From Actinomycetales bacterium (GTDB lineage: Bacteria; Actinomycetota; Actinomycetes; Actinomycetales; Cellulomonadaceae), in assembly GCA_020444245.1 (NCBI GenBank), contig JAHLLI010000003.1:62001-126000 (forward strand): a DNA stretch of 64,000 bases. The letters are read 5' to 3'. Each line of letters opens with the position of its first letter. Within the stretch, counting starts at the first letter, position 1. The notes below the pieces were generated by a model. It made no database searches and was not told the DNA's origin. It saw only the letters and a list, made by a program, of their open reading frames with translations. Below, piece after piece: positions 1 to 64,000 of the stretch. The position numbers and the translations under genes were made by a program.

Positions 1-690
1 CGCCGCGCGGGCGTCGGCGATCTCGGCCTCGTCGATCACGTGCCGGCGGGTCCCCGGGCGGTCCAACCACGCCCCGACCAACCCGGCACCCACGGCCGCC
101 ACCGCGTCGATGTCCAGCTCGTCACCCACGTACACGGTGCGCGCCGGGTCGGTGCCGAGCCGGCGGCACGCCTCGAGGAAGACCTGCGGCGCGGGCTTGC
201 CGACGCCGAGGGTGTCCCGACCCACCAGCACCGGCAACCACCCCAGGCCGGTGCGCTCGAGCTTGACGCTCTGGTAGTCGACCCGGGCGTTGGTCAGCGT
301 GCCGAGCGCCAGGCCAGCGGCCGCGAGCGCCTCGACACTCGGCGCCGCGTCGTCGTGCGCCCGCCAGGAGTCGGCGAACGCGGCCTCGAACACCGCGTCC
401 CACTCGGCGAACGCGGCCTCGTCCAGCTCCGGCCCGCCGAACCGATCGTGCAGCTCGTTGGCCCGGGCACGGCGCTGGTCGACGTGGCTGACCTCGCCGC
501 GGGTGTAGCGCCGGTAGTGGCCCTGCACGTCGGCGCGCCACACCGCTACGAGCTCGCCGAGCCGCTCGTCGGCGACGTCCGGCAGGTACACCTGGGCCAC
601 CCGGGCGAGCGCCTGCTCGAACGCGCCACGGGTGTCGACCAGCGTGTCGTCGATGTCGAGCAGGACGCCGTCGACGCGACGCGTCGTCAC
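1..690 (-). CDS. HAD-family hydrolase (3' end outside window)
   Basis: Haloacid-dehalogenase superfamily phosphatase; the substrate cannot be named. The N-terminus carries motif I, LLDIDDT, with the expected nucleophile Asp12 and acid/base Asp14. Farther on there is a GKPAPQVF segment (motif III lysine) and a [10 protein letters not shown] segment (motif IV metal-binding acids). A helical cap region lies between them, as in the PGP/YjjG-like subfamily. The GTG start overlaps the gltX stop by 4 bases (GTGA), so translation is probably coupled to gltX. At least 230 residues are present and no stop is reached, so the protein is cut by the window edge. Family assignment is firm, the role is not. 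Confidence 0.85.
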
Positions 691-2216
691 AGGCTCGCGC
701 GCAGGGAACGCAGCCGGGCGAGCGTGGCGTCCCGGCCGAGGATCTCCATGGACTCGAACAGCGGCGGTGACACCCTTCGCCCGGAGACCGCGACCCGCAG
801 CGGCGTGTAGGCCACCCGTGGCTTGAGGCCGAGCCCCTCGACCAGCGCGGCGGCCAGCGCGTCCTGGATCGCCGTGGCCTCGAACGGCTCGACCGCCTCC
901 AGCGCGGCGACCGACGCGTCGAGCGCGGCCGCCGGCTCGCCCTTGAGCGCGGCGGCACGCGCGTCCTCGTCGACCACGAGCGCGTCGTCGTCGACGAGCA
1001 GGAAGCCGAGCATCCCGACCGCCTCACCGAGCAGGCCGATCCGCTCCTGGACCAGCGGGGCGGCGGCGGTCAGCACCGCCTGCTCGTGCGGCGTCAGGTC
1101 GGCGAAGCTCTCGGCCGCCACCAGCCCCGCGGCGTGCAGGTAGGGCACCACACGGTCGCGGAAGTCCGCGGGCGCGAGCATCCGCACGTGGTCGCCGTTG
1201 ATCGCCTCGGCCTTCTTCAGGTCGAACCGGGCCGGGTTGGGGTTGACGTCGGCGACGTCGAACGCGGCGACCAGCTCGGCGGGGCTGAAGACGTCGCGGT
1301 CCGGCGCGATGGACCAGCCGAGCAGCGCGAGGTAGTTGAGCAGCCCCTCGGGCACGAAGCCCCGCTCGCGGTGCAGGAACAGGTTGGACTCGGGGTCGCG
1401 CTTCGAGAGCTTCTTGTTGCCCTCACCCATGACGTAGGGCAGGTGGCCGAACACCGGCACGCCGTCCGCAACGCCCAGCGCGGTCAGCGCGCGGTAGAGC
1501 ACCACCTGGCGCGGCGTGGAGCTGAGCAGGTCCTCGCCGCGCAGCACGTGGGTGATGTGCATCATCGCGTCGTCGACCGGGTTGGTCAGGGTGTACAGCG
1601 GCTGGCCGTTGGCCCGCACGATGACGTAGTCGGGCACCGAGCCGGCCGCGAACGTCAGCTCGCCACGCACGACGTCGGTGAACGTCACGTCCTCGTCGGG
1701 CATCCGGATGCGCAGCACCGGCTCGCGGCCCTCGGCGCGGTAGGCGGCCTTCTGCTCCGCGGTGAGGTCGCGGTCGAAGCCGTCGTAGCCCAGCTTGGGA
1801 TCCCGCCCGGCGGCGCGGTGGCGGGCCTCGACCTCCTCCGGGGTGGAGTAGGACTCATAGGCGAACCCGGCGTCGAGCAGCCGGCGAGCGACGTCGGCGT
1901 ACACGTCCATCCGCTCGGACTGCCGGTAGGGGCCGTAGGGGCCACCGACCTCGACGCCCTCGTCCCAGTCCAGGCCCAGCCAGCGCAACGCGTCCAGCAG
2001 CTGCTCGTAGCTCTCCTGGGAGTCCCGTGCGGCGTCGGTGTCCTCGATCCGGAAGACGAACGTGCCGCCCACGTGCCGGGCGTAGGCCCAGTTGAACAGG
2101 GCGGTGCGGATCAGCCCGACGTGCGGCGTGCCGGTCGGCGACGGGCAGAACCGGACCCGGATGTCGGAGCCGGTCGGGGTGGTGGAGGCGGCGTCGGCCG
2201 CGGCAGCGCTGGTCAT
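687..2216 (-). CDS. gltX: Glutamyl-tRNA synthetase
   Basis: Class I aminoacyl-tRNA synthetase that charges tRNA-Glu in the cytoplasm. With GatCAB encoded in the same window it may also make Glu-tRNA-Gln for transamidation (inference). The HIGH-type motif is PHVG at residues 31-34 after CPSPTG, and the KMSKS-type motif is KLSKR at 269-273. The length of 509 aa is normal for a bacterial GluRS. The ATG start is preceded by about 20 residues of low-complexity Ala/Thr before the conserved VRFCPSPTG, so a later start is possible. It lies 46 bp downstream of the FAH-family gene and overlaps the HAD gene, suggesting one three-gene transcript. Confidence 0.97.
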
Positions 2217-2262
2217 GATGCCGTCAGCGTAGTAGCGGCAGGCGGGCGGGCCGGTCAGCCGA

Positions 2263-3045
2263 TCAGTCCCTGCGCAGCACCGGGTTGCGCAGCACCCCGA
2301 TCTCCTCGACCTCGCACTCGACCACGTCGCCGTGCTCGATCGGGCCGACGCCCGCCGGCGTGCCCGTGAGGATCACGTCGCCGGGCAGCAGGGTGCACAC
2401 CTCGGAGATGTAGGAGATCAGGTGCGCCACCGAGAACAGCAGCTGCGAGGTGCGGCCCTCCTGGCGCACCTCGCCGTTGACCCGCGCGACCACGGCGAGG
2501 TCGTCCACGTCCAGGCCGGGCACCAGCACCGGGCCCAGCGGGCACGCCGAGTCGAAGCCCTTGGCGCGCAGCCACTGCGAGTCGCTGCGCTGGGCGTCGC
2601 GCGCCGTGACGTCGTTGCCCACGGTGAACCCGAACACCTGGTCCAGCGCACGCTCCACCGACACGCCCTTGGTGACCTTGCCCATCACCACGGCCAGCTC
2701 GGCCTCGTGGTGCACCTCGGACGTCCACGGCGGCAGCACGATCGGGTCGTCCGGCCCGATCACCGACGTGTTCGGCTTGAAGAACAGCAGCGGCGCGACG
2801 GGCACCTCGTTGCCCATCTCCGCGGCGTGGTCGGCGTAGTTGCGCCCGACACCGATGATCTTGGACCGCGGGATGACCGGCGCGAGCAGCCGCACCTCGT
2901 CGGTCATCGGCACCACCTGGCCGGTGAGCTCGACCCGGGTGTACATCGGGTCGCCGCGCAGCACGTGCAGCTCGGCGGCGTCGCCCTCCCCCTGGAGCAT
3001 CGCGAACAGGGGGTCGGCACCGGTGGTGAAACGTGCGATCCGCAT
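2263..3045 (-). CDS. Fumarylacetoacetate hydrolase (FAH) family protein
   Basis: Member of the FAH / 2-hydroxyhepta-2,4-diene-1,7-dioate isomerase family, metal-dependent enzymes that hydrolyse, isomerise or decarboxylate small oxo-acids. The hallmark segments are all present: [16 protein letters not shown], the metal-ligand stretch [31 protein letters not shown] and the C-terminal [13 protein letters not shown]. At 260 aa it has the single-domain length. It heads the minus-strand run with gltX and the HAD gene. No aromatic-catabolism genes are nearby, so the substrate is open; oxaloacetate decarboxylase or acylpyruvase activity, as in other members, is possible. Confidence 0.9.
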
Positions 3046-3081
3046 GCCGCGAGCCTAGTCGCGGCCCCGTAGCCTGCCTGC

Positions 3082-4083
3082 GTGCAGCCAACCGACAACG
3101 CCACGGGCCGGCTGGTCGGCGTCGACGCGACCCGCGGGCTGGCCGTGCTCGGCATGGCGGTCGCGCACGTCGGCGACGCGGGCGGCTGGGGCGAGCCCAC
3201 CGGATGGCTCCAGGTGGCCGACGGCCGCTCCGCGGCGACGTTCGCCACGCTCGCCGGGGTGTCGGCCGGCCTGCTGTCCGGCGGGGCGGCACCGCGGGAC
3301 CTGCCCAGGGCGCGGATCCGCATCGCGACCCGCGCACTGCTGATCGGCACGCTCGGTGTGCTGCTCACCGCGCTGGGCACCCCGGTGGTGGTGATCCTGC
3401 CGACCTACGCGGTGATGTTCCTCGCGCTGGTCCCGGTGCTCGGCGCGCGACCACGGACGCTCGTGTGGTCGGCGGTCGGCGTGCTCGCCGTCGGTTCGGT
3501 GGTGCTCGCCACCGTGGACCGGGGCGTCGGGTGGCCGGCGTCGATCTTGGTGGGGCACTACTACCCGGCGGTCGTGTGGTTCGCGTACCTGCTCGCGGGG
3601 CTCGCGGTGGTGCGGGCCGGGCTGCTGGTCCGGCCCGGGCCACTGGCGGGGATCGGCCTTGGCCTGGCCGCGCTCGGCTACGGCACCGGGGCGATCGCGG
3701 CAGCCCGAGGGCTCACCCTGGGCACCTGGCTGGACCTGACCCCGCACACCAGCACCGCGCCCGAGGTCACCGGCAACCTCGGGTTCGCGCTCACCGTGCT
3801 GGCGGCGGCGACCGTGCTGGCCGCCCGCGTCCCGCGACTGCTCGCGCCGCTCGCGGCGACCGGCGCGCTGGCCCTGACCGCCTACACCGGCCAGGTGGTG
3901 GCGATCGCGGTGCTCGGGCCGGACGTGGTGTTCCGGCCCAGCAACGTGGTGCTCGCCGCGTTCGTCCTGGTCACGGTCGCGGTCTGCTGGGCGTGGCGCG
4001 TCCGGTGGGGCCGAGGTCCGCTCGAACGGCTGCTGCACGCCGCGTCGACGGGGGCCGCGTCGGCGCTGCGTGACCCGGCCTGA
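3082..4083 (+). CDS. Multi-pass membrane acyltransferase-like protein (HGSNAT/DUF1624-DUF418 type)
   Basis: Integral membrane protein of 333 aa with about eight hydrophobic segments. The N-terminus GRLVGVDATRGLAVLGM is typical of the heparan-alpha-glucosaminide N-acetyltransferase-like (DUF1624) and DUF418 families, and a C-terminal ALTAYTGQVV segment is DUF418-like. Members are thought to move acyl groups across or at the membrane; substrate unknown. The GTG start has no Shine-Dalgarno, but TAGCCT (3070-3075) lies exactly 6 nt upstream, so the mRNA is probably leaderless. It is divergent from the FAH-family gene with only 36 bp between starts. Confidence 0.75.
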   Translation: MQPTDNATGRLVGVDATRGLAVLGMAVAHVGDAGGWGEPTGWLQVADGRSAATFATLAGVSAGLLSGGAAPRDLPRARIRIATRALLIGTLGVLLTALGTPVVVILPTYAVMFLALVPVLGARPRTLVWSAVGVLAVGSVVLATVDRGVGWPASILVGHYYPAVVWFAYLLAGLAVVRAGLLVRPGPLAGIGLGLAALGYGTGAIAAARGLTLGTWLDLTPHTSTAPEVTGNLGFALTVLAAATVLAARVPRLLAPLAATGALALTAYTGQVVAIAVLGPDVVFRPSNVVLAAFVLVTVAVCWAWRVRWGRGPLERLLHAASTGAASALRDPA

Positions 4084-4110
4084 GCGAGACCGGCTCGGAC
4101 GACGCCGGTC

Positions 4111-4950
4111 TCAGCGCACCCGGGCGAGCACCTCGCCGTGCAGCATCGCGAACCAGCCGTCGGCCTCCTCGCCCCAGGACCGCCACCCCTCGGCGATCTG
4201 CTCGAGCAGCACCTCGTCGGCCAGCCCGTGGGCGACCGCGTGCGCGGCGAACGAGGAGCGCACCGACCGCTCGGCCCACTGCTCGGCCCAGTCGCGGCTG
4301 CGCTCGAAGGCGTAGCTCCAGGCCGACGCCGTGACCGTGAGGTCGTCCGGCTCGAAGCCCGCGGCGAGGGCCCAGCCCAACAGGTGCCGCCCGGCGTCCG
4401 GCTCACCCCCGTCGGCCCGCGCGACCTCGCGGTACAGCTCGAGCCACTCGGACAAGCCCTCGGACTCCGGCGCCCAGGTCATCGTGGCGTAGTCCACGTC
4501 GCGGACCGCGACCAGGCCGCCCGGCCGGGCGACCCGGCGCATCTCGCGCAGCGCGCCGACAGGGTCGGGCAGGTGCTGGAGCACCTGATGGGCGTGCACC
4601 ACGTCGAACGACCCGGCCGGGAACGGCAGGGCCATCACGTCGGCATGCCGGAGCGAGACCCGCACGCCGTCCCCGGCGGCCTCGACGGCTCGGCGCGCCT
4701 CGTCGAGCACGCTCTCCGCCGCGTCCACCCCGACCACCTCGCCCGGGGCCACCACGCCCGCCAGGTCGACAGTGATGCTCGCGGGGCCGCAGCCGACGTC
4801 CAGCAGTCGCATGCCGGGCCGAAGCTCGGGCAGCAGGTAGGCCGCGCTGTCCGAGGCTCGTCGCGCGCGGTGGGAGGTCAGCACGCTCTCGGCGTGACCG
4901 TGCGTGTAGCTCACCTGGCCAGCGAAGCCCACCCTCGCACCGCGTATCAA
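4111..4950 (-). CDS. Class I SAM-dependent methyltransferase
   Basis: Rossmann-fold methyltransferase of the Methyltransf_11/UbiE-like type. The SAM-binding glycine motif LLDVGCGPAS is near residues 48-57, an acidic GVDAAE follows strand 2, and the post-motif segment is FDVVHAHQVLQHLPDP. The acceptor is not predictable. The longest frame starts at a TTG (4950); a GTG at 4932 just before GFAGQVSYTHGHAESV is an equally plausible start, and neither has a clear ribosome-binding site. It begins 21 bp after rnhA and is likely cotranscribed with it. It is one of seven unrelated methyltransferases in the window. Confidence 0.85.
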   Translation of the reverse strand: MIRGARVGFAGQVSYTHGHAESVLTSHRARRASDSAAYLLPELRPGMRLLDVGCGPASITVDLAGVVAPGEVVGVDAAESVLDEARRAVEAAGDGVRVSLRHADVMALPFPAGSFDVVHAHQVLQHLPDPVGALREMRRVARPGGLVAVRDVDYATMTWAPESEGLSEWLELYREVARADGGEPDAGRHLLGWALAAGFEPDDLTVTASAWSYAFERSRDWAEQWAERSVRSSFAAHAVAHGLADEVLLEQIAEGWRSWGEEADGWFAMLHGEVLARVR

Positions 4951-4971
4951 TAGTCGGAACGAATGGTCTCG

Positions 4972-5418
4972 CTATGCGGGACTCGGGACGCCGCGGTTGG
5001 CGAGGGCGTCGGCGCGCTCGTTGCCCGGGTCCCCGGAGTGGCCCTTGACCCACGCCCATCGCACCTCGTGCCGGGCGAGCTCGGCGTCCAGGGCCTGCCA
5101 CAGATCGAGGTTCTTGACGGGCTTCTTGTCCGCCGTGCGCCACCCGTTGCGCTTCCAACCGGGCATCCAGCGCTGCACGCCGTTCATCACATACGTGGAG
5201 TCGACGTGGATCGTCACCGAGCACGGGCGGGTCAGGGCCCGCAGGCCCTCGATGACGGCCGTGAGCTCCATCTTGTTGTTCGTGGTCAGGCGCTCACCGC
5301 CGAAGAGCTCGCGCTCGTGGTCGCCCGTGCGCAGCCAGGCGCCCCAGCCCCCGGGACCCGGGTTGCCCTTGCATGCCCCGTCGGTCCAGATCTCGACCTC
5401 GGTCAACGTCTGCGGCAC
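4972..5418 (-). CDS. rnhA: Ribonuclease HI
   Basis: Endonuclease that cuts the RNA strand of RNA:DNA hybrids (R-loops, primers). All catalytic residues are present: Asp13 in [10 protein letters not shown], Glu51 in NKMELTAV, Asp73 in HVDSTYV, His127 and Asp137 in [12 protein letters not shown]. At 148 aa it is a stand-alone RNase HI without hybrid-binding or phosphatase fusions. The GTG start is preceded at 6 nt by TAGGGT (5425-5430 on the opposite strand), which includes the stop codon of the upstream esterase gene. A leaderless transcript starting inside the junction is therefore likely, besides read-through from the esterase 9 bp upstream. Confidence 0.97.
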
Positions 5419-5427
5419 CCGGGCACC

Positions 5428-6300
5428 CTATCCGGCCGCCCCGCCGCCGGCCCCGAGGCCGCCGAGCCAGGTGAGGAACAGCTCGAACCACGCGTCGGCC
5501 GCGGTCCCGTGCTGCTCGATGCCGAACCCGTGACCGCCGTCGGCGAGCTCGTGGGCCTCGGCCGAGGCACCCACCACGCGCCAAGCCGCCGCGTTCGCCG
5601 GGCACGCCTCGGTGACCGTCGCGCCGAGCTCGTCGTCGCGGGCCCACGCGGTGAACAGCGGCGGCGCCCCGGGCGTCGGCCGGGGGCCTCCCCACGGCGC
5701 GCCGTACAGCGCTCCCACGAACGCGGGCCGCGAGCCCGGCTCCGCCTCGAGCGCGGTGCGCGTCGCGACGAAGCCGCCCGCGGAGAACCCGAGGATGCCC
5801 ACCCGCGCCGGCTCGACCGCCCACTCGCGACCCCGAGCACGCACCAGGTCCAGCGCGGCCGAGCCGTCGGCCACCGCCAGCGGGGCTCGGCGTCCGGTGA
5901 TCTCGTCCATCCGACCCGGCTCGGCCGCGAGCGCCGCGAGCTCGGCCTCGAAGGCGACGTGGTCCGCCGCGGTCGGCTCGACGCGGTAGCACAGCACGAA
6001 CGCCGCGACGCCCCGCTGCGCCAGGGCGGCCGCGACGTCCTCGCCCTCGTGCCGCACGGCCAGGAAGTGGTTCCAGCCGCCCGGGCACACCACGACGCCG
6101 AGCCCCGTCGCGCGCTCGGGCGCCGGCAGGTACGGCGTCAGGGTCGGACGCGTGACGTTACGCACCATCCGCCGGTTCGGCGTGTCGTCGGGCCAGCAGA
6201 ACTCCACCGACCGGTCGACGTCCGGCGCGTCCGGGAAGAGCTCCACCACCGAGTCGACCCGCACCCACGACCGGCCGTCGGTCACCCCAGCGTCCGCCAC
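5428..6300 (-). CDS. Alpha/beta hydrolase (esterase-like)
   Basis: Serine hydrolase of 290 aa resembling xylan/carbohydrate esterase-like and dienelactone-hydrolase-like proteins. The oxyanion region is VVVCPGGWNHF (about residues 70-80), the nucleophile is Ser173 in GFSAGG, Asp222/223 are candidate acids and the catalytic His is probably His257 in GGHGFG. No signal peptide is seen, so it is cytoplasmic. The start is a GTG with a good upstream purine tract (GAGGGGGAG). Substrate unknown: a deacetylase acting on imported oligosaccharides would fit a polysaccharide-degrading actinobacterium, but that is inference. Confidence 0.85.
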   Translation of the reverse strand: MADAGVTDGRSWVRVDSVVELFPDAPDVDRSVEFCWPDDTPNRRMVRNVTRPTLTPYLPAPERATGLGVVVCPGGWNHFLAVRHEGEDVAAALAQRGVAAFVLCYRVEPTAADHVAFEAELAALAAEPGRMDEITGRRAPLAVADGSAALDLVRARGREWAVEPARVGILGFSAGGFVATRTALEAEPGSRPAFVGALYGAPWGGPRPTPGAPPLFTAWARDDELGATVTEACPANAAAWRVVGASAEAHELADGGHGFGIEQHGTAADAWFELFLTWLGGLGAGGGAAG

Positions 6301-6455
6301 CGCTCCCCCTCACGCCGATCCGTGCGCCGCCCGCGCGGCGCCCCCACGCTAGTGCGCACCGACCCGGGCCACGGCCCGCCGCGAGGAGGCGCGCACCGCT
6401 TCCACAGCCGGCCGACACGCCGATCGACTGCACGACGGCGCCGACGAGGCGCACT

Positions 6456-7118
6456 ATGGAGCCCATGACCTTTGCGAACCGCACAGATGCGGGGCGCAGG
6501 CTGGCCGCTCGGCTGGTGGGGTTGCGGGGGGCGTCCGTCGTGGTGCTCGCCCTGCCTCGCGGCGGGCTGCCGGTCGCTGCCCCGGTGGCCGTGGCGCTCG
6601 GCGCGCCCCTCGACGTGCTCCCCGTGCGCAAGCTCGGCGTGCCGTGGCAGCCCGAGCTGGCGATGGGCGCGATCGCCGAGGGCGGCGTCCAGGTGGTCGA
6701 GGACGACGTCGTCCGCCGCACCGGTTTGACCGGCCGGACCATCGAGGATGCCGCCGAGCACGAGCGGCCCGCGCTGGCTCGCGCCGCCGCGTACCGCGAA
6801 GGTCACCCGCCGGTGTCGCTCCAGGGCCGGACGGCGGTGATCGTCGACGACGGGCTCGCGACCGGCTCCACCGCCCGCGCGGCCTGCATCGCCGCCCGCG
6901 CCAGGGGGGCGAGCCGCGTGGTGCTCGCCGTCCCGGTCGCGCCACCGCACTGGGCGCTGCCCATGCACGACGTGGCCGACGAGTGCGTCGCCCTGCACGT
7001 GCCGTCCGACTTCCACGCGGTGGGCCAGGCCTACGACGACTTCTCCCCCGTCACGGATGCCGAGGCGATCGCCGCCATGGCCGAGGCCGCGGCGGAGTGG
7101 GCATCGATCGACCGCTGA
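6456..7118 (+). CDS. Phosphoribosyltransferase-domain protein
   Basis: Stand-alone PRTase-fold protein. The PRPP-binding signature VIVDDGLATGST is at residues 128-139, and the N-terminal VVLALPRGGLPVA and VRKLGVP segments are typical of the ComF-like/predicted phosphoribosyltransferases found alone or fused to dienelactone hydrolases in actinobacteria. The real substrate is unknown; it is not recognisably Hpt, Apt or PyrE. The first ATG has GAGG upstream at good spacing; a second ATG three codons later is also possible. Its last 88 bases overlap, tail to tail, the end of the XRE regulator on the other strand. Confidence 0.85.
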   Translation: MEPMTFANRTDAGRRLAARLVGLRGASVVVLALPRGGLPVAAPVAVALGAPLDVLPVRKLGVPWQPELAMGAIAEGGVQVVEDDVVRRTGLTGRTIEDAAEHERPALARAAAYREGHPPVSLQGRTAVIVDDGLATGSTARAACIAARARGASRVVLAVPVAPPHWALPMHDVADECVALHVPSDFHAVGQAYDDFSPVTDAEAIAAMAEAAAEWASIDR

Positions 7119-7366
7119 GCAGGCGTGGCGCCGGCCGGCGCCACGCTCAGCAGGTCGCCGGGCTGGCAGCCGAGCGCGTCGCACACCGCGGTCAGCGTGC
7201 TGTAGCGGACGGCACGCGCGCGGTCGTTCTTGAGCACGCTGAGGTTGGCGACCGTGACGCCGGTCGCCTCCGCGAGCTGGACGAGCGTCATCCCGCGCTG
7301 GTCCAGCAGCGAGCCGAGGTGACTGATCACCCGGTGCTCGCGCTCGGCGGGCGGGCGACGGCGCAT
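7031..7366 (-). CDS. XRE-family helix-turn-helix regulator (YozG-like)
   Basis: Small DNA-binding protein of 111 aa. The helix-turn-helix is at about residues 25-60 (GMTLVQLAEATGVTVANLSV), followed by the DALGCQPGDLL ending typical of YozG-like Cro/CI regulators. It pairs with the DUF2975 membrane protein; the stop of that gene and this ATG share one base (TGATG), so translation is coupled. Such pairs usually regulate themselves. The last 30 or so residues (from about residue 80) lie beyond the usual end of the family and are antisense to the phosphoribosyltransferase gene, so they are probably an overprinted extension. Confidence 0.9.
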   Translation of the reverse strand: MRRRPPAEREHRVISHLGSLLDQRGMTLVQLAEATGVTVANLSVLKNDRARAVRYSTLTAVCDALGCQPGDLLSVAPAGATPAQRSIDAHSAAASAMAAIASASVTGEKSS

Positions 7367-8013
7367 CAGACCAGGCCCTCGGTGTCGCGGGTGGCGCTGG
7401 TGCCCTGGCGGATTGCGAGCGCGAGCAGTACCAGCAGGGCAACCACGCCCAACGGCCACCACTCGTGGCGGAAGGCCGGCGCCAAGGCCCCGGCGAGCAC
7501 ACCCGTGCTGTCCTGGGCGAGGGCTCGCGCAGCTGCGAGGTACGGGAGCCATGCGGCTCCTGCCCAGCCGGCCGCCACGACTGCCGCGACCGTGAACACC
7601 TGCTTCGCGTTGCCCGGCGCGAAGACCCGGCCGGCGACCAGAGAACGGAGCACCGGGACCAGCAGCAGGACTGAGAGGCCCACGACGGGCCAGACGATCC
7701 ACTGCGCCGCTTCCGCCAGCAGGGTGGTCCACCGGTCGGCCTGCTCCACCCAGAGGTTGAGGCCTGTGCCATCGGACTGGAGCACCGCCCATCCGGTCGC
7801 CGACGGCCCCCAGACCCAGTCCGGAAGATCGACCGCCGGCCACCCGACCGGCACCCGCACCACCCAGGTCCCGTCGTAGCTCGACAACGAGAACGCCTCG
7901 ACCACTCCGACGAGGAGGGCGAGAAGCGCACCCACCGTGGCGACGGCGACCGCCCCGGTCGCCCACCACGTCCTCGTTCGGCTCGTCGCCTGCTCGACCT
8001 CGACGTCCACCAT
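7366..8013 (-). CDS. DUF2975-type membrane protein
   Basis: Membrane protein of 215 aa with four hydrophobic segments: about residues 18-40 at the N-terminus, then after an extracellular loop WIVWPVVGLSVLLLVPVL, then two further C-terminal segments ending WWPLGVVALLVLLALAI. The architecture and its partnership with a small XRE regulator match the DUF2975 family, whose function is unknown. The start has GAGGGGG upstream. The promoter region holds two copies of CTATCGA (8031-8037 and 8056-8062), candidate binding sites for the partner regulator. Confidence 0.75.
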   Translation of the reverse strand: MVDVEVEQATSRTRTWWATGAVAVATVGALLALLVGVVEAFSLSSYDGTWVVRVPVGWPAVDLPDWVWGPSATGWAVLQSDGTGLNLWVEQADRWTTLLAEAAQWIVWPVVGLSVLLLVPVLRSLVAGRVFAPGNAKQVFTVAAVVAAGWAGAAWLPYLAAARALAQDSTGVLAGALAPAFRHEWWPLGVVALLVLLALAIRQGTSATRDTEGLV

Positions 8014-8030
8014 CGCGACGACCCCCTCGA

Positions 8031-8062
8031 CTATCGATATGCCCTGGCACCGGACCTATCGA
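8031..8062. promoter_or_regulatory. Repeated CTATCGA elements upstream of DUF2975/XRE pair
   Basis: CTATCGA occurs at 8031-8037 and again at 8056-8062, 25 bp apart (between two and three helical turns). The first copy is part of the palindrome TATCGATA (8032-8039). Both lie directly upstream of the DUF2975 start at 8013. The likely ligand is the XRE protein of the pair (inference). Confidence 0.4.
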
Positions 8063-8089
8063 CTGTCGAGATGCTCGGGTTGAGCGGAG

Positions 8090-8842
8090 TCACCCGTTCC
8101 GCGCAGCGGCCCTGACGGGGCGAGGCCACGGACCCAGCGCCGGGAGGTCCACCGGCTCGCCGTCCGCGCGGTGAGCCTCGACCGGCCCCAGCGGCTCGCG
8201 CCCGGCCAGCCAGGCCACGAGGTCGTTCGCAGTGCCGCGCAGCACGATCAGCGACCCTTGACCGATCCGGCGCTGCTCGTCCACGTCCGTGGGCTCGAGG
8301 GCCAGCTGGGCGCCCGCGGGTACACGTGGCGCGAGGAACGTGACCAGGTGCTCGCGCAGCTCGGGGCTCCACATCGTGTGCGTGGTGCCGAGGTCGAGGT
8401 CGGTGAGGTGGATCGAGAACTCGCGCCACCAGGCCATCACGAGCGCACTGACGGGCAGGCCGTCCCCGTAGGCGGTGGGCAGGCGCAGGTGGTCGTCGTC
8501 CAGCAGATCGAGGAGGCCCTCCATCCGGTCGACCACGGCCGTGACCCGCGCGACGAGCTCGGCGGCCGACGCATGCGCGCCCTCCTCGATCGCCGCGTCC
8601 CGGCCAGACCGGCCGCCGTCATAGAACTCGCCGGCGTCCTGGGCCGCGAGCGCCCGCAGCACCTGGCGCTCGGCCGCCTCACCGAAGCCGGCCAGGTGGG
8701 CCAGCACGTGACCCCGCGTCCAGTCCGGAAGCCGTGACGGCTCGCGCACCGCGTCATCGGTGAGGCCGTCGAGCGTGTTTCGCAGCCGGTCGTGGGTGCG
8801 CTCGATCGACGCGATCGCTGCGGCGGCCTCGGTCGGGATCAT
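8090..8842 (-). CDS. Maleylpyruvate isomerase-family, mycothiol-dependent protein (DinB fold)
   Basis: Four-helix-bundle protein of the MDMPI_N family, in which a metal held by His/Glu/His binds the thiol cofactor mycothiol. From the chosen start the ligands are His49 (RGHVLAHL), Glu141 and His145 (WREFSIHLTDL), with the same four-residue spacing as the known enzyme. The C-terminal domain (about 165-250) is the MDMPI_C type. The ATG at 8842 is chosen because the family begins there; an ATG at 8881 would add 13 residues. The reaction may be isomerisation or a thiol-transferase reaction; the substrate is not indicated by neighbours. Confidence 0.85.
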   Translation of the reverse strand: MIPTEAAAAIASIERTHDRLRNTLDGLTDDAVREPSRLPDWTRGHVLAHLAGFGEAAERQVLRALAAQDAGEFYDGGRSGRDAAIEEGAHASAAELVARVTAVVDRMEGLLDLLDDDHLRLPTAYGDGLPVSALVMAWWREFSIHLTDLDLGTTHTMWSPELREHLVTFLAPRVPAGAQLALEPTDVDEQRRIGQGSLIVLRGTANDLVAWLAGREPLGPVEAHRADGEPVDLPALGPWPRPVRAAARNG

Positions 8843-8977
8843 GCGACCATCCCACTCCTGCCGGGCGCGGACGGCAACCATGTGCGCCTACCCGATCCGG
8901 CGCACGGTCTGCCATCGGTCGAGGCACGCTCCGGCTCGCGGACCGGCCCCACCCGGTCGTTCTGCGAGGATGGTCCG

Positions 8978-11539
8978 ATGCCCCCGTCCCTCGCCGACCG
9001 CCTGCCCGGGGGCGCCGACCCGGACGCGCTGTACGAGGCGTTCACCGCCTGGGCGACGGACCAGGGCCTGACCCTCTACCCGCACCAGGAGGAGGCCCTG
9101 CTCGCCCTGGTCACCGGGTCGCACGCGATCGTCGCGACCCCGACGGGCTCGGGGAAGTCGCTGATCGCGATGGCCGCGCACTTCGTCGCGCTGGCCCAGG
9201 GACGGCGCACGTTCTACACGGCGCCGCTCAAGGCCCTGGTCAGCGAGAAGTTCTTCGACCTGGTCGCCGCGTTCGGCGCGCAGAACGTCGGGATGATGAC
9301 CGGGGACTCCGCCGTCAACGCGGGCGCCCCGATCATCTGCTGCACCGCGGAGATCCTCGCCAACATCGCGCTGCGCACCGGCGACGGCACCGCTCTGGAG
9401 ACCGGGCACGTCGACGACCCCGCCGTCCCCGGCGAGGACGCCGTGGGCCAGGTGGTGATGGACGAGTTCCACTTCTACGCCGACCCGCAGCGCGGCTGGG
9501 CCTGGCAGGTGCCGCTCCTGGAGCTGCCCCGCGCGCAGTTCGTGCTCATGTCGGCCACGCTCGGTGACCCGACGTTCTTCGCCGAGGACCTGCAGCGCCG
9601 GACCGGCGTGGACGTGGCGACCGTGACCAGCGTCGAGCGCCCGGTCCCGCTGACGTACGAGTACGTCGTCGAGCCGGTGCACGAGCTGGTGGCCCGCCTG
9701 GTGCAGACCGGCCGCGCGCCGGTCTACCTGGTGCACTTCACGCAGAAGGACGCCGTCGAACGCGCGCAGGCGCTGCTGTCCACACCGGTGGCGAGCCGCG
9801 AGCAGCGCGACGCGATCGCCGCGGAGCTTGCCGGGTTCCGGTTCGGCACGGGGTTCGGCACGACGCTGTCGCGGTTCCTGCGGCACGGGGTGGGCGTGCA
9901 CCACGCCGGGATGCTGCCGCGCTACCGGCGGGTGGTCGAGCGCCTCACCCAACGCGGTCTGCTGACGGTGGTGTGCGGCACCGACACCCTGGGCGTCGGG
10001 ATCAATGTGCCGATCCGCACCGTCGTGCTCACGTCGCTGGTCAAGTACGACGGGCAGCGCATGCGCCACCTGTCCGCGCGCGAGTTCCACCAGGTCGCCG
10101 GCCGCGCAGGTCGCGCCGGCTACGACACGCTCGGCGAGGTCCTGGTGCTCGCGCCCGAGCACGTCATCGAGAACCGGGCCGCACTCGCCAAGGCCGGCGA
10201 CGACCCGAAGAAGGTCAAGAAGATCGTCCGCAAGAAGGCGCCGCCCGGTCAGGTGAACTGGACCGAGCAGACCTTCGAGCGACTGCGCGACGCGCCGCCG
10301 GAGCCCCTGACGTCGAGCATGACCGTGACGCACGCGATGGTGCTCAACGTGCTCGCCCGGCGCTCGGGCGACCCGGTCGCGGCGATGCGCCGGCTGCTCA
10401 CCGACAACCACGAGCCGGAGGCGAACCGTGGCCGCCTGATCCGCCAGGCCGTCCGGATCTACCGGTCGCTGCGCCAGAGCGGCGTGGTGGACCGGGTGCG
10501 CACCGCCGACGGCCACTGGACCGTGCGCCTGGCCGTCTCGCTGCCCGAGGAGTTCGCGCTCAACCAGCCGCTGTCGCCGTTCGCGCTCGCCGCGCTCGAG
10601 GTGCTCGACGCCTCGGCGACCACCTACGCGCTCGACGTGATCTCGGTGGTCGAGGCCACGCTCGACGACCCTCGCCAGGTCCTGGTCGCGCAGGAGAAGA
10701 AGGCCCGCGGCGAGGCCGTGGCCGCGATGAAGGCCGAGGGGCTGGAGTACGACGAGCGCATGGCGCTGCTCGAGGACGTCACCTACCCCCGCCCGCTGGC
10801 CGAGCTCATCGAGGCGACGTTCACCATCTACCGCCGCACCAACCCGTGGGTCGCCGACCACATCCCGTCGCCCAAGTCGGTGGTGCGCGACATGGCCGAG
10901 CACGGTGCGACCTTCACCGAGTACGTCAGCACGTACGGCCTCCAGCGCACCGAGGGCGTGCTGCTGCGCTACCTCGCCGACGCCTACCGCGCCCTGCGCC
11001 AGACCGTGCCGCCCGAGGCCCGCGACGAGGCGCTCGAGGAGCTGCTCGAGTGGCTCGGCGTCGTGGTCCGCGGCACCGACTCGAGCCTGCTGGACGAGTG
11101 GGAACGGCTCGCCGACCCGACGGCGACGCCCGACGCCGCGCCGCCACCGCCCACCGCGCTGTCGGCGGCGCCGCGCGCGCTGCGGGCCATGCTGCGCGGA
11201 GCCCTGTTCCGGCGAGTCGAGCTCGTGGCCCGCGAGGCCTGGGGCCCTCTGGGCGCGCTCGGCGACACGGACGCCGACGGCGCGACCTGGACCGCCGACC
11301 GCTGGCACGCCGCGCTCGACCCCTACTTCGACGAGCACGACGAGCTGCTGGTCGGCGGTGACGCGCGCGGCCCGCACCTGCTGATCGTCACCGAGCACCC
11401 CGGCCGGTGGGAGGTGCGACAGCTGCTCGACGACCCCGCCGGGCACCACGACTGGCACCTGGACGCGGTGGTGGACCTCGCCGCCTCCGACGAGGCCGGC
11501 GAGCCCGTGTGGCACCTGGTCGACGCGGGCAGGCTCTAG
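8978..11539 (+). CDS. DEAD/DEAH-box helicase with DUF3516 C-terminal region
   Basis: Superfamily 2 helicase of 853 aa. Walker A is ATPTGSGKS at 53-61, the DExH-type box is DEFH at 162-165, motif III is MSATL at 191-195 and motif VI is QVAGRAGRAG at 372-381. The rest is the actinobacterial DUF3516 region. It resembles Ski2/Mtr4-like and HelY enzymes, so RNA unwinding is the likely activity (inference). The start at 8978 has GAGGAT ending 6 nt upstream, which could be either a Shine-Dalgarno or a -10 element. Downstream ybaK follows after 24 bp. Confidence 0.92.
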   Translation: MPPSLADRLPGGADPDALYEAFTAWATDQGLTLYPHQEEALLALVTGSHAIVATPTGSGKSLIAMAAHFVALAQGRRTFYTAPLKALVSEKFFDLVAAFGAQNVGMMTGDSAVNAGAPIICCTAEILANIALRTGDGTALETGHVDDPAVPGEDAVGQVVMDEFHFYADPQRGWAWQVPLLELPRAQFVLMSATLGDPTFFAEDLQRRTGVDVATVTSVERPVPLTYEYVVEPVHELVARLVQTGRAPVYLVHFTQKDAVERAQALLSTPVASREQRDAIAAELAGFRFGTGFGTTLSRFLRHGVGVHHAGMLPRYRRVVERLTQRGLLTVVCGTDTLGVGINVPIRTVVLTSLVKYDGQRMRHLSAREFHQVAGRAGRAGYDTLGEVLVLAPEHVIENRAALAKAGDDPKKVKKIVRKKAPPGQVNWTEQTFERLRDAPPEPLTSSMTVTHAMVLNVLARRSGDPVAAMRRLLTDNHEPEANRGRLIRQAVRIYRSLRQSGVVDRVRTADGHWTVRLAVSLPEEFALNQPLSPFALAALEVLDASATTYALDVISVVEATLDDPRQVLVAQEKKARGEAVAAMKAEGLEYDERMALLEDVTYPRPLAELIEATFTIYRRTNPWVADHIPSPKSVVRDMAEHGATFTEYVSTYGLQRTEGVLLRYLADAYRALRQTVPPEARDEALEELLEWLGVVVRGTDSSLLDEWERLADPTATPDAAPPPPTALSAAPRALRAMLRGALFRRVELVAREAWGPLGALGDTDADGATWTADRWHAALDPYFDEHDELLVGGDARGPHLLIVTEHPGRWEVRQLLDDPAGHHDWHLDAVVDLAASDEAGEPVWHLVDAGRL

Positions 11540-11563
11540 GCCGCCCCGACTACGCTCGGACGC

Positions 11564-12058
11564 GTGGCCAAGCCGAAGCACCCGGCCGGGACACCGGCGA
11601 TCATCGCCCTCGAACGCGCCGGTGTCGCGCACACCGTCCACCCGTACGAGCACGACGCGACCAGCGCCGTCGGCTACGGCCTGGAGGCCGCCGAGGTGCT
11701 CGGCATCCCACCCGAGCAGGTCTACAAGACCCTCATGGCCGACGTCGACGGGACCCTGACCGTCGCCGTGGTCCCGGTCGCGGGCAAGCTCGACCTCAAG
11801 GCCCTCGCGGCGGCGGTCGGCGGCAAGCGCGCCTCGATGGCCGACCCCACGGTCGCCGAGCGCGTCACCGGCTACGTGGTCGGCGGCATCTCACCGCTGG
11901 GCCAGAAGACCGCCCACCCCACGGTGGTCGACGAGACGGTGGTGCTCTTCGACACCGTCTACGTCTCGGGCGGCCGCCGTGGCCTGGACATCGGCCTCGC
12001 ACCCGACGACCTCGTCGCGCTCACCGACGCGACCGTGGCCGACATCGCCCGCGACTGA
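11564..12058 (+). CDS. ybaK: Cys-tRNA(Pro)/aminoacyl-tRNA deacylase, YbaK/EbsC type
   Basis: Trans-editing enzyme that hydrolyses Cys misattached to tRNA-Pro by prolyl-tRNA synthetase. The 164-aa protein has the YbaK fold segments: TPAIIALERAGVAHTVHPYEH, VYKTLMA with the conserved lysine, VPVAGKLDLKALA and the C-terminal GLDIGLAPDDLV. The GTG start lacks a Shine-Dalgarno and has TACGCT at 11551-11556, 7 nt upstream, which suggests a separate leaderless transcript even though the helicase gene ends only 24 bp away. Confidence 0.92.
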   Translation: MAKPKHPAGTPAIIALERAGVAHTVHPYEHDATSAVGYGLEAAEVLGIPPEQVYKTLMADVDGTLTVAVVPVAGKLDLKALAAAVGGKRASMADPTVAERVTGYVVGGISPLGQKTAHPTVVDETVVLFDTVYVSGGRRGLDIGLAPDDLVALTDATVADIARD

Positions 12059-12074
12059 GGTCCACCGGGCCGGT

Positions 12075-12115
12075 GTTGAAGCGTTGGCCTCGCATACCGG
12101 GGCCAACGCCTCAAC
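12075..12115 (+). terminator. Strong hairpin after ybaK
   Basis: Two 15-base arms (12075-12089 and 12101-12115) pair with a single mismatch around an 11-base loop. The hairpin lies 16 bases after the ybaK stop and before dodecin. There is no T-tract, as is common for actinobacterial terminators. It may also protect the 3' end of the ybaK mRNA. Confidence 0.6.
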
Positions 12116-12213
12116 GGTCGAGGCCGCCCGCGGGCGTGGCGTCACGTGCGCGGTGTCGCACGCCCGGCTAGCGTGCCGGGCATCAGTGCACGACGAGGTG
12201 CAGGAGGAACGCC

Positions 12214-12426
12214 ATGTCCGATCACGTCTACAAGGTCGTCGAGGTCGTCGGGTCCTCGGCCGCAGGGATCGACGCGGCGGTCAACAACGCGGTGGAGCGC
12301 GCCGCCAGGACCACTCGCAACCTCGACTGGTTCGAGGTCACCGAGATCCGCGGGCACCTGGCCGATCAGGCGGTCGCGCACGTCCAGGTCACGCTGAAGA
12401 TCGGGTTCCGCCTCGACGAGGCCTGA
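12214..12426 (+). CDS. Dodecin (flavin-storage protein)
   Basis: Small 70-aa protein of the dodecin family, which forms hollow dodecamers that bind flavins and in some bacteria CoA. It begins HVYKVVEVVGSS and contains NLDWFEVTEIRGH and HVQVTLKIGFRL. The flavin-stacking Trp39, Arg46 and Gln58 are at the family positions. An excellent Shine-Dalgarno (GGAGGAA) precedes the ATG. It is monocistronic, isolated from ybaK by a hairpin. Likely role: flavin buffering in the cytoplasm. Confidence 0.95.
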   Translation: MSDHVYKVVEVVGSSAAGIDAAVNNAVERAARTTRNLDWFEVTEIRGHLADQAVAHVQVTLKIGFRLDEA

Positions 12427-12469
12427 CGGCCCGGCCGTACCACCTGCCCGGCCTCGGCCCAGTCGACGG

Positions 12470-12799
12470 TCAGCGAGCAGGGGGCACCGAGGGGACCGTT
12501 CCCCGCCCGCGACGTCGCAGGAACGCCGCGAGCACGGCGAACCCAGTGGCGAGCAGCCCCAGGACGAGGCCGAGCACCAGGGCGTCCATCGCCGAGTGGA
12601 GCTTGACGTAGAGCCATGGCCACGCCGCGTCGTCCCCCGGGCTCGCGCCGCGCGCGAGCATCTCGGTGACATACCAACGGTTGCCCCAGCGGATGAGCTC
12701 GGTCACCGCCCAGAGCCCGAGCAGCACCGCGCCGACGTTGCACCAGTAGATCGCGCGCTCGCGAGGTCCGCGCGGTCGCGCCGCCACCATGTCCTGCAC
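12470..12799 (-). CDS. Small membrane protein of unknown function
   Basis: A 109-aa protein I do not recognise. It has two predicted membrane segments, roughly residues 18-38 (around NVGAVLLGLWAVTELI) and 68-92 (MDALVLGLVLGLLATGFAVL), with an Arg-rich N-terminus and an Arg/Pro C-terminus. An internal ATG at codon 4 is an alternative start. It lies between dodecin (convergent) and the YccF gene on the same strand. Codon use and hydrophobic periodicity look real, but function cannot be given. Confidence 0.6.
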   Translation of the reverse strand: MQDMVAARPRGPRERAIYWCNVGAVLLGLWAVTELIRWGNRWYVTEMLARGASPGDDAAWPWLYVKLHSAMDALVLGLVLGLLATGFAVLAAFLRRRGRGTVPSVPPAR

Positions 12800-12865
12800 C
12801 GTTCACCCCCGCCTGCGGCCGTCCCCCGGCCACCGGACCTTTGTACCGTGCCCGGGGCGCCGGCG

Positions 12866-13258
12866 TCAGCGCACCGCGAAGGGTTGGTCGCTGGGCACGA
12901 TCTGCTTGCCCAGCGGGAGCAGCGAGATCGGGATGAGCTTGAGGTTCGCGATCCCCATCGGGATGCCGATGATCGAGACGAACAGCGGGATGGCCGTGAG
13001 CACGTGACCGATCGCGAGCCAGATGCCCGCGACGAAGAACCAGATCACGTTGCCGATCGCCGACCACGCGCCGGCGCCCGGCCGGTCGACGACGGTGCGC
13101 CCGAACGGCCACAGCACGTAACCGGCGATCCGGAACGACGCGATCCCGAACGGGATCGTCACGATCAGCACCGTGCACACGATGCCCGCGAGCACGTAGC
13201 CGAGCGCGAGCCACGCGCCGGCGAACACCAGCCAGATCACGTTGAGCAGGGTCCTCAC
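12866..13258 (-). CDS. YccF-domain inner-membrane protein
   Basis: 130-aa membrane protein with two repeats of the YccF domain: an N-terminal LLNVIWLVFAGAWLALGYV and a second copy SAIGNVIWFFVAGIWLAIGH. Each is followed by the conserved PFG(I) / PMGIA loop. The function of YccF proteins is unknown. The start is GTG; CACAGT lies 6 nt upstream, a weak match to a leaderless -10. The gene is upstream of the 109-aa membrane protein, with 66 bp between. Confidence 0.88.
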   Translation of the reverse strand: MRTLLNVIWLVFAGAWLALGYVLAGIVCTVLIVTIPFGIASFRIAGYVLWPFGRTVVDRPGAGAWSAIGNVIWFFVAGIWLAIGHVLTAIPLFVSIIGIPMGIANLKLIPISLLPLGKQIVPSDQPFAVR

Positions 13259-13352
13259 ACCGCCACTGTGCCCGCTGCGGGAGGCCGGCGGTATCCGGGA
13301 ACCCCCTGAGTCCGGACGGCTTGTCGACGTGGCGCCGCGGGCGGGCGACGCC

Positions 13353-14006
13353 TCAGTCCGCCCCGCCGGGCAGCACCCGGGGGTGCTCCAGGTCGGTCAG
13401 GTCGATGACGACGGTCGCCAGGTGCCGCGGGCGGCACTCCTCGAGGTAGAGGCGCTGACCCGCGACGTAGCGGTGCAGGGCCGGGTCGTCCGGGTCCGAG
13501 GGGGAGCCGTCGCGCGCGGCCATCCGCGCCACCGTCACCTCGAAGGGCGCGTCCAGGAACACCGACACGTCCCACACCGCGGCGAGCTCGCGCCGATGCA
13601 GGAAGATCCCGTCCACCAGCACCACGCCGTCGGGGGGCACGGGGGTCGGCTGGACGTCGACGGAGGCGTCCGCGCGATGGTCGAAGACCGCCGTCCGGAT
13701 CGGGTGGCCGGAGCGCGCCGGGGTCACGACGGCGGCACGGAACGCCGGCAGGTCGACCGAGTCGCCGTAGTACCCCTCCGGCGAGTCGGTCCCCTTGGCG
13801 TGACGCACGGCCGCCGGGTGGAGGAAGTCGTCCAGGCACACCCGCACCACGCCGCGCCCGCGCGACTCGAGCACCGCGGCGAGCCGGTCGGCGAACACGG
13901 TCTTGCCGACCCCGTCCACACCGTCCACCCCGACCAGCAGCGGGCCCTCGCCGGCCAGGTCGATCTCGCGCACCACCTCGTCCAGCACCGCCGCGTAGGA
14001 GTCCAC
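13353..14006 (-). CDS. Uridine kinase-like P-loop protein
   Basis: P-loop kinase of 217 aa related to uridine kinase/phosphoribulokinase-type NTPases. The Walker A motif is GVDGVDGVGKT at residues 26-36 (Lys35), followed by VCLDDFLHPAAVR, the Walker B-like GVVLVDGIFLHR and a lid segment with several Arg residues. It is best described as a uridine kinase-family protein; whether uridine is the true substrate is not shown. The start is assigned to GTG at 14006, immediately before DSYAAVLDEVV, because upstream codons look non-coding. It is divergent from the YggS gene across 60 bp. Confidence 0.8.
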   Translation of the reverse strand: MDSYAAVLDEVVREIDLAGEGPLLVGVDGVDGVGKTVFADRLAAVLESRGRGVVRVCLDDFLHPAAVRHAKGTDSPEGYYGDSVDLPAFRAAVVTPARSGHPIRTAVFDHRADASVDVQPTPVPPDGVVLVDGIFLHRRELAAVWDVSVFLDAPFEVTVARMAARDGSPSDPDDPALHRYVAGQRLYLEECRPRHLATVVIDLTDLEHPRVLPGGAD

Positions 14007-14066
14007 GGCCCAAGGGTGCCACGGCGCCGGCCGCCGGCTCCCCTGCAGCCCACTACAGTCCGGCCT

Positions 14067-14786
14067 GTGAGCACCCCCACGCCCGCCGACCAGGTCGCCG
14101 AGCGTCTGCTCGCCCTGCGCGCCCGGCTGGCGGCCGCCGCCGCGTCGGCCGGACGGCCGTCGGACGACGTGCAGCTCCTGCTGGCCAGCAAGACGATGCC
14201 GGTCCCCGTGGTGCGCGCGGCGGTGCTCGCCGGGGCACGGCTGCTGGGTGAGAACCGGGTGCAGGAGCTCGTGGCCAAGGCGCCCGAGCTGGCCGACCTG
14301 GCCCCGACCTGGCACGTGATCGGGCCACTGCAGTCCAACAAGGTGAACGCCGCGCTGCGCTGGGCCACCCGGGTGCAGTCCGTGGCCACGCTCGACCTCG
14401 CCGAGCGGCTCTCCCGTCGGTGCGAGGCGGTCGACCGCGACCTGGAGGTGATGGTCCAGGTCAACGTGTCCGGCGAGCCGACCAAGTCCGGCGTCGCGCC
14501 CGAGGTGGCTCTCGACCTCGCCACTGCCGTCGCCGCGCTGCCGCGGCTGCACCTGAGCGGCCTGATGACGATCGGCGCCCACTCCGAGGACGCCGGTCTG
14601 GTGCGCGCGGGGTACGCGCGGCTGCGCGAGCTGCGCGACGCCCTGGTGGCGAGCGGAGCACCCGGGACCGGCGGAGCGGCCGAGCTGTCCATGGGCATGA
14701 GCGGGGACCTGGAGCTCGCGGTGGCCGAGGGCGCGACCGTCGTTCGTATCGGTTCGGCCGTGTTCGGCCCGAGATCCGTCATCTGA
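14067..14786 (+). CDS. yggS: YggS/PROSC-family pyridoxal-phosphate homeostasis protein
   Basis: 239-aa PLP-binding protein of the alanine racemase N-terminal-like barrel family. The Schiff-base lysine is Lys42 in LLLASKTMP, followed by LGENRVQE, WHVIGPLQSNK and the C-terminal SMGMSGDLELAVAEGATVVRIGSAVFG phosphate-binding region (described piecewise). It buffers vitamin B6 and influences amino-acid metabolism; E. coli yggS mutants have altered Val/Ile pools, which is noteworthy beside the BCAA genes here (known biology, no link shown). The GTG start has TACAGT 7 nt upstream, a leaderless pattern. Confidence 0.95.
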   Translation: MSTPTPADQVAERLLALRARLAAAAASAGRPSDDVQLLLASKTMPVPVVRAAVLAGARLLGENRVQELVAKAPELADLAPTWHVIGPLQSNKVNAALRWATRVQSVATLDLAERLSRRCEAVDRDLEVMVQVNVSGEPTKSGVAPEVALDLATAVAALPRLHLSGLMTIGAHSEDAGLVRAGYARLRELRDALVASGAPGTGGAAELSMGMSGDLELAVAEGATVVRIGSAVFGPRSVI

Positions 14787-14824
14787 GCCGACCTTCGTGC
14801 TCTCCTTGAGGTGAGGAGGTCACC

Positions 14825-15268
14825 ATGGACGCCCATCGACGTTTCACCCGCTCCGGCGATGTCGATCACGTTCGCGGCCTTGAGGCCTGGCGCCCGATGC
14901 CGATGGGGACAGTAGGCCCCCACGACCGGAGCACGACCATGAACGTCCCGAGCAGCATCCTGCGAGACCGAGGCGACCACCCCTTCGTCCCGGCCGATGT
15001 CGCGCGGGCCGTCCTCCTGGCGGACGACGGCCTGTACGAGGCGGTCGTGGCCCGGCACGACCCGGACGCCCTGCACCGCAGCGGCGCGTGGCGGCTCCTG
15101 CGGCACGACGCCTGGACTCCCGAGGCCGTGGTCCCGGCCCGTGCCCTGCACTCCCTGCTCTCCGCCGTACGCCACCCGCTGGCCGGTCCCGCGGCCGCGG
15201 CCCTCCGCGACGGGATCGACGCGGTGGAGGCCGCTGCGGGCAACGGTTCCGGGCGGCACGCCGCCTGA
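14825..15268 (+). CDS. Hypothetical protein
   Basis: 147-aa protein that I do not recognise. It is soluble, Ala/Arg/His-rich, without signal peptide or membrane segment. The most structured part is residues 50-140 (helical, PADVARAVLLADDGLYEAVV). A very good Shine-Dalgarno (GAGGAGGT) sits just upstream of the ATG, which is the main evidence that this is a gene. It is 38 bp after yggS and convergent with the lipoate ligase gene, 11 bp from its end. A later internal ATG (codon 39, MNVPSS) is possible. Confidence 0.65.
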   Translation: MDAHRRFTRSGDVDHVRGLEAWRPMPMGTVGPHDRSTTMNVPSSILRDRGDHPFVPADVARAVLLADDGLYEAVVARHDPDALHRSGAWRLLRHDAWTPEAVVPARALHSLLSAVRHPLAGPAAAALRDGIDAVEAAAGNGSGRHAA

Positions 15269-15279
15269 CGGCAGGCCGG

Positions 15280-16329
15280 TCAGGGCACCCGCGCCGTCCA
15301 CTCCGGGGTGGCGAACCGGGTGCGCACCAGCTCCTCGGCCCGGGCACGTTCGAGCGGGGTGACCACACCGTCCACCGTGGCGTAGCGCGACCGGAAGTGG
15401 GCCTTGAACGCCTCGATCACGTCGGCCCGCGCCATCCCGGTCTGCGAGCGCAGCGGGTCGACGCGCTTGTTCGCGCTCGCGGTGCCCTTGTCGGAGAGCT
15501 TCTCGCGGCCGATCCGCAGCACCTCGAGCATCTTCGTGGCGTCGATGTCGTAGGCCATCGTCACGTGGTGCAGGACGGCGCCGCTGGCCAGGCGCTTCTG
15601 CGCGGCGCCGGCGATCTTGCCGGCCGGTGAGGCGATGTCGTTGAGCGGCACGTACCGCGCGTCGATGCCGAGCCCGCCGAGGGCCCCGAGCACCCAGTCG
15701 TCGAGGAAGGCGTAGGACCGCTCGAAGCTGAGCCCCTCGACCAACGAGGTGGGCACGGTGAGCGAGTAGGTGATGGTGTTGCCCGGCTCGATGAACATCG
15801 CCCCGCCGCCCGAGATCCGCCGCACGACGGTGATGCCGTGGCGCTCGGCCGCCTCGGCGTCCACCTCGTTGCGCAGCGACTGGAAGCTGCCGATCACCAC
15901 CGCCGGCGCGCCCCACTCCCAGATCCGCAGGGTCGGGTTGCGCGTCCCGGCCCCGACGGCCTCGGCCATCGCCTGGTCGAGTGCCATGTGCATCGCCGGG
16001 GACTGCGGGCCCTCGTGCACGATCTCGAACGTGTGGTCCTCCCAGCGCGTGGCGTGCCCGAGGGCGCGACGCACCGCGATCGCGACCGCCTCGGCGGTGA
16101 AGCCGACCATGACGACGTCGGCGCGCAACGCGTCCGAGACCACCGTGGTCAGGGCCGCGACGCTCGCGTCGGCGGGGTGGCCGACCAGGGCCGCGTCGAT
16201 GTCCTCGAGCGCCGTGTCCGGCTCGAGGAAGAAGTCGCCGCTCACCGCGACCCGCGCCAGCCGGCCGTCGGCGACCTCCACGTCGACCGCCACGAGCTTG
16301 CCGCCAGGAACCTTGTACTCACCGCGCAT
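15280..16329 (-). CDS. Lipoate-protein ligase family protein with N-terminal accessory domain
   Basis: Ligase that attaches lipoate, or a related short fatty acid, to E2/GcvH lysines. The catalytic part (about residues 95-349) has RRISGGGAMF (residues 170-179) and PAGKIAGAAQ with the conserved Lys238. Residues 1-85 look like the small accessory domain that is C-terminal in E. coli LplA (GGKLVAVDVEVADGRLARV, then GDFFLEP), so the order is reversed relative to that enzyme. The ATG at 16329 is chosen over an upstream TTG because AGGA is correctly spaced. The gene is apparently monocistronic. Confidence 0.9.
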   Translation of the reverse strand: MRGEYKVPGGKLVAVDVEVADGRLARVAVSGDFFLEPDTALEDIDAALVGHPADASVAALTTVVSDALRADVVMVGFTAEAVAIAVRRALGHATRWEDHTFEIVHEGPQSPAMHMALDQAMAEAVGAGTRNPTLRIWEWGAPAVVIGSFQSLRNEVDAEAAERHGITVVRRISGGGAMFIEPGNTITYSLTVPTSLVEGLSFERSYAFLDDWVLGALGGLGIDARYVPLNDIASPAGKIAGAAQKRLASGAVLHHVTMAYDIDATKMLEVLRIGREKLSDKGTASANKRVDPLRSQTGMARADVIEAFKAHFRSRYATVDGVVTPLERARAEELVRTRFATPEWTARVP

Positions 16330-16379
16330 CAAATCATCCTATGACTTGTCGCCGAGCTCGCAGGTCGAGGCGCCGCCCG

Positions 16380-16841
16380 CTAGTCCTCGATGACGTCGAG
16401 GCCCTGCTCCCGCAGCCGCGCGAGGTTGTCGAGCATCGTCGCGAGCTCGTCGGGGTCGTGGCTCTGCCACCCGTCGAGCTCGGCGACCACGCGCAACGGC
16501 GTGCGTGAGCGGTAGGACTGCGTCGGGTTGCCGGGGAACCGCTTGTCGGTGACGTTCGGGTCGTCCTCGAAGGGGCCGGTCGGCTCGACCACGTAGACGT
16601 GGCCGCGCCCCGGGTCCCCGGCGAGCGCGGCGGCGAGCTGCGCACCCCAGGCGGCCGTGGACTCCAGCGTGGTGAAGTAGATGTGGTTCGAGACCCGGCC
16701 CTGCTGGAAGTTGGAGCCACGGCCCGGGACGAGCTCGGAGCCGATCTCGAGCGCGAACCGCGTCCCGTGCAGGAACGGGCCCCGGACGTGGCTGTGGTGC
16801 TCGTAGGTGACGGGCGTGCGGGCGCTCGGCTCCTCGGCCAT
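16380..16841 (-). CDS. arr: Rifamycin NAD-dependent ADP-ribosyltransferase (Arr)
   Basis: 153-aa Arr enzyme that transfers ADP-ribose from NAD to the 23-hydroxyl of rifamycins, inactivating them. The family core is intact: LHGTRF (His25), NHIYFTT (Tyr55), AAWGAQLA and the strongly conserved VYVVEPTGPFEDDPN with TDKRFPGNPTQSYRSR. At this length it equals the small Arr proteins of Mycobacterium and other actinobacteria. It is a chromosomal neighbour of lplA and no mobile-element genes flank it, so it looks intrinsic rather than acquired. It is divergent from the ABC operon. Confidence 0.95.
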   Translation of the reverse strand: MAEEPSARTPVTYEHHSHVRGPFLHGTRFALEIGSELVPGRGSNFQQGRVSNHIYFTTLESTAAWGAQLAAALAGDPGRGHVYVVEPTGPFEDDPNVTDKRFPGNPTQSYRSRTPLRVVAELDGWQSHDPDELATMLDNLARLREQGLDVIED

Positions 16842-17015
16842 CGATGTGCCCCCTCAACCTCCGGTGACCGGGCCTCGGCACGGACGCCGGCCCGGCACGA
16901 CGCTACGCCCCGCCCCGCTCCGTCCCGTACCGTCCCGTCCGCCCGGGCATGATCAGGGTCGACTCCGGGATGACCCCGATGTACAGCAGTCGATCGATGC
17001 CCCGAGAATGGGCGC

Positions 17016-17972
17016 GTGCCAGCCGATCCGGTCGAAGTCGCCCCGAACCCGTCGACCGCGTGGTCGCACGGCGCGGCGATCACGACGCGGCACCTGACCA
17101 AGCAGTTCGGCGCCGTCACCGCGCTCTGGGACCTCTCGGTCCAGATGCCCCAGGGGGTCGTCGGGCTCGTCGGCGCGAACGGCGCCGGCAAGTCCACGCT
17201 CATCAAGATCCTGCTCGGCCTGCTCCCGCCCACCTCCGGGGACGCGCAGATCCTCGGCCTGGACGCCCGGACCGACGGCCTCGCGATCCGCCGGGTCGTC
17301 GGCTACATGCCCGAGTCGGACTGCCTGCCGCCGGACGTCTCCGCCACCGAGCTCGTGGTCCACCTGGCCCGGATGTCCGGGCTGCCGGGCGCCGCCGCCC
17401 GCGAGCGCGCGGCCGACACGCTGCGCCACGTCGGGCTCTACGAGGAGCGGTACCGCCCCATCGGTGGCTACTCGACGGGCATGAAGCAGCGCGTCAAGCT
17501 CGCGCAGGCCCTGGTGCACGACCCGCAGCTGGTGCTGCTCGACGAGCCGACCAACGGCCTGGACCCCGCCGGCCGCGACGAGATGCTCGACCTGATCCGC
17601 CGGGTCCACGTGGACTTCGGCATCTCGGTGCTGGTGACCTCGCACCTGCTGGGCGAGCTCGAGCGGATCGCAGACCACGTCGTCGTCATCGAGGCGGGCG
17701 TGCTGCAACGCTCCACCTCCACCGCCGAGGCGACGGCCCTGTCCGGGGCGCTGCTGGTCGAGGTCACCGACCGGGCCGAGGAGGTCGTCGCGCGGCTGCG
17801 CGCCGCGGGCGCGGAGGTCGAGACCGACGGCGGCACCACGTTCTCCGTCACCGGGGCCGACGAGCGCGTGCTCGACGAGCTGACCGCGGCGACCGCCGAG
17901 CTGGGCGTCGGCCTGGTGCGCATGCAGCGCAGCCGCCACCACCTCACGGAGCTGTTCGGGGGGACGCGATGA
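17016..17972 (+). CDS. ABC exporter ATP-binding protein (first of two)
   Basis: Nucleotide-binding subunit of an ABC-2-type exporter, 318 aa. Walker A is GANGAGKST at 53-61, the signature is STGMKQRVKLAQAL, and Walker B with the following D-loop is LVLLDEPTNGLD. A DrrA/CcmA-like C-terminal domain follows. The GTG start has no Shine-Dalgarno but GAGAAT ends 6 nt upstream, a possible leaderless -10. It is the first gene of a four-gene operon in which every junction is a 4-base overlap. Confidence 0.93.
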   Translation: MPADPVEVAPNPSTAWSHGAAITTRHLTKQFGAVTALWDLSVQMPQGVVGLVGANGAGKSTLIKILLGLLPPTSGDAQILGLDARTDGLAIRRVVGYMPESDCLPPDVSATELVVHLARMSGLPGAAARERAADTLRHVGLYEERYRPIGGYSTGMKQRVKLAQALVHDPQLVLLDEPTNGLDPAGRDEMLDLIRRVHVDFGISVLVTSHLLGELERIADHVVVIEAGVLQRSTSTAEATALSGALLVEVTDRAEEVVARLRAAGAEVETDGGTTFSVTGADERVLDELTAATAELGVGLVRMQRSRHHLTELFGGTR

Positions 17973-18844
17973 GCGACGTCATCCACGACATCGGCTTCCG
18001 GCGCTACGAGGGCGAGCGGTTCGGCAGGGGCTGGATCGTGCGGTCCCTGCTGATCGACACGATCCGCGGCATCTTCGGCCTCGGACGGCCGGCACGCAGC
18101 AAGGTGATGCCCTGGCTGCTGGTCGCGATCCTGGCGCTGCCGCCGATCGTCATCGGCCTCGTCGTGCTCGTCACGGGCGGCGACCAGCCGCCGATCTCCT
18201 ACACCCAGTACCTGTACCAGCTGAACCTGCCGATCTCGCTGTTCCTGGCCGCCGCAGCGCCCTACGCGGTCTCCCGCGACCTGCGGCACGGCGTGATGTC
18301 GCTGTACCTGTCGCGACCCCTGATGCGCTCGGACTACCTCGCCGCGCGGTACGCCGGCCTGGTGATCTCGATGTTCGCGATCATGGCCGTGCCGCAGACG
18401 TTGCTCATGGTCGCGGCACTGCTCGCCGAGCTCCCGGTGGGCGAGCAGCTGACCGGCTGGGCGGGCGGCCTGCTGATGTCGGCGCTGCTCGCGGTGCTGC
18501 TCGCCGCGTTCGGGCTGGCGGTCGCCACGCTCACACCGCGCCGCGGCGTCGGGGTCGCGGCCATCATCACGATCCTGCTGGTGGGTCAGGGCTTCAGCTT
18601 CACCCTGTCCGGCCTGGCGGCCGAGCAGAACCTGACCGACCTCGCCGCCGTGGCCGGGGCGCTCGACCCGTACCGGATCGTCGACGGGCTCTCCTCGTGG
18701 GTGCTCGGCGTCGACGCCGCGATCGGCGAGTTCGCGCCGACGGCCGCGTGGCAGGCCGGCGTCCTCGCCCTGGCGTGGCTCCTGGGCGTGCTCGGCTTCG
18801 GCGGGTTCCTGCTCCGTCGCTACCGGAACGCGGTGCCGCTGTGA
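17969..18844 (+). CDS. ABC exporter permease (first of two)
   Basis: 291-aa ABC-2-type permease with six probable membrane segments. A cytoplasmic N-terminus (IHDIGFRRYEGERFGRGW) is typical of this permease type. Segments include VMPWLLVAILALPPIVIGLVVLV and a conserved YAVSRDLRHGVMSLYLSRPL cytoplasmic loop that should contact the ATPase. The ATG overlaps the preceding stop (ATGA) and its stop overlaps the next GTG. It forms a transporter with one of the two neighbouring ATPases; the substrate is unknown. Confidence 0.88.
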   Translation: MSDVIHDIGFRRYEGERFGRGWIVRSLLIDTIRGIFGLGRPARSKVMPWLLVAILALPPIVIGLVVLVTGGDQPPISYTQYLYQLNLPISLFLAAAAPYAVSRDLRHGVMSLYLSRPLMRSDYLAARYAGLVISMFAIMAVPQTLLMVAALLAELPVGEQLTGWAGGLLMSALLAVLLAAFGLAVATLTPRRGVGVAAIITILLVGQGFSFTLSGLAAEQNLTDLAAVAGALDPYRIVDGLSSWVLGVDAAIGEFAPTAAWQAGVLALAWLLGVLGFGGFLLRRYRNAVPL

Positions 18845-19752
18845 CCACCATCGTCCTGGAGTCCGTCTCGCGCTGGTACGGCAACGTCGTCGCCGTGAAC
18901 GACGTGTCGATCACCGTCGGTCCCGGCATCACCGGGCTGCTGGGCCCCAACGGCGCCGGCAAGTCGACCCTCATCTCGATGATGGGCGGCTTCCTGGCCC
19001 CCTCGACGGGGACGGTGACGCTCGACGGCGGACCAGTGTGGCGCAACCCCGAGATCTACCGGACCATCGGCCTCGTCCCGGAGCCCGAGGCGATGTACGA
19101 CATGGTCACCGGCCAGCAGTTCCTGCTCGCGAACGCCCGCCTGCACGGCCTGGCCGACGCCGGCGCCGCCGCCCGCCGGGCGCTGGAGGCGGTCGACATG
19201 GTCGAGCCGAGCGACCGGCCCATCGCCACCTACTCCAAGGGCATGAAGCAGCGCATCAAGATGGCCACGGCGCTGGTCCACGACCCGTCGGTGCTGCTGC
19301 TCGACGAGCCGTTCAACGGCATGGACCCCCGCCAGCGGCTGCACCTCATGGACCTGCTGACCCGGCTGGCGTCCGAGGGCCGCACGGTGCTGTTCAGCAG
19401 CCACATCCTGGAGGAGGTCGAGCAGATCGCCGGCACCATCGAGGTCCTGGTCGCGGGCCGGCACGCCGCGTCGGGCGACTACCGCCGGATCCGCCGGCTG
19501 ATGACCGAGCGCCCGCACCAGTACACGATCACCTCCAGCGACGACCGCCGCCTGGCCGGGGCCCTCGTCGCGGCCGGGGCTGCCGACGGCGTCACGGTCG
19601 GCGCCGGGGCGCTCGCTGTGCAGACCTCCGACTGGGGCAGGTTCGTGCACGCGCTCCCCCGCGTCGCCCGCGAGGCGGGAGTGCGGCTGCTCGAGGTCTC
19701 GCCCGCCGACGAGTCGCTGGAGAGCGTCTTCGCCTACCTGGTGGCCCGATGA
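18841..19752 (+). CDS. ABC exporter ATP-binding protein (second)
   Basis: 303-aa ABC ATPase. Walker A is GPNGAGKST at 35-43, the signature is YSKGMKQRIKMATAL, Walker B is VLLLDEPFNGMD, and the switch His is in LFSSHILEEVEQ. A C-terminal regulatory region of about 85 residues follows. The GTG start overlaps the permease stop (GTGA). It is homologous to the first ATPase, with which it could form a heterodimer, or each may serve its own permease. Confidence 0.93.
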   Translation: MTTIVLESVSRWYGNVVAVNDVSITVGPGITGLLGPNGAGKSTLISMMGGFLAPSTGTVTLDGGPVWRNPEIYRTIGLVPEPEAMYDMVTGQQFLLANARLHGLADAGAAARRALEAVDMVEPSDRPIATYSKGMKQRIKMATALVHDPSVLLLDEPFNGMDPRQRLHLMDLLTRLASEGRTVLFSSHILEEVEQIAGTIEVLVAGRHAASGDYRRIRRLMTERPHQYTITSSDDRRLAGALVAAGAADGVTVGAGALAVQTSDWGRFVHALPRVAREAGVRLLEVSPADESLESVFAYLVAR

Positions 19753-20474
19753 GCACCGTCGTGGGTCTCACCGTCCGCGGCCTGCTCGGCCGCCGCAGGT
19801 CGCTGCTGCTCGTGGTGCTACCGGTGCTGCTGCTCGTGCTGGCCGGGCTGACCCGATGGGCGTCGGAGGGCTCGGTCGCCGCGTCGGCCAGCCTGACCGG
19901 CGGCTTCGCGATGGGCACGCTGCTCCCGCTGATGTGCCTGCTGATCGGCACCGGGGTGATCGGCCCGGAGATCGACGACGGCTCGATCGTGTACCTGCTC
20001 GCCAAGCCGCTGCCGCGACGCACCATCCTGCTCGCGAAGCTCGGCGTCGGGCTGGTGGCGACGGTGGTGTTCGCGGTCCTGCCCGTGATGGCGTCGGCCG
20101 CCATCGCCGGGGACGAGGACCTGAAGCTGACCGCGGCCTACGGCCTCGCGACGCTGCTCGCCGGGATCGCCTACACGACGGTGTTCGTGGCGCTGTCCGT
20201 GCTGACCCGCAACGCGGTGATCATCGGGCTGCTGTACGCCCTGCTGTGGGAGACGGTTCTCGGCGGGTTCGTGCCCGGCATCCGGGCGGTGTCGGTGCGG
20301 CAGTGGGCGCTGGCGCCGGCCGAGGCACTGCTCGGCGACAACGCCAAGGCATGGGGCGTGGAGTCGGCCGTGTCGGTGCCGGTCGGCCTCTCCCTGCTCG
20401 CGGTGCTCGTGGTCGGCGCGACGTGGTTGGCGATCCGGCGGCTCCAGACGTTGCGGCTGGTCACCGCGGACTGA
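19749..20474 (+). CDS. ABC exporter permease (second)
   Basis: 241-aa ABC-2-type permease with about six hydrophobic segments, starting with RRSLLLVVLPVLLLVLAGL. A GPEIDDGSIVYLLAKPLPRR loop corresponds to the RDLRHGVMSLYLSRP loop of the first permease. The ATG overlaps the previous stop. It completes the operon of two ATPase/permease pairs. No lipoprotein or regulator is cotranscribed, so antibiotic or peptide export is a guess only. Confidence 0.88.
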   Translation: MSTVVGLTVRGLLGRRRSLLLVVLPVLLLVLAGLTRWASEGSVAASASLTGGFAMGTLLPLMCLLIGTGVIGPEIDDGSIVYLLAKPLPRRTILLAKLGVGLVATVVFAVLPVMASAAIAGDEDLKLTAAYGLATLLAGIAYTTVFVALSVLTRNAVIIGLLYALLWETVLGGFVPGIRAVSVRQWALAPAEALLGDNAKAWGVESAVSVPVGLSLLAVLVVGATWLAIRRLQTLRLVTAD

Positions 20475-20511
20475 CCGGCGGCTCGTCGCGACGGCCGATG
20501 ACACCTTGCGG

Positions 20512-20874
20512 TCAGAGCGCGGCGACGGCGAGGACGTGGCCATCCGGGTCCAGCGCGTAGCCCACGTTCTCGCCCCAGGAGCGCGGTGCGAGTGGGGCGA
20601 GCACGCGCCCCCCTGCCGCCGGGACGCGCCCGAGGACGTGCTCGACGTCACGGCGCCGGAGGTAGAGCTCGCACCGTTGACCGCTGCCGAGGTCGATCGC
20701 AGGAACCAGATCAACCATGTCCCCGCCAGGCATCAGACCGAGGGTGACGCCGCCGAGGTCGAACTCGGTCATCCCCGGCACGTCGAGGGTCGGCTCCAGC
20801 CCGAGCACGGTCGCGTAGAACCGAGCAGCGCGTCGCTGATCGGCGACGTAGAGGATCACCTCGGTGGCATTCAC
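20512..20874 (-). CDS. VOC-family (glyoxalase/bleomycin-resistance fold) protein
   Basis: 120-aa single-domain protein of the vicinal oxygen chelate superfamily. It has the two beta-alpha-beta-beta-beta modules, beginning TEVILYVADQRRAARFYATV and ending with a YALDPDGHVLAVAAL strand typical of the C-terminal metal-ligand region. The substrate is not predictable; members include dioxygenases, lyases and drug-binding proteins. The start is a GTG at 20874. It is convergent with the ABC operon and divergent from a methyltransferase. Confidence 0.85.
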   Translation of the reverse strand: MNATEVILYVADQRRAARFYATVLGLEPTLDVPGMTEFDLGGVTLGLMPGGDMVDLVPAIDLGSGQRCELYLRRRDVEHVLGRVPAAGGRVLAPLAPRSWGENVGYALDPDGHVLAVAAL

Positions 20875-20960
20875 CTGACCATCATCGCGTCGCGGACCTG
20901 GGCGCGGGCACGACACGGGTGGGCGTCCCACCGGCGACGATCCGGGCATAGCCTTCAGCG

Positions 20961-21713
20961 GTGTCGGACATGCACTTCGAGCAGATGGCCGACGACTACG
21001 CAACGGCCCGCCCGCCGTACCCGGCTGCCGTGTTCGACACGCTCGTGACGCTCGGGGTGATCGGCCCCGGGCTGGAGGTGGTCGAGGTCGGCGCGGGCGC
21101 GGGACTGGCGACCCGGGACCTGGTCGCAACCGGGAGCCACGTCACCGCCGTCGAGCCGGGGATGCGGCTCGCCGCGCGGCTTCGCCGGGACGTCCCCACG
21201 GCCCAGGTGGTCGTCAGTCGCCTCGAGGACGCACACCTCGCCGCCAGCTCGTTCGACGCCGCCGTCGCTGCGACGTCGCTGCACTGGGTCGACCTGGGCG
21301 TCGGCCTGCCGATCCTGCACCGCGCGCTACGCCCCGAGGGCTGGCTGGCGGTCTGGCGGACGGTGTTCGGCGCCGACACCGTCGACGCCACCCCGTTCCG
21401 CCGGCGGGTGGACCGCATCGTCGCCACGCGCCCCGCGGCGCGGCGCTCGGACCCCGGCCGGGAGGCCCGGCCCACCGTCGAGGAGCTGACAGCCGGCGGC
21501 TGGTTCACGCACGTGGACACGAGGCGGTGGCGCTGGTCGTCGGAGCTGTCCACGGCTCAGGTCCGATCGCTGTTCGCCACCTTCAGCGACTGGACCCCCA
21601 CCGAGGTCGATGCCGCGGCAACCGCCGCAGCCGAGTGCGGCGGCGTCGTCACCGAGCGCCGCGTCCTCGTCCTGCACCTGCTCCGAGCGACCACGCGGCC
21701 CGCGGACACCTAG
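20961..21713 (+). CDS. Class I SAM-dependent methyltransferase
   Basis: 250-aa methyltransferase. The motif I segment is VVEVGAGAGLATRDL, with the acidic residue of VTAVEPG after strand 2 and LRPEGWLAV after helix D. The N-terminal FEQMADDYATARPPYP is typical of Methyltransf_11 proteins acting on small molecules. No Shine-Dalgarno is seen; TAGCCT (20949-20954) lies 6 nt before the GTG, a leaderless signature. It is followed by a second methyltransferase-like gene after 59 bp. The acceptor is unknown. Confidence 0.85.
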   Translation: MSDMHFEQMADDYATARPPYPAAVFDTLVTLGVIGPGLEVVEVGAGAGLATRDLVATGSHVTAVEPGMRLAARLRRDVPTAQVVVSRLEDAHLAASSFDAAVAATSLHWVDLGVGLPILHRALRPEGWLAVWRTVFGADTVDATPFRRRVDRIVATRPAARRSDPGREARPTVEELTAGGWFTHVDTRRWRWSSELSTAQVRSLFATFSDWTPTEVDAAATAAAECGGVVTERRVLVLHLLRATTRPADT

Positions 21714-21772
21714 GGACTCCCGCCCCTGCTCCACCGCGCCGCGACCTGGTGCCGGTGTGCTGGGATGGGGCG

Positions 21773-22390
21773 ATGGCAGGGCTCGTGTCGTGGGCGCAGT
21801 ACCGGGACTCGATCGGGGACCGCTCCGGGCTGTTCGCCGCGCTCGCCGGCACCTGGCCGATCGAGCGCGCGCTGTACCCGGGCAGCTACGTCGACCTGTC
21901 CCCGTCGACGGCCATCGCGTCCGTGACCTACGTCGACACCGACGCCCGGGCCGCGCGGTACTTCGCCGAGCACGAACGGGTGCGAGCCGACCTCGCCGGG
22001 CGCACCGACCCGGGCGCGGCGACCGAGGTGGCATTCCTCGCCTCGGACTACACGCGGCCGCTCGACGTCGCCGACGGCAGCGTCGACCTGCTGATCTCGC
22101 TGTTCGCCGGGCCGGTGTGGGACCACTGCCGGCGGTACCCGCGGCCAGGCGGGTGGCTGCTGGCCAACACCAGCCACGGCGACGCGAGCCTCGCCGCCCT
22201 CGACCCGTCGCTGCGGCTCGTGGGTGTCGCGCACCATCGGGACGGCCGGTACGGCCTGAGCATGGACCGGCTGGCGGACTACCTGGTGCCCAAGCGGCCC
22301 GAGGCCGCCGACCCTGAGCAGATCCGACGCCGCGGGCGTGGCGTCGCCTACACCCGTTCGGCCTTCGCCTACGTCTTCCAAGCCATCTGA
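21773..22390 (+). CDS. Methyltransferase-like hypothetical protein
   Basis: 205-aa protein whose order of elements (YVDTDARAARYFAEH, DVADGSVDLLISLFAGPVW, RPGGWLLANTSHGD) matches the second half of a class I methyltransferase. The usual glycine-rich SAM loop is replaced by a YPGSYVDLSPSTAIASV segment. It may be a divergent methyltransferase or a non-catalytic relative. The start at ATG 21773 fits the first conserved block (WAQYRDSIGDRSGLF). It sits just downstream of a canonical methyltransferase gene and may be cotranscribed with it. Confidence 0.7.
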   Translation: MAGLVSWAQYRDSIGDRSGLFAALAGTWPIERALYPGSYVDLSPSTAIASVTYVDTDARAARYFAEHERVRADLAGRTDPGAATEVAFLASDYTRPLDVADGSVDLLISLFAGPVWDHCRRYPRPGGWLLANTSHGDASLAALDPSLRLVGVAHHRDGRYGLSMDRLADYLVPKRPEAADPEQIRRRGRGVAYTRSAFAYVFQAI

Positions 22391-22462
22391 CCCGTCCCGG
22401 CCACGCCCGGCGTGCGGCGCAGGACGGTCCGCGTCAGGCGGACAATCCCACGACCGGTCCGG

Positions 22463-23629
22463 TCAGGCGCCGGTGAGCCGGACCCCGAGGTAGGCGACCG
22501 CCGCCACGAGGACCCAGGACAGCACGCCGAGGACGAGTGCCCGACCTCCCGTGCGGCGCAGGACCTTGATGTGGATCCCAGCGCCGAGGCCGACCAGCGC
22601 CGCCGTCAGGAGCACCTGCTGGGCGAGCTTCGCGCCGTCGAGCACCGGCTGGGGCAGCCACCCGGTGCTCGCGACCACGATCGCCGCCAGGAAGCCCACC
22701 ACGAACAGCGGCATCGGCGACGGACGACGCCCGGGTGAGTCCGCCAGCTCGCGGCGCCGCACCATGGCAACCCCGGCCACCAGCGGCGCGAGCAGCACCA
22801 CGCGGCTGAGCTTGACCACGATGGCGGCGGTCAGGGCGCCGGGCACCCGGTTGGCGGTCGCCACGGTCTGGCCGACGTCGTGCACGCTGGCGCCGACCCA
22901 GGACCCGAACGACGTCACGTCGAGCCCGAGCACGCCGCGCATCGGCGGCAGCGCAAGGATCGCGAGCGAGCCGAACAGGGTGACCATCGCGATCGCGACG
23001 CCCGCGTCCTCCTCGTCGCCGCCGGCGACCTCCTTCATCGCGCCGACCGCCGAGGCCCCGCAGATCGAGAACCCGGTCGCCACGAGCAACGACCTCGCGC
23101 GGCCCACGCCCAGCAGCCGGCCCAGCGCCTGGGTGCCGAAGAACGTCACCGTGACCGTGGTCGCCACCACGGCCAGACCGCCGAGGCCCAGGTCGGCCAG
23201 CTGGGTGAGCGACAGCTGGAGCCCCAGCAGCACCACCCCGGCACGCAGCAGACGCTTCGCGGCGAAGGTCGTGCCCGGGTGCAGCGCCGCGCGGTGCAGG
23301 CCGAGGTTCGCGCCGAGCGCGCCGAGGACGACCGCGACAGTGGTCGAGCCCAAGCCGGGGACGAGCGCCTGGACGCCGAACGCCACGGCGGTGGCGGTGG
23401 CAACCGCCGCGAGCCCTGGCCACACGCGCGAGGGCGGGACGGGGTCGGCGGCCGGCCCGACGGACGCAGCGGCCGTGTCGACCCCGGCGGTGCCGTGGTC
23501 CCGAAGGACCTCTGCGGGCTGCGGGAGGACGGCGGTGGCCTCCGCCCCGAACGCGTGCTGCTCCCCCTGGTTCGACTGCTCCCCGGGGTTCCACTGCTCA
23601 CCCGGGGCGGCCTGATGATCGCCTGGCAC
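22463..23629 (-). CDS. yeiH: YeiH-family putative sulfate exporter (UPF0324)
   Basis: 388-aa membrane protein of the YeiH/UPF0324 family with about ten hydrophobic segments. Diagnostic parts are LGALGANLGLH, RAGVVLLGLQLSLTQLADLG, GFSICGASAVGAM, FGSWVGASVHDVGQTVAT and GLGAGIHIKVLRRTGGRAL. The GTG start at 23629 is chosen because GAGGAGGT lies just upstream; a longer frame from 23695 lacks a site. The first 60 or so residues are a hydrophilic tail containing three GEQ units. It is divergent from a LysR-type regulator, as yeiH is from yeiE in enterobacteria. Confidence 0.88.
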   Translation of the reverse strand: MPGDHQAAPGEQWNPGEQSNQGEQHAFGAEATAVLPQPAEVLRDHGTAGVDTAAASVGPAADPVPPSRVWPGLAAVATATAVAFGVQALVPGLGSTTVAVVLGALGANLGLHRAALHPGTTFAAKRLLRAGVVLLGLQLSLTQLADLGLGGLAVVATTVTVTFFGTQALGRLLGVGRARSLLVATGFSICGASAVGAMKEVAGGDEEDAGVAIAMVTLFGSLAILALPPMRGVLGLDVTSFGSWVGASVHDVGQTVATANRVPGALTAAIVVKLSRVVLLAPLVAGVAMVRRRELADSPGRRPSPMPLFVVGFLAAIVVASTGWLPQPVLDGAKLAQQVLLTAALVGLGAGIHIKVLRRTGGRALVLGVLSWVLVAAVAYLGVRLTGA

Positions 23630-23704
23630 GGGACCTCCTCGATGACGACGACCGTGCCAGCCTGGCTGCCCGCGCCGGGCCGCGGTAGCCCCCACCCACC
23701 GATC

Positions 23705-23729
23705 GACCCATCACCATCGATGATGGGTC
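23705..23729. promoter_or_regulatory. LysR-type operator between yeiH and its regulator
   Basis: Perfect inverted repeat with 9-base arms, GACCCATCA and TGATGGGTC, around a 7-base centre. The inner part, ATC-N9-GAT, contains the T-N11-A arrangement of LysR-family boxes. It ends 16 bases before the regulator's GTG and just upstream of its TACCGT -10 (23734-23739), so binding would block or set regulator transcription while acting on divergent yeiH. Confidence 0.75.
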
Positions 23730-23745
23730 ACGGTACCGTGGCGCA

Positions 23746-24696
23746 GTGACCACTCCTGCCGGGCCCGCGGCGCCCGCACCCGACCCGGCTGCGCTCCGGG
23801 CGGTGCCCGACCTCATCTCCCTCGCCCTGCTCCGCGCGATCGGCGACGGGCACAGCCTGTCCCGCGCCGCCGCCATGCACGGCCTGGGCCAACCCGCGGC
23901 CACCGCACGCCTGCGGGCCATGGAGCGGCTGGCCGGGACCTCGCTCGTGCAGCGCGGACCGCGCGGCTCCCGGCTGACCCCCGCGGGGGCACTGGTGGCC
24001 GGCTGGGGCGACGGGGTGCTGGACGCCGCACAGGGTCTCGCGGCCGGGCTGGCGTCGCTGCGCCACGACGCGGCGTCCCGGCTGCGGGTCGCCGCGTCCC
24101 TCACCGTGGCCGAGCACCTGCTGCCCCGGTGGCTGGCCATGTTCGCCGCCGACCACCCCGGCACCACGGTGACGCTCGACGCGATGAACTCGCTGCGGGT
24201 CGAGCAGGCGGTGCTCGAGGGCACTGTGGACCTGGGATTCGTCGAGGGCCCGACGGTGCCGCGCGCGCTGCGGTCCCGGGTCGTGGCGCGCGACCGGCTC
24301 GCTGTGGTGGTCTCCCCCGACCACCCCTGGGCGCTGCGCGAGGACCCCGTGACGGCGGTCGAGCTGGCCGCGACCAGGCTCGTGCAGCGCGAGCCGACGT
24401 CGGGCACCCGGACCCACCTGGAGGCCACGCTCGCCGCGTCCGGCGCGCCGACGTCCGCACCGCCGGTGCTCGAGCTGTCCTCGACGAGTGCGGTCCGCGC
24501 CGCGGCGGCCGCCGGCGCCGGGCCCGCCGTGCTGAGCATCCTCGCGGTCGCCCCCGACCTCGCCGACGGCCGGCTGGTGGAGGTGCCCGTCGGGGTGGAC
24601 CTCGGCCGTGCGCTGCGCGCGGTGTGGCGCCGCGACGACCAGCCCGGCCAGGCCGCGACCGAGCTCCTGCGCATCGTCGGCCGCCGCCGGCCCTGA
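23746..24696 (+). CDS. LysR-family transcriptional regulator (YeiE/CysB-like context)
   Basis: 316-aa LysR-type regulator. The winged helix-turn-helix spans about residues 20-78 (DLISLALLRAIGDGHSLSRA, then GLGQPAATARLRAMERLAG), followed by the substrate-binding domain with RLRVAASLTVAEHLLPRWL and DLGFVEGP. Its position divergent from yeiH across a LysR-type palindrome suggests it controls that exporter, possibly in response to sulfite or a sulfate metabolite (inference from YeiE). The GTG start has TACCGT 6 nt upstream, so the mRNA is likely leaderless. A perfect palindromic terminator follows. Confidence 0.9.
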   Translation: MTTPAGPAAPAPDPAALRAVPDLISLALLRAIGDGHSLSRAAAMHGLGQPAATARLRAMERLAGTSLVQRGPRGSRLTPAGALVAGWGDGVLDAAQGLAAGLASLRHDAASRLRVAASLTVAEHLLPRWLAMFAADHPGTTVTLDAMNSLRVEQAVLEGTVDLGFVEGPTVPRALRSRVVARDRLAVVVSPDHPWALREDPVTAVELAATRLVQREPTSGTRTHLEATLAASGAPTSAPPVLELSSTSAVRAAAAAGAGPAVLSILAVAPDLADGRLVEVPVGVDLGRALRAVWRRDDQPGQAATELLRIVGRRRP

Positions 24697-24702
24697 GCAC
24701 GA

Positions 24703-24736
24703 CGAGGCCCCCGGCGCACGTGCGCCGGGGGCCTCG
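24703..24736. terminator. Perfect 34-base palindromic terminator
   Basis: Perfect palindrome with two 17-base arms centred between 24719 and 24720, extremely GC-rich and without a T-run. It lies between the convergent ends of the LysR gene and the 50-aa gene and can serve both directions. Confidence 0.8.
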
Positions 24737-24755
24737 AGGTCGGTGCGGTGCGGGC

Positions 24756-24908
24756 TCAGCCGTGCCCGCGCGCGATCACCCGCATCATCTTCAGGTTGAT
24801 CGCGGCGAACCGGTAGAACTGGAAGACCACGTTCCGGCGGCGGGCCAGCGTCTTGGGCGTGGGCAACGGTGACGAGGCGATGGCCTCGTCTGCGATCGGG
24901 TCGGCCAT
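24756..24908 (-). CDS. 50-residue protein downstream of the SQR-like gene
   Basis: Small basic protein, not recognised. Its first half is polar (ADEAIASSPLPTPKTLARRR); its second half, NVVFQFYRFAAINLKMMRV, is an amphipathic or membrane-contacting helix. A strong Shine-Dalgarno (AAAGGAA) precedes the ATG, and it begins 29 bp after the flavoprotein stop, so both are almost certainly on one mRNA. The helix could bind the membrane next to the monotopic flavoenzyme, as an assembly or quinone-site partner (inference). Confidence 0.75.
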   Translation of the reverse strand: MADPIADEAIASSPLPTPKTLARRRNVVFQFYRFAAINLKMMRVIARGHG

Positions 24909-24937
24909 GGTGGTTCCTTTCGTCGGGGCGCCTGGGG

Positions 24938-26395
24938 TCACTCGGGGATGAGGAACCACAACGGCCGCGCCTTGGCCTTGTAGATGAACAGGTAGTGCAG
25001 CATCGCCTTGATCCAGTGGCCCGCCAGGCCGATCTCGCCCGACGTCCCCTTCTGGTCCCTCCCGGTCGTGGGGTACTTCTTCCAGTCCGGGACCACCGGG
25101 AACATCGTCATCGCCGCGGCGGAGCCGTGACGCAGGCCGGCGCCCGCCGACGCGACGCACGCCGCCCCCATCTGAGCCATCGACGCCGAGTGCGCGTGCG
25201 CCTGCTCGCCCTTCTCGATGAGCTCCTTGATGGTCAGCGACACCGTCTTGGCCATGATCCCCGACGGCATGCCGGTGCGCGGCGGCGCCGGGGTGATGAC
25301 GGTGCCGTTCGGGCTCTTGCGCGGCACCGAGATCGGGTGGGGCGGGGCGAAGGCGATGCCCGGCGCGAAGATGTTCGGGTAGGTGGGGTTGCGGTAGGTC
25401 GTGGGCCAGTCCTCGGCCGACCACTCCTCGTACGGCTTGGGCGTGTAGTCCGCGTCGACCTTGGTCAGCCCGTTCGGCGCGAAGAGCGTGTCGGTGATGT
25501 CCGCGCCGTCCTTGTCGAACGCCTTCATGTCCGCGCCGCGGAACGGCGGCAGCAGCATCGCGAAGTCGAAGTCGAGGGTGTGCTCGCTGCCGTCCAGCTG
25601 CTCGTAGTGCACGACGCCGGGCTCGACCTTCTGCACGTGCGCCCGCAGGATCGCCTTGACCCCGCGCTCGCGGAACAGCGACTCCGTCCACGTCTTCGAC
25701 GAGGTGGTGAACCCCATCTGCGTGAAGCTCATGCCGCCGACGCCGAAGTCCCCGAGCTCGTACTCGTTGGACAGGTAGATGATCTCGGCGTTGTCGCGCA
25801 CGCCGCGCTGGCGCAGCTCGTGCTCGACGTTGAACGTGTACTCGAACGCGGCGCCCTCGCACGTGCAGGTGCCGTGGCCGGTGCCGATGACGATCGTCTT
25901 CTTCTCGCCCTTGGCGAGCTCGGCGACCAGCTCGTCGAAGATGCCGGCGGTCTCGGTCGCGTGCGACGCGGTGCACACCGACAGCGAGTTGCCCTCCGGG
26001 CCGAGACCCGGGGTCGCCGCGAAGTTGAGCTTGGGCCCGGTCGCGTTGATGAGGTAGTCGTACACGAGCCGCTCGGTGCGGCCCTCGCTGCCCGTCTCGG
26101 TCGAGCGGACCTCGACCTGCGGCCGGGGCTCCTCGGCGGTGCCCTCGGGGAAGATCGTGGTGGCCAGGGCCTGGTGGAACTCGATCCCCTTGCGCTTGTA
26201 GATGGGCGCGAGCGGGAAGACGACCTGGTCGGCCTTCATCTTGCCGACGCCGACCCAGATGTTCGACGGGATCCAGTTCCACTTCGAGTTGGGCGAGACC
26301 ACCACCACGTCGTGCTCCTTGGCGAGCATGCGCCGCAGATGCAGCGCCGCGGTATGTCCGGCGATCCCGGCACCCAGAATCACTACCCGTGCCAT
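24938..26395 (-). CDS. Sulfide:quinone oxidoreductase-like FAD-dependent oxidoreductase
   Basis: 485-aa flavoprotein of the SQR/type II NADH dehydrogenase superfamily. The FAD-binding GAGIAG is at residues 8-13, and an ATG motif (LINATGPKLNF) near 117 and a second Rossmann strand (TIVIGTGHGTCTCEG) follow. Cysteines are at 141, 177, 179 and 413; three spread Cys are the SQR pattern. The C-terminus (AMLHYLFIYKAKARPLWFL) is a likely membrane-binding amphipathic helix. It would oxidise sulfide to persulfide/polysulfide and reduce quinone. The start has GAGGAGGAA upstream, and the promoter overlaps a CsoR/CstR-like operator. The alternative is another thiol- or metal-related flavoenzyme. Confidence 0.82.
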   Translation of the reverse strand: MARVVILGAGIAGHTAALHLRRMLAKEHDVVVVSPNSKWNWIPSNIWVGVGKMKADQVVFPLAPIYKRKGIEFHQALATTIFPEGTAEEPRPQVEVRSTETGSEGRTERLVYDYLINATGPKLNFAATPGLGPEGNSLSVCTASHATETAGIFDELVAELAKGEKKTIVIGTGHGTCTCEGAAFEYTFNVEHELRQRGVRDNAEIIYLSNEYELGDFGVGGMSFTQMGFTTSSKTWTESLFRERGVKAILRAHVQKVEPGVVHYEQLDGSEHTLDFDFAMLLPPFRGADMKAFDKDGADITDTLFAPNGLTKVDADYTPKPYEEWSAEDWPTTYRNPTYPNIFAPGIAFAPPHPISVPRKSPNGTVITPAPPRTGMPSGIMAKTVSLTIKELIEKGEQAHAHSASMAQMGAACVASAGAGLRHGSAAAMTMFPVVPDWKKYPTTGRDQKGTSGEIGLAGHWIKAMLHYLFIYKAKARPLWFLIPE

Positions 26396-26451
26396 CGACT
26401 TCCTCCTCGAGGTCGTAGCGGCGACGCGCCATCGGCCGTCGGTGAGGGGCG

Positions 26452-26474
26452 AGTATACATACCCCTGGGGGTAT
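26452..26474 (-). promoter_or_regulatory. Promoter with CsoR/CstR-type operator for the SQR-like gene
   Basis: A perfect inverted repeat, ATACCCC-TG-GGGGTAT, at 26459-26474 has the C-tract/G-tract half sites typical of CsoR/RcnR/CstR-family repressors. On the minus strand a -10 hexamer, TATACT (26452-26457), lies one base downstream of it, so the operator fills the spacer between -10 and -35. A bound repressor would block polymerase. Because the controlled gene is SQR-like, a persulfide sensor (CstR) is the best guess. No csoR-like gene is in the window. Confidence 0.75.
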
Positions 26475-26586
26475 ATGGGAGACCCTGCCCGTGATCAACT
26501 GCGCGCCGCATCCATCTCACCGCCCACCGGGACGGGTGGCGCCGGACCTGAGTCCCTGATCCGGTCGACACGGCTAGGGTTCCGGC

Positions 26587-27189
26587 GTGCCGCACGACGT
26601 GAGCTGGGACGAGTACAACGCCCACCAGTGGGGCCGTGAGCCGCGACGCTCGCTCGCGATGGCGCTGGACGCCGCCGAACGCCCGAGCGACCGCGACCCG
26701 GTCGCGATCGACCTCGGGTGCGGCGAGGGCGTCGAGGTGACGGCGCTGCTGGCCGACGGCTGGGTCGTCCACGCGGTGGACGGCGAGGACGCCGCGCTCG
26801 ACCGCCTCGTGGCCAGGACCGAGACCCCGGTCGCCGAGCGGCTGCACGCCGTGCGGGCGGACTTCACGGCTCCGCCCGACCTCCCGGCCGCCGACCTGGT
26901 GCACTCCTCCTACGCGCTGCCGTACTGCCCGCCCGCGGCCTTCGACGCGCTGTGGGCCGCCGTGCGCGGGGCCCTGCGCCCTGGCGGGGTGCTGTCATGC
27001 CAGCTCTTCGGGCCCCACGACGACGCTTTCGGCGACCCGGAGATGACCTTCCACTCGGCCGACCAGGTGCGCGACCTGCTCGCCGGGCTCGAGATCGTCC
27101 ACTGGGCCGAGGAGGACGGCGAGGGCGGCTCGTACACCGGGCCTCGCCACTGGCACGTCTTCCACGTCGTGGCGCGCCGCCCGGTCTGA
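26587..27189 (+). CDS. Class I SAM-dependent methyltransferase
   Basis: 200-aa methyltransferase resembling small TehB/thiopurine-type enzymes. Motif I is AIDLGCGEGVEVTALLADG, with VHAVDGED after strand 2, ADLVHSSYALPYCPP as motif IV and LRPGGVLSCQLFG. The N-terminus WDEYNAHQWGREPRRSL is specific to a subgroup I cannot name. The GTG start is 6 nt after TAGGGT (26575-26580), suggesting a leaderless mRNA. It is divergent from the SQR-like gene and convergent with the PAS-GGDEF-EAL gene, 10 bp from its end. Confidence 0.85.
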   Translation: MPHDVSWDEYNAHQWGREPRRSLAMALDAAERPSDRDPVAIDLGCGEGVEVTALLADGWVVHAVDGEDAALDRLVARTETPVAERLHAVRADFTAPPDLPAADLVHSSYALPYCPPAAFDALWAAVRGALRPGGVLSCQLFGPHDDAFGDPEMTFHSADQVRDLLAGLEIVHWAEEDGEGGSYTGPRHWHVFHVVARRPV

Positions 27190-27199
27190 GAGCCGCCCG

Positions 27200-29782
27200 T
27201 CAGCACCTGCCCGGGAGCACGTCCGACGTGGCCTCCGCCCGCACGAGCTGTGGCACCACCTCTGGCCGGCCCGGCTTGGCCAGCAAGAAGCCCTGCAGCA
27301 CGTCGACGCCCAGCTCGCAGACCACGGACTGCTGCTCCGGGGTCTCGATCCCCTCGGCCACCACCGTCAGGCCCAGCGCGCGGCCCAGCCCGACGACGGT
27401 CGCCGCGAGCGCGGCCCCGGTGGGGTCCTTGCCGATCGCCGCGACATACGAGGCGTCCACCTTCAAGCCGGACACCGGCAACCGCCGCAGGTACTCCAAC
27501 CCGGCGTACCCGGTGCCGAAGTCGTCCACCGCGAGCCGCACACCCATGGCGGCCAGCGCATCGAGGTCCTCCAGGGTCGCGGCCGCCGTGGACAGCGCCT
27601 GCCGTTCGGTGATCTCCAGCCAGAGCCGCTCGGGGGCCAGCCCCGTCTCGGCGAGCGTGCGGGCGACCTGCTCGGCGAACCGCGGCCGTCCCAGCTGGGC
27701 CGCGGAGACGTTGACCCACACCTCGGGTGCGCCGTCACCGAGCGCAACCTGCCAGGCCGCGGCCCGGCGGCAGGCCGTGCGCAGCACCCAGGCGCCGAGC
27801 GGCACCATCAGCGCGCGATCCTCGGCGACGTCGAGGAACTCGCCGGGGCCCAGCAGTCCCCGGGTCGGGTGCCGCCAGCGCAGCAGGGCCTCGCACGCGA
27901 CCAGACCCCCGGACTCCGCCGCGAAGCACGGCTGGTAGTCCAGGACCAGCTCGCCGACCTCCGCCGCAGCGGCCTCGGCGCCCGGACCGTCGACGGCCGC
28001 CAGCAGCCGACGCAGGTCCGCCTCGAGCTCGACCTGCCGGGTCGCGCGCTCCTGGAGCTCGGCGTCGGCGAACTCGAACCGCGCGCGGCCGTTGCCCTTC
28101 GCGCGGTACATCGCGATGTCGGCCTGCCGCAGCAGGCTGCCCGGCTCGGCCGAGGCGTCCGGCGAGTAGGCGATGCCGATGCTCGTCGAGACCGTGACCA
28201 TCTCCCCCGCGAGCGGGAGCCGGATGGCCAGGGTCCGGGCGACCCGCTCGGCCACCGCGACCATGTCCTCGGCCGCGGCGACGCTGTCGCACACCACGAT
28301 GAACTCGTCGCTGGCGAAGCGGCCGGCCACGTCGGAGTCCCGCATGCAGCCCTCGAGCCGACGGGCGACCTCGACCAGCAGCTCGTCGCCGGCGCCGTGG
28401 CCGAGCGAGTCGTTGACCTGCTTGAAGTCGTCGATGTCGACGTAGAGCACCCCGGCACCGGTGTCGGCCTGCCGCGACCGCGCCAGAGCGTCCTGGAGCG
28501 CCTGGGTGACGAGCAGCCGGTTCGGCAGGCCCGTCAGCGCGTCGTGCAGGGCGCGGCGGCGCAGCTCGGCCTCGGCGCGCTTGCGGTCCGTGACGTCGGT
28601 GAGCATCGCGACGACGTAGTCCGGCGCTCCCGCCTCGTCACGGATCAGCGAGAACCCGGCCTCGACCCAGACCTCGCGGCCCTCCGCGTGCACGAGGCGC
28701 AGCTCGAGCTGCTCGGAGTCCGCCGAGCCGCTGGCGAGGGCCTCGACCGCGACCTGCGTCGGGTGGACATCCTCGGGGTTCGCGAGCGCCGAGAACCGGC
28801 GCCCGACGACCTCGTCGACCTCGAGCCCCAGCATCGTCGACAGCGTGCGGTTCGCCCGAAGCAGGACACTCGAGGCCCGGGGGTCGAGCGAGACGATCGC
28901 GACGCCGATCGGGGCGTCCTCGAAGACCCGCCTGAACCGCTCCTCGCTGCGCGCCAGCGCCGCCTCCCGCTCGCGACGAGCCGTCTCGTCGGTGGCGACC
29001 AGGATCAGCCCGGACGGCCCGTCGGCCCCGGCCCGCACACTGACCGAGGTCGCCACGTGCCGTCGCTCGCCGCGGCGGGTCTGCAGCACCCACGGCCGGG
29101 TTGCCGAGACCCCCGCCGCGGCCAGCGCGTGGATGCGCTCGACGAGGCCGCCGCCCTCGCGCAGGCCCCAAGGGTCGTCGGCCTCCGCGTCCTGATCGAC
29201 GAGCGCGGTCACCGGCCGACCGACCACCTCAAGCGCGGTCCAGCCCAGCATCCGCTCCGCACCCCGGCTGAACATCTCGATGTCGCCGTCGAGCCCCACG
29301 GCGACGATCGCCTGCTCGGTCGCGGCGCTGAGCACACCGCTGACCAGCTCGTGCGAGGCGCGCAGCGCCTCGGTGGTCCGACGCGCCTCGGTGATGTCAC
29401 GCACCGAGGCCACGATCGCCGGCCTGCCGGCGATCGTCACCGACGCGAGGTTGACCTCGACCGGGACCCGCGAACCGTCCTTGCGCACGCCTTCGATGCC
29501 CGGCCCGGTGATCATCGGGCGGGCGTGCTCGGTCGCGGCGTACCGCTCGCGATGCCAGCGGTGGGCGGCGGCGAGCTCGCCGGGCACGAGCATCTCGATC
29601 GGCGACCCGACGAGCTCGCCCACCGCGTAGCCGAAGAGCCTCTCCGCCTCGTTGTTGGCCTGCACGACCGTGCCGTCCGTCGCGCAGACCAGGACGGCAT
29701 CGGGCAGCGCGCGGAGCAGCTCGAGCCCACCGCCGGGCCGGTCGCCGGCGGCGTGCCCTGGGACCGGATCGGTGCCCCTCAT
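27200..29782 (-). CDS. PAS-PAS-PAS-GGDEF-EAL cyclic-di-GMP signalling protein
   Basis: 860-aa cytosolic sensor. Three PAS domains (about 21-131, 144-269 and 277-401) precede a GGDEF domain (407-569) and an EAL domain (604-844). In the GGDEF domain the signature loop reads ASDEF (490-494), so the two glycines are lost; cyclase activity is doubtful and the domain may bind GTP as a regulator. The EAL domain keeps EAL (631-633), the LEITE glutamate, VDDFGTGY, GLKVD and VAEGIETPEQ, so it should hydrolyse c-di-GMP. The ATG at 29782 is preferred over 29815 because GGGAGG is well placed. Confidence 0.92.
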   Translation of the reverse strand: MRGTDPVPGHAAGDRPGGGLELLRALPDAVLVCATDGTVVQANNEAERLFGYAVGELVGSPIEMLVPGELAAAHRWHRERYAATEHARPMITGPGIEGVRKDGSRVPVEVNLASVTIAGRPAIVASVRDITEARRTTEALRASHELVSGVLSAATEQAIVAVGLDGDIEMFSRGAERMLGWTALEVVGRPVTALVDQDAEADDPWGLREGGGLVERIHALAAAGVSATRPWVLQTRRGERRHVATSVSVRAGADGPSGLILVATDETARREREAALARSEERFRRVFEDAPIGVAIVSLDPRASSVLLRANRTLSTMLGLEVDEVVGRRFSALANPEDVHPTQVAVEALASGSADSEQLELRLVHAEGREVWVEAGFSLIRDEAGAPDYVVAMLTDVTDRKRAEAELRRRALHDALTGLPNRLLVTQALQDALARSRQADTGAGVLYVDIDDFKQVNDSLGHGAGDELLVEVARRLEGCMRDSDVAGRFASDEFIVVCDSVAAAEDMVAVAERVARTLAIRLPLAGEMVTVSTSIGIAYSPDASAEPGSLLRQADIAMYRAKGNGRARFEFADAELQERATRQVELEADLRRLLAAVDGPGAEAAAAEVGELVLDYQPCFAAESGGLVACEALLRWRHPTRGLLGPGEFLDVAEDRALMVPLGAWVLRTACRRAAAWQVALGDGAPEVWVNVSAAQLGRPRFAEQVARTLAETGLAPERLWLEITERQALSTAAATLEDLDALAAMGVRLAVDDFGTGYAGLEYLRRLPVSGLKVDASYVAAIGKDPTGAALAATVVGLGRALGLTVVAEGIETPEQQSVVCELGVDVLQGFLLAKPGRPEVVPQLVRAEATSDVLPGRC

Positions 29783-29906
29783 CGCGCTGCCTCCCCCGCT
29801 CGCCGTGGCTGCCATGGTGGAGGGGCGGCGGAGTCAGCGCAATTCTTTCGGCCAGTAACGTCATAAATTGCTGGGCCGATCCACCGGATCTCACCCGATC
29901 GGCCGA

Positions 29907-29923
29907 GGGCTCGTCCCGAGCCC
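29907..29923 (-). terminator. Small hairpin after cimA
   Basis: GGGCTCG and CGAGCCC pair around a 3-base loop, 23 bases after the cimA stop. There is no T-tract; the structure is weak and could be only partly effective. No other feature is evident in 29783-29946 apart from an AT-richer patch near 29846-29872 that may hold the promoter of the PAS-GGDEF-EAL gene. Confidence 0.35.
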
Positions 29924-29946
29924 GACCGAGCCCGGCACCACTCGGC

Positions 29947-31545
29947 TCAGGAACGCGAGGTGACCCCCGCCCGGAGCAGGCCGAAGGTGAGCGAGTCCAC
30001 CAGCGCCTCCCAGGAGGCCTCCACCAGGTTCGGCCCGACGCCGACCGTCATCCAGGTGGTCTCGGCCTGGGTGTCCATCGTCTCGACCAGCACCCGGGTG
30101 GTCGCGTCGGTGCCGTGCTCGGTGTCCAGGATGCGCACCTTGAAGTCGATCAGCTCGAACCGCTCCACCTCGGGGTAGGTCGGGGCCGCGGCCTTGCGCA
30201 GCGCGTGGTCCAGAGCGTTCACCGGGCCGTTGCCCTCGCCCGTGGCGAGCACCCGCTCACCACCCACGTGCATCTTGACCGTGGCTTCGCTCGTGGCCTG
30301 GTTGGGGTCCCCCGGCACCGTCTCGACGAACACCCGCCAGGACTCGGTGGTCCAGAACGACGGCCGTGAACCGTCCAACTCCTCGCGCAGCAGCAGCTCG
30401 AAGGACGCGTCGGCTGCGTCGTAGGTGTAGCCCTGGGCCTCGGCGTCCTTGACCCGGTTGGTCACCCTGGACAGCAGCTCACCGCGACCGGTGAGGTCGA
30501 AGCCGAGCTCGCGCCCCTTCAGCTCGATCGAGGCGCGGCCGGCCATGTCCGAGACCAGCATCCGCATGTCGTTGCCCACCGCCTGCGGGTCCGCGTGCTG
30601 GTACATGTCCGGGTCCACCTTGATCGCGCTGGCGTGCAGACCCGCCTTGTGCGCGAACGCGCTCGCCCCCACGTACGGCTGGCGCGCGAACGGGGCGATG
30701 TTGGTGATCTCACTGATCGCGTGCGCGATCCGGGTCATCTCGCGCAGGCCGTCCCCGGCGAGCAGGGTGCGCCCGTGCTTGAGCTCGAGGTTGGCGACCA
30801 CGGTGAGCAGGTCGGCGTTGCCGGTGCGCTCGCCGTAGCCGTTGACCGTGCCCTGCACGTGCACGGCCCCGGCGCTGACGGCCGCGAGGGTGTTGGCCAC
30901 CGCGCAGCCGCTGTCGTTATGGGCGTGCATGCCCAGCCGGCCGTCGGTGCGGTGGCCCACGGCGGTCACGATCTCGTGCACCCAGTCCGGGATCATCCCG
31001 CCGTTGGTGTCGCACAGCACGACGGTCTCCGCGCCGGCCTCGAAGGCTGCGACCGCGCAGGCCACGGCGTAGTCCTCGTCGTAGCGGAACCCGTCGAAGA
31101 AGTGCTCGGCGTCGAGCACGACCCGCCGGCCCTGGTCCCGCAGGTAGGTGATGGTGTCGGTGATCATCGCGAGGTTCTCCTCGCCGGTGGTGCGAAGCGC
31201 CCGCTCGACGTGCCGGATGTCGCTCTTGGCCACCAGGGTGACGACCGGCGCCTCGCTGTCGACCAGTGCGCGCACCTGGGTGTCGTCCGACGCCTTCGCG
31301 CCCGCCTTGCGGGTCGAGCCGAAGGCCACCAGGTCGGCGTTGACCAGGTCGAGCTCCTTGTCGGCCCGCTTGAAGAACTCGGTGTCCTTGGGGATCGCCC
31401 CGGGCCAACCGCCCTCGATGAAGCCGACCCCGAGCTCGTCCAGCAGCGGGGCGATCATGAGCTTGTCGGCGACCGACAGGTTCATCCCTTCCTGCTGGGC
31501 GCCGTCGCGCAGGGTCGTGTCGTACACGTCGAAGGTGGCGTCCAC
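29947..31545 (-). CDS. cimA: (R)-citramalate synthase
   Basis: 532-aa enzyme of the LeuA/CimA family that condenses pyruvate and acetyl-CoA to citramalate, opening the threonine-independent route to isoleucine. The N-terminus VYDTTLRDGAQQEG, the PGAIPKDTEFF segment, the metal-binding HAHNDSGCAVAN and a full C-terminal LeuA dimer/allosteric domain (about 400-532) mark CimA rather than LeuA. The GTG start at 31545 is fixed by GAGGAG 6 nt upstream. A long leader (31546-31783) carries an attenuator with a Leu-Ile-Ile peptide, implying feedback by isoleucine supply at transcription level. It lies apart from the ilv/leu block on the same strand. Confidence 0.93.
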   Translation of the reverse strand: MDATFDVYDTTLRDGAQQEGMNLSVADKLMIAPLLDELGVGFIEGGWPGAIPKDTEFFKRADKELDLVNADLVAFGSTRKAGAKASDDTQVRALVDSEAPVVTLVAKSDIRHVERALRTTGEENLAMITDTITYLRDQGRRVVLDAEHFFDGFRYDEDYAVACAVAAFEAGAETVVLCDTNGGMIPDWVHEIVTAVGHRTDGRLGMHAHNDSGCAVANTLAAVSAGAVHVQGTVNGYGERTGNADLLTVVANLELKHGRTLLAGDGLREMTRIAHAISEITNIAPFARQPYVGASAFAHKAGLHASAIKVDPDMYQHADPQAVGNDMRMLVSDMAGRASIELKGRELGFDLTGRGELLSRVTNRVKDAEAQGYTYDAADASFELLLREELDGSRPSFWTTESWRVFVETVPGDPNQATSEATVKMHVGGERVLATGEGNGPVNALDHALRKAAAPTYPEVERFELIDFKVRILDTEHGTDATTRVLVETMDTQAETTWMTVGVGPNLVEASWEALVDSLTFGLLRAGVTSRS

Positions 31546-31697
31546 CGGGTCTCCTCGGGGTGTCCGTCGGCGTCGGCGCCGGCGGGGTCGTTCCGGTCGG
31601 GCAGGCGCCGTCCACGGTACGCGGGTGCTTGCCCGGCGGCTGGTCGTGCCGGGCCCTGGACGGCGGGGCCGGGGCGATGGGTGGTGCCTCGGCCAAC

Positions 31698-31728
31698 AAA
31701 AAGACCCCCCGAAGGTCACGGGAGGTCT
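31698..31728 (-). terminator. Attenuator terminator in the cimA leader
   Basis: On the minus strand a 10-base arm, AGACCTCCCG, pairs with CGGGGGGTCT (one G-U-type pair) across a 7-base loop and is followed by TTTTTG, a textbook intrinsic terminator. It lies about 150 nt before the cimA start, immediately after the leader-peptide hairpin, so it would stop transcription before cimA unless antiterminated. Confidence 0.85.
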
Positions 31729-31754
31729 GCGCGTCCGGCTGGTGCCGAACGCGC
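31729..31754 (-). promoter_or_regulatory. Pause/first hairpin of cimA attenuator
   Basis: GCGCGTTCGGC and GCCGGACGCGC form an 11-bp stem (one G-U) with loop ACCA. It starts at the last base of the leader-peptide stop codon and abuts the terminator arm. A ribosome on the stop codon would prevent it from forming, which is the geometry expected of an attenuation sensor. Confidence 0.65.
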
Positions 31755-31783
31755 TACTCGATAATGAGGTGGAACCGAGTCAC
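31754..31783 (-). CDS. cimA leader peptide (9 residues, Leu-Ile-Ile)
   Basis: Short frame encoding fMet-TRFHLIIE, then TAG. The tandem Ile codons preceded by Leu near its end are what an isoleucine/leucine-sensing attenuator needs. It has no Shine-Dalgarno, but a candidate promoter (31790-31818) places the transcription start at the G of the GTG, so it would be translated as a leaderless mRNA. Directly behind are the hairpin and U-tract terminator. The peptide itself is expected to have no function; its translation speed is the signal. Confidence 0.7.
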   Translation of the reverse strand: MTRFHLIIE

Positions 31784-31789
31784 GCGGGC

Positions 31790-31818
31790 ATGATGACACA
31801 CCACGTGCCGGTGGCCAA
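31790..31818 (-). promoter_or_regulatory. Candidate promoter of the cimA leader
   Basis: TTGGCC (31813-31818) and CATCAT (31790-31795) are separated by 17 bases on the minus strand. The -10 lies 6 nt before the leader GTG, so transcription should begin at 31783. Both hexamers match consensus at four of six positions. The rest of 31784-31906 is the divergent control region shared with the sigma gene. Confidence 0.5.
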
Positions 31819-31863
31819 GAGGCGTCTCGGTGGTCGGCTCGCCAGGCCTGTTCGCGCGCCGGT

Positions 31864-31889
31864 ACAACGATTGCGCCCCGGCGGACGTC
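31864..31889 (+). promoter_or_regulatory. ECF/SigE-type promoter of first sigma gene
   Basis: ACAAC (31864-31868), 17 bases, then CGTC (31886-31889). This has the AAC / CGT form of promoters read by extracytoplasmic-function sigma factors. The identical layout precedes the second sigma gene of the window, suggesting autoregulation of each. Confidence 0.6.
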
Positions 31890-31906
31890 ACCACATCAGG
31901 CAGGCC

Positions 31907-32476
31907 ATGGACCTCGGGGGGATGTCGGTGAAACGGAGCCACGATGCCGTCCTCGGCGACCTGGTGCGCGACCGCGGCGAAGCGCTCGTCCGCTACGGCT
32001 ACCTCCTCACCGGCGACCTCGCCTCCGCGCAGGATCTCGTCCAGGACGCCGTGGTCAAGGTGTTCGTCCGGGTCGGTCGGGGCCGCGCGCCGGACTTCCT
32101 CGAGGCGTACGTGCGCCGGACCATGGCCACCCTCGCGATCGACCGTCACCGCGGGAGGCGGCGCCGGCAACGCACCGAGCAGCTGCTGGCGGATCCGTCT
32201 CCCGTCGTCGACCCCGAGGCGTCGACCGCCACGCGGCTCGACCTGGCCGAGGCGCTCGCCCAGCTCGGCAGGCAGGAACGCACTGCTGTCGTGCTGCGGT
32301 TCTACGACGACCTCACCGTGCCCCAGATCGCGTCGAGGATGGGCCTGGCCGAAGGCTCGGTGAAGCGGTACCTGGCCAACGCGATGCAGCGGCTGGAGCG
32401 AAGCCTCGGGCCGATCGACGACCCACCGCGCGACGACGTGGTGGTCAAGCTGTCCGCGTCCCGGAGGAAGGGCTGA
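31907..32476 (+). CDS. SigE-family (ECF-like) RNA polymerase sigma factor
   Basis: 189-aa sigma-70 family protein lacking regions 1 and 3. Region 2 covers about residues 20-85 (GEALVRYGYLLTGDLASAQD, LVQDAVVKVF), and region 4 about 125-175 (QERTAVVLRFYDDLTVPQIA, then GLAEGSVKRYLANAMQRL). It should direct polymerase to a small stress regulon. The start is uncertain: ATG 31907, ATG 31922 and GTG 31928 are in frame, and the G-tract at 31915-31921 suits 31928 best. The next gene, a membrane-anchored protein, begins two bases after the stop, the usual layout of sigma factor plus cognate regulator. Confidence 0.88.
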   Translation: MDLGGMSVKRSHDAVLGDLVRDRGEALVRYGYLLTGDLASAQDLVQDAVVKVFVRVGRGRAPDFLEAYVRRTMATLAIDRHRGRRRRQRTEQLLADPSPVVDPEASTATRLDLAEALAQLGRQERTAVVLRFYDDLTVPQIASRMGLAEGSVKRYLANAMQRLERSLGPIDDPPRDDVVVKLSASRRKG

Positions 32477-32478
32477 TC

Positions 32479-33648
32479 ATGGGTCTCGACCTGGCTCGCG
32501 CGCTGTCCGAGCTCCACGACGACGACGCCCTGCACCCGGCCCCCCTCGACCCGGGCGTCCTCGCTGCGACGATCCGGCGGCGTCGCGCGCTGCGTGCCGG
32601 TGCGCTCGGTGCGGCGGGGCTCACGGCGGCCGCGGGTGCGGTCCTGGTCGCGATGCTGGTCGGTACGCCGTCGACCCCACCGCCCGCCGCGCCCGGACCG
32701 TCGTCCTCGTCCGTGCCTGCGCCGTCGCCCAGCGCCACCGCCACGCAGAGCCCCACGCCGGAGGCGTCCTCGACCACGCAGCCCGAGCTCCCGGCGGCAC
32801 CGACGACGGCCGTAGCCCTGACCGGCTCAGGTGCGCTCGTGGTCCTCGACTCGAGCAGCGGACAGGTCCTCGACACCGTGCTGACCGGCAGCGCCCCGGA
32901 CGACTGGGCCAAGGTCGGCCTGGCCGTGGACGCGGACCGCAAGGTCGCCTACATGTCCACGGCGACGCAACAGGTGGTCGCCGTCTCGCTGGCCGACGCG
33001 CACACCGAGGTCCTCGGCGCCGGAGAGCTCCCGGCACTCAGCCCGGACGGCGGCACCTTGGCCTGGACCGGGCCCGACGACTCAGGCAACTGGGGGCTCG
33101 TGCTGCTCGACCTCTCGACGAGGCGCTCGCACTTCATCCGGGATACCGCGTCGAACCCGGCGCGCTGGTACGGGGGCCTGGGCTGGTCGCGAGACGGCTC
33201 CATGCTCTACGTCACAGAGGGCTGGCCGGAGGGGACCCAGATCCTGGCGATCGACCCGGCCGTGGACACCACGCTGCAGGAGGGGCGGGTGATCGGCGGC
33301 TCGTACGGCGCCGGGCCCACCTGGTCCTGGCCCCAGGAGCTCGCGGACGGGCGCCTCGCGGTGGCGACGGCGACGTACGACTCCTCGCGGGACATCGGCG
33401 ACACGAACACCGACTGGCACGTGCTGCTGGTCGACCCGGGCTCGGCCGCGGTGCTGGAGGACCTGACCCCTCTCGACGGATACGAGGTCGCGCAGCTGGC
33501 CACAGACCCCGTCGGCGACTCACTGCTCGCCCTCCTCGGCCACCAGGACGGTAGCGCGCCCGACGGCCTCGCGTACCGGCTGGTGCGGTGGGACGGCGAC
33601 CAGAGCGTCACCACGCTCGCGACCGACGTGGTGGCCGTCGCCTGGTGA
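32479..33648 (+). CDS. Membrane-anchored beta-propeller-like protein, partner of sigma factor
   Basis: 389 aa. A short cytoplasmic N-terminus (about 1-38, IRRRRALRAG) resembles anti-sigma stalks. One membrane segment spans about residues 39-62 (GAAGLTAAAGAVLVAML), followed by a Pro/Ser/Thr-rich linker (65-110) and an extracytoplasmic domain with repeated blades (ALVVLDSSSGQVLDTV, VVAVSLADAHTEVLG, LSPDGGTLAWTG, LGWSRDGSMLYVT), as in TolB/WD40-like propellers. The start has an AGGAAGGG site. Likely it holds the sigma factor inactive or senses envelope state; this is inferred from gene order, not from a recognised zinc-binding anti-sigma motif. Confidence 0.75.
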   Translation: MGLDLARALSELHDDDALHPAPLDPGVLAATIRRRRALRAGALGAAGLTAAAGAVLVAMLVGTPSTPPPAAPGPSSSSVPAPSPSATATQSPTPEASSTTQPELPAAPTTAVALTGSGALVVLDSSSGQVLDTVLTGSAPDDWAKVGLAVDADRKVAYMSTATQQVVAVSLADAHTEVLGAGELPALSPDGGTLAWTGPDDSGNWGLVLLDLSTRRSHFIRDTASNPARWYGGLGWSRDGSMLYVTEGWPEGTQILAIDPAVDTTLQEGRVIGGSYGAGPTWSWPQELADGRLAVATATYDSSRDIGDTNTDWHVLLVDPGSAAVLEDLTPLDGYEVAQLATDPVGDSLLALLGHQDGSAPDGLAYRLVRWDGDQSVTTLATDVVAVAW

Positions 33649-33682
33649 ACGGGGCGAGAACGGACGCGTCGTCGACGTCGGC

Positions 33683-33721
33683 GAGATCGGCGGCTGGGGC
33701 AGCCGTGCACCCCTACGGGGC
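33683..33721 (+). repeat. Decayed copy of the downstream methyltransferase 3' end
   Basis: A 39-base stretch matches 34427-34464 inside the following methyltransferase gene, including an identical run of 20 bases, GAGATCGGCGGCTGGGGCAG, then CGTGCACC(C/T)CTACG with one insertion. It lies upstream of the intact gene and is out of any open frame. It looks like the remnant of a tandem duplicate. Confidence 0.75.
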
Positions 33722-33786
33722 ATGCCGCAGTCGCCCACGACCACCGGATCGGTGTGGCCGGGTGAGGCGAGCCCGGCGCTCGGCGG

Positions 33787-33797
33787 CCCCCCCCCCC
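33787..33797 (+). repeat. Run of 11 C
   Basis: Homopolymer of eleven cytosines, 32 bases upstream of the methyltransferase GTG. Such tracts are prone to slippage in the cell and in sequencing. It lies outside the coding frame chosen here. Confidence 0.95.
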
Positions 33798-33829
33798 GGC
33801 GACGGGCGGGTCGGTGCGAGAATCCGTCG

Positions 33830-34534
33830 GTGGCACCCGACGGTCCGCAGTACTCGGCCGAACCCGCCGACCCCGGTGCCTACACGGCGGCGAACGACCG
33901 GTGGTACACGCGACTGGCGCGGGTCTACGACGTCGTGGTCAAGGTGTTCCCGGTGTGGCGCCGGTGGCTCGGGCACGCCCTGCCCGAGATCCGGGGACCG
34001 AGGGTCCTGGAGGTCTCCTTCGGGACCGGGTGGCTGCTGACCCGGTACGCCGGCCGGTTCCGGCTCGACGGCGTCGACCTCAACGAGGCGATGGTCGACA
34101 TCGCGCGCCGCAACCTCGATCGCGCGGGGCTCGAGGCGGACCTGCGGCAGGGCGACGTCGAGGCACTCCCCTACCCGGACGCGGCGTTCGACACCGTCGT
34201 GAACACCATGGCCTTCACCGGCTACCCGGACGGCGCCAAGGCCGCGGCCGAGCTGGCCAGGGTCGTGAAGCCCGGCGGCCGCCTCGTCGTCGTCGACATC
34301 GGCTACCCACGCGACGGCAACCGGTGGGGCACGGGCCTGGTCGAGCGCGTCTGGAAACCCGCCGGGGACCTGATCCGGGACGTCCCGGCCCTGCTGTCCG
34401 ACGCGGGGCTGGACGTGCGGGACGACGAGATCGGCGGCTGGGGCAGCGTGCACCTCTACGTGGCGGCGAAGCCCACCGCCCCTACTCCGGGCCGAGCGCC
34501 TCGGCCGGCGCGTGGGGGCCCGCAGCGGCCTTGA
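33830..34534 (+). CDS. Class I SAM-dependent methyltransferase
   Basis: 234-aa methyltransferase of the UbiE/Methyltransf_11 type. An N-terminal helix region (RWYTRLARVYDVVVKVFPVW) is followed by motif I VLEVSFGTGWLLTRY, an acidic GVDLNEAMVDIARRN, VEALPYPDAAFDTVVNTMAF and VVKPGGRLVVVD. The GTG at 33830 is chosen because GAGAAT ends 6 nt before it (leaderless type); a longer frame begins in the C-run region. The end overlaps the convergent cupin gene by 53 bases. A decayed copy of its 3' end lies upstream. Confidence 0.85.
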   Translation: MAPDGPQYSAEPADPGAYTAANDRWYTRLARVYDVVVKVFPVWRRWLGHALPEIRGPRVLEVSFGTGWLLTRYAGRFRLDGVDLNEAMVDIARRNLDRAGLEADLRQGDVEALPYPDAAFDTVVNTMAFTGYPDGAKAAAELARVVKPGGRLVVVDIGYPRDGNRWGTGLVERVWKPAGDLIRDVPALLSDAGLDVRDDEIGGWGSVHLYVAAKPTAPTPGRAPRPARGGPQRP

Positions 34535-34820
34535 GCTCGACGAAGATCACGTGCGTCTCGGTGTCTCCGGTGTTCTCCCCGTGATGGCGCTGCGCCGGCA
34601 GCCAGTGCGCACCGCCCGCCGCCAGCTCGACGTCGCGTGAGGCGCCGTCCGCGTGCAGGCGTCGCCGGAACGCGCTGAGCGTGTACATCACGCTGTCGGG
34701 GTGGTCGTGCGGGGTCGTCACCGTGCCCGGCGTGTCGGTGTACTCCAGCACGCGCACACGGTCGTTCTCCATGAGAACCACGTAGTGGTCGGGATCGGTC
34801 GCTACCGGGTCGCGCCACAT
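34482..34820 (-). CDS. Small cupin-domain protein
   Basis: 112-aa single cupin. The first cupin motif is TTPHDHPDSVMYTLSAFRR, with metal-ligand His residues; the second is QRHHGENTGDTETHVIFVEL. The protein is a beta-barrel that probably binds a metal; the reaction is unknown. The C-terminal 17 codons overlap the end of the convergent methyltransferase gene. The start at 34820 is the only ATG before the conserved VVLMENDRVRVLEY strand. Confidence 0.85.
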   Translation of the reverse strand: MWRDPVATDPDHYVVLMENDRVRVLEYTDTPGTVTTPHDHPDSVMYTLSAFRRRLHADGASRDVELAAGGAHWLPAQRHHGENTGDTETHVIFVELKAAAGPHAPAEALGPE

Positions 34821-35058
34821 GGCCGCCTCGCCCTCGCCACTCGCCGCCCACCGTCGTGGACGTCACGGCGCCGGTCGGCAGACAGTGATCGCGGCGGAGA
34901 TCGGGTGCACCACCGATAGGCGATTCGTAGCACGGCGCACCGCAGACCGGAAGGGGTAGACCACCTGCACGGCGAGCCGGCGAATGCCCTGCGGCGGGCC
35001 GGCGGCATGTCCGCACACGGTCCGTCCCGTCCTGCCGGACACTCGTTCGTGGCGCGAG

Positions 35059-35084
35059 ACAACCTGATGGGCCGGTGCAGCGTT
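35059..35084 (+). promoter_or_regulatory. ECF/SigE-type promoter of second sigma gene
   Basis: ACAAC (35059-35063), 17 bases, then CGTT (35081-35084), about 15 bases before the proposed GTG start. Same elements and spacing as at 31864-31889. The upstream 34821-35058 shows nothing else recognisable. Confidence 0.6.
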
Positions 35085-35098
35085 GTGAGGATGTGAGG

Positions 35099-35767
35099 GT
35101 GACGGGGGCGAGAGTCGGGACGGGGCAGCCCGGCGGAGAGCCGTCGGACGACGTCGTCGTGGTCCTCCCCGACGCGCGTCCCGTGGGCTCGCGCGACGCG
35201 GAGTTCGCGGCGTTCATGGCCGCCGCCCAGGGTGAGCTGCTGCACCTCGCGTGGCTGCTGGTCGGCGACGGCCACCGTGCCGAGGAGCTGGCGCAGCAGG
35301 CGCTGGTGCGCACGTACGGCGCCTGGCCCCGGGCCCGCCGCGACCCGGCCGCGTACACCCGCAGGGTCCTGGTGAACCTGCGCACCGACGGGTGGCGCCG
35401 CGGCCGGCGTGAGGTCCTCGTCGCGCCGGATCAGGTGCCGGAGGCCGGGCGCCGCGCCGCCCTGGACGGCTCGTCACTGGACGGCGCGGCCGCAGGCCTG
35501 CGCCCTGGTCGGTCCGCGACGCCCGACGGTGGCGCGGACCCGCGGGTACACGATCGCGACGAGCTGGTGCGCGTCCTCGCCGGGCTCACCTCCCGGCAGC
35601 GCCGCGTCGTGGTGCTGCGCTACGTCGTCGACCTGTCCGAGGCGGAGGTGGCAGCCGACCTCGGCATCTCCACCGGCACCGTGAAGTCCACCGCGTCGCG
35701 CGCCCTGGCCCAGCTGCGCACGGCCTTGGAACCGTCGGCTGACCCCGAGTCGAGGAGGCACCGATGA
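35099..35767 (+). CDS. SigE-family (ECF-like) RNA polymerase sigma factor
   Basis: 222-aa sigma factor. Region 2 is about residues 35-100 (AEFAAFMAAAQGELLHLAWL, AEELAQQALVRTYGAWP, YTRRVLVNLRTDGWRR), a long variable linker follows, and region 4 is about 155-205 (LTSRQRRVVVLRYVVDLSEA, then LGISTGTVKSTASRALAQL). The GTG at 35099 is taken because GAGG lies 8 nt upstream; GTG codons at 35075 and 35093 are alternatives. The stop overlaps the ATG of the membrane partner (ATGA). It is homologous to the sigma factor 3 kb upstream, and both share a promoter type. Confidence 0.9.
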   Translation: MTGARVGTGQPGGEPSDDVVVVLPDARPVGSRDAEFAAFMAAAQGELLHLAWLLVGDGHRAEELAQQALVRTYGAWPRARRDPAAYTRRVLVNLRTDGWRRGRREVLVAPDQVPEAGRRAALDGSSLDGAAAGLRPGRSATPDGGADPRVHDRDELVRVLAGLTSRQRRVVVLRYVVDLSEAEVAADLGISTGTVKSTASRALAQLRTALEPSADPESRRHR

Positions 35768-36972
35768 CCACGCCGACCGACCGCGATCTCGGTGCGCGGC
35801 TGCGGGACCGCGCCCGAGCCGACGCGCCGCCGATGGCCCTCGACCCCGATCGGGTGCTGGACGCCGGGCGCCGCCGGGTGCGGCGCCGCCGCTGGGGTGC
35901 GGGCTTCGGGGTCACGGTGACCGCGATCGCCGTCGCGGGGGCTGCGAGCCTGGTGACCTGGGCCCAGCCCACCACCGGGCCGGCCCCCGCGGCGAGCGAC
36001 CAGATCGCCGCCCTCGACCTGCGCCTGGTCACCTCGTCCACCTCCGGCCGGTGCACGGCGCCGCACCTCACCGGCGACGGCCCCGGGACCGCGTGCGACC
36101 TCGACGCGACCACGACCTACGAGCTCGGTGAGTCGCTCGGCCACATCACACCCGCCTCCGTCCAGCTCGGCGGCGGCCAGCCGGCCAGCGCGACGGTGAC
36201 GCTCACGTTCGAAGGCACGGACCAGGCGACCCTCGAGGCCGTGACGGACGACGCGTTCGGCCAGCGGCTCGCCATGCTGGCCGACGGTACGGTGCTCCTG
36301 GCGGCCCAGGTGATGTCCCCGATCCCGGGCGGCGCGATGGTGCTGAGTGCGGACACGCCCTCCAGGGCGAGCGCGATCGTCGCGCTGCTCACCGGCCACG
36401 ACGACGCCGGGGCGCGAGCCGCCGCGATCGAGTCTGCGGCGATGGACGTCCTCGTCGACCAGCGGCGCCCGCACGCCGCCACCTACGACCCCGCGTCCGG
36501 CAGCGTGGTCGTGACCCTCGACGTGACCGACGCGCCGATCGAGCCGGGTGAGCTCGACCAGCTCGACGCTGCCGTCGCCGCCGCCGTCGAGCCGTGGCAC
36601 GTCCCGTCGCTGGTCGCGCCGGTGCTCGGGCTTCCTGCCCTGCCCACCGACGTCCCGGTCGCCTCGGACGTGGCTACCTACCTGCCGATCGGCACGGGCG
36701 GCATGGACGCGCTCCTGGTCGGCGCCCTCGTCCTTGAACCCGGGTGCGCCTACGTCGTCGGCGACGGGGGTGAGCGCATCCTGCCGGTCTTCGCCCGTGG
36801 CGTGACCCGTTCCGCGAGCACCCTGGTCTACGGCAACCAGACCTACATCGACGGCCAGACGGTGTCGTTGGGCGGCGGCGGTGTCAGCCCCGAGGACCCG
36901 GGTGTGACGACGATCATCCCCGCCACGTGCGAGACCGGGCTGCCTGTGTTCGTGGTCCAGACACCCGGCTGA
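35764..36972 (+). CDS. Single-pass membrane protein, partner of second sigma factor
   Basis: 402 aa. A cytoplasmic, Arg-rich N-terminus (DRDLGARLRDRARADAPP, then DAGRRRVRRRRW) precedes one membrane segment at about 47-68 (FGVTVTAIAVAGAASLVTW). A large extracytoplasmic region of unrecognised fold follows; it is Thr/Val/Asp-rich with a few cysteines. Translation is coupled to the sigma gene by the 4-base overlap. By position it is the likely anti-sigma or sensor. No conserved anti-sigma domain is evident to me. Confidence 0.75.
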   Translation: MTTPTDRDLGARLRDRARADAPPMALDPDRVLDAGRRRVRRRRWGAGFGVTVTAIAVAGAASLVTWAQPTTGPAPAASDQIAALDLRLVTSSTSGRCTAPHLTGDGPGTACDLDATTTYELGESLGHITPASVQLGGGQPASATVTLTFEGTDQATLEAVTDDAFGQRLAMLADGTVLLAAQVMSPIPGGAMVLSADTPSRASAIVALLTGHDDAGARAAAIESAAMDVLVDQRRPHAATYDPASGSVVVTLDVTDAPIEPGELDQLDAAVAAAVEPWHVPSLVAPVLGLPALPTDVPVASDVATYLPIGTGGMDALLVGALVLEPGCAYVVGDGGERILPVFARGVTRSASTLVYGNQTYIDGQTVSLGGGGVSPEDPGVTTIIPATCETGLPVFVVQTPG

Positions 36973-37087
36973 CGGCCCACCGACAGCACGGGCGCGCCGG
37001 CCCACGTCCTCCTCCCGCCGAAAGGGCCGGCCACGTCGTCGACGTCGGCCCCGACGGGCGATCGCGCTTGCTGCGAGACTCGGCTCC

Positions 37088-37429
37088 GTGCGCGGAGTCA
37101 GGTACGTCGTCCTGAGCGCCCTGGTCGTCGGCCTCGTCGTGACCAGCATCGGGTGGTACCGGGCAGCCGATGCGGGGACGGAGCGGGCGTTCGACTCCTG
37201 CCGGTTCGACGGTGACACGCTCGTCCTGACGTACCTGTACGGGGTCGACGAGGTCGTCAGCCCGAGCCTCGACGCCACCGGTGACGACATCGTCGTGGCC
37301 TTGCGGGTCAAGCGCGTGAGTGGGTCCGCGCCGGCGGTCGGCCTGACGGGCGAGGCGCGGTTCACGATCTACGGCGGGCGAAGGCCGGTGCGGTACCCCG
37401 GGGGCGAGGCCCTCACCTGCACCGGCTGA
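37088..37429 (+). CDS. Small exported or membrane-anchored hypothetical protein
   Basis: 113-aa protein with an N-terminal hydrophobic segment, YVVLSALVVGLVVTSIGWY (residues 6-24), acting as signal anchor or signal peptide without an evident cleavage site. A beta-rich domain containing two Cys (SCRFDGD and LTCTG at the very end) follows, which may form a disulfide. The GTG start lies 7 nt after GAGACT, a weak leaderless pattern. It follows the second sigma/membrane pair by 115 bp and may belong to that regulon (inference). Function unknown. Confidence 0.6.
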   Translation: MRGVRYVVLSALVVGLVVTSIGWYRAADAGTERAFDSCRFDGDTLVLTYLYGVDEVVSPSLDATGDDIVVALRVKRVSGSAPAVGLTGEARFTIYGGRRPVRYPGGEALTCTG

Positions 37430-37876
37430 CACGGCGCCCCGGAACCTCCGCCGGCGGATCCGGTGCCACTCAATCAGCAGCCATGAGCGGACCGTGAGCG
37501 GCCGGCGCGGCTCGTGTGACGGGAGTGGCTGAAGGGGCGGGTGGGGTGGCGCATCGGTCACGCCTGCACCTCAGGTCACCTGATCCGCGTGGGCTGCTCG
37601 CCGGGCGCGTCGACGACGGTGGGAGCGGGACTGTGGCGGCGGCCGGCGCGGCGAAGGGCGCCGGAGGCGCGGATCGGCGGCCGGCGCGGCGAAGGGCGTC
37701 GGAGGCGCGGATCGGCGTCCGCCGTGCGGACGGCCCCGCACGGATCGGTGTCTGAGCGCTTCCTCGCCGCGTGGAGCGCCTGGACCGCGTCGGCGAAGCG
37801 CACCTCACCGAGCGCACATCGGCTTCGACCCGCGCTGCGCATCGGCCGCACCGCGCCGCGGCGGGCCGACGCAGGG
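37430..37876. other. 447-base stretch without a convincing gene
   Basis: Between the 113-aa gene and tam. It contains a 38-base tandem duplication (37641-37716) and Arg/Ala-coding frames on both strands that look like low-complexity by-products of GC-rich sequence. No Shine-Dalgarno-supported frame or RNA gene was seen. Confidence 0.6.
37641..37716. repeat. Tandem 38-bp repeat, two copies
   Basis: Copies at 37641-37678 and 37679-37716 differ at one position (C to T, at base 21 of the unit). The unit begins GGCCGGCGCGGCGAAGGGCG. It lies in the gene-free stretch before tam. Confidence 0.9.
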
Positions 37877-38644
37877 TCAGCGGCGGTGGGCCACGGCGAA
37901 CGTCCGCGTGAAGGGCAGGACCACGGTGCCGTCGGGGCGCGACGGGTAGACCTCGGCCGCCGCCGCGGCGTACCGGCGCCGGAAGTCGGCTCGCTCGGCG
38001 TCGGGCAGCGCCTCGAGCACGGGGCGGGCGCCGGTGCCGGAGATCCAGGCGAGCACCGGGTCCGGTCCGTCGAGCACGTGCCAGTAGGTGCTCTGCCACA
38101 CGTCCACCCGCCACCCCGGGCCGCTCAGCACGTCGAGGTACGCCTCCGGGGCGGCGGAGCTGGGCCAAGCGAGCCCCGAGGTCCACGGCGCGAAGGCCGC
38201 GTCGGCCGCGAGCGCGCGCAGCAGCACGTGGCTGGGCCGGTCGAAGTTCGACGGGACGCCGATCGCCAGCGCACCGCCGGGCGCCACCATGGCGCGCAGC
38301 CGCTCCAGCATGGCGAGGTGGTCGGGCACCCACTGCAGTGTCGCGTTCGAGGTCAGGACGTCGACCGGCCGGTCGGCGGCCCACTCCCTCAGGTCGGCCT
38401 GCTCGATCCGGACGCCCGCCGGTGCCTGCGCTCGCGCGGCGGCGACCATGTCGGGCGAGGAGTCCACACCGACGATCTGCGCCCCCGGCCACCGTGCGAT
38501 CAGCCGGTCGACGAGGTGGCCGGGGCCGCATCCCAGGTCCACGACCAGCTCCGCATCCACGACGTCGACCCGCGCGAGGAGCTCGTCGTACGCCCGGGAG
38601 CGCTCCGCCTTGCGCCGCAGGTACTCGTCCGGATCCCAGCGCAC
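37877..38644 (-). CDS. tam: Trans-aconitate 2-methyltransferase
   Basis: 255-aa SAM-dependent enzyme that esterifies trans-aconitate, an aconitase inhibitor formed from cis-aconitate. The family start VRWDPDEYLRRKAERSRAYD is followed by VVDLGCGPGHL (motif I), GVDSSPDMVAAAR and the Tam-specific SNATLQWVPDH, with a C-terminal YPSRPDGTVVLPFTRTFAVA. The GTG at 38644 is chosen since GGAGG precedes it and the family begins there; an ATG at 38662 lies inside a palindrome. That palindrome (38662-38679) is of MarR-operator form, recalling TamR control of tam in Streptomyces. Confidence 0.9.
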   Translation of the reverse strand: MRWDPDEYLRRKAERSRAYDELLARVDVVDAELVVDLGCGPGHLVDRLIARWPGAQIVGVDSSPDMVAAARAQAPAGVRIEQADLREWAADRPVDVLTSNATLQWVPDHLAMLERLRAMVAPGGALAIGVPSNFDRPSHVLLRALAADAAFAPWTSGLAWPSSAAPEAYLDVLSGPGWRVDVWQSTYWHVLDGPDPVLAWISGTGARPVLEALPDAERADFRRRYAAAAAEVYPSRPDGTVVLPFTRTFAVAHRR

Positions 38645-38661
38645 GGCCCGCCACCTCCACA

Positions 38662-38679
38662 TATCTTGACATCAAGATA
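38662..38679. promoter_or_regulatory. MarR-type palindrome upstream of tam
   Basis: TATCTTGA-CA-TCAAGATA, a perfect inverted repeat with 8-base arms and 2-base centre, 17 bases upstream of the tam start. This AT-rich island in GC-rich DNA has the size and symmetry of MarR-family operators. Binding would cover the promoter/5' end of tam. No marR-like gene lies nearby. Confidence 0.7.
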
Positions 38680-38772
38680 CCTGACGCCCGCCCGCGAGCC
38701 AGTGCGGTCCAGCGGTCGGACGGCTAGCGTGGTCGAGGTCGAGCCGGACTCATCCCAACGCCGGGAGTCACG

Positions 38773-39318
38773 ATGACCGACCCGCAGGAACCGACCCGCA
38801 GAATGCCGCCGGTCCCGCCGCAGGGGGCCCCGACACCACCGCCGACCCAGCCGCCGCCCACCTACGCGGCGCCGCCGGCCAGACAGCAGGACCGCTGGAC
38901 CCTGGAGGCCGGCCGCTTCTGGGCAGGAGCGGCGGCGACCGCAGCCGTCGCGGCCCTCGTGGGCGTCGTCGGGACCATCGTGTTCGAGCAGATCCTGAGC
39001 ATCGACCTGGTGGTCCAGGACGTGTTCGGCATCGGGTCGCACGTCGGCGCCTACGTGGTCGGCGGCATCGTCGCGTCGCTGCTCGCCGCCGGGTTGCTGC
39101 ACCTCCTGGTGGCGTCGACCCCGCGCCCGCGCGCGTTCTTCGGCTGGATCATCGGGCTGCTGACCGTGGTGGCGACGCTCCTGCCGCTGACGTGGACGTC
39201 CGATCTCACGTCGGCCCTGTCCACCGGCGGGGTGAACCTGCTCGTCGGGATCGCGATCTGGTCGCTGCTCACCGGCGTGCTGGGCTGGACGATGCACCGC
39301 GCTCCGGCGGCCGCCTGA
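38773..39318 (+). CDS. Four-segment membrane protein (DUF6069-like)
   Basis: 181-aa protein. The first 45 residues are Pro/Gln/Thr-rich (PPVPPQGAPTPPPTQPPP) and cytoplasmic; then come four hydrophobic segments near residues 53-72, 88-112, 119-140 and 151-172. It resembles the actinobacterial DUF6069 family; this is recalled from sequence style and is moderate in certainty. It starts 128 bp after the tam palindrome on the opposite strand and is convergent with the DUF6328 gene. Function unknown. Confidence 0.7.
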   Translation: MTDPQEPTRRMPPVPPQGAPTPPPTQPPPTYAAPPARQQDRWTLEAGRFWAGAAATAAVAALVGVVGTIVFEQILSIDLVVQDVFGIGSHVGAYVVGGIVASLLAAGLLHLLVASTPRPRAFFGWIIGLLTVVATLLPLTWTSDLTSALSTGGVNLLVGIAIWSLLTGVLGWTMHRAPAAA

Positions 39319-39349
39319 CCGACGCCCGCTGCGTTCCCCGGTCGGCCGG

Positions 39350-39859
39350 CTACCGGTCCTCGCGCCGCTCGGCGTCCGCCCGCCGGGCCAGCACCGCCGG
39401 CACGAGCCACCACGCCACACTGATCACGAGCAGGAGCCCGGCACCCACCCAGCGACCCGCAGCGCGTGAGACCACGAGGTCGACGAGCAGCATCAGGGCG
39501 CCGGCCAGGACCAGCGCCAAGCACACCAGTCCGGCCCGGGCGAACATCGCCGCCGTGCGCACCAGCTCCGGCTTGCGGCGCCGGGCGAACAGCGCCCGGT
39601 GCACGCTGACCGGCGCCACGATGAGGACCGTCGACAGCGCCGCGAGCACCATGAGCACCAGGTAGGAGCCGCGCTGGTAGTCGTCGAGCTCGGTGAACCT
39701 GGCCTGGAACGGGATCGTCAGCAGGAAGCCGACGAGGATCTGCGCGCCGGTCTGCAGCACGCGCAGCTCGGCGAGCAGCTCGGACCAGTTGCGGTCCGCG
39801 CGCTCGGCAGGGGTCTCATGGCGGTCGGGCACGTCAGGCCGCACCTCGGGCTCCGACAT
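39350..39859 (-). CDS. DUF6328-family membrane protein
   Basis: 169-aa protein with a polar N-terminus containing ETPAERADRNWSELLAELRV and four membrane segments (TGAQILVGFLLTIPFQ, YLVLMVLAALSTVLIVAPV, AGLVCLALVLAGALMLLVDL, VGAGLLLVISVAWWLVPAV). This matches the DUF6328 family of actinobacteria, function unknown. It starts 9 bp after ilvE, so it is probably the last gene of the leuB-ilvE-ilvE operon, an unusual companion for amino-acid genes. Confidence 0.8.
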   Translation of the reverse strand: MSEPEVRPDVPDRHETPAERADRNWSELLAELRVLQTGAQILVGFLLTIPFQARFTELDDYQRGSYLVLMVLAALSTVLIVAPVSVHRALFARRRKPELVRTAAMFARAGLVCLALVLAGALMLLVDLVVSRAAGRWVGAGLLLVISVAWWLVPAVLARRADAERREDR

Positions 39860-39868
39860 CGCGACCGC

Positions 39869-40975
39869 TCAGGCCAGCCGGTGCATCCAGCCGTGCGGGT
39901 CGGCCGCACGGCCGTACTGGATCGCGGTGAGCTGGTGGCGTACCGCCGCCGTGACCGCCCCGGTCTGGCCCCCGTTGACCGCGAGATCGAAGCCCTCCCC
40001 CGCGAGCCGCCCGATCGGCGTCACGACCGCTGCCGTGCCGCATGCGAAGACCTCGGTGATCGCACCGGTACGCAGCCCGTCGAGCACCTCGGCGAGCGGC
40101 AGGTCCCGCTCGACGACCTCGTGCCCGCCCTCGCGCAGCAGGGTGAGCACTGAGTCGCGGGTCACACCCTCGAGGATCGTGCCGCTCAGCGCCGGGGTCA
40201 CCACCGTGCCGTCGCGCTGCACGACCATGACGTTCATCCCGCCGAGCTCCTCGAGCAGGCTGCCGGTCGCGGCATCCAGGAAGCAGACCTGCTCGCAGCC
40301 GTGGGAGTACGCCTCCTGCTGCGGGAGCAGGCTGGCGGCGTAGTTGCCGCCGCACTTGGCCGCGCCGGTGCCACCCGGTCCGGCGCGGTGGTAGTCCTCG
40401 CTCACCCAGATCGACACCGGCTTGACCCCGCCCGCGAAGTACGGCCCGACGGGCGAGGCGATGAGCAGGTAGTCGACACGGCGCGCGGGACGCACGCCGA
40501 GGAACGCCTCGGAGGCGAACATGAAGGGCCGCAGGTAGAGGCTGGTCTCCTCGGCGGACGGCACCCAGGCTCCGTCGACAGCGACGAGCGCCTCGATCGA
40601 GCCGAGGAAGTCGTCGGCCGGCAGCTCGGGCAGGGCCAGGCGGCGCGCCGAGGCCGCGAACCGTGCGGCATTGGCCCACGGCCGGAACGACCACAGCGAA
40701 CCGTCGGCGTGCCGGTAGACCTTGAGACCCTCGAAGATCTCCTGGCCGTAGTGCAGCACCGCGGCGGCCGGGTCGACCAGCAGGGGGCCGTAGGGCTCGA
40801 CCCGCCGCTCGCCCCAGCCGGCCTCGACGGTCCAGGTCATGCGGGCCATGTGGTCGGTGAACACCACGCCGAACGCCGGCTCGGCCGTCAGGGCCGCACG
40901 CTCGGCGTCGCTGCGCGGGTGGTCCGACAGCCGCCGCTCGAACGCGTCGGCCGTGGTGTGGCTCGTGGTGCTCAT
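39869..40975 (-). CDS. ilvE: Branched-chain amino-acid aminotransferase (copy 1)
   Basis: 368-aa fold-type IV PLP enzyme that transfers amino groups between glutamate and the 2-oxo acids of Leu, Ile and Val. The class signature regions are present: LHYGQEIFEGLKVYRH, SLYLRPFMFA, the Schiff-base lysine in GTGAAKCGGNYAASL, and FACGTAAVVTPIGRL. The canonical KxGGNY is intact. The start has AAGGGAACGAG upstream. It lies 64 bp after a second, clearly homologous ilvE and 9 bp before the DUF6328 gene. The two copies may differ in substrate or regulation. Confidence 0.95.
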   Translation of the reverse strand: MSTTSHTTADAFERRLSDHPRSDAERAALTAEPAFGVVFTDHMARMTWTVEAGWGERRVEPYGPLLVDPAAAVLHYGQEIFEGLKVYRHADGSLWSFRPWANAARFAASARRLALPELPADDFLGSIEALVAVDGAWVPSAEETSLYLRPFMFASEAFLGVRPARRVDYLLIASPVGPYFAGGVKPVSIWVSEDYHRAGPGGTGAAKCGGNYAASLLPQQEAYSHGCEQVCFLDAATGSLLEELGGMNVMVVQRDGTVVTPALSGTILEGVTRDSVLTLLREGGHEVVERDLPLAEVLDGLRTGAITEVFACGTAAVVTPIGRLAGEGFDLAVNGGQTGAVTAAVRHQLTAIQYGRAADPHGWMHRLA

Positions 40976-41039
40976 CTCGTTCCCTTCGGCCCGGACGGCC
41001 CCGCCGCCCGGGATGACGTTACCCGCGCCCGTGCGCTCG

Positions 41040-42161
41040 TCACACCAGCCGTTCCAGCCATCCGTGACGGTCGGGCGCGAGCCCGTACTGCACGTCGGTG
41101 AGCCGACGCCGGACAGCGGCCGTGACCGGTCCGGTCCCGCCGTCGCCGACCGTCAGGTCGAAGCCCTCGCCGGCCAGCCGGCCGACCGGGGCCACCACCG
41201 CGCCCGTGCCGCACGCGAACAGCTCGGCGATCTCGCCGGTGTGCAGCCCTTCGCGCAGCTCCGCGAGCGGCAGCGGCCGCTCGGCCACCGGGTGGCCGTC
41301 CTCCGCGAGCAGCGTGAGCAGGGCATCGCGGGTGACGCCGGGAAGGATCGTGCCGTCGAGCGCCGGGGTGACCACCGATCCGTCGGCGAGCACGGCCACG
41401 ACGTTCATCCCGCCGAGCTCCTCGACGAGGCGACCCGTGGCCGCGTCCAGGAAGCACACCTGGTCGCACCCGTGGCGCTGCGCGACGACCTGCGAGGCCA
41501 GCGAGGCGCCGTAGTTGCCCATCGTCTTGACCGCGCCGGTGCCGCCGGGCGCCGCACGGTGCAGGTCCTCGGCCACCCAGATCGAGACCGGGTTCACGCC
41601 GCCGGCGAAGTAATCCCCCGCCGGCGAGGCGATCACCAGGTACTCGACGCGCCGGGCCGCCCGGACCAGCAGCGTCGGCTCGGTCGCCACCATGACCGGC
41701 CGCAGGTACAGGCTCGCGCCGACGCGCGCCGGCACCCATGCCTCGTCGACGCCGACCAGCGCGCGCAGCGAGCCGAGGAAGTCCTCGGCCGGGAGCTCCG
41801 GCAGCGCCAGCCGGCGCGCCGAGGCGGCGAGGCGCTCGGCGTTGGCCCGGGGACGGAACGTCCATACGGAGCCGTCCGGGTGCCGGAAGGCCTTGAGTCC
41901 CTCGAAGACCTCCTGGCCGTAGTGCAGCACGAGCGCCGCGGGGTCGAGGGCGAGCGGCGCGTACGGCTCGACCCGGCGCTCGCCCCAGCCGGCCTCGGCG
42001 GTCCACGTCATCCGGGCTACGTGGTCGGTGAACGTCTCCCCGAAGCGGGGCGCGGCGAGCCGAGCCTCCCGGTCGGCCTCTGCCACCGGGGTGGGCGTGC
42101 GGTGCACGGCCCAGCCGGACGGCGGCGTCGTGTCGGTACGCGCGGGCTGCGCTTCGGTCAT
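41040..42161 (-). CDS. ilvE: Branched-chain amino-acid aminotransferase (copy 2)
   Basis: 373-aa paralogue of copy 1, similar over the entire length (LHYGQEVFEGLKAFRH, GGTGAVKTMGNYGASL, FACGTGAVVAPVGRL). The catalytic lysine is kept, but the usual Gly-Gly after it reads Met-Gly (KTMGNY), and several active-site-loop positions differ from copy 1 (PARVGASLYLRPVMVATEPT against PSAEETSLYLRPFMFASEAF). This may shift substrate preference, for example to aromatic or other 2-oxo acids; that is inference. It is 49 bp after leuB and 64 bp before copy 1. Confidence 0.93.
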   Translation of the reverse strand: MTEAQPARTDTTPPSGWAVHRTPTPVAEADREARLAAPRFGETFTDHVARMTWTAEAGWGERRVEPYAPLALDPAALVLHYGQEVFEGLKAFRHPDGSVWTFRPRANAERLAASARRLALPELPAEDFLGSLRALVGVDEAWVPARVGASLYLRPVMVATEPTLLVRAARRVEYLVIASPAGDYFAGGVNPVSIWVAEDLHRAAPGGTGAVKTMGNYGASLASQVVAQRHGCDQVCFLDAATGRLVEELGGMNVVAVLADGSVVTPALDGTILPGVTRDALLTLLAEDGHPVAERPLPLAELREGLHTGEIAELFACGTGAVVAPVGRLAGEGFDLTVGDGGTGPVTAAVRRRLTDVQYGLAPDRHGWLERLV

Positions 42162-42210
42162 GTCGGCTCCCTGGACGTGACGGGTCGGGGCGGGGCGGCC
42201 GACGGGTGGC

Positions 42211-43251
42211 TCAGCCGGCGACGCGTGCCGCCAGGTCGGCCCCCACCTCGGCCGTCGACCGTACTCGCCCGGCCCGCTCCGCGAGGTCGGCGGCCACGGC
42301 GCTCTCCACCCGGGCCGCAGCGTCGGCCAGGCCGAGGTGCTCGAGCAGCATCGCGACGCTCAGCACGGTCGCGGTCGGGTCGGCCTTGCCCTGGCCCGCG
42401 ATGTCCGGGGCCGAGCCGTGGACCGGCTCGAACATCGACGGCGCGGTGCGGTCCGGGTTGACGTTGCCGGACGCCGCCAGGCCGATGCCGCCCGTGATCG
42501 CGGCGGCCAGGTCGGTGAGGATGTCGCCGAACAGGTTGTCGGTGACGACGACGTCGAACCGCGACGGGTTGGTCGTCATGAAGATCGTCGCGGCGTCGAC
42601 GTGCAGGTAGTCGGTGGTGACGTCGGGGAACTCGGCGTTGACGCGTTCGACGGTGCGCCGCCACAGGTGCCCGGCGTGCACGAGGACGTTGTGCTTGTGC
42701 ACGAGGGTCAGCCGCCTGCGCGGGCGGGCGGCCGCGCGGGCGAACGCGTCGCGGACCACGCGCTCGACGCCGAACGCGGTGTTCACGCTGACCTCGTTGG
42801 CGACCTCGTGGGGGGTGCCGACGCGGATCGCGCCGCCGTTGCCGACGTACGGGCCCTCGGTGCCCTCGCGCACCACGACGAAGTCCACGTCGCCCGGCTC
42901 GGCGAGCGGCGAGCGCACGCCCGGGTAGAGGCGGGCCGGCCGCAGGTTCACGTAGTGGTCGAGCTCGAAGCGCAGCCGCAGCAGCAGGCCCCGCTCGAGC
43001 ACGCCGGACGGGACGCCCGGGTCGCCCACCGCGCCGAGCAGGATCGCGTCGTGCTCGCGGATCGTCGCGAGGTCGCCGTCGGTGAGCGTCTCGCCGGTCG
43101 CGTGCCAGCGACGCGCGCCGAGGTCGAGCTCAGTGGTCGTGACGGTGGTGCCGGAGCCGGCCAGCGCGGCGTCCAGCACCCGGAGGCCCTGCTCGACCAC
43201 CTCCGAGCCGATGCCGTCCCCGGCGATGACCGCGAGCCTCATCTGCTGCAT
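42211..43251 (-). CDS. leuB: 3-isopropylmalate dehydrogenase
   Basis: 346-aa NAD-dependent decarboxylating dehydrogenase of leucine synthesis. Features: [27 protein letters not shown] with the substrate-binding Arg residues, [14 protein letters not shown], and the metal-binding Asp segment [19 protein letters not shown]. The length is normal for the actinobacterial type. The ATG at 43251 is supported by TAGGCT (43258-43263 on the complementary strand) 6 nt upstream, a leaderless arrangement; an internal ATG at 43242 is the other candidate. It heads an operon with both ilvE genes and the DUF6328 gene. Confidence 0.95.
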
Positions 43252-43266
43252 GCCCGCAGCCTACCG

Positions 43267-43289
43267 CCCGTCCCACCCCTCGGGACGGG
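43267..43289. promoter_or_regulatory. Perfect inverted repeat in the leuB promoter
   Basis: CCCGTCCC (43267-43274) and GGGACGGG (43282-43289) with a 7-base centre, directly upstream of the inferred -10 (43258-43263). It covers the region between -10 and -35 if transcription starts at 43251, so it could be an operator; as RNA it would not be transcribed from that start. Confidence 0.5.
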
Positions 43290-43291
43290 AA

Positions 43292-43305
43292 TCTCATATC
43301 GCAGA
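43292..43305 (+). promoter_or_regulatory. Shared BCAA motif upstream of leuB
   Basis: TCTCATATCGCAGA. It agrees with the element before ilvB (51052-51065) at 11 of 14 positions, consensus TCTCAYATCGYRGA. It is centred about 47 bases upstream of the inferred leuB start, in the same orientation relative to the gene as at ilvB. Confidence 0.55.
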
Positions 43306-43422
43306 CGCCACGCCGGGGTGAACGGGAGGTGAACGCGTACCGGGACCTCAGTGCTCTCACAGATGGCGCATCGGTCGGGCCGGTGCCATGGACACCATCA
43401 CGACGACCCTGGAGACACCACC

Positions 43423-44040
43423 GTGGACCTCACCCTGCTGCTGGCCGACCTCGTCGCCATCACCATCCTCACCTTCGGCCTCTACCTGCCGCGACACCAC
43501 CGCCGCGACCTCGCGGTCGCCTACGTCGGCGTCAACGTCGGCGTGCTCGCCGTGTCCGCCGCGCTCGGCACCGGCACCGTCGGCGCCGGCCTCGGGCTCG
43601 GCCTGTTCGGCGTGCTGTCGATCATCCGGCTGCGGTCCACCGAGCTCGAGCACCAGGAGGTCGCGTACTACTTCGCGGCGCTGGCGCTCGGGCTGATCGC
43701 CGGCCTCGGCGCGCACTCGCTCGGGCTCACGGCGGCCATCATGGCGCTGGTGCTCGGCGCGATCGCCGTCGCCGACTCCCGCTGGGTGCTGGCCCGCCAC
43801 CGCCGCCAGGACATGGTCCTCGACCGCGCGTTCACGGACGAGGCAGCGCTCATCGCCCACGTCCAGACCGCGCTCGGCGCGAAGGTGCACGCCGTCACCG
43901 TCAAGCGCGTGGACCTCGTCAACGACACCACGACCGTGGAGGTCCGGTACGAGCTCCCTCGGGGAGCCGCGGCTCGCGCCGACGGCCTCGCCGTGTCGCG
44001 CACCGCGGACGCCGTTGCCGCTGAGTGGGAGCGCCGGTGA
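43423..44040 (+). CDS. DUF4956-family membrane protein
   Basis: 205-aa protein: an N-terminal membrane part with about four or five helices (LLADLVAITILTFGLYLP, YVGVNVGVLAVSAALG, GLGLGLFGVLSIIRLRSTEL, YYFAALALGLIAGLGA, LTAAIMALVLGAIAVAD) and a C-terminal cytoplasmic domain of about 70 residues with an ACT-like strand pattern. It matches DUF4956. Such genes are commonly next to VTC-domain polymerase genes, as here, where the stop overlaps the next GTG (GTGA). The GTG start has GGAG upstream. Possible role: membrane channel or anchor for the VTC-like enzyme (inference). Confidence 0.88.
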   Translation: MDLTLLLADLVAITILTFGLYLPRHHRRDLAVAYVGVNVGVLAVSAALGTGTVGAGLGLGLFGVLSIIRLRSTELEHQEVAYYFAALALGLIAGLGAHSLGLTAAIMALVLGAIAVADSRWVLARHRRQDMVLDRAFTDEAALIAHVQTALGAKVHAVTVKRVDLVNDTTTVEVRYELPRGAAARADGLAVSRTADAVAAEWERR

Positions 44041-44849
44041 ACGCCCCCGCTGCGCTCGGGCTCGAGCCGATCTCCCTCGCCGAGCTGGACGCGCGCGCCG
44101 GGCGCCAGACCCGGGTCGACCGCAAGTACCTGGTGCCCGTGCTGCTGGCGGGCGCGCTGCTCGACGACCTGGAGCCCGGTGCCCGGGTCCTCGAGATCGA
44201 CGGGCGCCGCCGCTTCGGCTACCGCTCGGTCTACTTCGACACCCCCGAGCTGACGGCATACCTGGACGCCGCCCGCCGGCGCCGCCACCGGTTCAAGGTC
44301 CGCACCCGGACCTACCTCGACTCCGGCACCTGCTGGATGGAGGTCAAGACGCGGGGCGCGCGCGGCACGACCGTCAAGCACCGGACCCCGCGCCCGGACG
44401 ACGCCGATCGGCTCTCCGCCGCGGACGCCGCGTTCACGGCCCGGGCGCTGGTCGCGGACGCCGCCCTCCCCTGCGCGCTGGACGCCCCGCTCGACCTGCG
44501 TCCGACGCTCGCCAGCCGGTTCGACCGCGTCACCGTGCACCTTCCGAGCACCGAGTCACGCCTCACCGTCGACACCGACCTGGTCTGGCGACCGTTGCCC
44601 GGAGCGGTCCGCAGCGGCGCCGGGTGCGACCTGGCCCTCCGGGGCCTCGCGGTCGTCGAGACCAAGTCCGGCGCGACGCCGTCCTCGGCCGACCGTGCCC
44701 TGTGGCGCGCCGGCATCCGGCCGGTCCGCATCTCCAAGTACGCCACCGGCATGGCCGCGCTCGACGCGCGCCTGCCTGCCACCCCCTGGCGGCGCACGCT
44801 CGACCGCCACGTCCTGCCCCACCTCGCGGCCCTGCCGGCCGCGTCCTGA
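44037..44849 (+). CDS. VTC-domain (polyphosphate-polymerase-like) protein
   Basis: 270-aa protein of the VTC family, triphosphate-tunnel fold, related to the yeast polyphosphate polymerase Vtc4. Tunnel residues are recognisable: Arg29-Lys30 (RVDRKYLVP), Lys87/Arg89/Arg91 (RFKVRTRTY), Glu102/Lys104 (MEVKTR), Glu208/Lys210 (VVETKS) and Lys234-Tyr235 (ISKYATG). There is no SPX domain. It probably handles polyphosphate or nucleoside triphosphate at the inner face of the membrane. Coupled to DUF4956 upstream and followed after 13 bp by a surface lipoprotein gene. Confidence 0.88.
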   Translation: MNAPAALGLEPISLAELDARAGRQTRVDRKYLVPVLLAGALLDDLEPGARVLEIDGRRRFGYRSVYFDTPELTAYLDAARRRRHRFKVRTRTYLDSGTCWMEVKTRGARGTTVKHRTPRPDDADRLSAADAAFTARALVADAALPCALDAPLDLRPTLASRFDRVTVHLPSTESRLTVDTDLVWRPLPGAVRSGAGCDLALRGLAVVETKSGATPSSADRALWRAGIRPVRISKYATGMAALDARLPATPWRRTLDRHVLPHLAALPAAS

Positions 44850-44862
44850 CCGAGGAGTCCCC

Positions 44863-46722
44863 ATGCGAACCTCCCTGCGCGGGCGCCGCCCGCTGCGCCG
44901 CACCCTGCCCGTCGCCATGGCCGCCGCCGTCGCGCTCGCCCTCACCGGGTGCTCCGGCGTCCTGGACGCGGGTACGACGACCACCATCGACGGCTCGGGC
45001 ACCGTGACCACCACCGACGCCCTGGTCGCCGACGCCCCGACCGGCGTGAGCGGCGCGATCGACGCCAACGCGACCTGGGAGGCCGGCGACCCCTCCTACG
45101 ACCCGGCCGACGCCGTGACCATCACGCTCTCGGGCACCACGGCGAGCGCCGACTCCGATGCCGTGAGCGTCGACGGCTCCACGGTGACGATCACCGCCAC
45201 AGGCACCTACGTGCTGTCCGGCTCGCTCGACGACGGCTCCGTGGTGGTCGACACCACCGACGACGGCGTGGTCCGGATCGTCCTGGACGGCGCGACCCTG
45301 GCCTCGTCGACGACTGCTCCGCTGCAGGTCCTCGACGCGGACGAGGTGGTGCTGGTCCTCGCCGACGGCTCGACGAACGCCGTCACCGACACCTCACCGG
45401 CGGTGGACGCCGACTCCGACGCACCCAACGCCGCGGTCTGGTCCAGCGCCGATCTGACGGTCGCGGGATCCGGCTCGCTCACCGTGACCTCGGCCTCGAA
45501 CGACGGCGTGACGAGCAAGGACGGCCTGGTCGTGACCGACGGCACGTTGACGGTCACCGCGGCCGACGACGGCGTGCGCGGCAAGGACTGGCTGGTGGTC
45601 ACGGGCGGCACCCTGACCGTGGACGCCGGCGGCGACGGGCTGAAGTCCGACAACGACTCCGACGACACGATGGGCTACCTGCTCGTCACGGGCGGCAGCC
45701 TCGACGTCACGGCCGGTGACGACGGGGTCGACGTCCAGACCGACGCGATCCTCACCGGCGGCAGCCTGACCGTCGTGGCCGGCGGCGGTCACGCCGGCGG
45801 CACGGACACGTCCAAGGGTGTGTCCGCGGGCGCCGGCGTGGCGGTCGGTGGCGGGACGCTGACCGTCGACGCCTCCGACGACGCCGTGAACTCCGACGGC
45901 ACCGTCGTGGTCGAGGACGGCACCCTCGAGCTCGCGGCGGGCGACGACGCGATCCACGCGGACACGGCGCTGACCGTGTCCGGCGGCACCGTGAACGTCA
46001 CCGCGTCCTACGAGGGTCTGGAGTCGATGGTCGTCACCGTGAGTGGCGGCGTCCTGGACGTCACGTCCTCGGACGACGGGCTGAACGCCACCGACACCAG
46101 CGACACGTCCGGCACCGGCGGCGGGATGGGTGGCGGCGGCATGGCGGCCGAGGCCGGCGTGCTGCTCGAGATCTCCGGCGGCACGCTCACCGTGGACGCC
46201 GGGGGCGACGGACTCGACTCCAACGGCGACCTGCTGGTCTCCGGCGGCACCACCGTGGTGCACGGGCCGACCAACGACGGCAACGGGGCGCTGGACGCCA
46301 ACGGCACCCTCACCACCACCGGTGGAGTGCTGCTGGCGACCGGCTCCGCCGGGATGGCCGAGACGCCGGACGCCAGCTCGTCGCAGTCGTTCGTCGCGTT
46401 CACCGCGTCGCTGGCCGCCGGGACCGTCGCGCACGTGCTCGACGCCGACGGCACGGTGCTCGCGTCGTTCACGACGACCAAGCAGGTCGCGAGCGTGGTC
46501 TTCTCCTCGGCCGACGTGGTCTCCGGCCAGACGTACACCCTCGCGACCGGCGGAAGCGCCGGGGCGGACCCGGCTCCGGGCGACGCGTCGGGTGCGACCG
46601 AGGTCGCCACGGCGACCGCGGGCGTGGCGTCGGCCGGGACGATGGGCGGCGGCATGGGGGGCGGCCAGGCGCCGGGCGGTCAGATGCCCGGCAACGGCGA
46701 GCGCCCCGGTCGGCAGGGCTGA
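44863..46722 (+). CDS. Cthe_2159-like carbohydrate-binding beta-helix lipoprotein
   Basis: 619-aa exported lipoprotein. A signal peptide (RRTLPVAMAAAVALALTGC) ends in a lipobox, LTGC. The body repeats units such as GGTLTVDAGGDGLKSD and GGSLDVTAGDDGVDVQ, which look like turns of a right-handed beta-helix with Asp-rich calcium sites, as in the Cthe_2159 (DUF4353) carbohydrate-binding family. Met/Gly-rich insertions occur around residue 423 (GGGMGGGGM) and at the C-terminus (GGGMGGGQAPGGQ). GAGGAG precedes the ATG. It is the third gene of the DUF4956 / VTC operon, so polymer binding at the surface may be linked to the polymerase-like enzyme (inference). Confidence 0.85.
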   Translation: MRTSLRGRRPLRRTLPVAMAAAVALALTGCSGVLDAGTTTTIDGSGTVTTTDALVADAPTGVSGAIDANATWEAGDPSYDPADAVTITLSGTTASADSDAVSVDGSTVTITATGTYVLSGSLDDGSVVVDTTDDGVVRIVLDGATLASSTTAPLQVLDADEVVLVLADGSTNAVTDTSPAVDADSDAPNAAVWSSADLTVAGSGSLTVTSASNDGVTSKDGLVVTDGTLTVTAADDGVRGKDWLVVTGGTLTVDAGGDGLKSDNDSDDTMGYLLVTGGSLDVTAGDDGVDVQTDAILTGGSLTVVAGGGHAGGTDTSKGVSAGAGVAVGGGTLTVDASDDAVNSDGTVVVEDGTLELAAGDDAIHADTALTVSGGTVNVTASYEGLESMVVTVSGGVLDVTSSDDGLNATDTSDTSGTGGGMGGGGMAAEAGVLLEISGGTLTVDAGGDGLDSNGDLLVSGGTTVVHGPTNDGNGALDANGTLTTTGGVLLATGSAGMAETPDASSSQSFVAFTASLAAGTVAHVLDADGTVLASFTTTKQVASVVFSSADVVSGQTYTLATGGSAGADPAPGDASGATEVATATAGVASAGTMGGGMGGGQAPGGQMPGNGERPGRQG

Positions 46723-46751
46723 CGGTCCCGGCGATCCGGGTCACCGTCACA

Positions 46752-46793
46752 CCGCGCGGGCCGGGAGAGGCTGTCCTCTCCCGGCCCGCGCGG
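46752..46793. terminator. Bidirectional terminator hairpin
   Basis: Perfect 19-bp stem (46752-46770 with 46775-46793) and loop CTGT, between the convergent ends of the lipoprotein gene and the ASCH gene. It is very stable and has no T-tract. Confidence 0.85.
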
Positions 46794-46795
46794 GC

Positions 46796-47353
46796 TCAGC
46801 GGTCCCAGGCCGTGGGGAACCGGAGCTCGAACCGCTCGAGCACCAGCTCGAGGTCCGGGCTGAACTCGGCGCCGAAACGCGGCAGCACGCGTCGCCAGTA
46901 GCGCTCGTGCTCCCGGCGCCATGACTCCAGGGTCCGGTCGTCCTCGCCCTCGGCGGCCGCATGCTCGGCGTCGACGTCCGCGAAGCGCACGAGGCGCACC
47001 GACGTCGTGCGCAGCAGGGCCCGCGGGTGCCCGCCGCCGTCGAGCACGATCGAGAGGTCGCCGACGACAGGCATCGGCTCACCGGAGCTCTCGAGCTCGA
47101 CGAGCGCCGTCGACGTCGCGGTCTTCACGCCGGCGAGCACGAGCTCGAGCAGCGCGTCGGCGAGCACCGGGTCGTCCCCGAACGCGAACGCGGGCGGCAC
47201 CAGAGTGCCGGGCACGCCAGGACCGGTCCACGTCGGGACCGGGTTGCGCTTGGACCGCGAGCGCGCCGCCTCCCAGAAGACGGCGAGCTCGTCGGGTGCG
47301 TCGCCCTCGGGCGCCGACCCGGCGCCCGAGGGGTCCGACGGCGTCTCGGTCAC
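46796..47353 (-). CDS. ASCH-domain protein
   Basis: 185-aa protein with an ASCH domain, a PUA-related fold thought to bind RNA. It has the family's GxKxxT motif in LAGVKTATSTALVEL (about residues 75-90) and a C-terminal FRFPTAWDR-like strand (RFELRFPTAW). About 40 N-terminal residues are Pro/Ser/Glu-rich before AVFWEAAR. The GTG start follows the ilvC stop by a single base, so it is translated from the ilvBNC message. A function in regulating that message, or nucleotide hydrolysis as in YqfB-type ASCH enzymes, is possible but unproven. Confidence 0.85.
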   Translation of the reverse strand: MTETPSDPSGAGSAPEGDAPDELAVFWEAARSRSKRNPVPTWTGPGVPGTLVPPAFAFGDDPVLADALLELVLAGVKTATSTALVELESSGEPMPVVGDLSIVLDGGGHPRALLRTTSVRLVRFADVDAEHAAAEGEDDRTLESWRREHERYWRRVLPRFGAEFSPDLELVLERFELRFPTAWDR

Positions 47354-47354
47354 G

Positions 47355-48976
<1,622 letters not shown>

Positions 48977-49007
48977 GCTGCACCTGCTTCCTTGCGACGC
49001 ATCGCGC

Positions 49008-50849
49008 TCAGTCCTCCCGGTCCCAGGCCGGGCTGATCCCACGGGCGTACTGGATCTCGTCGTTGCTGACGCCGGCGGCCACCATCGGCCACACCATCGC
49101 GTCGCGGGACACGGTGAAGTCCACGACCACCGGGCGGTCGTCGATCTCCATCGCACGCTTGATCGCGGCATCCACCTCGGCCTTGGAGTCGACCCGGATG
49201 CCGACCGCGCCGTACGCGTCGGCCAGCTTCACGAAGTCCGGGATGCGCACCGTGCCGTGGCCGGTGTGCAGGTCGGTGTTGGAGTACCGCGACTCGTAGA
49301 ACAGGGTCTGCCACTGGCGGACCATGCCCAGCGAGGAGTTGTTGATCACCGCGACCTTGATCGGGATCTCGTTGATCGTGGCGGTGGCCAGCTCCTGGTT
49401 GGTCATCTGGAAGCAGCCGTCGCCGTCGATCGCCCAGACCACCCGGTCCGGGTCGCCGACCTTGGCCCCCATCGCGGCCGGGACCGCGAAGCCCATGGTC
49501 CCCAGGCCGCCGGAGTTGATCCAGGCGCCGGGACGCTGGTGCTTGATGAACTGCGAGGCCCACATCTGGTGCTGACCCACCCCGGCGACGTAGACCGCCT
49601 CCGGCCCGGCGATCTCGCCGATCCGGGAGATGACGTGCTGCGGCGCGAGCAGGCCGTCCTCGGTGTCGGAGTAGCCGAGCGGGAACGTCTCGCGCCAGTC
49701 CTCGATCTGCTTCCACCACCGCTCCAGGTCCGGCTTGCCGTGCTGGGCGTGCTCGCGCGCCAGCTCGGGCAGCAGGTCGGCGATGACCTCCTTGAGGTCG
49801 CCGACGATCGGCACGTCGGCGCGGCGGTTCTTGCCGATCTCCGCCGGGTCGATGTCCGCGTGCACCACCGCGGCGTGCGGCGCGAACGACGACAGCTTGC
49901 CGGTCACCCGGTCGTCGAACCGGGTGCCCAGCGCGACGATGAGGTCGGCCTTCTGCAGCGCGGCGACCGCCGGCACCGTGCCGTGCATGCCTGGCATGCC
50001 GAGGTTCTGCGGGTGCGTGTCGGGCAGGACGCCACGGGCCATCAGGGTGGTGACGACCGGCGCGCCGGACTCGTCGACGAGCCTGCGCAGCTCCGGCGCC
50101 GCGCCCGAGCGCACGGCGCCACCGCCCACGTAGAGCACCGGCCGGCGTGCGGTGGCCAGCAGTCGTGCGGCCTCGCGCACCTGCTTCGCGTGCGGCTTGG
50201 TCACGGGGTGGTAGCCGGGCAGGTCCAGCTCGGTGGGCCAGGTGAAGGTGGTCTGCGCCTGCATCGCCGACTTGGCCACGTCGACCAGCACGGGCCCGGG
50301 GCGGCCGGTCGAGGCGATGTGGAACGCCTGGGCGATGGTCCGCGGGATGTCGTCGGCGTCGGTCACCAGGAAGTTGTGCTTCGTCACCGGCAGGGTGATG
50401 CCGACGATGTCGGCCTCCTGGAACGCGTCGGTGCCGATCAGCGGCGCCGCGACCTGACCGGTGATCGCGACCACCGGGACCGAGTCCATGTTGGCGTCCG
50501 CGAGCGCGGTGACCAGGTTGGTCGCACCCGGGCCGGACGTGGCCATGCAGACCCCGACCTTGCCCGAGGTGTACGCGTAGCCCTCCGCCGCGTGCCCGGA
50601 GCCCTGCTCGTGGCGCACCAGGATGTGGCGGAGCTTGGTCGAGTCCATCAGCGGGTCGTACGTCGGCAGGATCGCGCCGCCCGGGATGCCGAAGACCGTG
50701 TCGACCCCGGCGTGCTCGAGCGACCGGACGATCGCCTCCGCACCGGTCATCGGCTGCGGCGGGGCGGGTCGCAGATCCGCCGGGGTGACCGTCGCGGCCG
50801 CCTTGTGGCGCTCCCCCGCTGGGGGCGCCTGCTGGGAGCCCTGGACCAT
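49008..50849 (-). CDS. ilvB: Acetolactate synthase large (catalytic) subunit
   Basis: 613-aa thiamine-diphosphate enzyme making acetolactate from two pyruvates, or acetohydroxybutyrate with oxobutyrate. The activating Glu81 is in [15 protein letters not shown], the central FAD/dehydrogenase-like domain is intact, and the ThDP/Mg motif starts [20 protein letters not shown] and ends VINN. An N-terminal extension of about 33 residues (Ala/Pro-rich) precedes the fold. The start has CAGGAG 7 nt upstream. Expression is probably set by the Val-rich leader peptide and terminator at 50903-51000. Confidence 0.97.
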
Positions 50850-50902
50850 CGTTGCTCTCCTGTGTCTCGTCCGTGCGGATGGGCCGACCGACCCCTGGCA
50901 TG

Positions 50903-50938
50903 AAAAAACCCCTCGGCCCGGGAGGGCACGACGAGGGG
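50903..50938 (-). terminator. Attenuator terminator in the ilvB leader
   Basis: On the minus strand CCCCTCG (50938-50932) pairs with CGAGGGG (50915-50909), with an additional inner GCCC/GGGC pair, followed by six T (50908-50903). It is a classical intrinsic terminator 54 nt before the ilvB start and downstream of the valine-rich leader peptide. Confidence 0.9.
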
Positions 50939-50940
50939 TG

Positions 50941-50971
50941 GGCGCAGGTGGGGGTGTCCCCGGCCTACGCC
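50941..50971 (-). promoter_or_regulatory. Pause/first hairpin of ilvB attenuator
   Basis: Segments GGCG, AGG and GGGG pair in order with CCCC, CCT and CGCC around a small ACA loop. The structure begins at the last codons of the leader peptide and includes its stop. Its G-tract could alternatively pair with the C-tract of the terminator arm, giving the mutually exclusive structures expected of attenuation. Confidence 0.6.
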
Positions 50972-51000
50972 TGGCTGACTACGACGACGAGCTTCCGCAC
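50965..51000 (-). CDS. ilvBNC leader peptide (11 residues, four consecutive Val)
   Basis: Frame [14 protein letters not shown] then TAG, with codons CTC GTC GTC GTA GTC in succession. Val and Leu tRNA charging would control ribosome movement here. There is no Shine-Dalgarno; the promoter at 51008-51036 predicts transcription starting at the GTG, so it is read as a leaderless mRNA. It is directly followed by a hairpin overlapping its stop and by a U-tract terminator. Confidence 0.85.
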
Positions 51001-51007
51001 GCCTCGG

Positions 51008-51036
51008 AGACTACGACAGGACCCGGCGCTTGTCAC
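51008..51036 (-). promoter_or_regulatory. Promoter of the ilvBNC leader
   Basis: GTGACA (51031-51036; five of six to TTGACA) and TAGTCT (51008-51013) with 17 bases between, on the minus strand. The -10 lies 7 nt before the leader GTG at 51000, so transcription is expected to start there. Confidence 0.7.
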
Positions 51037-51051
51037 GTGCCGATCATCGCG

Positions 51052-51065
51052 TCTCACATCGTGGA
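51052..51065 (+). promoter_or_regulatory. Shared BCAA motif upstream of ilvB
   Basis: TCTCACATCGTGGA, matching the leuB element (43292-43305) at 11 of 14 bases. It lies 15 bases upstream of the -35, an activator-type position. A further palindrome, CGTGGATCACG (51060-51070), overlaps its end. Candidate regulators are the IclR-type LtbR/NdgR/AreB proteins known to act on leucine genes of actinobacteria (inference). Confidence 0.55.
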
Positions 51066-51136
51066 TCACGGTCTTATCTCATGGACACAACCCGGGGACC
51101 AAGGTCCTCCTGCGAGCGTGTCCCGGGAGCAGCGAC

Positions 51137-51808
51137 TCAGTCGCGGTTCTGCCAGGTGCAGACGCACGCCTCGTTGCCCTCGGCGTCGGCGAGCACCCAG
51201 AACGCCGGCGCCCGGGTGTCGCGGACCAGTGTGCCGCCGGCGGCGAGCGCGGCGGCGACCCGCGCCTCGGCCTCGTCGTGCGGGACCGAGACGTCCAGGT
51301 GGATCCGGTTGCGCTGCGGCCGGGGTGCGTCCATCTGCTGGAACCAGACCGACGGGCCGATGCCGGCCGGGTCCACCAGCGCCGGTGCGTCGCCGTCGTC
51401 GGGGGACGTCTCGTCGGCGTAGCCGAGCACCGCGCGCCAGAACGGCACCACCGCCGGGATGTCCAGCGCGTCGATCGCGATCTCGAGCGCCTGGGGCTCG
51501 CGCGGGGTGGCCTCGAGCCCGAGCTCATCGAGCAACCGGCTGATCTCGCGGGCCAGCGCCACGTCGCCGGCGGTGAGACCGCCGAGATCGTGCGAGACCA
51601 CCGACAGGTGGACCACCGGGTAGCGCAGGTCGACGTCGGGGTGGTGGCCGAGCCGCTCGGCCACCTCGGTCACGCGCGCGACCAGCTCCAGACCGCGGAC
51701 GAACGAGCCGGTCGCGACGGTGGTGTGCAGGCGGCCGAGCACGAGTCGCCAGTGGCGCTCGTCGACCGCGGCGCTCGCCTCGGCCCGGGTCAGCGTCTCC
51801 TCGCTCAT
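51137..51808 (-). CDS. Fusion of pterin-4a-carbinolamine dehydratase and VOC domains
   Basis: 223-aa two-domain protein. Residues 1-98 match pterin-4a-carbinolamine dehydratase (PCD/DCoH): the signature HHPDVDLRYPVVHLSV contains His55-His56-Pro57, with His73 in VVSHDLGGLT. Residues 105-223 are a VOC/glyoxalase-type domain (ALEIAIDALDIPAVVPFWRA, then RIHLDVSVPHDEAE). Whether the PCD part acts in pterin recycling or in molybdopterin metabolism is unknown; no aromatic hydroxylase is seen in the window. It lies 329 bp upstream of the ilvB leader GTG. Confidence 0.85.
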   Translation of the reverse strand: MSEETLTRAEASAAVDERHWRLVLGRLHTTVATGSFVRGLELVARVTEVAERLGHHPDVDLRYPVVHLSVVSHDLGGLTAGDVALAREISRLLDELGLEATPREPQALEIAIDALDIPAVVPFWRAVLGYADETSPDDGDAPALVDPAGIGPSVWFQQMDAPRPQRNRIHLDVSVPHDEAEARVAAALAAGGTLVRDTRAPAFWVLADAEGNEACVCTWQNRD

Positions 51809-51865
51809 GGCGCCACTGTCACACCGGACACCGACATCCGCCCGTCGGGCCCCGACGGCGGTCGC

Positions 51866-52810
51866 TCAGAACGGGGTCCCGGCCCGCACCACGTTGATCG
51901 GGCCGGCGCCGCTGGCCATCGAGGTCAGCTGGCGGCGCAGCAGCGCCGCGAAGCGGGGATGGGTCGCGTCGGTGAACCCCCCGACGTGCGGGGTGATCAC
52001 CAGGTTCGGCGCGTCCCACAGCGGGTGGTCGGCCGGGAGCGGCTCGGGGTCGGTGACGTCGAGGGCCGCGCGCAGCCGGCCCGAGGTGAGCTCGGCCAGC
52101 AGCGCGTCGGTGTCCACCACCTTGCCGCGCGCCATGTTCACCACCAGCGCGCCGTCCGGCAGGGCGGCCAGGAACGCGGCGTCCACCAGGCCGTCGGTCT
52201 GCTCGGTCAGCGGCACGATGATCACCACGGCGTCGAGCGTGGGCAGCAGACCGGGTACCTCGTCGATGCCGTGCACGTGGCGGCCGTCGGCCTCGCGGGC
52301 CGTCGTGGCGACCGGCACCACGTCCACCTCGAAGGCGTCCAGGCGGTGCGCGATCGCCGAACCCACCGAGCCGTAGCCGAGCACCATGACCCGACGGTCG
52401 GCCAGCGACGAGCGGAGCTGCGGTGCCCACCGGTGCTCGGCCATCGCGCGCGTGGCGTCCACGATCCCCCGCTGCATCGACAGCAGCAGCCCGAGGGCGA
52501 GCTCGGCGGTGCCCGCGTCGTGCACGCCCCGGCCGTTGCACAGCGTGACGTGCGGCGGCACCAGGTCGAGCGCGTACTCGTACCCCGCACTGGGCAGCTG
52601 CACGACCTTGAGGTTGGGCAGCTCCGTCAGCCTGGCGAAGCCGTTCGCCCCGACGTAGTAGTGCGGGACCACCACGACGTCGATGTCCGCCGGGTCGACG
52701 TCGGCCGGCAGCGGCTCGCCCATGTGCCAGGTCACCACGCGAACGCCGTCGACCGGGTCGTCGGTCAGCGGGTCGACGATCTCGGGGTGGGCCGCGGCGA
52801 CGGTGATCAT
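51866..52810 (-). CDS. D-isomer-specific 2-hydroxyacid dehydrogenase
   Basis: 314-aa NAD(P)-dependent dehydrogenase. Features: the Rossmann glycine motif VLGYGSVGSAI near residue 150, the catalytic Arg in VNMARGKVVD, the Glu in DVTDPEPLPADHPLW and the His in TPHVGG. It lacks the ACT/ASB domains of SerA and so is not the usual 3-phosphoglycerate dehydrogenase; a glyoxylate/hydroxypyruvate reductase-like role is more likely. It is 57 bp upstream of the PCD-VOC gene and may form a transcript with it. Confidence 0.9.
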   Translation of the reverse strand: MITVAAAHPEIVDPLTDDPVDGVRVVTWHMGEPLPADVDPADIDVVVVPHYYVGANGFARLTELPNLKVVQLPSAGYEYALDLVPPHVTLCNGRGVHDAGTAELALGLLLSMQRGIVDATRAMAEHRWAPQLRSSLADRRVMVLGYGSVGSAIAHRLDAFEVDVVPVATTAREADGRHVHGIDEVPGLLPTLDAVVIIVPLTEQTDGLVDAAFLAALPDGALVVNMARGKVVDTDALLAELTSGRLRAALDVTDPEPLPADHPLWDAPNLVITPHVGGFTDATHPRFAALLRRQLTSMASGAGPINVVRAGTPF

Positions 52811-52856
52811 GACGTCATCGTGGCACCGGCAGACCGGGCACCAGGCACGCTTCGGA

Positions 52857-53408
52857 TCACCGGTCCCGCGTCCGCCAGTCGTCCTCGAGCACGGCCATGA
52901 CGATCACGTCGCACCAGTGCTCGCCGTCCAGGTGCGCCTCGCGCAGCCGCCCCTCGACCAAGAAGCCCAGGCTCTCGTAGAGGGCGAAGGCCCGCGGGTT
53001 GATGCTCAGCACGTCCAGCGAGACCCGGTGCAGCGCCAGCCCGTGCGGGTCGAACGCGTGGTCCAGCACCAGCTGGATCGCCTCACCGCCGAACCCGCGG
53101 CCCCGGTGCCCCGGCCGCAGGGCGAGGCGCAGGTTGGCGTTGCGCGAGTGCTCGTCGATCTCGTTGAGCACGATCTCGCCGAGGTACTCGTCGGTCTCGT
53201 GCGTGATCGCCCAGTCCGCCCGGCCGTCGCGGTCTGCGACCGTGGCGCACCACTCGTCGACCTGCTCGCGGGTGAACTTCTGCGTGGTCCCGGTCTGCCG
53301 GGTGCCCTCCGGGTCGTCGGTGGCCATCTCCCACATGCCGTCCGCGTCGTCGGCCCGGATCGGACGCAGGGTGACCATCTCGCCGCGCAACGTCGGCATG
53401 CCCTTCAT
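52857..53408 (-). CDS. GNAT-family N-acetyltransferase (RimJ/RimL-like)
   Basis: 183-aa acetyl-CoA-dependent transferase. It has VTLRPIRADDADGMWEMA at the N-terminus, the acetyl-CoA pyrophosphate loop RPGHRGRGFGGEA (about 118-130), and HRVSLDVLSINPRAFALYES typical of RimJ/RimL-like members acting on protein N-termini or small amines. The start has GGGAG upstream. It follows gatB by 11 bp, suggesting it is the last gene of the gatCAB transcript. Substrate unknown. Confidence 0.88.
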   Translation of the reverse strand: MKGMPTLRGEMVTLRPIRADDADGMWEMATDDPEGTRQTGTTQKFTREQVDEWCATVADRDGRADWAITHETDEYLGEIVLNEIDEHSRNANLRLALRPGHRGRGFGGEAIQLVLDHAFDPHGLALHRVSLDVLSINPRAFALYESLGFLVEGRLREAHLDGEHWCDVIVMAVLEDDWRTRDR

Positions 53409-53419
53409 GGCTCTCCCGC

Positions 53420-54928
53420 TCAGTCCTGGGCCACGCGGGCCAGGACGATCTCGCGCACCCGGCCGGCGTCCGCCTGGCCACGGGTCGCCTTCATGACGGC
53501 GCCGATGATCGCGCCCACCGGCCCGAGGTTGCCCGAACGGATCTTGGCGACCACGTCCGGCTGGGCGGCCAGCGCCTCGTCCACGGCGCTCTCCAGGGCG
53601 CCGTCGTCGGAGACGACCTCCAACCCGCGGGCGGACGCGACCTCCTCCGGCGAGCCCTCCCCGGCCAGGACGCCGGCCAGCACCTGGCGGGCGAGCTTGT
53701 CGTTCAGCCGTCCCGAGTCCACCAGGCCCTGGAGCTCGGCGATCTGCGCCGGGGTGATGGCCAGCGCCTCGAGGTCGACCTCGTCGCTCTTCGCGGTCCG
53801 GGCCAGCTCGCCCATCCACCACTTGCGGGCGGCTGCCGGCGAGGCGCCCGCGACGACCGTCGCCTCGATGAGCTCGACGGCGCCGGCGTTGACCACGTCG
53901 CGCATCTCGGGATCGGTGAAGCCCCAGTCGGCCTGGAGCCGCTTGCGGCGCAAGGCCGGCATCTCCGGGAGCGTGCCGCGCAGCTCGTCGACCCATGCCC
54001 GGCTCGGCGCGACGGGCACCAGGTCGGGCTCGGGGAAGTACCGGTAGTCCTCCGCGTCGGACTTCAGCCGGCCCGACGACGTGGTGCCGGTGTCCTCGTG
54101 GAAGTGCCTGGTCTCCTGGGTCACGGGCTGTCCCGAGTCCAGGACCGCCGCCTGGCGAGAGATCTCGTAGCGCACCGCACGTTCGACCGAGCGGAACGAG
54201 TTGACGTTCTTGGTCTCGGTACGGGTGCCCAGCGGGGCGTCCGGCGTGGGCCGCAGCGAGACGTTGACGTCGGCGCGGACGTTGCCACGCTCCATCCGCG
54301 CCTCGGACACCCCCAGAGCGCGGAACAGGTCACGCAGGTACCGCACGTACGCGGCGGCGACCTCCGGGGCGCGCTCGCCGACGCCGGTGATCGGCTTGGT
54401 GACGATCTCCACCAGCGGGATACCCGCGCGGTTGTAGTCCACCAGGGAGTAGTCGGCACCGTGGATCCGCCCGTCGGTGCCCCCGATGTGGGTGTTCTTG
54501 CCGGCGTCCTCCTCCATGTGCGCGCGCTCGATCTCCACGCGCACCGGTGTGCCGTCGGTGAGCTCGAGCTCCACGAGGCCCTCGAACGCGATCGGCTCGT
54601 CGTACTGCGAGGTCTGGAAGTTCTTCGGGACGTCCGGGTAGAAGTAGTTCTTCCGCGCGAACCGGCACAGCTCGGCGATCTGGCAGTTCAGCGCCAGGCC
54701 GATCCGGATCGCGGACTCCACGGCCTTGCCGTTCAGCGCCGGCAGCACGCCGGGCAGGCCCAGGGACACGGGCGTGGTCTGGGAGTTCGGCGGCGCGCCG
54801 AACTCGGTGGGTGCGCCGTCGAACATCTTCGACGCGGTGCCGAGCTCGACGTGCACCTCGATGCCGATCACCGGGTCGTACCGGCGCACGGCGTCGTCGA
54901 ACGGGACCAGGTCCGGTGCGGCGCTCAT
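53420..54928 (-). CDS. gatB: Asp-tRNA(Asn)/Glu-tRNA(Gln) amidotransferase subunit B
   Basis: 502-aa kinase/tRNA-binding subunit of GatCAB. The N-terminal cradle domain has [38 protein letters not shown] and [17 protein letters not shown]; the C-terminal helical and YqeY-like tail ends [19 protein letters not shown]. It phosphorylates Glu- or Asp-tRNA so that ammonia from GatA can amidate it. The ATG overlaps the gatA stop (ATGA). Confidence 0.97.
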
Positions 54929-56460
54929 CGGGCGCTCCCCTCGGTGCTGAGCTCCGGTGCGCGGGACAGCAGCGGACCGCCCCAGGACGCCTCGAGCAGG
55001 GTCTCCAGCGCCGCGCCCACGCGGTACAGGCGGTCGTCGGCGCGCGCCGGCGCGAGCACCTGGAAGCCCGCCGGCAGCCCGTCGTCGGACAGGCCCGACG
55101 GCACCGACAGGCCCGGCACGCCCGCCAGGTTCGCCGGGATGGTCGCGACGTCGTTGAGGTACATCGCCAGCGGGTCGTCCAGCTTCTCGCCCAGCTTGAA
55201 GGCCGTGGTCGGCGCCGTGGGCGAGACCAGGACGTCGACCTGCTCGAACGCAGCGGCGAAGTCGCGCTGGATGAGCGTGCGGACCTTCTGCGCGCTGCCG
55301 TAGTAGGCGTCGTAGTACCCGGCGGACAGCGCGTAGGTGCCCAGGATGATGCGGCGCTTGACCTCGTCGCCGAACCCGGCGCCGCGGGTCGCGGCCATGA
55401 CGCGCTCGGCCGTGGCCGGGCCGTCCTCGGGGACCACGCGCAAGCCGTAGCGCATGCCGTCGAACTTGGCGAGGTTGCTCGACGCCTCGCTGGGCAGGAT
55501 CAGGTAGTAGGCCGCGAGCGCGTAGCCGAAGTGCGGGCACGAGACCTCGGTGACCGTTGCCCCCGCACCGCGCAGCAGGTCGAGCGCCTCCTCGAACCTG
55601 GCGCGCACCCCGGGCTGGTAGCCCTCACCGTTCAGCTCGGTCACCACGCCGATCCGCACACCGGTGAGGTCACCGGTCAGGCCCTGGCGCGCGGCGGCGA
55701 CCAGCGGCGGGACGGGCTCGGGGAGCGACGTCGCGTCGCGCGGGTCGTGCCCGCCGATCAGCTCGTGCAGCAGCGCGGCGTCCAGCACCGTGCGGGTCAC
55801 CGGGCCGGCCTGGTCCAGGCTCGACGCGAGGGCGATCAGGCCGTAGCGGGACACCCCGCCGTAGGTCGGCTTGACGCCGACGGTGCCGGTCACGGCGGCG
55901 GGCTGGCGGATCGAGCCGCCGGTGTCCGTGCCGATCGCCAGCGGGGCTTCGAAGGCCCCGACGGCGGCCGCGCTGCCACCGCCGGAGCCGCCAGGGATGC
56001 GCGTGAGGTCCCAGGGGTTGTGGGTGTCACCATACGCGGAGTGCTCCGTCGAGGAGCCCATCGCGAACTCGTCCATGTTGGTCTTGCCCAGGATCGGCAG
56101 CCGCGCCGCCTTGATCCGGGACACCAGGGTCGCGTCGTAGGGCGGGACCCAGCCCTCGAGGATCTTCGAGCCGGCCGTGGTGGGCAGCCCGCGCGTCACC
56201 ACGACGTCCTTGACGGCGATCGGCACGCCGGCCAGCGGGTGCAGGTCCTCGCCCGCCGCGCGCCGGGCATCCACGTCGCGCGCGACCTCGAGCGCCTCGT
56301 CGGCCGACACGTGCAGGAAGGCGTGCACGGCGCCGTCCACCGCGGCGATCCGGTCCAGGTGGGCCTGGGTGGCCTCGACGCTGCTCACCGCGCGCGACGT
56401 GAGCGCGTCGGCGAGGTCCGCCGCGGAGAGCCTGGTCAGGTCGCCGGCGGGCCCGGTCAC
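54925..56460 (-). CDS. gatA: Asp-tRNA(Asn)/Glu-tRNA(Gln) amidotransferase subunit A
   Basis: 511-aa amidase that releases ammonia from glutamine for GatB. The Ser-cisSer-Lys triad is intact: Lys84 (PIAVKDVVV), Ser159 (PGGSGGGSA) and Ser183 ([12 protein letters not shown]). The GTG start overlaps the gatC stop by four bases (GTGA) and the stop overlaps gatB, giving a strictly coupled operon. Confidence 0.97.
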
Positions 56461-56756
56461 GCCTCCTCCCCCAGGATCTGCGGGACCGCGAACCGGCCCT
56501 CGAGCGCCTCCGGGGCGCCGGACAGCGCCTCCTCCACGGTCAGCGGGGTCTCGACGACGTCGTCACGGAAGACGTTGGTCATCGGGATCGGGTGGCTCGT
56601 GGCGGGGACGTCGTCGGTGGCGACCTCGCCGACGCGCGCGACGGACTCGACGATCACGTCGAGCTCGCCGGCGAGGCGGGTCAGCTCGGAGTCGGTGAGG
56701 TCGATGCGGGCCAGGCCGGCCAGGCGCGCGACCTCCTCGCGGGAGATGGTGGACAT
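56457..56756 (-). CDS. gatC: Asp-tRNA(Asn)/Glu-tRNA(Gln) amidotransferase subunit C
   Basis: 99-aa linker subunit that wraps around the GatA-GatB interface. It begins [20 protein letters not shown] and has the [18 protein letters not shown] segment expected of GatC, ending with PQILGEEA. It is the first gene of gatCAB-GNAT. The 89-bp divergent region to the F420-type gene contains no distinctive site. Confidence 0.96.
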
Positions 56757-56845
56757 GCCTGCGAGTCTAAGGGCCGCGTGTTGCGGCGCTGTGACCGGGA
56801 TGCGGGGACGAACGGCCGTGGCGAGGCCCTCGCCGCAGGGGCACC

Positions 56846-57499
56846 GTGACGGGGGTGACCGACGCCGCGCTGCCGTACGGACCTGTGATGACCCGGCTCC
56901 TGGAGCCCATGCGCCGCGGTTTCCTCACGGTCAACCGCCGCGTCACCGGCCCGCTGCTACGGGCGGGGCTCGGGCCGCTGATCGCCACGCCGGCCGCCGG
57001 CTCGATGCTGCTGCTGCGCACCAGGGGGCGGCGCAGCGGGCTGATCCGCGAGGCGCCGCTCGGGTACGCGGTGCGCAGCGGCGAGGTCCTGGTGGTCGCC
57101 GGGTACGGGCGGTCCGCGCACTGGTTCGCCAACGCGCTCGCCGACCCGCACGTCGAGGTGGTGCTGCCCGGCGCGCGGCTGTCCGGCACGGCCCGCGAGG
57201 TCACCGACCCGGACGAGCGCCGCGCGGCGTTCGTGGCGACCATCCGGGCCATGGGCGTGGTCGGCAGGGCGACCGTCGGCGACGTGGGCGCGGCCTCGCC
57301 GGATCGGCTCGACGAGCTCGCGGCGGCGTTCCCGGTGCTGGCGATCACGCCGACGGGCGTGCTGGACGGCCCGTTCGACCCGGGCGGCGCGGGTGTCCGG
57401 TGGACGATGGCGCTGGGCGCGGCGCAGACCGTGGCGCTGGCAGGTCTGTGGTGCCTGGTCCGCCAGGCCCGGCGGTGCTGCGCGGACCTCACCGGCTAG
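56846..57499 (+). CDS. Deazaflavin (F420)-dependent nitroreductase-family protein
   Basis: 217-aa protein of the DUF385/Ddn family of F420H2-dependent quinone or nitro-compound reductases. The core SMLLLRTRGRRSGLIREAPL, VLVVAGYGRSAHWFANALAD and HVEVVLPGARLSGTAREV corresponds to the split-barrel F420-binding fold. An additional C-terminal region of about 60 residues ends in a hydrophobic stretch (MALGAAQTVALAGLWCLV). The GTG start has AGGGG upstream. It implies that the host makes F420, though no F420 biosynthesis gene is in the window. Confidence 0.85.
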   Translation: MTGVTDAALPYGPVMTRLLEPMRRGFLTVNRRVTGPLLRAGLGPLIATPAAGSMLLLRTRGRRSGLIREAPLGYAVRSGEVLVVAGYGRSAHWFANALADPHVEVVLPGARLSGTAREVTDPDERRAAFVATIRAMGVVGRATVGDVGAASPDRLDELAAAFPVLAITPTGVLDGPFDPGGAGVRWTMALGAAQTVALAGLWCLVRQARRCCADLTG

Positions 57500-57718
57500 A
57501 CCGGGCCCGGGCCGCGGCTCGCCCACGGGAAAGGCGTGGAGCCGGGACGGCACCCGGCCGTAGTGTCGCTGCAGGCTCGCACGGAGCCACGCCCGGCCGC
57601 GGTCGGTGAGCAGGGCGATCCCAGAAGGTCCGATGCCAGATGACGGTCCCGGTGCCGGTGAGCGGGTCCGCCCGCTCCCACACGAGCCCCTACTGGAACC
57701 CGTGCAAGGAGCACCACC

Positions 57719-58465
57719 GTGTTCGACCTCCGCATCTTCTCCATCCGTGAGTCCCGTCATCGCATCCACAACCCCCTGACCGAGCGGCAGCTCGCCGCCT
57801 TCGGTGCCGCGCTCGACCTGACCGCCGGCGCGCGCGTCCTCGACCTGGCCTGCGGTTCAGGCGAGCTCCTGTCCACCTGGGCGCGCGATCACCGGATCAC
57901 CGGGCTGGGCGTGGACCTGAACCCCGACTTCATCGCGCACGCCAGGGCCCGCGCCGACGCGCTCGGCGTCGGCGACGCCGTCAAGTTCGTCGAGGCCGAC
58001 GCGGCGGGTTACGTCGCCGACGACCCCGTGGACGTCGCGGCGTGCGTGGGTGCGACCTGGATCGGGGGCGGGGTGCCGGGCACGCTCGACCTGCTCAGCC
58101 GGAGCCTCGAACCCGGCGGGATGCTGCTGGTGGGCGAGCCCTACTGGCGCACCGTTCCCACGACCCCCGAGGCCCTGGCCGGGTGCGGCGTGCCGTCCGC
58201 CGAGGAGTTCCTCACCCTGCCGGACCTGCTCGGGTCATTCGGCGCGCGGGGCTACGACGTCGTGGAGATGGTCTGCGCGACCGAGGAGTCCTGGGATCGC
58301 TACCAGGCCCCGCAGTGGTTGGCGATGCGTCGCTGGGCCGACGCGCACCCCGACCACGAGCTGCACGACGAGGTCCGTCACCTGCTGGCGACCGAGCCGC
58401 AGCAGTACGCGGCCTTCACCCGCAGGTACGTCGGGTGGGCCCTGGTCGCCCTGATCGCGCGGTAG
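57719..58465 (+). CDS. Class I SAM-dependent methyltransferase
   Basis: 248-aa methyltransferase. Motif I is VLDLACGSGELLSTWARDH, followed by GVDLNPDFIAHARARA and EADAAGYVADDPVDVAACVG; the C-terminal half (YWRTVPTTPEALAGCGVPSA, then YQAPQWLAMRRWADAHPDHE) is specific to a subgroup I cannot name. GTG start with a good AAGGAG site. The 219 bases upstream (57500-57718) contain no convincing gene. Confidence 0.85.
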   Translation: MFDLRIFSIRESRHRIHNPLTERQLAAFGAALDLTAGARVLDLACGSGELLSTWARDHRITGLGVDLNPDFIAHARARADALGVGDAVKFVEADAAGYVADDPVDVAACVGATWIGGGVPGTLDLLSRSLEPGGMLLVGEPYWRTVPTTPEALAGCGVPSAEEFLTLPDLLGSFGARGYDVVEMVCATEESWDRYQAPQWLAMRRWADAHPDHELHDEVRHLLATEPQQYAAFTRRYVGWALVALIAR

Positions 58466-58566
58466 CCGACGGCGGCTACCGGCGCCGGCGTGGTGGGGCT
58501 GGCCCTACCCTGGATCGGCCCGCCTGCCGGATCGGCACGGCGCAGCGGCCCCGAGACGATCGAGGC

Positions 58567-59871
58567 ATGGAACTCATGTCATCTCCGACCACGCAGGACT
58601 CCACCGCCGGGCCGACCGGACCCGACCCCGTCCGGGAGATTGTGGACGAGGTGGGCCGCGACTCGCTGTACCTGCTGGCCTCCCTGCCGGTCGCTCTCGC
58701 CTCGTTCACGCTCCTGGTCACCGGGGTGTCGCTGGCCGTCGGCCTCGCCGTGGTCTGGGTCGGGGTGCCGATCGGCGCCGCGACGCTCACGCTCGCCACG
58801 TGGTTCGCGGGCCTGGAGCGCGCCCGGCTGGCGGCCCGCGGCACCCACCTCGCGCCGGTCGTGTACGCGCCCGTCGCCGGTCTGGGGCTGCGGGCCCAGC
58901 TGCAGCGGCTGGCCGACCCCCGCCGCTGGGCCGCCGTGCTGCACGGCGTCGGGGCGCTCGTGCTCGCCGTCGTGACGTGGTCGATCGCGGTCGCCTGGTG
59001 GGCGGCGACGCTCGGCGGGCTGACCTACTGGTTCTGGCACCGGTGGCTGCCGGCGGACGAGCAGGGCCTGGCCGAGCTGCTGCGCCTCCCGCTGAGCGAG
59101 TCGATGGTGAACCTCATCCTCGGCATCGTGTTCCTCGTCAGCCTGCCGGCAGTGCTGCGCGGCTGTGCCGCGGCCCACGTGGGGTGGGCGAGACTGCTGC
59201 TCACCGGCGCGTCCCGCCGGGCTCTCGAGGCACAGGTGGGCGACCTCACGGCGCGGCGCAAGGCCGCGTCGGCGGCCGAGACCGCCGCCCTGCGCAAGCT
59301 GGAGCGCGACCTGCACGACGGCCCTCAGCAGCGGCTGGTACGGCTGGGGATGGACCTGTCCGCCGCCGAGCGCAGGCTCGAGGACGACCCGCAGGAGGCG
59401 CAGCGGCTGCTCGCCGAGGCGCGCACGCAGGCCGCCGAGACCCTCGCCGAGCTGCGCACGCTCTCGCGCGGCATCGCCCCGCCGGTGCTCGCCGACCGCG
59501 GGCTGGCGGCCGCACTGGCCCCCGTCGCCGCCCGGTGCACCGTGCCGACCGCCGTCGAGGTGACCGTTCCCGACCGTCCGTCCCCCGCGACCGAGACGGC
59601 TGCCTACTTCGTGGTGACCGAGGCCCTGGTCAACGTGGCCAAGCACGCGAACGCGTCGGGCGCATGGGTGTGGGTCGGCCCGCAGGAGCGTGACGGCACG
59701 CGCGTCCTGCAGGTCGAGGTCCACGACGACGGCGCGGGCGGCGCCACCGAGGCGAAGGGGCACGGGCTCGCCGGCCTCGCGGCGCGGGTCGAGGGGCTCG
59801 GCGGCACGTTCGCGCTGACCAGCCCGCAGGGCGGGCCCACGGTGGTGCGGGCGACGTTGCCCTGGCAGTGA
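58567..59871 (+). CDS. Sensor histidine kinase (putative-sensor plus HisKA_3/HATPase)
   Basis: 434-aa membrane kinase. Residues 30-215 form an integral-membrane putative-sensor domain with about four to five segments (YLLASLPVALASFTLLVTGV, then LAVVWVGVPIGAATLTLATW, and others). The HisKA_3 dimerisation motif is ERDLHDGPQQRLV with phospho-acceptor His250. The ATPase domain has TEALVNVAKHANAS (N box) and HDDGAGG...GHGLAGLAARVEGLGG (G boxes). The ATG at 58567 is chosen; 58576 is possible. It pairs with the response regulator 80 bp downstream. The stimulus is unknown, probably a membrane condition. Confidence 0.92.
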   Translation: MELMSSPTTQDSTAGPTGPDPVREIVDEVGRDSLYLLASLPVALASFTLLVTGVSLAVGLAVVWVGVPIGAATLTLATWFAGLERARLAARGTHLAPVVYAPVAGLGLRAQLQRLADPRRWAAVLHGVGALVLAVVTWSIAVAWWAATLGGLTYWFWHRWLPADEQGLAELLRLPLSESMVNLILGIVFLVSLPAVLRGCAAAHVGWARLLLTGASRRALEAQVGDLTARRKAASAAETAALRKLERDLHDGPQQRLVRLGMDLSAAERRLEDDPQEAQRLLAEARTQAAETLAELRTLSRGIAPPVLADRGLAAALAPVAARCTVPTAVEVTVPDRPSPATETAAYFVVTEALVNVAKHANASGAWVWVGPQERDGTRVLQVEVHDDGAGGATEAKGHGLAGLAARVEGLGGTFALTSPQGGPTVVRATLPWQ

Positions 59872-59889
59872 CCGCCGGCACGGTCGTGA

Positions 59890-59920
59890 GGGTGCAGGGC
59901 CTGGCCGCGGCCCTGCACCC
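59890..59920 (+). terminator. Perfect hairpin between kinase and response regulator
   Basis: GGGTGCAGGGCC and GGCCCTGCACCC form a perfect 12-bp stem with a 7-base loop, 18 bases after the kinase stop. It could terminate or attenuate kinase transcripts before the regulator gene, which has its own -10-like TAGGTT at 59941-59946. Confidence 0.6.
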
Positions 59921-59951
59921 GCCGGGTGCGTCGGGGCGGTTAGGTTGCCTC

Positions 59952-60602
59952 ATGCGCATCCTGCTGGCGGAGGACTCCGTGCTGCTCCGCGAGGGCCTCG
60001 TGCGGCTGCTCGAGGAGGCGGGGCACGACGTGGTCGCGACGGTCGAGCACGCCGACCGGATCGTCCCGGCGGCGCTCGAGCACCGGCCGGACGTCGCGGT
60101 GCTCGACGTCCGGATGCCGCCGACCTTCACCGACGACGGCCTGCGGGCCGCCGTCGAGCTGCGCAGGCTGGCGCCGGAGATCGCGGTGCTCGTGCTCTCC
60201 CAGTACGTCGAGGAGTCCTACGCCCGGGACCTGTTGTCCGACGGCCGCGGCGGGATCGGGTACCTGCTCAAGGACCGGGTCCAGGACCTGGGCGCGCTCG
60301 ACGACGCCCTCCACCGGGTCGCGGCGGGCGGCTCGGCGCTGGACCCGGACGTCGTCGCCCAGCTGGTCGCGGCGCGGCGCGGCACCGACCCGCTCGCGCG
60401 GCTGACCGGCCGCGAGCGCGAGGTGTTGATGCTCATGGCGGAGGGCCGCTCGAACGCGGCGATCGCCGCGGCCCTGGTGATCAGCGCCGGCGCCGTCGAG
60501 AAGCACGTCGGCAACGTGTTCGCCAAGCTCGACCTGCCACCGGACGACAACGACCACCGGCGGGTCAGGGCGGTCCTGGCCTGGCTCGACGCAACGGGCT
60601 GA
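59952..60602 (+). CDS. NarL/FixJ-type response regulator
   Basis: 216-aa regulator: receiver domain (MRILLAEDSVLLREGLVRLL; acidic pocket Glu7-Asp8, phospho-acceptor Asp52 in VLDVRMPP, Lys in GYLLKDRV) and a LuxR-type helix-turn-helix (LTGREREVLMLMAEGRSNAA, then ISAGAVEKHVGNVFAKLDL). The ATG at 59952 begins exactly at the receiver fold and is 5 nt after TAGGTT, so a leaderless transcript is possible; a GTG overlapping the kinase stop would add 28 non-conserved residues. It is the cognate of the upstream kinase. Confidence 0.93.
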   Translation: MRILLAEDSVLLREGLVRLLEEAGHDVVATVEHADRIVPAALEHRPDVAVLDVRMPPTFTDDGLRAAVELRRLAPEIAVLVLSQYVEESYARDLLSDGRGGIGYLLKDRVQDLGALDDALHRVAAGGSALDPDVVAQLVAARRGTDPLARLTGREREVLMLMAEGRSNAAIAAALVISAGAVEKHVGNVFAKLDLPPDDNDHRRVRAVLAWLDATG

Positions 60603-60621
60603 CCGGGGGCCCGGGACCGCG

Positions 60622-61056
60622 CTAGACGGGTGCCGTGGCCCGCTGGACGAGGGCCAGGAGCGCGGTCGCGTACGCGTCGGAGGCGGTCGCGCCCCGGTGG
60701 CGCCGCGGGCTGCCACCGGGCTCCCGCACCGCGACCACCCAGGGCCGATCGTCGTCCGGGTCGCGCTCGAGCGAGACGAACGTCGCGCCCAGCAGCTCAC
60801 GGAGCTGGTCCTCGCGGGGCAGCCAGAGGGCGTCCTCCTGGGCGACCGCGTCCAGCGCCCACTCGGTCGTGCCGTTGAACCCGAGAACCGTCCCCGTCGG
60901 GTAGTGGTGCGCCTCGATGGTCATCTCCGACAGGGTGAACACCTGCCCCGCCAGCTCGGGCTGCGGGATGACGAACCGGTCGCCGGGCGCCGGGGTCCAG
61001 CGCAGTCCCGCCTCGTGCAGCGCGGTGGCCAGGTGCTCAGAGATCAGCGTGCCCAT
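60622..61056 (-). CDS. Conserved actinobacterial protein of unknown function
   Basis: 144-aa soluble protein. Conserved-looking blocks are HEAGLRWTPAPGDRFVIP, FTLSEMTIEAHHYPTGTVLG, NGTTEWALDAVAQEDALWLP and REDQLRELLGATFVSLERD. I recall similar proteins in many actinobacteria, sometimes labelled CpaE-like without basis; no P-loop or receiver motif is present, so I do not use that name. It is convergent with the response regulator and 18 bp downstream of the oxidoreductase gene, hence likely cotranscribed with it. Confidence 0.75.
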   Translation of the reverse strand: MGTLISEHLATALHEAGLRWTPAPGDRFVIPQPELAGQVFTLSEMTIEAHHYPTGTVLGFNGTTEWALDAVAQEDALWLPREDQLRELLGATFVSLERDPDDDRPWVVAVREPGGSPRRHRGATASDAYATALLALVQRATAPV

Positions 61057-61074
61057 CGACCCAGTGTCGCCCGA

Positions 61075-62259
61075 TCAGCCTTCGACCGCAGTCCAGCGGC
61101 TGTCGTCCGCGGCGCTGCGCTCGACGGCCTCCAGCACGCGCTGCACGGCCAGACCGTCGGCGAACGTCGGCGTCGGCTGCTCCCCCGCGGCGATCGCGCG
61201 CACCAGGTCGACCACCTGGTGGGTGAAGGCGTGCTCGTACCCGAGCATGTGGCCGGGCGGCCACCACGCCCCCGCGTACGGGTGATCGGGCTCGGTCACC
61301 AGGATCCGGCGGTACCCCGCCTCGCGAGCGGGCACCGTCGCGTCGAACACGTGGAGCTCGTTGGGCGCCTCGAGGTCGAAGGCGATGGACCCGGTCTCGC
61401 CGTTGAGCTCCAGCCGCAGCGCGTTCTTGCGTCCCCACGCGAACCGCGTCGCCTCGAAAGTCGCCACGGCGCCCCCCGACAGCCGTGCGAGGAAGAGCGC
61501 GGCGTCGTCCACGGTCACCGGTCCACGCTCGACCCCCGGCGAGCCCGCAAGCCCGGTGCCGGGCCCGGCGGCGACCGGACGCTCGTCGACGAACGTCTCC
61601 AGCAGGCCGCTGACCCCGGTGACCGCCTCGCCGGTGAGGAACTGCACCGCGTCGACGATGTGCGCCGCGATGTCCCCGAGCGCACCCGACCCGGCCCGTG
61701 CCTTGTCCATGCGCCAGGTGAGCGGGGACTCGGGGTCCGCGAGCCAGTCCTGCAGGTACTGCGCCCGGACCTGGCGCACCGCCCCGATCCGCCCCTGCGC
61801 GATCAGATCCCGCGCGAAGGTCAGCGCTGGGACTCGCCGGTAGCTGAACCCGACCATGGCCCGCACGCCGCGGGGGGCCGCGCGCTCGGCGGCGGCCGTC
61901 ATGGCCTCCGCCTCGGCGACGGTGTTCGCCAGGGGCTTCTCGCACAGCACGTGCTTGCCGGCGTCGAGGGCGGCGATCGCGATCTCGGCGTGGGTGTCCC
62001 CCGGGCTGCCGATGTCGATCAGGTCGACGTCGTCCCGGGTGAGCAGCGTGCGCCAGTCGGTGGTGACGTCGGCCCAGCCGAGCGTCGCGGCGGCGTCGCG
62101 CAGCGGTCCCTCGGACCGCCCGGCGAGCACCGCCATCTCCGGCCGCAGCGGCAGCTCGAAGAACCGCGGGGCCACCCGCCAGGCCTGGGAGTGGGCGCGT
62201 CCCATGAACGCGTAGCCGACCATGCCGACCCCGAGCCGGGGCACCTCGTGCTGAACCAT
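61075..62259 (-). CDS. Gfo/Idh/MocA-family oxidoreductase
   Basis: 394-aa NAD(P)-dependent dehydrogenase, probably acting on a sugar, inositol or amino-sugar derivative. The N-terminal Rossmann part has GVGMVGYAFMGRAHSQAW; the catalytic lysine motif is LCEKPLANT near residue 105; the C-terminal alpha/beta domain has GSGALGDIAAHIVDAVQFLT with the conserved Asp/His, and FEATRFAWGRKN. The ATG has GGGAGAG upstream. It follows the GNAT gene by 44 bp. The substrate cannot be fixed without sugar-transport genes nearby. Confidence 0.92.
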   Translation of the reverse strand: MVQHEVPRLGVGMVGYAFMGRAHSQAWRVAPRFFELPLRPEMAVLAGRSEGPLRDAAATLGWADVTTDWRTLLTRDDVDLIDIGSPGDTHAEIAIAALDAGKHVLCEKPLANTVAEAEAMTAAAERAAPRGVRAMVGFSYRRVPALTFARDLIAQGRIGAVRQVRAQYLQDWLADPESPLTWRMDKARAGSGALGDIAAHIVDAVQFLTGEAVTGVSGLLETFVDERPVAAGPGTGLAGSPGVERGPVTVDDAALFLARLSGGAVATFEATRFAWGRKNALRLELNGETGSIAFDLEAPNELHVFDATVPAREAGYRRILVTEPDHPYAGAWWPPGHMLGYEHAFTHQVVDLVRAIAAGEQPTPTFADGLAVQRVLEAVERSAADDSRWTAVEG

Positions 62260-62303
62260 CGGTCTCTCCCTCTCGCGCCCCGAGACGCCCGGCGACCCGG
62301 CGC

Positions 62304-64000
<1,697 letters not shown>

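Follow-up and report, generated by a model that had tools for sequence, protein, structure and literature searches.

The stretch of DNA analysed here (the window, 64,000 nucleotides) carries cimA, the gene for citramalate synthase, at 29947..31545 on the minus strand, where it is recognised by TIGR00977 with 610.8 bits (E 1.6e-183) against a cut-off of 450 bits. Upstream of cimA, on the same strand, lies a compact array of elements that a first-pass annotation of this DNA had read as an attenuator of the gene, and its parts are found where they had been described. A frame of nine codons with a GTG start runs from 31783 to 31754 (GTG ACT CGG TTC CAC CTC ATT ATC GAG TAG) and encodes the putative leader peptide MTRFHLIIE, with the HLIIE ending that had been pointed out; its ATT ATC pair (31760..31765), the proposed sensor, occupies codons -3 and -2 relative to the stop codon. 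The G of the TAG stop codon is the first base of an 11-bp hairpin, P1 (31754-31729), which is followed at a distance of 0 nt by a 10-bp terminator hairpin, T (31728-31702), and by the U-tract TTTTT (31702-31698) and GTTGG. From the end of the T stem to the first base of cimA, at 31545, the distance is 157 nt. The predicted fold of 31690-31790 has an energy of -52.9 kcal/mol (z -4.8), which none of 200 shuffles equals, and terminator-like sites between 29000 and 34000 occur only at the cimA leader, with two overlapping matches against a shuffle mean of 0.6. A covariance model of the element finds a single copy in the source genome, with an E-value of 2.0e-21. An Rfam 15 search of the window gives no match at the gathering score, T-boxes and riboswitches included, and in six loci the same search returns just two, which belong to unrelated families and fall short of the gathering score. 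As a side observation, the leader frame itself (31754-31783) is able to fold as a 7-bp hairpin (ACTCGGT..ATCGAGT), and the identical sequence of the frame recurs in locus L010.

The comparison across Cellulomonadaceae that had been proposed as a check speaks for the element. Within the genus, cimA was found in 18 of 19 genomes (the source included) and the element is present upstream of all 18; the loss of isoleucine codons and terminator in close relatives, named beforehand as the observation that would count against the attenuator, is not seen, as all 18 cimA genes keep both. The distance from the terminator GTCTTTT to the aligned start of cimA is 124-204 nt in these 18 sequences. In the family, cimA is present in 147 of 150 genomes, and from a sample of 71 cimA upstream regions out of 25 genera the element is found in 68. 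In every one of these 68, exactly two hairpins form in the segment that begins with TAG (in three with GAG) and extends to the U-tract, P1 starts at the G, and the gap between P1 and T is 0-1 nt. The three regions without the leader (L055, L056 and L069) have an upstream gene end that, read by eye, is ilvE-like and points in the same direction as cimA. An additional observation concerns the GTTG 3' of the U-tract (window 31697-31693, for example), which is near-invariant in many family leaders and has no evident role.

For searches beyond the family, an alignment of 51 of the 68 family leaders (A1) served as the basis of the covariance model R1, and a second alignment of 100 leaders (A2) was used for the tests described below; these leaders were chosen manually from the family, order, class and named sets so as to be diverse. 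R1 matches occur in 139 of 297 genomes of the order sample (E <=0.001) and in 194 of 345 genomes of the class sample (E <=1e-4). Class genomes with cimA have a match in 188 of 273 cases, those without cimA in 6 of 72. Among the matches listed, 98 class matches could be paired with a cimA entry, and 94 of these lie 20-225 nt upstream of it on the same strand. The 103 cimA entries in that pairing came mostly from genomes with an R1 match among those listed, so that the nine without a neighbouring match give no miss rate; the fair figure is the 85 of 273 class genomes that have cimA and no R1 match at E <=1e-4 and stricter filters. As a matter of position only, T stands between the leader and a gene of isoleucine synthesis, with these 94 of 98 listed matches directly preceding cimA.

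Where the downstream DNA was examined, all 26 class matches precede cimA, and the 72 order matches outside the family precede cimA (54), ilvB (14), leuS (two) or none of these (two); the two leuS genes are partial, with TIGR00396 as their best family. The weak matches L127 and L168, with neither cimA nor ilvB downstream, were taken as chance. Four matches in one genus (f37, g124) precede cimA, and two in f36 did not. The named loci anchored on cimA number 80, and 32 of them have an upstream match; of the 48 that do not, many lie outside the class by their titles. The named genera with a match include Cellulomonas, Cellulosimicrobium, Isoptericola, Demequina, Pedococcus, Nocardioides, Motilibacter, Acrocarpospora, Nonomuraea, Planotetraspora, Kutzneria, Amycolatopsis, Pseudonocardia and Lentzea, together with one Acidimicrobiaceae genome and others. 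R1 also matches 46 of the 246 genomes sampled from the phylum, and 26 loci examined there have ilvB downstream in 20 cases, cimA in two, leuA in one and none of these in three. The element occurs across the class and thus more widely than the family, and by its sequence the same switch appears to be spread across much of Actinobacteria.

The promoter that had been proposed, TTGGCC-17-CATCAT, is present as far as sequence and spacing are concerned, with CATCAT at 31795-31790, 6 nt before the GTG, and TTGGCC at 31813..31818 beyond a 17-nt spacer. The two halves fare differently. TTGGCC is doubtful as a -35 element: it is conserved neither in the 18 genus sequences, the source included, nor in 88 of the 100 A2 leaders aligned on the hexamer, in which conservation stays at or below 0.48 bits everywhere 5' of the -10 block and no -35 is found. 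The -10 hexamer belongs to the strongest conserved block 5' of the start codon in these 88 leaders, a putative extended -10 element that reads TGTGTCATCAT in the window (31790..31800) and has the consensus TGTGGCANNAT, where hexamer positions 2 (A) and 6 (T) are imposed by the selection and the other positions are not. The promoter would therefore be of the extended -10 type. A -10-like hexamer lies 6-7 nt before the in-frame start in 88-89 of 100 leaders, and Shine-Dalgarno-like words precede the start in just 2 of 88. Because of this spacing, the extended -10 and the near absence of Shine-Dalgarno-like words, initiation is very probably leaderless, as the first-pass annotation had suspected, and transcription is predicted to start at the G of the GTG (31783). 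The isoleucine frame has an ATG or GTG with NANNNT 5-8 nt upstream in 91 of 100 A2 leaders, while the same combination of start and -10 is found in 4 of 200 cases in the other two frames. Leader length is variable, 8-22 codons in nearly all cases, with the isoleucine codons staying adjacent to P1.

The family leaders are the best measure of the isoleucine codons, as the 68 were recognised through their hairpin sequence, independent of isoleucine content. Among their last five codons, all 67 distinct leaders include at least one for isoleucine and 55 include two or more, chiefly at codon -2 (62 of 67) and codon -3 (58 of 67). Control windows 200-260 nt further upstream hold any isoleucine codon in 10 of 204 cases and two in 0 of 204. 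In A2, isoleucine stands at codon -2 in 86 and at codon -3 in 79 of 100 leaders, and the fixed frame contains an isoleucine codon in 92, the remaining 8 having it in a frame shifted by one; this count is biased because the A2 leaders were found with a model that includes the isoleucine codons. The choice of codon is a further point: the fixed-frame leader codons are ATT 102 times, ATC 95 times and ATA never, which puts ATT at 52%, as against 56 of 1281 isoleucine codons (4.4%) in the cimA stretches downstream of 82 A2 leaders (Fisher P 1e-60 for ATT versus ATC, leaders versus cimA, a nominal value since the sequences are related). The meaning of the codon is kept while its third base is free, and the rare codon is favoured. 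The enrichment of ATT in leaders possibly reflects selection for slower decoding.

P1 and T covary strongly. In the A2 stems 94.4% of cells pair and 15 of 20 pairs have changed on both sides, with a covariation score of 0.376 against 0.175 for shuffled alignments and at most 0.089 for slid partners. All 100 A2 leaders show exactly two hairpins, P1 and T together, in the minimum-energy fold; P1 opens at the expected G in 99, and the gap between the two is 0 nt in 69, 1 nt in 30 and 2 nt in one. P1 has a mean stability of -20.3 kcal/mol, and its first base pairs, beside the junction with T, are near-invariant.

The consequences of translation for this structure can be followed in a simple model in which pairing is forbidden under the footprint of a ribosome whose front edge lies at +14, +16 or +18, applied in the fixed frame to all 100 A2 leaders. 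In naked RNA, with 45 nt of upstream sequence included, P1 and T are predicted to form in 100 of 100, and no displacement of P1 by sequence within those 45 nt is seen in the modelled cimA leaders. A ribosome whose A site is at the stop codon leaves P1 formed in none of the 100 and T in 99-100. With a stall on codon -3, P1 forms in 98, 90 and 59 of 100 for edges +14, +16 and +18, and with a stall on codon -2 in 75, 21 and 2. Under an isoleucine stall, the survival of P1 therefore varies with the footprint edge chosen. In every modelled ribosome state T forms in 98-100 of 100 leaders; a first run in which T was missing in 13 of 100 is attributed to one-column shifts of T in A2, and the use of hairpins from each leader's own fold gives the 98-100. 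Within the model, the position of the ribosome would toggle P1 only and leave T unaffected.

In the trp, his and ilv attenuators of enterobacteria a ribosome stalled at sensor codons decides on termination, and the same is proposed for cimA. Transcription would begin at the GTG, so that the ribosome would load on a bare 5' end. When charged tRNA-Ile is ample, the ribosome would reach the UAG and its footprint would cover the 5' arm of P1; P1 would be kept open, T would form and transcription would stop before cimA. When it is scarce, the ribosome would stall on ATT ATC with its front edge at the base of P1 or close to it, P1 would close, T would fail and cimA would be transcribed. Separated from T by only 0-1 nt, the closed P1 would act by sterically hindering the completion of T in the polymerase exit channel, and the near-invariant first P1 pairs at the junction would resist opening. 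This role falls to P1 because it is the one responsive element and adjoins T. As P1 and T coexist in all 100 folds, T is thermodynamically allowed, and antitermination has to rest on the steric argument. The enterobacterial attenuators work through mutually exclusive 1:2, 2:3 and 3:4 pairings and have a Shine-Dalgarno start, and here lies the difference, as no 2:3 pairing is found in the cimA leaders; with no classical antiterminator visible, the element would be a variant of ribosome-mediated attenuation.

The coupling of cimA to charged tRNA-Ile that had been suggested is supported at the level of sequence by the conserved frame, isoleucine codons, start position, P1 and T with their abutment, and a ribosome-mediated transcription attenuator is the main reading of the locus, with a probability of about 0.88. 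When P1 as the regulated element is added to this reading, the combination is still considered likely, and the hindrance of T by abutment has slightly less than an even chance of being correct. The first-pass annotation also had the switch act on the threonine-independent route to isoleucine. The idea of cimA as the sole isoleucine route had to be given up, since PF00585 has no match in the source genome and the TIGR01127 threonine ammonia-lyase matches above its cut-off, so that cimA need not be the only route.

The strongest competitor of abutment is a true antiterminator with nucleotides in common with T that has escaped detection as a pseudoknot, a triplex or a short overlap. It has precedents. 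In ilvBNC of Corynebacterium glutamicum, the available text describes an antiterminator hairpin directly before the terminator with a three-base overlap, the contested trinucleotide GCC, supported by the authors' own mutants, and proposes a third hairpin as anti-antiterminator (PMC11857589); for the ilvB-II motif, as far as the accessible text goes, an antiterminator pairing between the P1 loop and T is proposed (PMC10272879). Because of the ilvBNC precedent, an extension of P1 into T was looked for in the cimA leaders. No adjacent extension exists in 91 of 100, the flanking runs do not exceed in length those seen when partners are swapped, and an overlap as in C. glutamicum was rejected. Complementarity of the P1 loop, the P1 arms and the leader frame to the T arms is likewise no better than in shuffles in A2, in tests that consider nested pairing only and ignore pseudoknots and triplexes (86 loops of at least 4 nt entered the loop test, the 14 shorter ones being skipped). 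With the probability of T nearly constant across modelled ribosome positions, a mutually exclusive antiterminator sharing bases with T is not detectable among nested pairings, and a hidden one is judged somewhat unlikely.

A second alternative concerns what is sensed. The leader could be a mixed branched-chain sensor that is induced by leucine starvation too, given that codon -4 is leucine in 33 of 100 leaders (CTC in the window) and that some leaders read L-I-L or L-L-I; the positions next to P1, however, hold leucine in 5 (-2) and 7 (-3) of 100 leaders as against isoleucine in 86 and 79, which makes this unlikely. A mixed sensor would also be compatible with the main reading, as a stall at codon -4 would leave the ribosome further from P1 and P1 would still form.

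Pause hairpins precede the terminators of classical attenuators, and P1, which is transcribed first and is very stable, could be such a hairpin that synchronises ribosome and polymerase, in which case the ribosome would affect T through coupling and not via P1. This fits poorly with sensor codons that keep a near-fixed distance from P1 while the length of the leader varies, with the distance from the isoleucine codons to the U-tract (about 60 nt in the window), and with the 0-1 nt junction to T, which is conserved and would be needless for a pause hairpin; this explanation is accordingly held to be quite improbable. Tandem hairpins can also be plain terminators, and an ordinary terminator that insulates cimA from upstream transcription, with an accidental short frame, might seem to suit the three relatives in which an ilvE-like gene end precedes cimA in the absence of the element, yet it is hardly credible given a conserved -10 and start codon upstream of T, which would make T cut its own transcript, isoleucine codons retained through synonymous change, and a start with a -10 that is seen in the isoleucine frame of 91 of 100 leaders but in just 4 of 200 other frames.

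Among known systems, the ribosome-mediated attenuator proposed for cimA comes closest to ilvBNC and ilvB-II, which, in the accessible texts, are near-leaderless and translation-dependent and have branched-chain codons and a hairpin directly before the terminator (PMC11857589, PMC10272879). It differs from both in its target and its isoleucine codons, and from ilvBNC in that 91 of 100 leaders have no adjacent overlap and that P1 forms in 100 of 100 modelled naked RNAs, where ilvBNC has the GCC overlap and an anti-antiterminator. Nor does it belong to the ilvB-II motif, which lies before ilvB in Corynebacterium and has a P1-loop antiterminator, as the target here is cimA and the loop gives no signal with T. 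Earlier work, as cited in the available text of PMC11857589, reported that replacing three leader valine residues abolished the valine response and that loss of the leader start codon lowered ilvBNC expression by 80%. Abutment, as modelled for cimA, would predict higher expression from an untranslated leader, so that the 80% drop would speak against this prediction unless the third hairpin of ilvBNC explains it.

The leaderless leader peptides of Streptomyces lividans, leuL2 (before leuS), ilvL and trpL1, described with a hairpin and a uridine stretch in the accessible part of PMC8079986, resemble the cimA leaders in being leaderless, short and codon-specific with a hairpin and a U-rich stretch. 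Compared as printed peptides only, LeuL2 (...LLLSEPR) and IlvL (...ILVLGKR) would fit the register of the cimA leader; cimA does not occur in the main text of that paper. Seliverstov et al. (2005, PMC1262725), in the available text, list actinobacterial elements at trp, cys, ilvB, leuS, leuA and ileS with no occurrence of cimA, and describe ilvB leader peptides with terminators whose mode of regulation they call not clear. The same text reports, at second hand, that mutation of candidate codons in the ilvB leader of S. coelicolor had no effect on regulation, which would count against a simple codon sensor at that leader. Leader peptides at trpE, leuA, ilvB and aroF are given for C. glutamicum in the accessible text of a transcriptome paper (PMC3890552). 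In line with the remark in the first-pass annotation that no cimA attenuator is established, neither an attenuator nor a leader peptide of cimA or citramalate synthase was found in the literature searched, mostly non-subscription texts. With the present analysis, citramalate synthase would join the genes that are probably controlled by leader peptides, in a phylum for which the mode of such switches has been called unclear. If abutment holds, a single helix set against a terminator would suffice for attenuation; this could account for the puzzling ilvB and leuS leaders of actinobacteria and would offer a simple switch that can be recoded in strains producing amino acids.

The window itself contains a second leader of the same architecture before ilvB (50905..51013, minus strand; frame 51000-50965), and the view that the two form analogous switches tuned to different amino acids is borne out by their shared register. 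In the ilvB leader, the -10 hexamer TAGTCT is followed after 7 nt by GTG, valine codons extend up to codon -2 and leave one spacer codon, the G of CAG opens P1, and T follows after 1 nt. In the minimum-energy folds of 15 ilvB leaders inspected, P1 and T are 0-1 nt apart in 12 and 2 nt apart in L126. Two leuS leaders (L134 and L138) have leucine codons before P1 and a gap of 1, and at L292 the cassette stands with leucine codons before leuA. At L285 it precedes a partial gene for a threonine ammonia-lyase of the ilvA type, with one isoleucine codon in the leader; L281, which belongs to the same family as L285, is perhaps a second such case. Judged by sequence, the cassette with other sensor codons appears to precede ilvB, leuS and leuA, and probably ilvA. 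This suggests, as a tentative generalisation that may well fail, one recodable cassette of the Actinomycetota, in the order of sensor codons, one spacer codon, P1 from the G of the next codon and T after 0-1 nt, in which the ribosome would toggle P1 alone and P1 would block termination by abutment with no nucleotide shared. A toggle of this kind would allow two or three codon changes to retarget the switch, and the sensor sets would then be isoleucine at cimA (and probably ilvA), valine or leucine at ilvB, and leucine at leuA and leuS.

Three further R1 matches, left unassigned, precede other genes: L301 lies before a prephenate dehydratase gene and may be real or chance, and L307, which may likewise be either, and also L302 lie before genes for 3-isopropylmalate dehydrogenase. 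Three of the ilvB leaders, L116 (one of the 12 above), L117 and L119, differ in that P1 is largely displaced through pairing with the leader frame. In L116 and L117 the frame segment TTCGTTACC can pair with the loop side of P1, GGTAACGA, and the alternative fold formed by the two, which opens P1, is a possible anti-P1.
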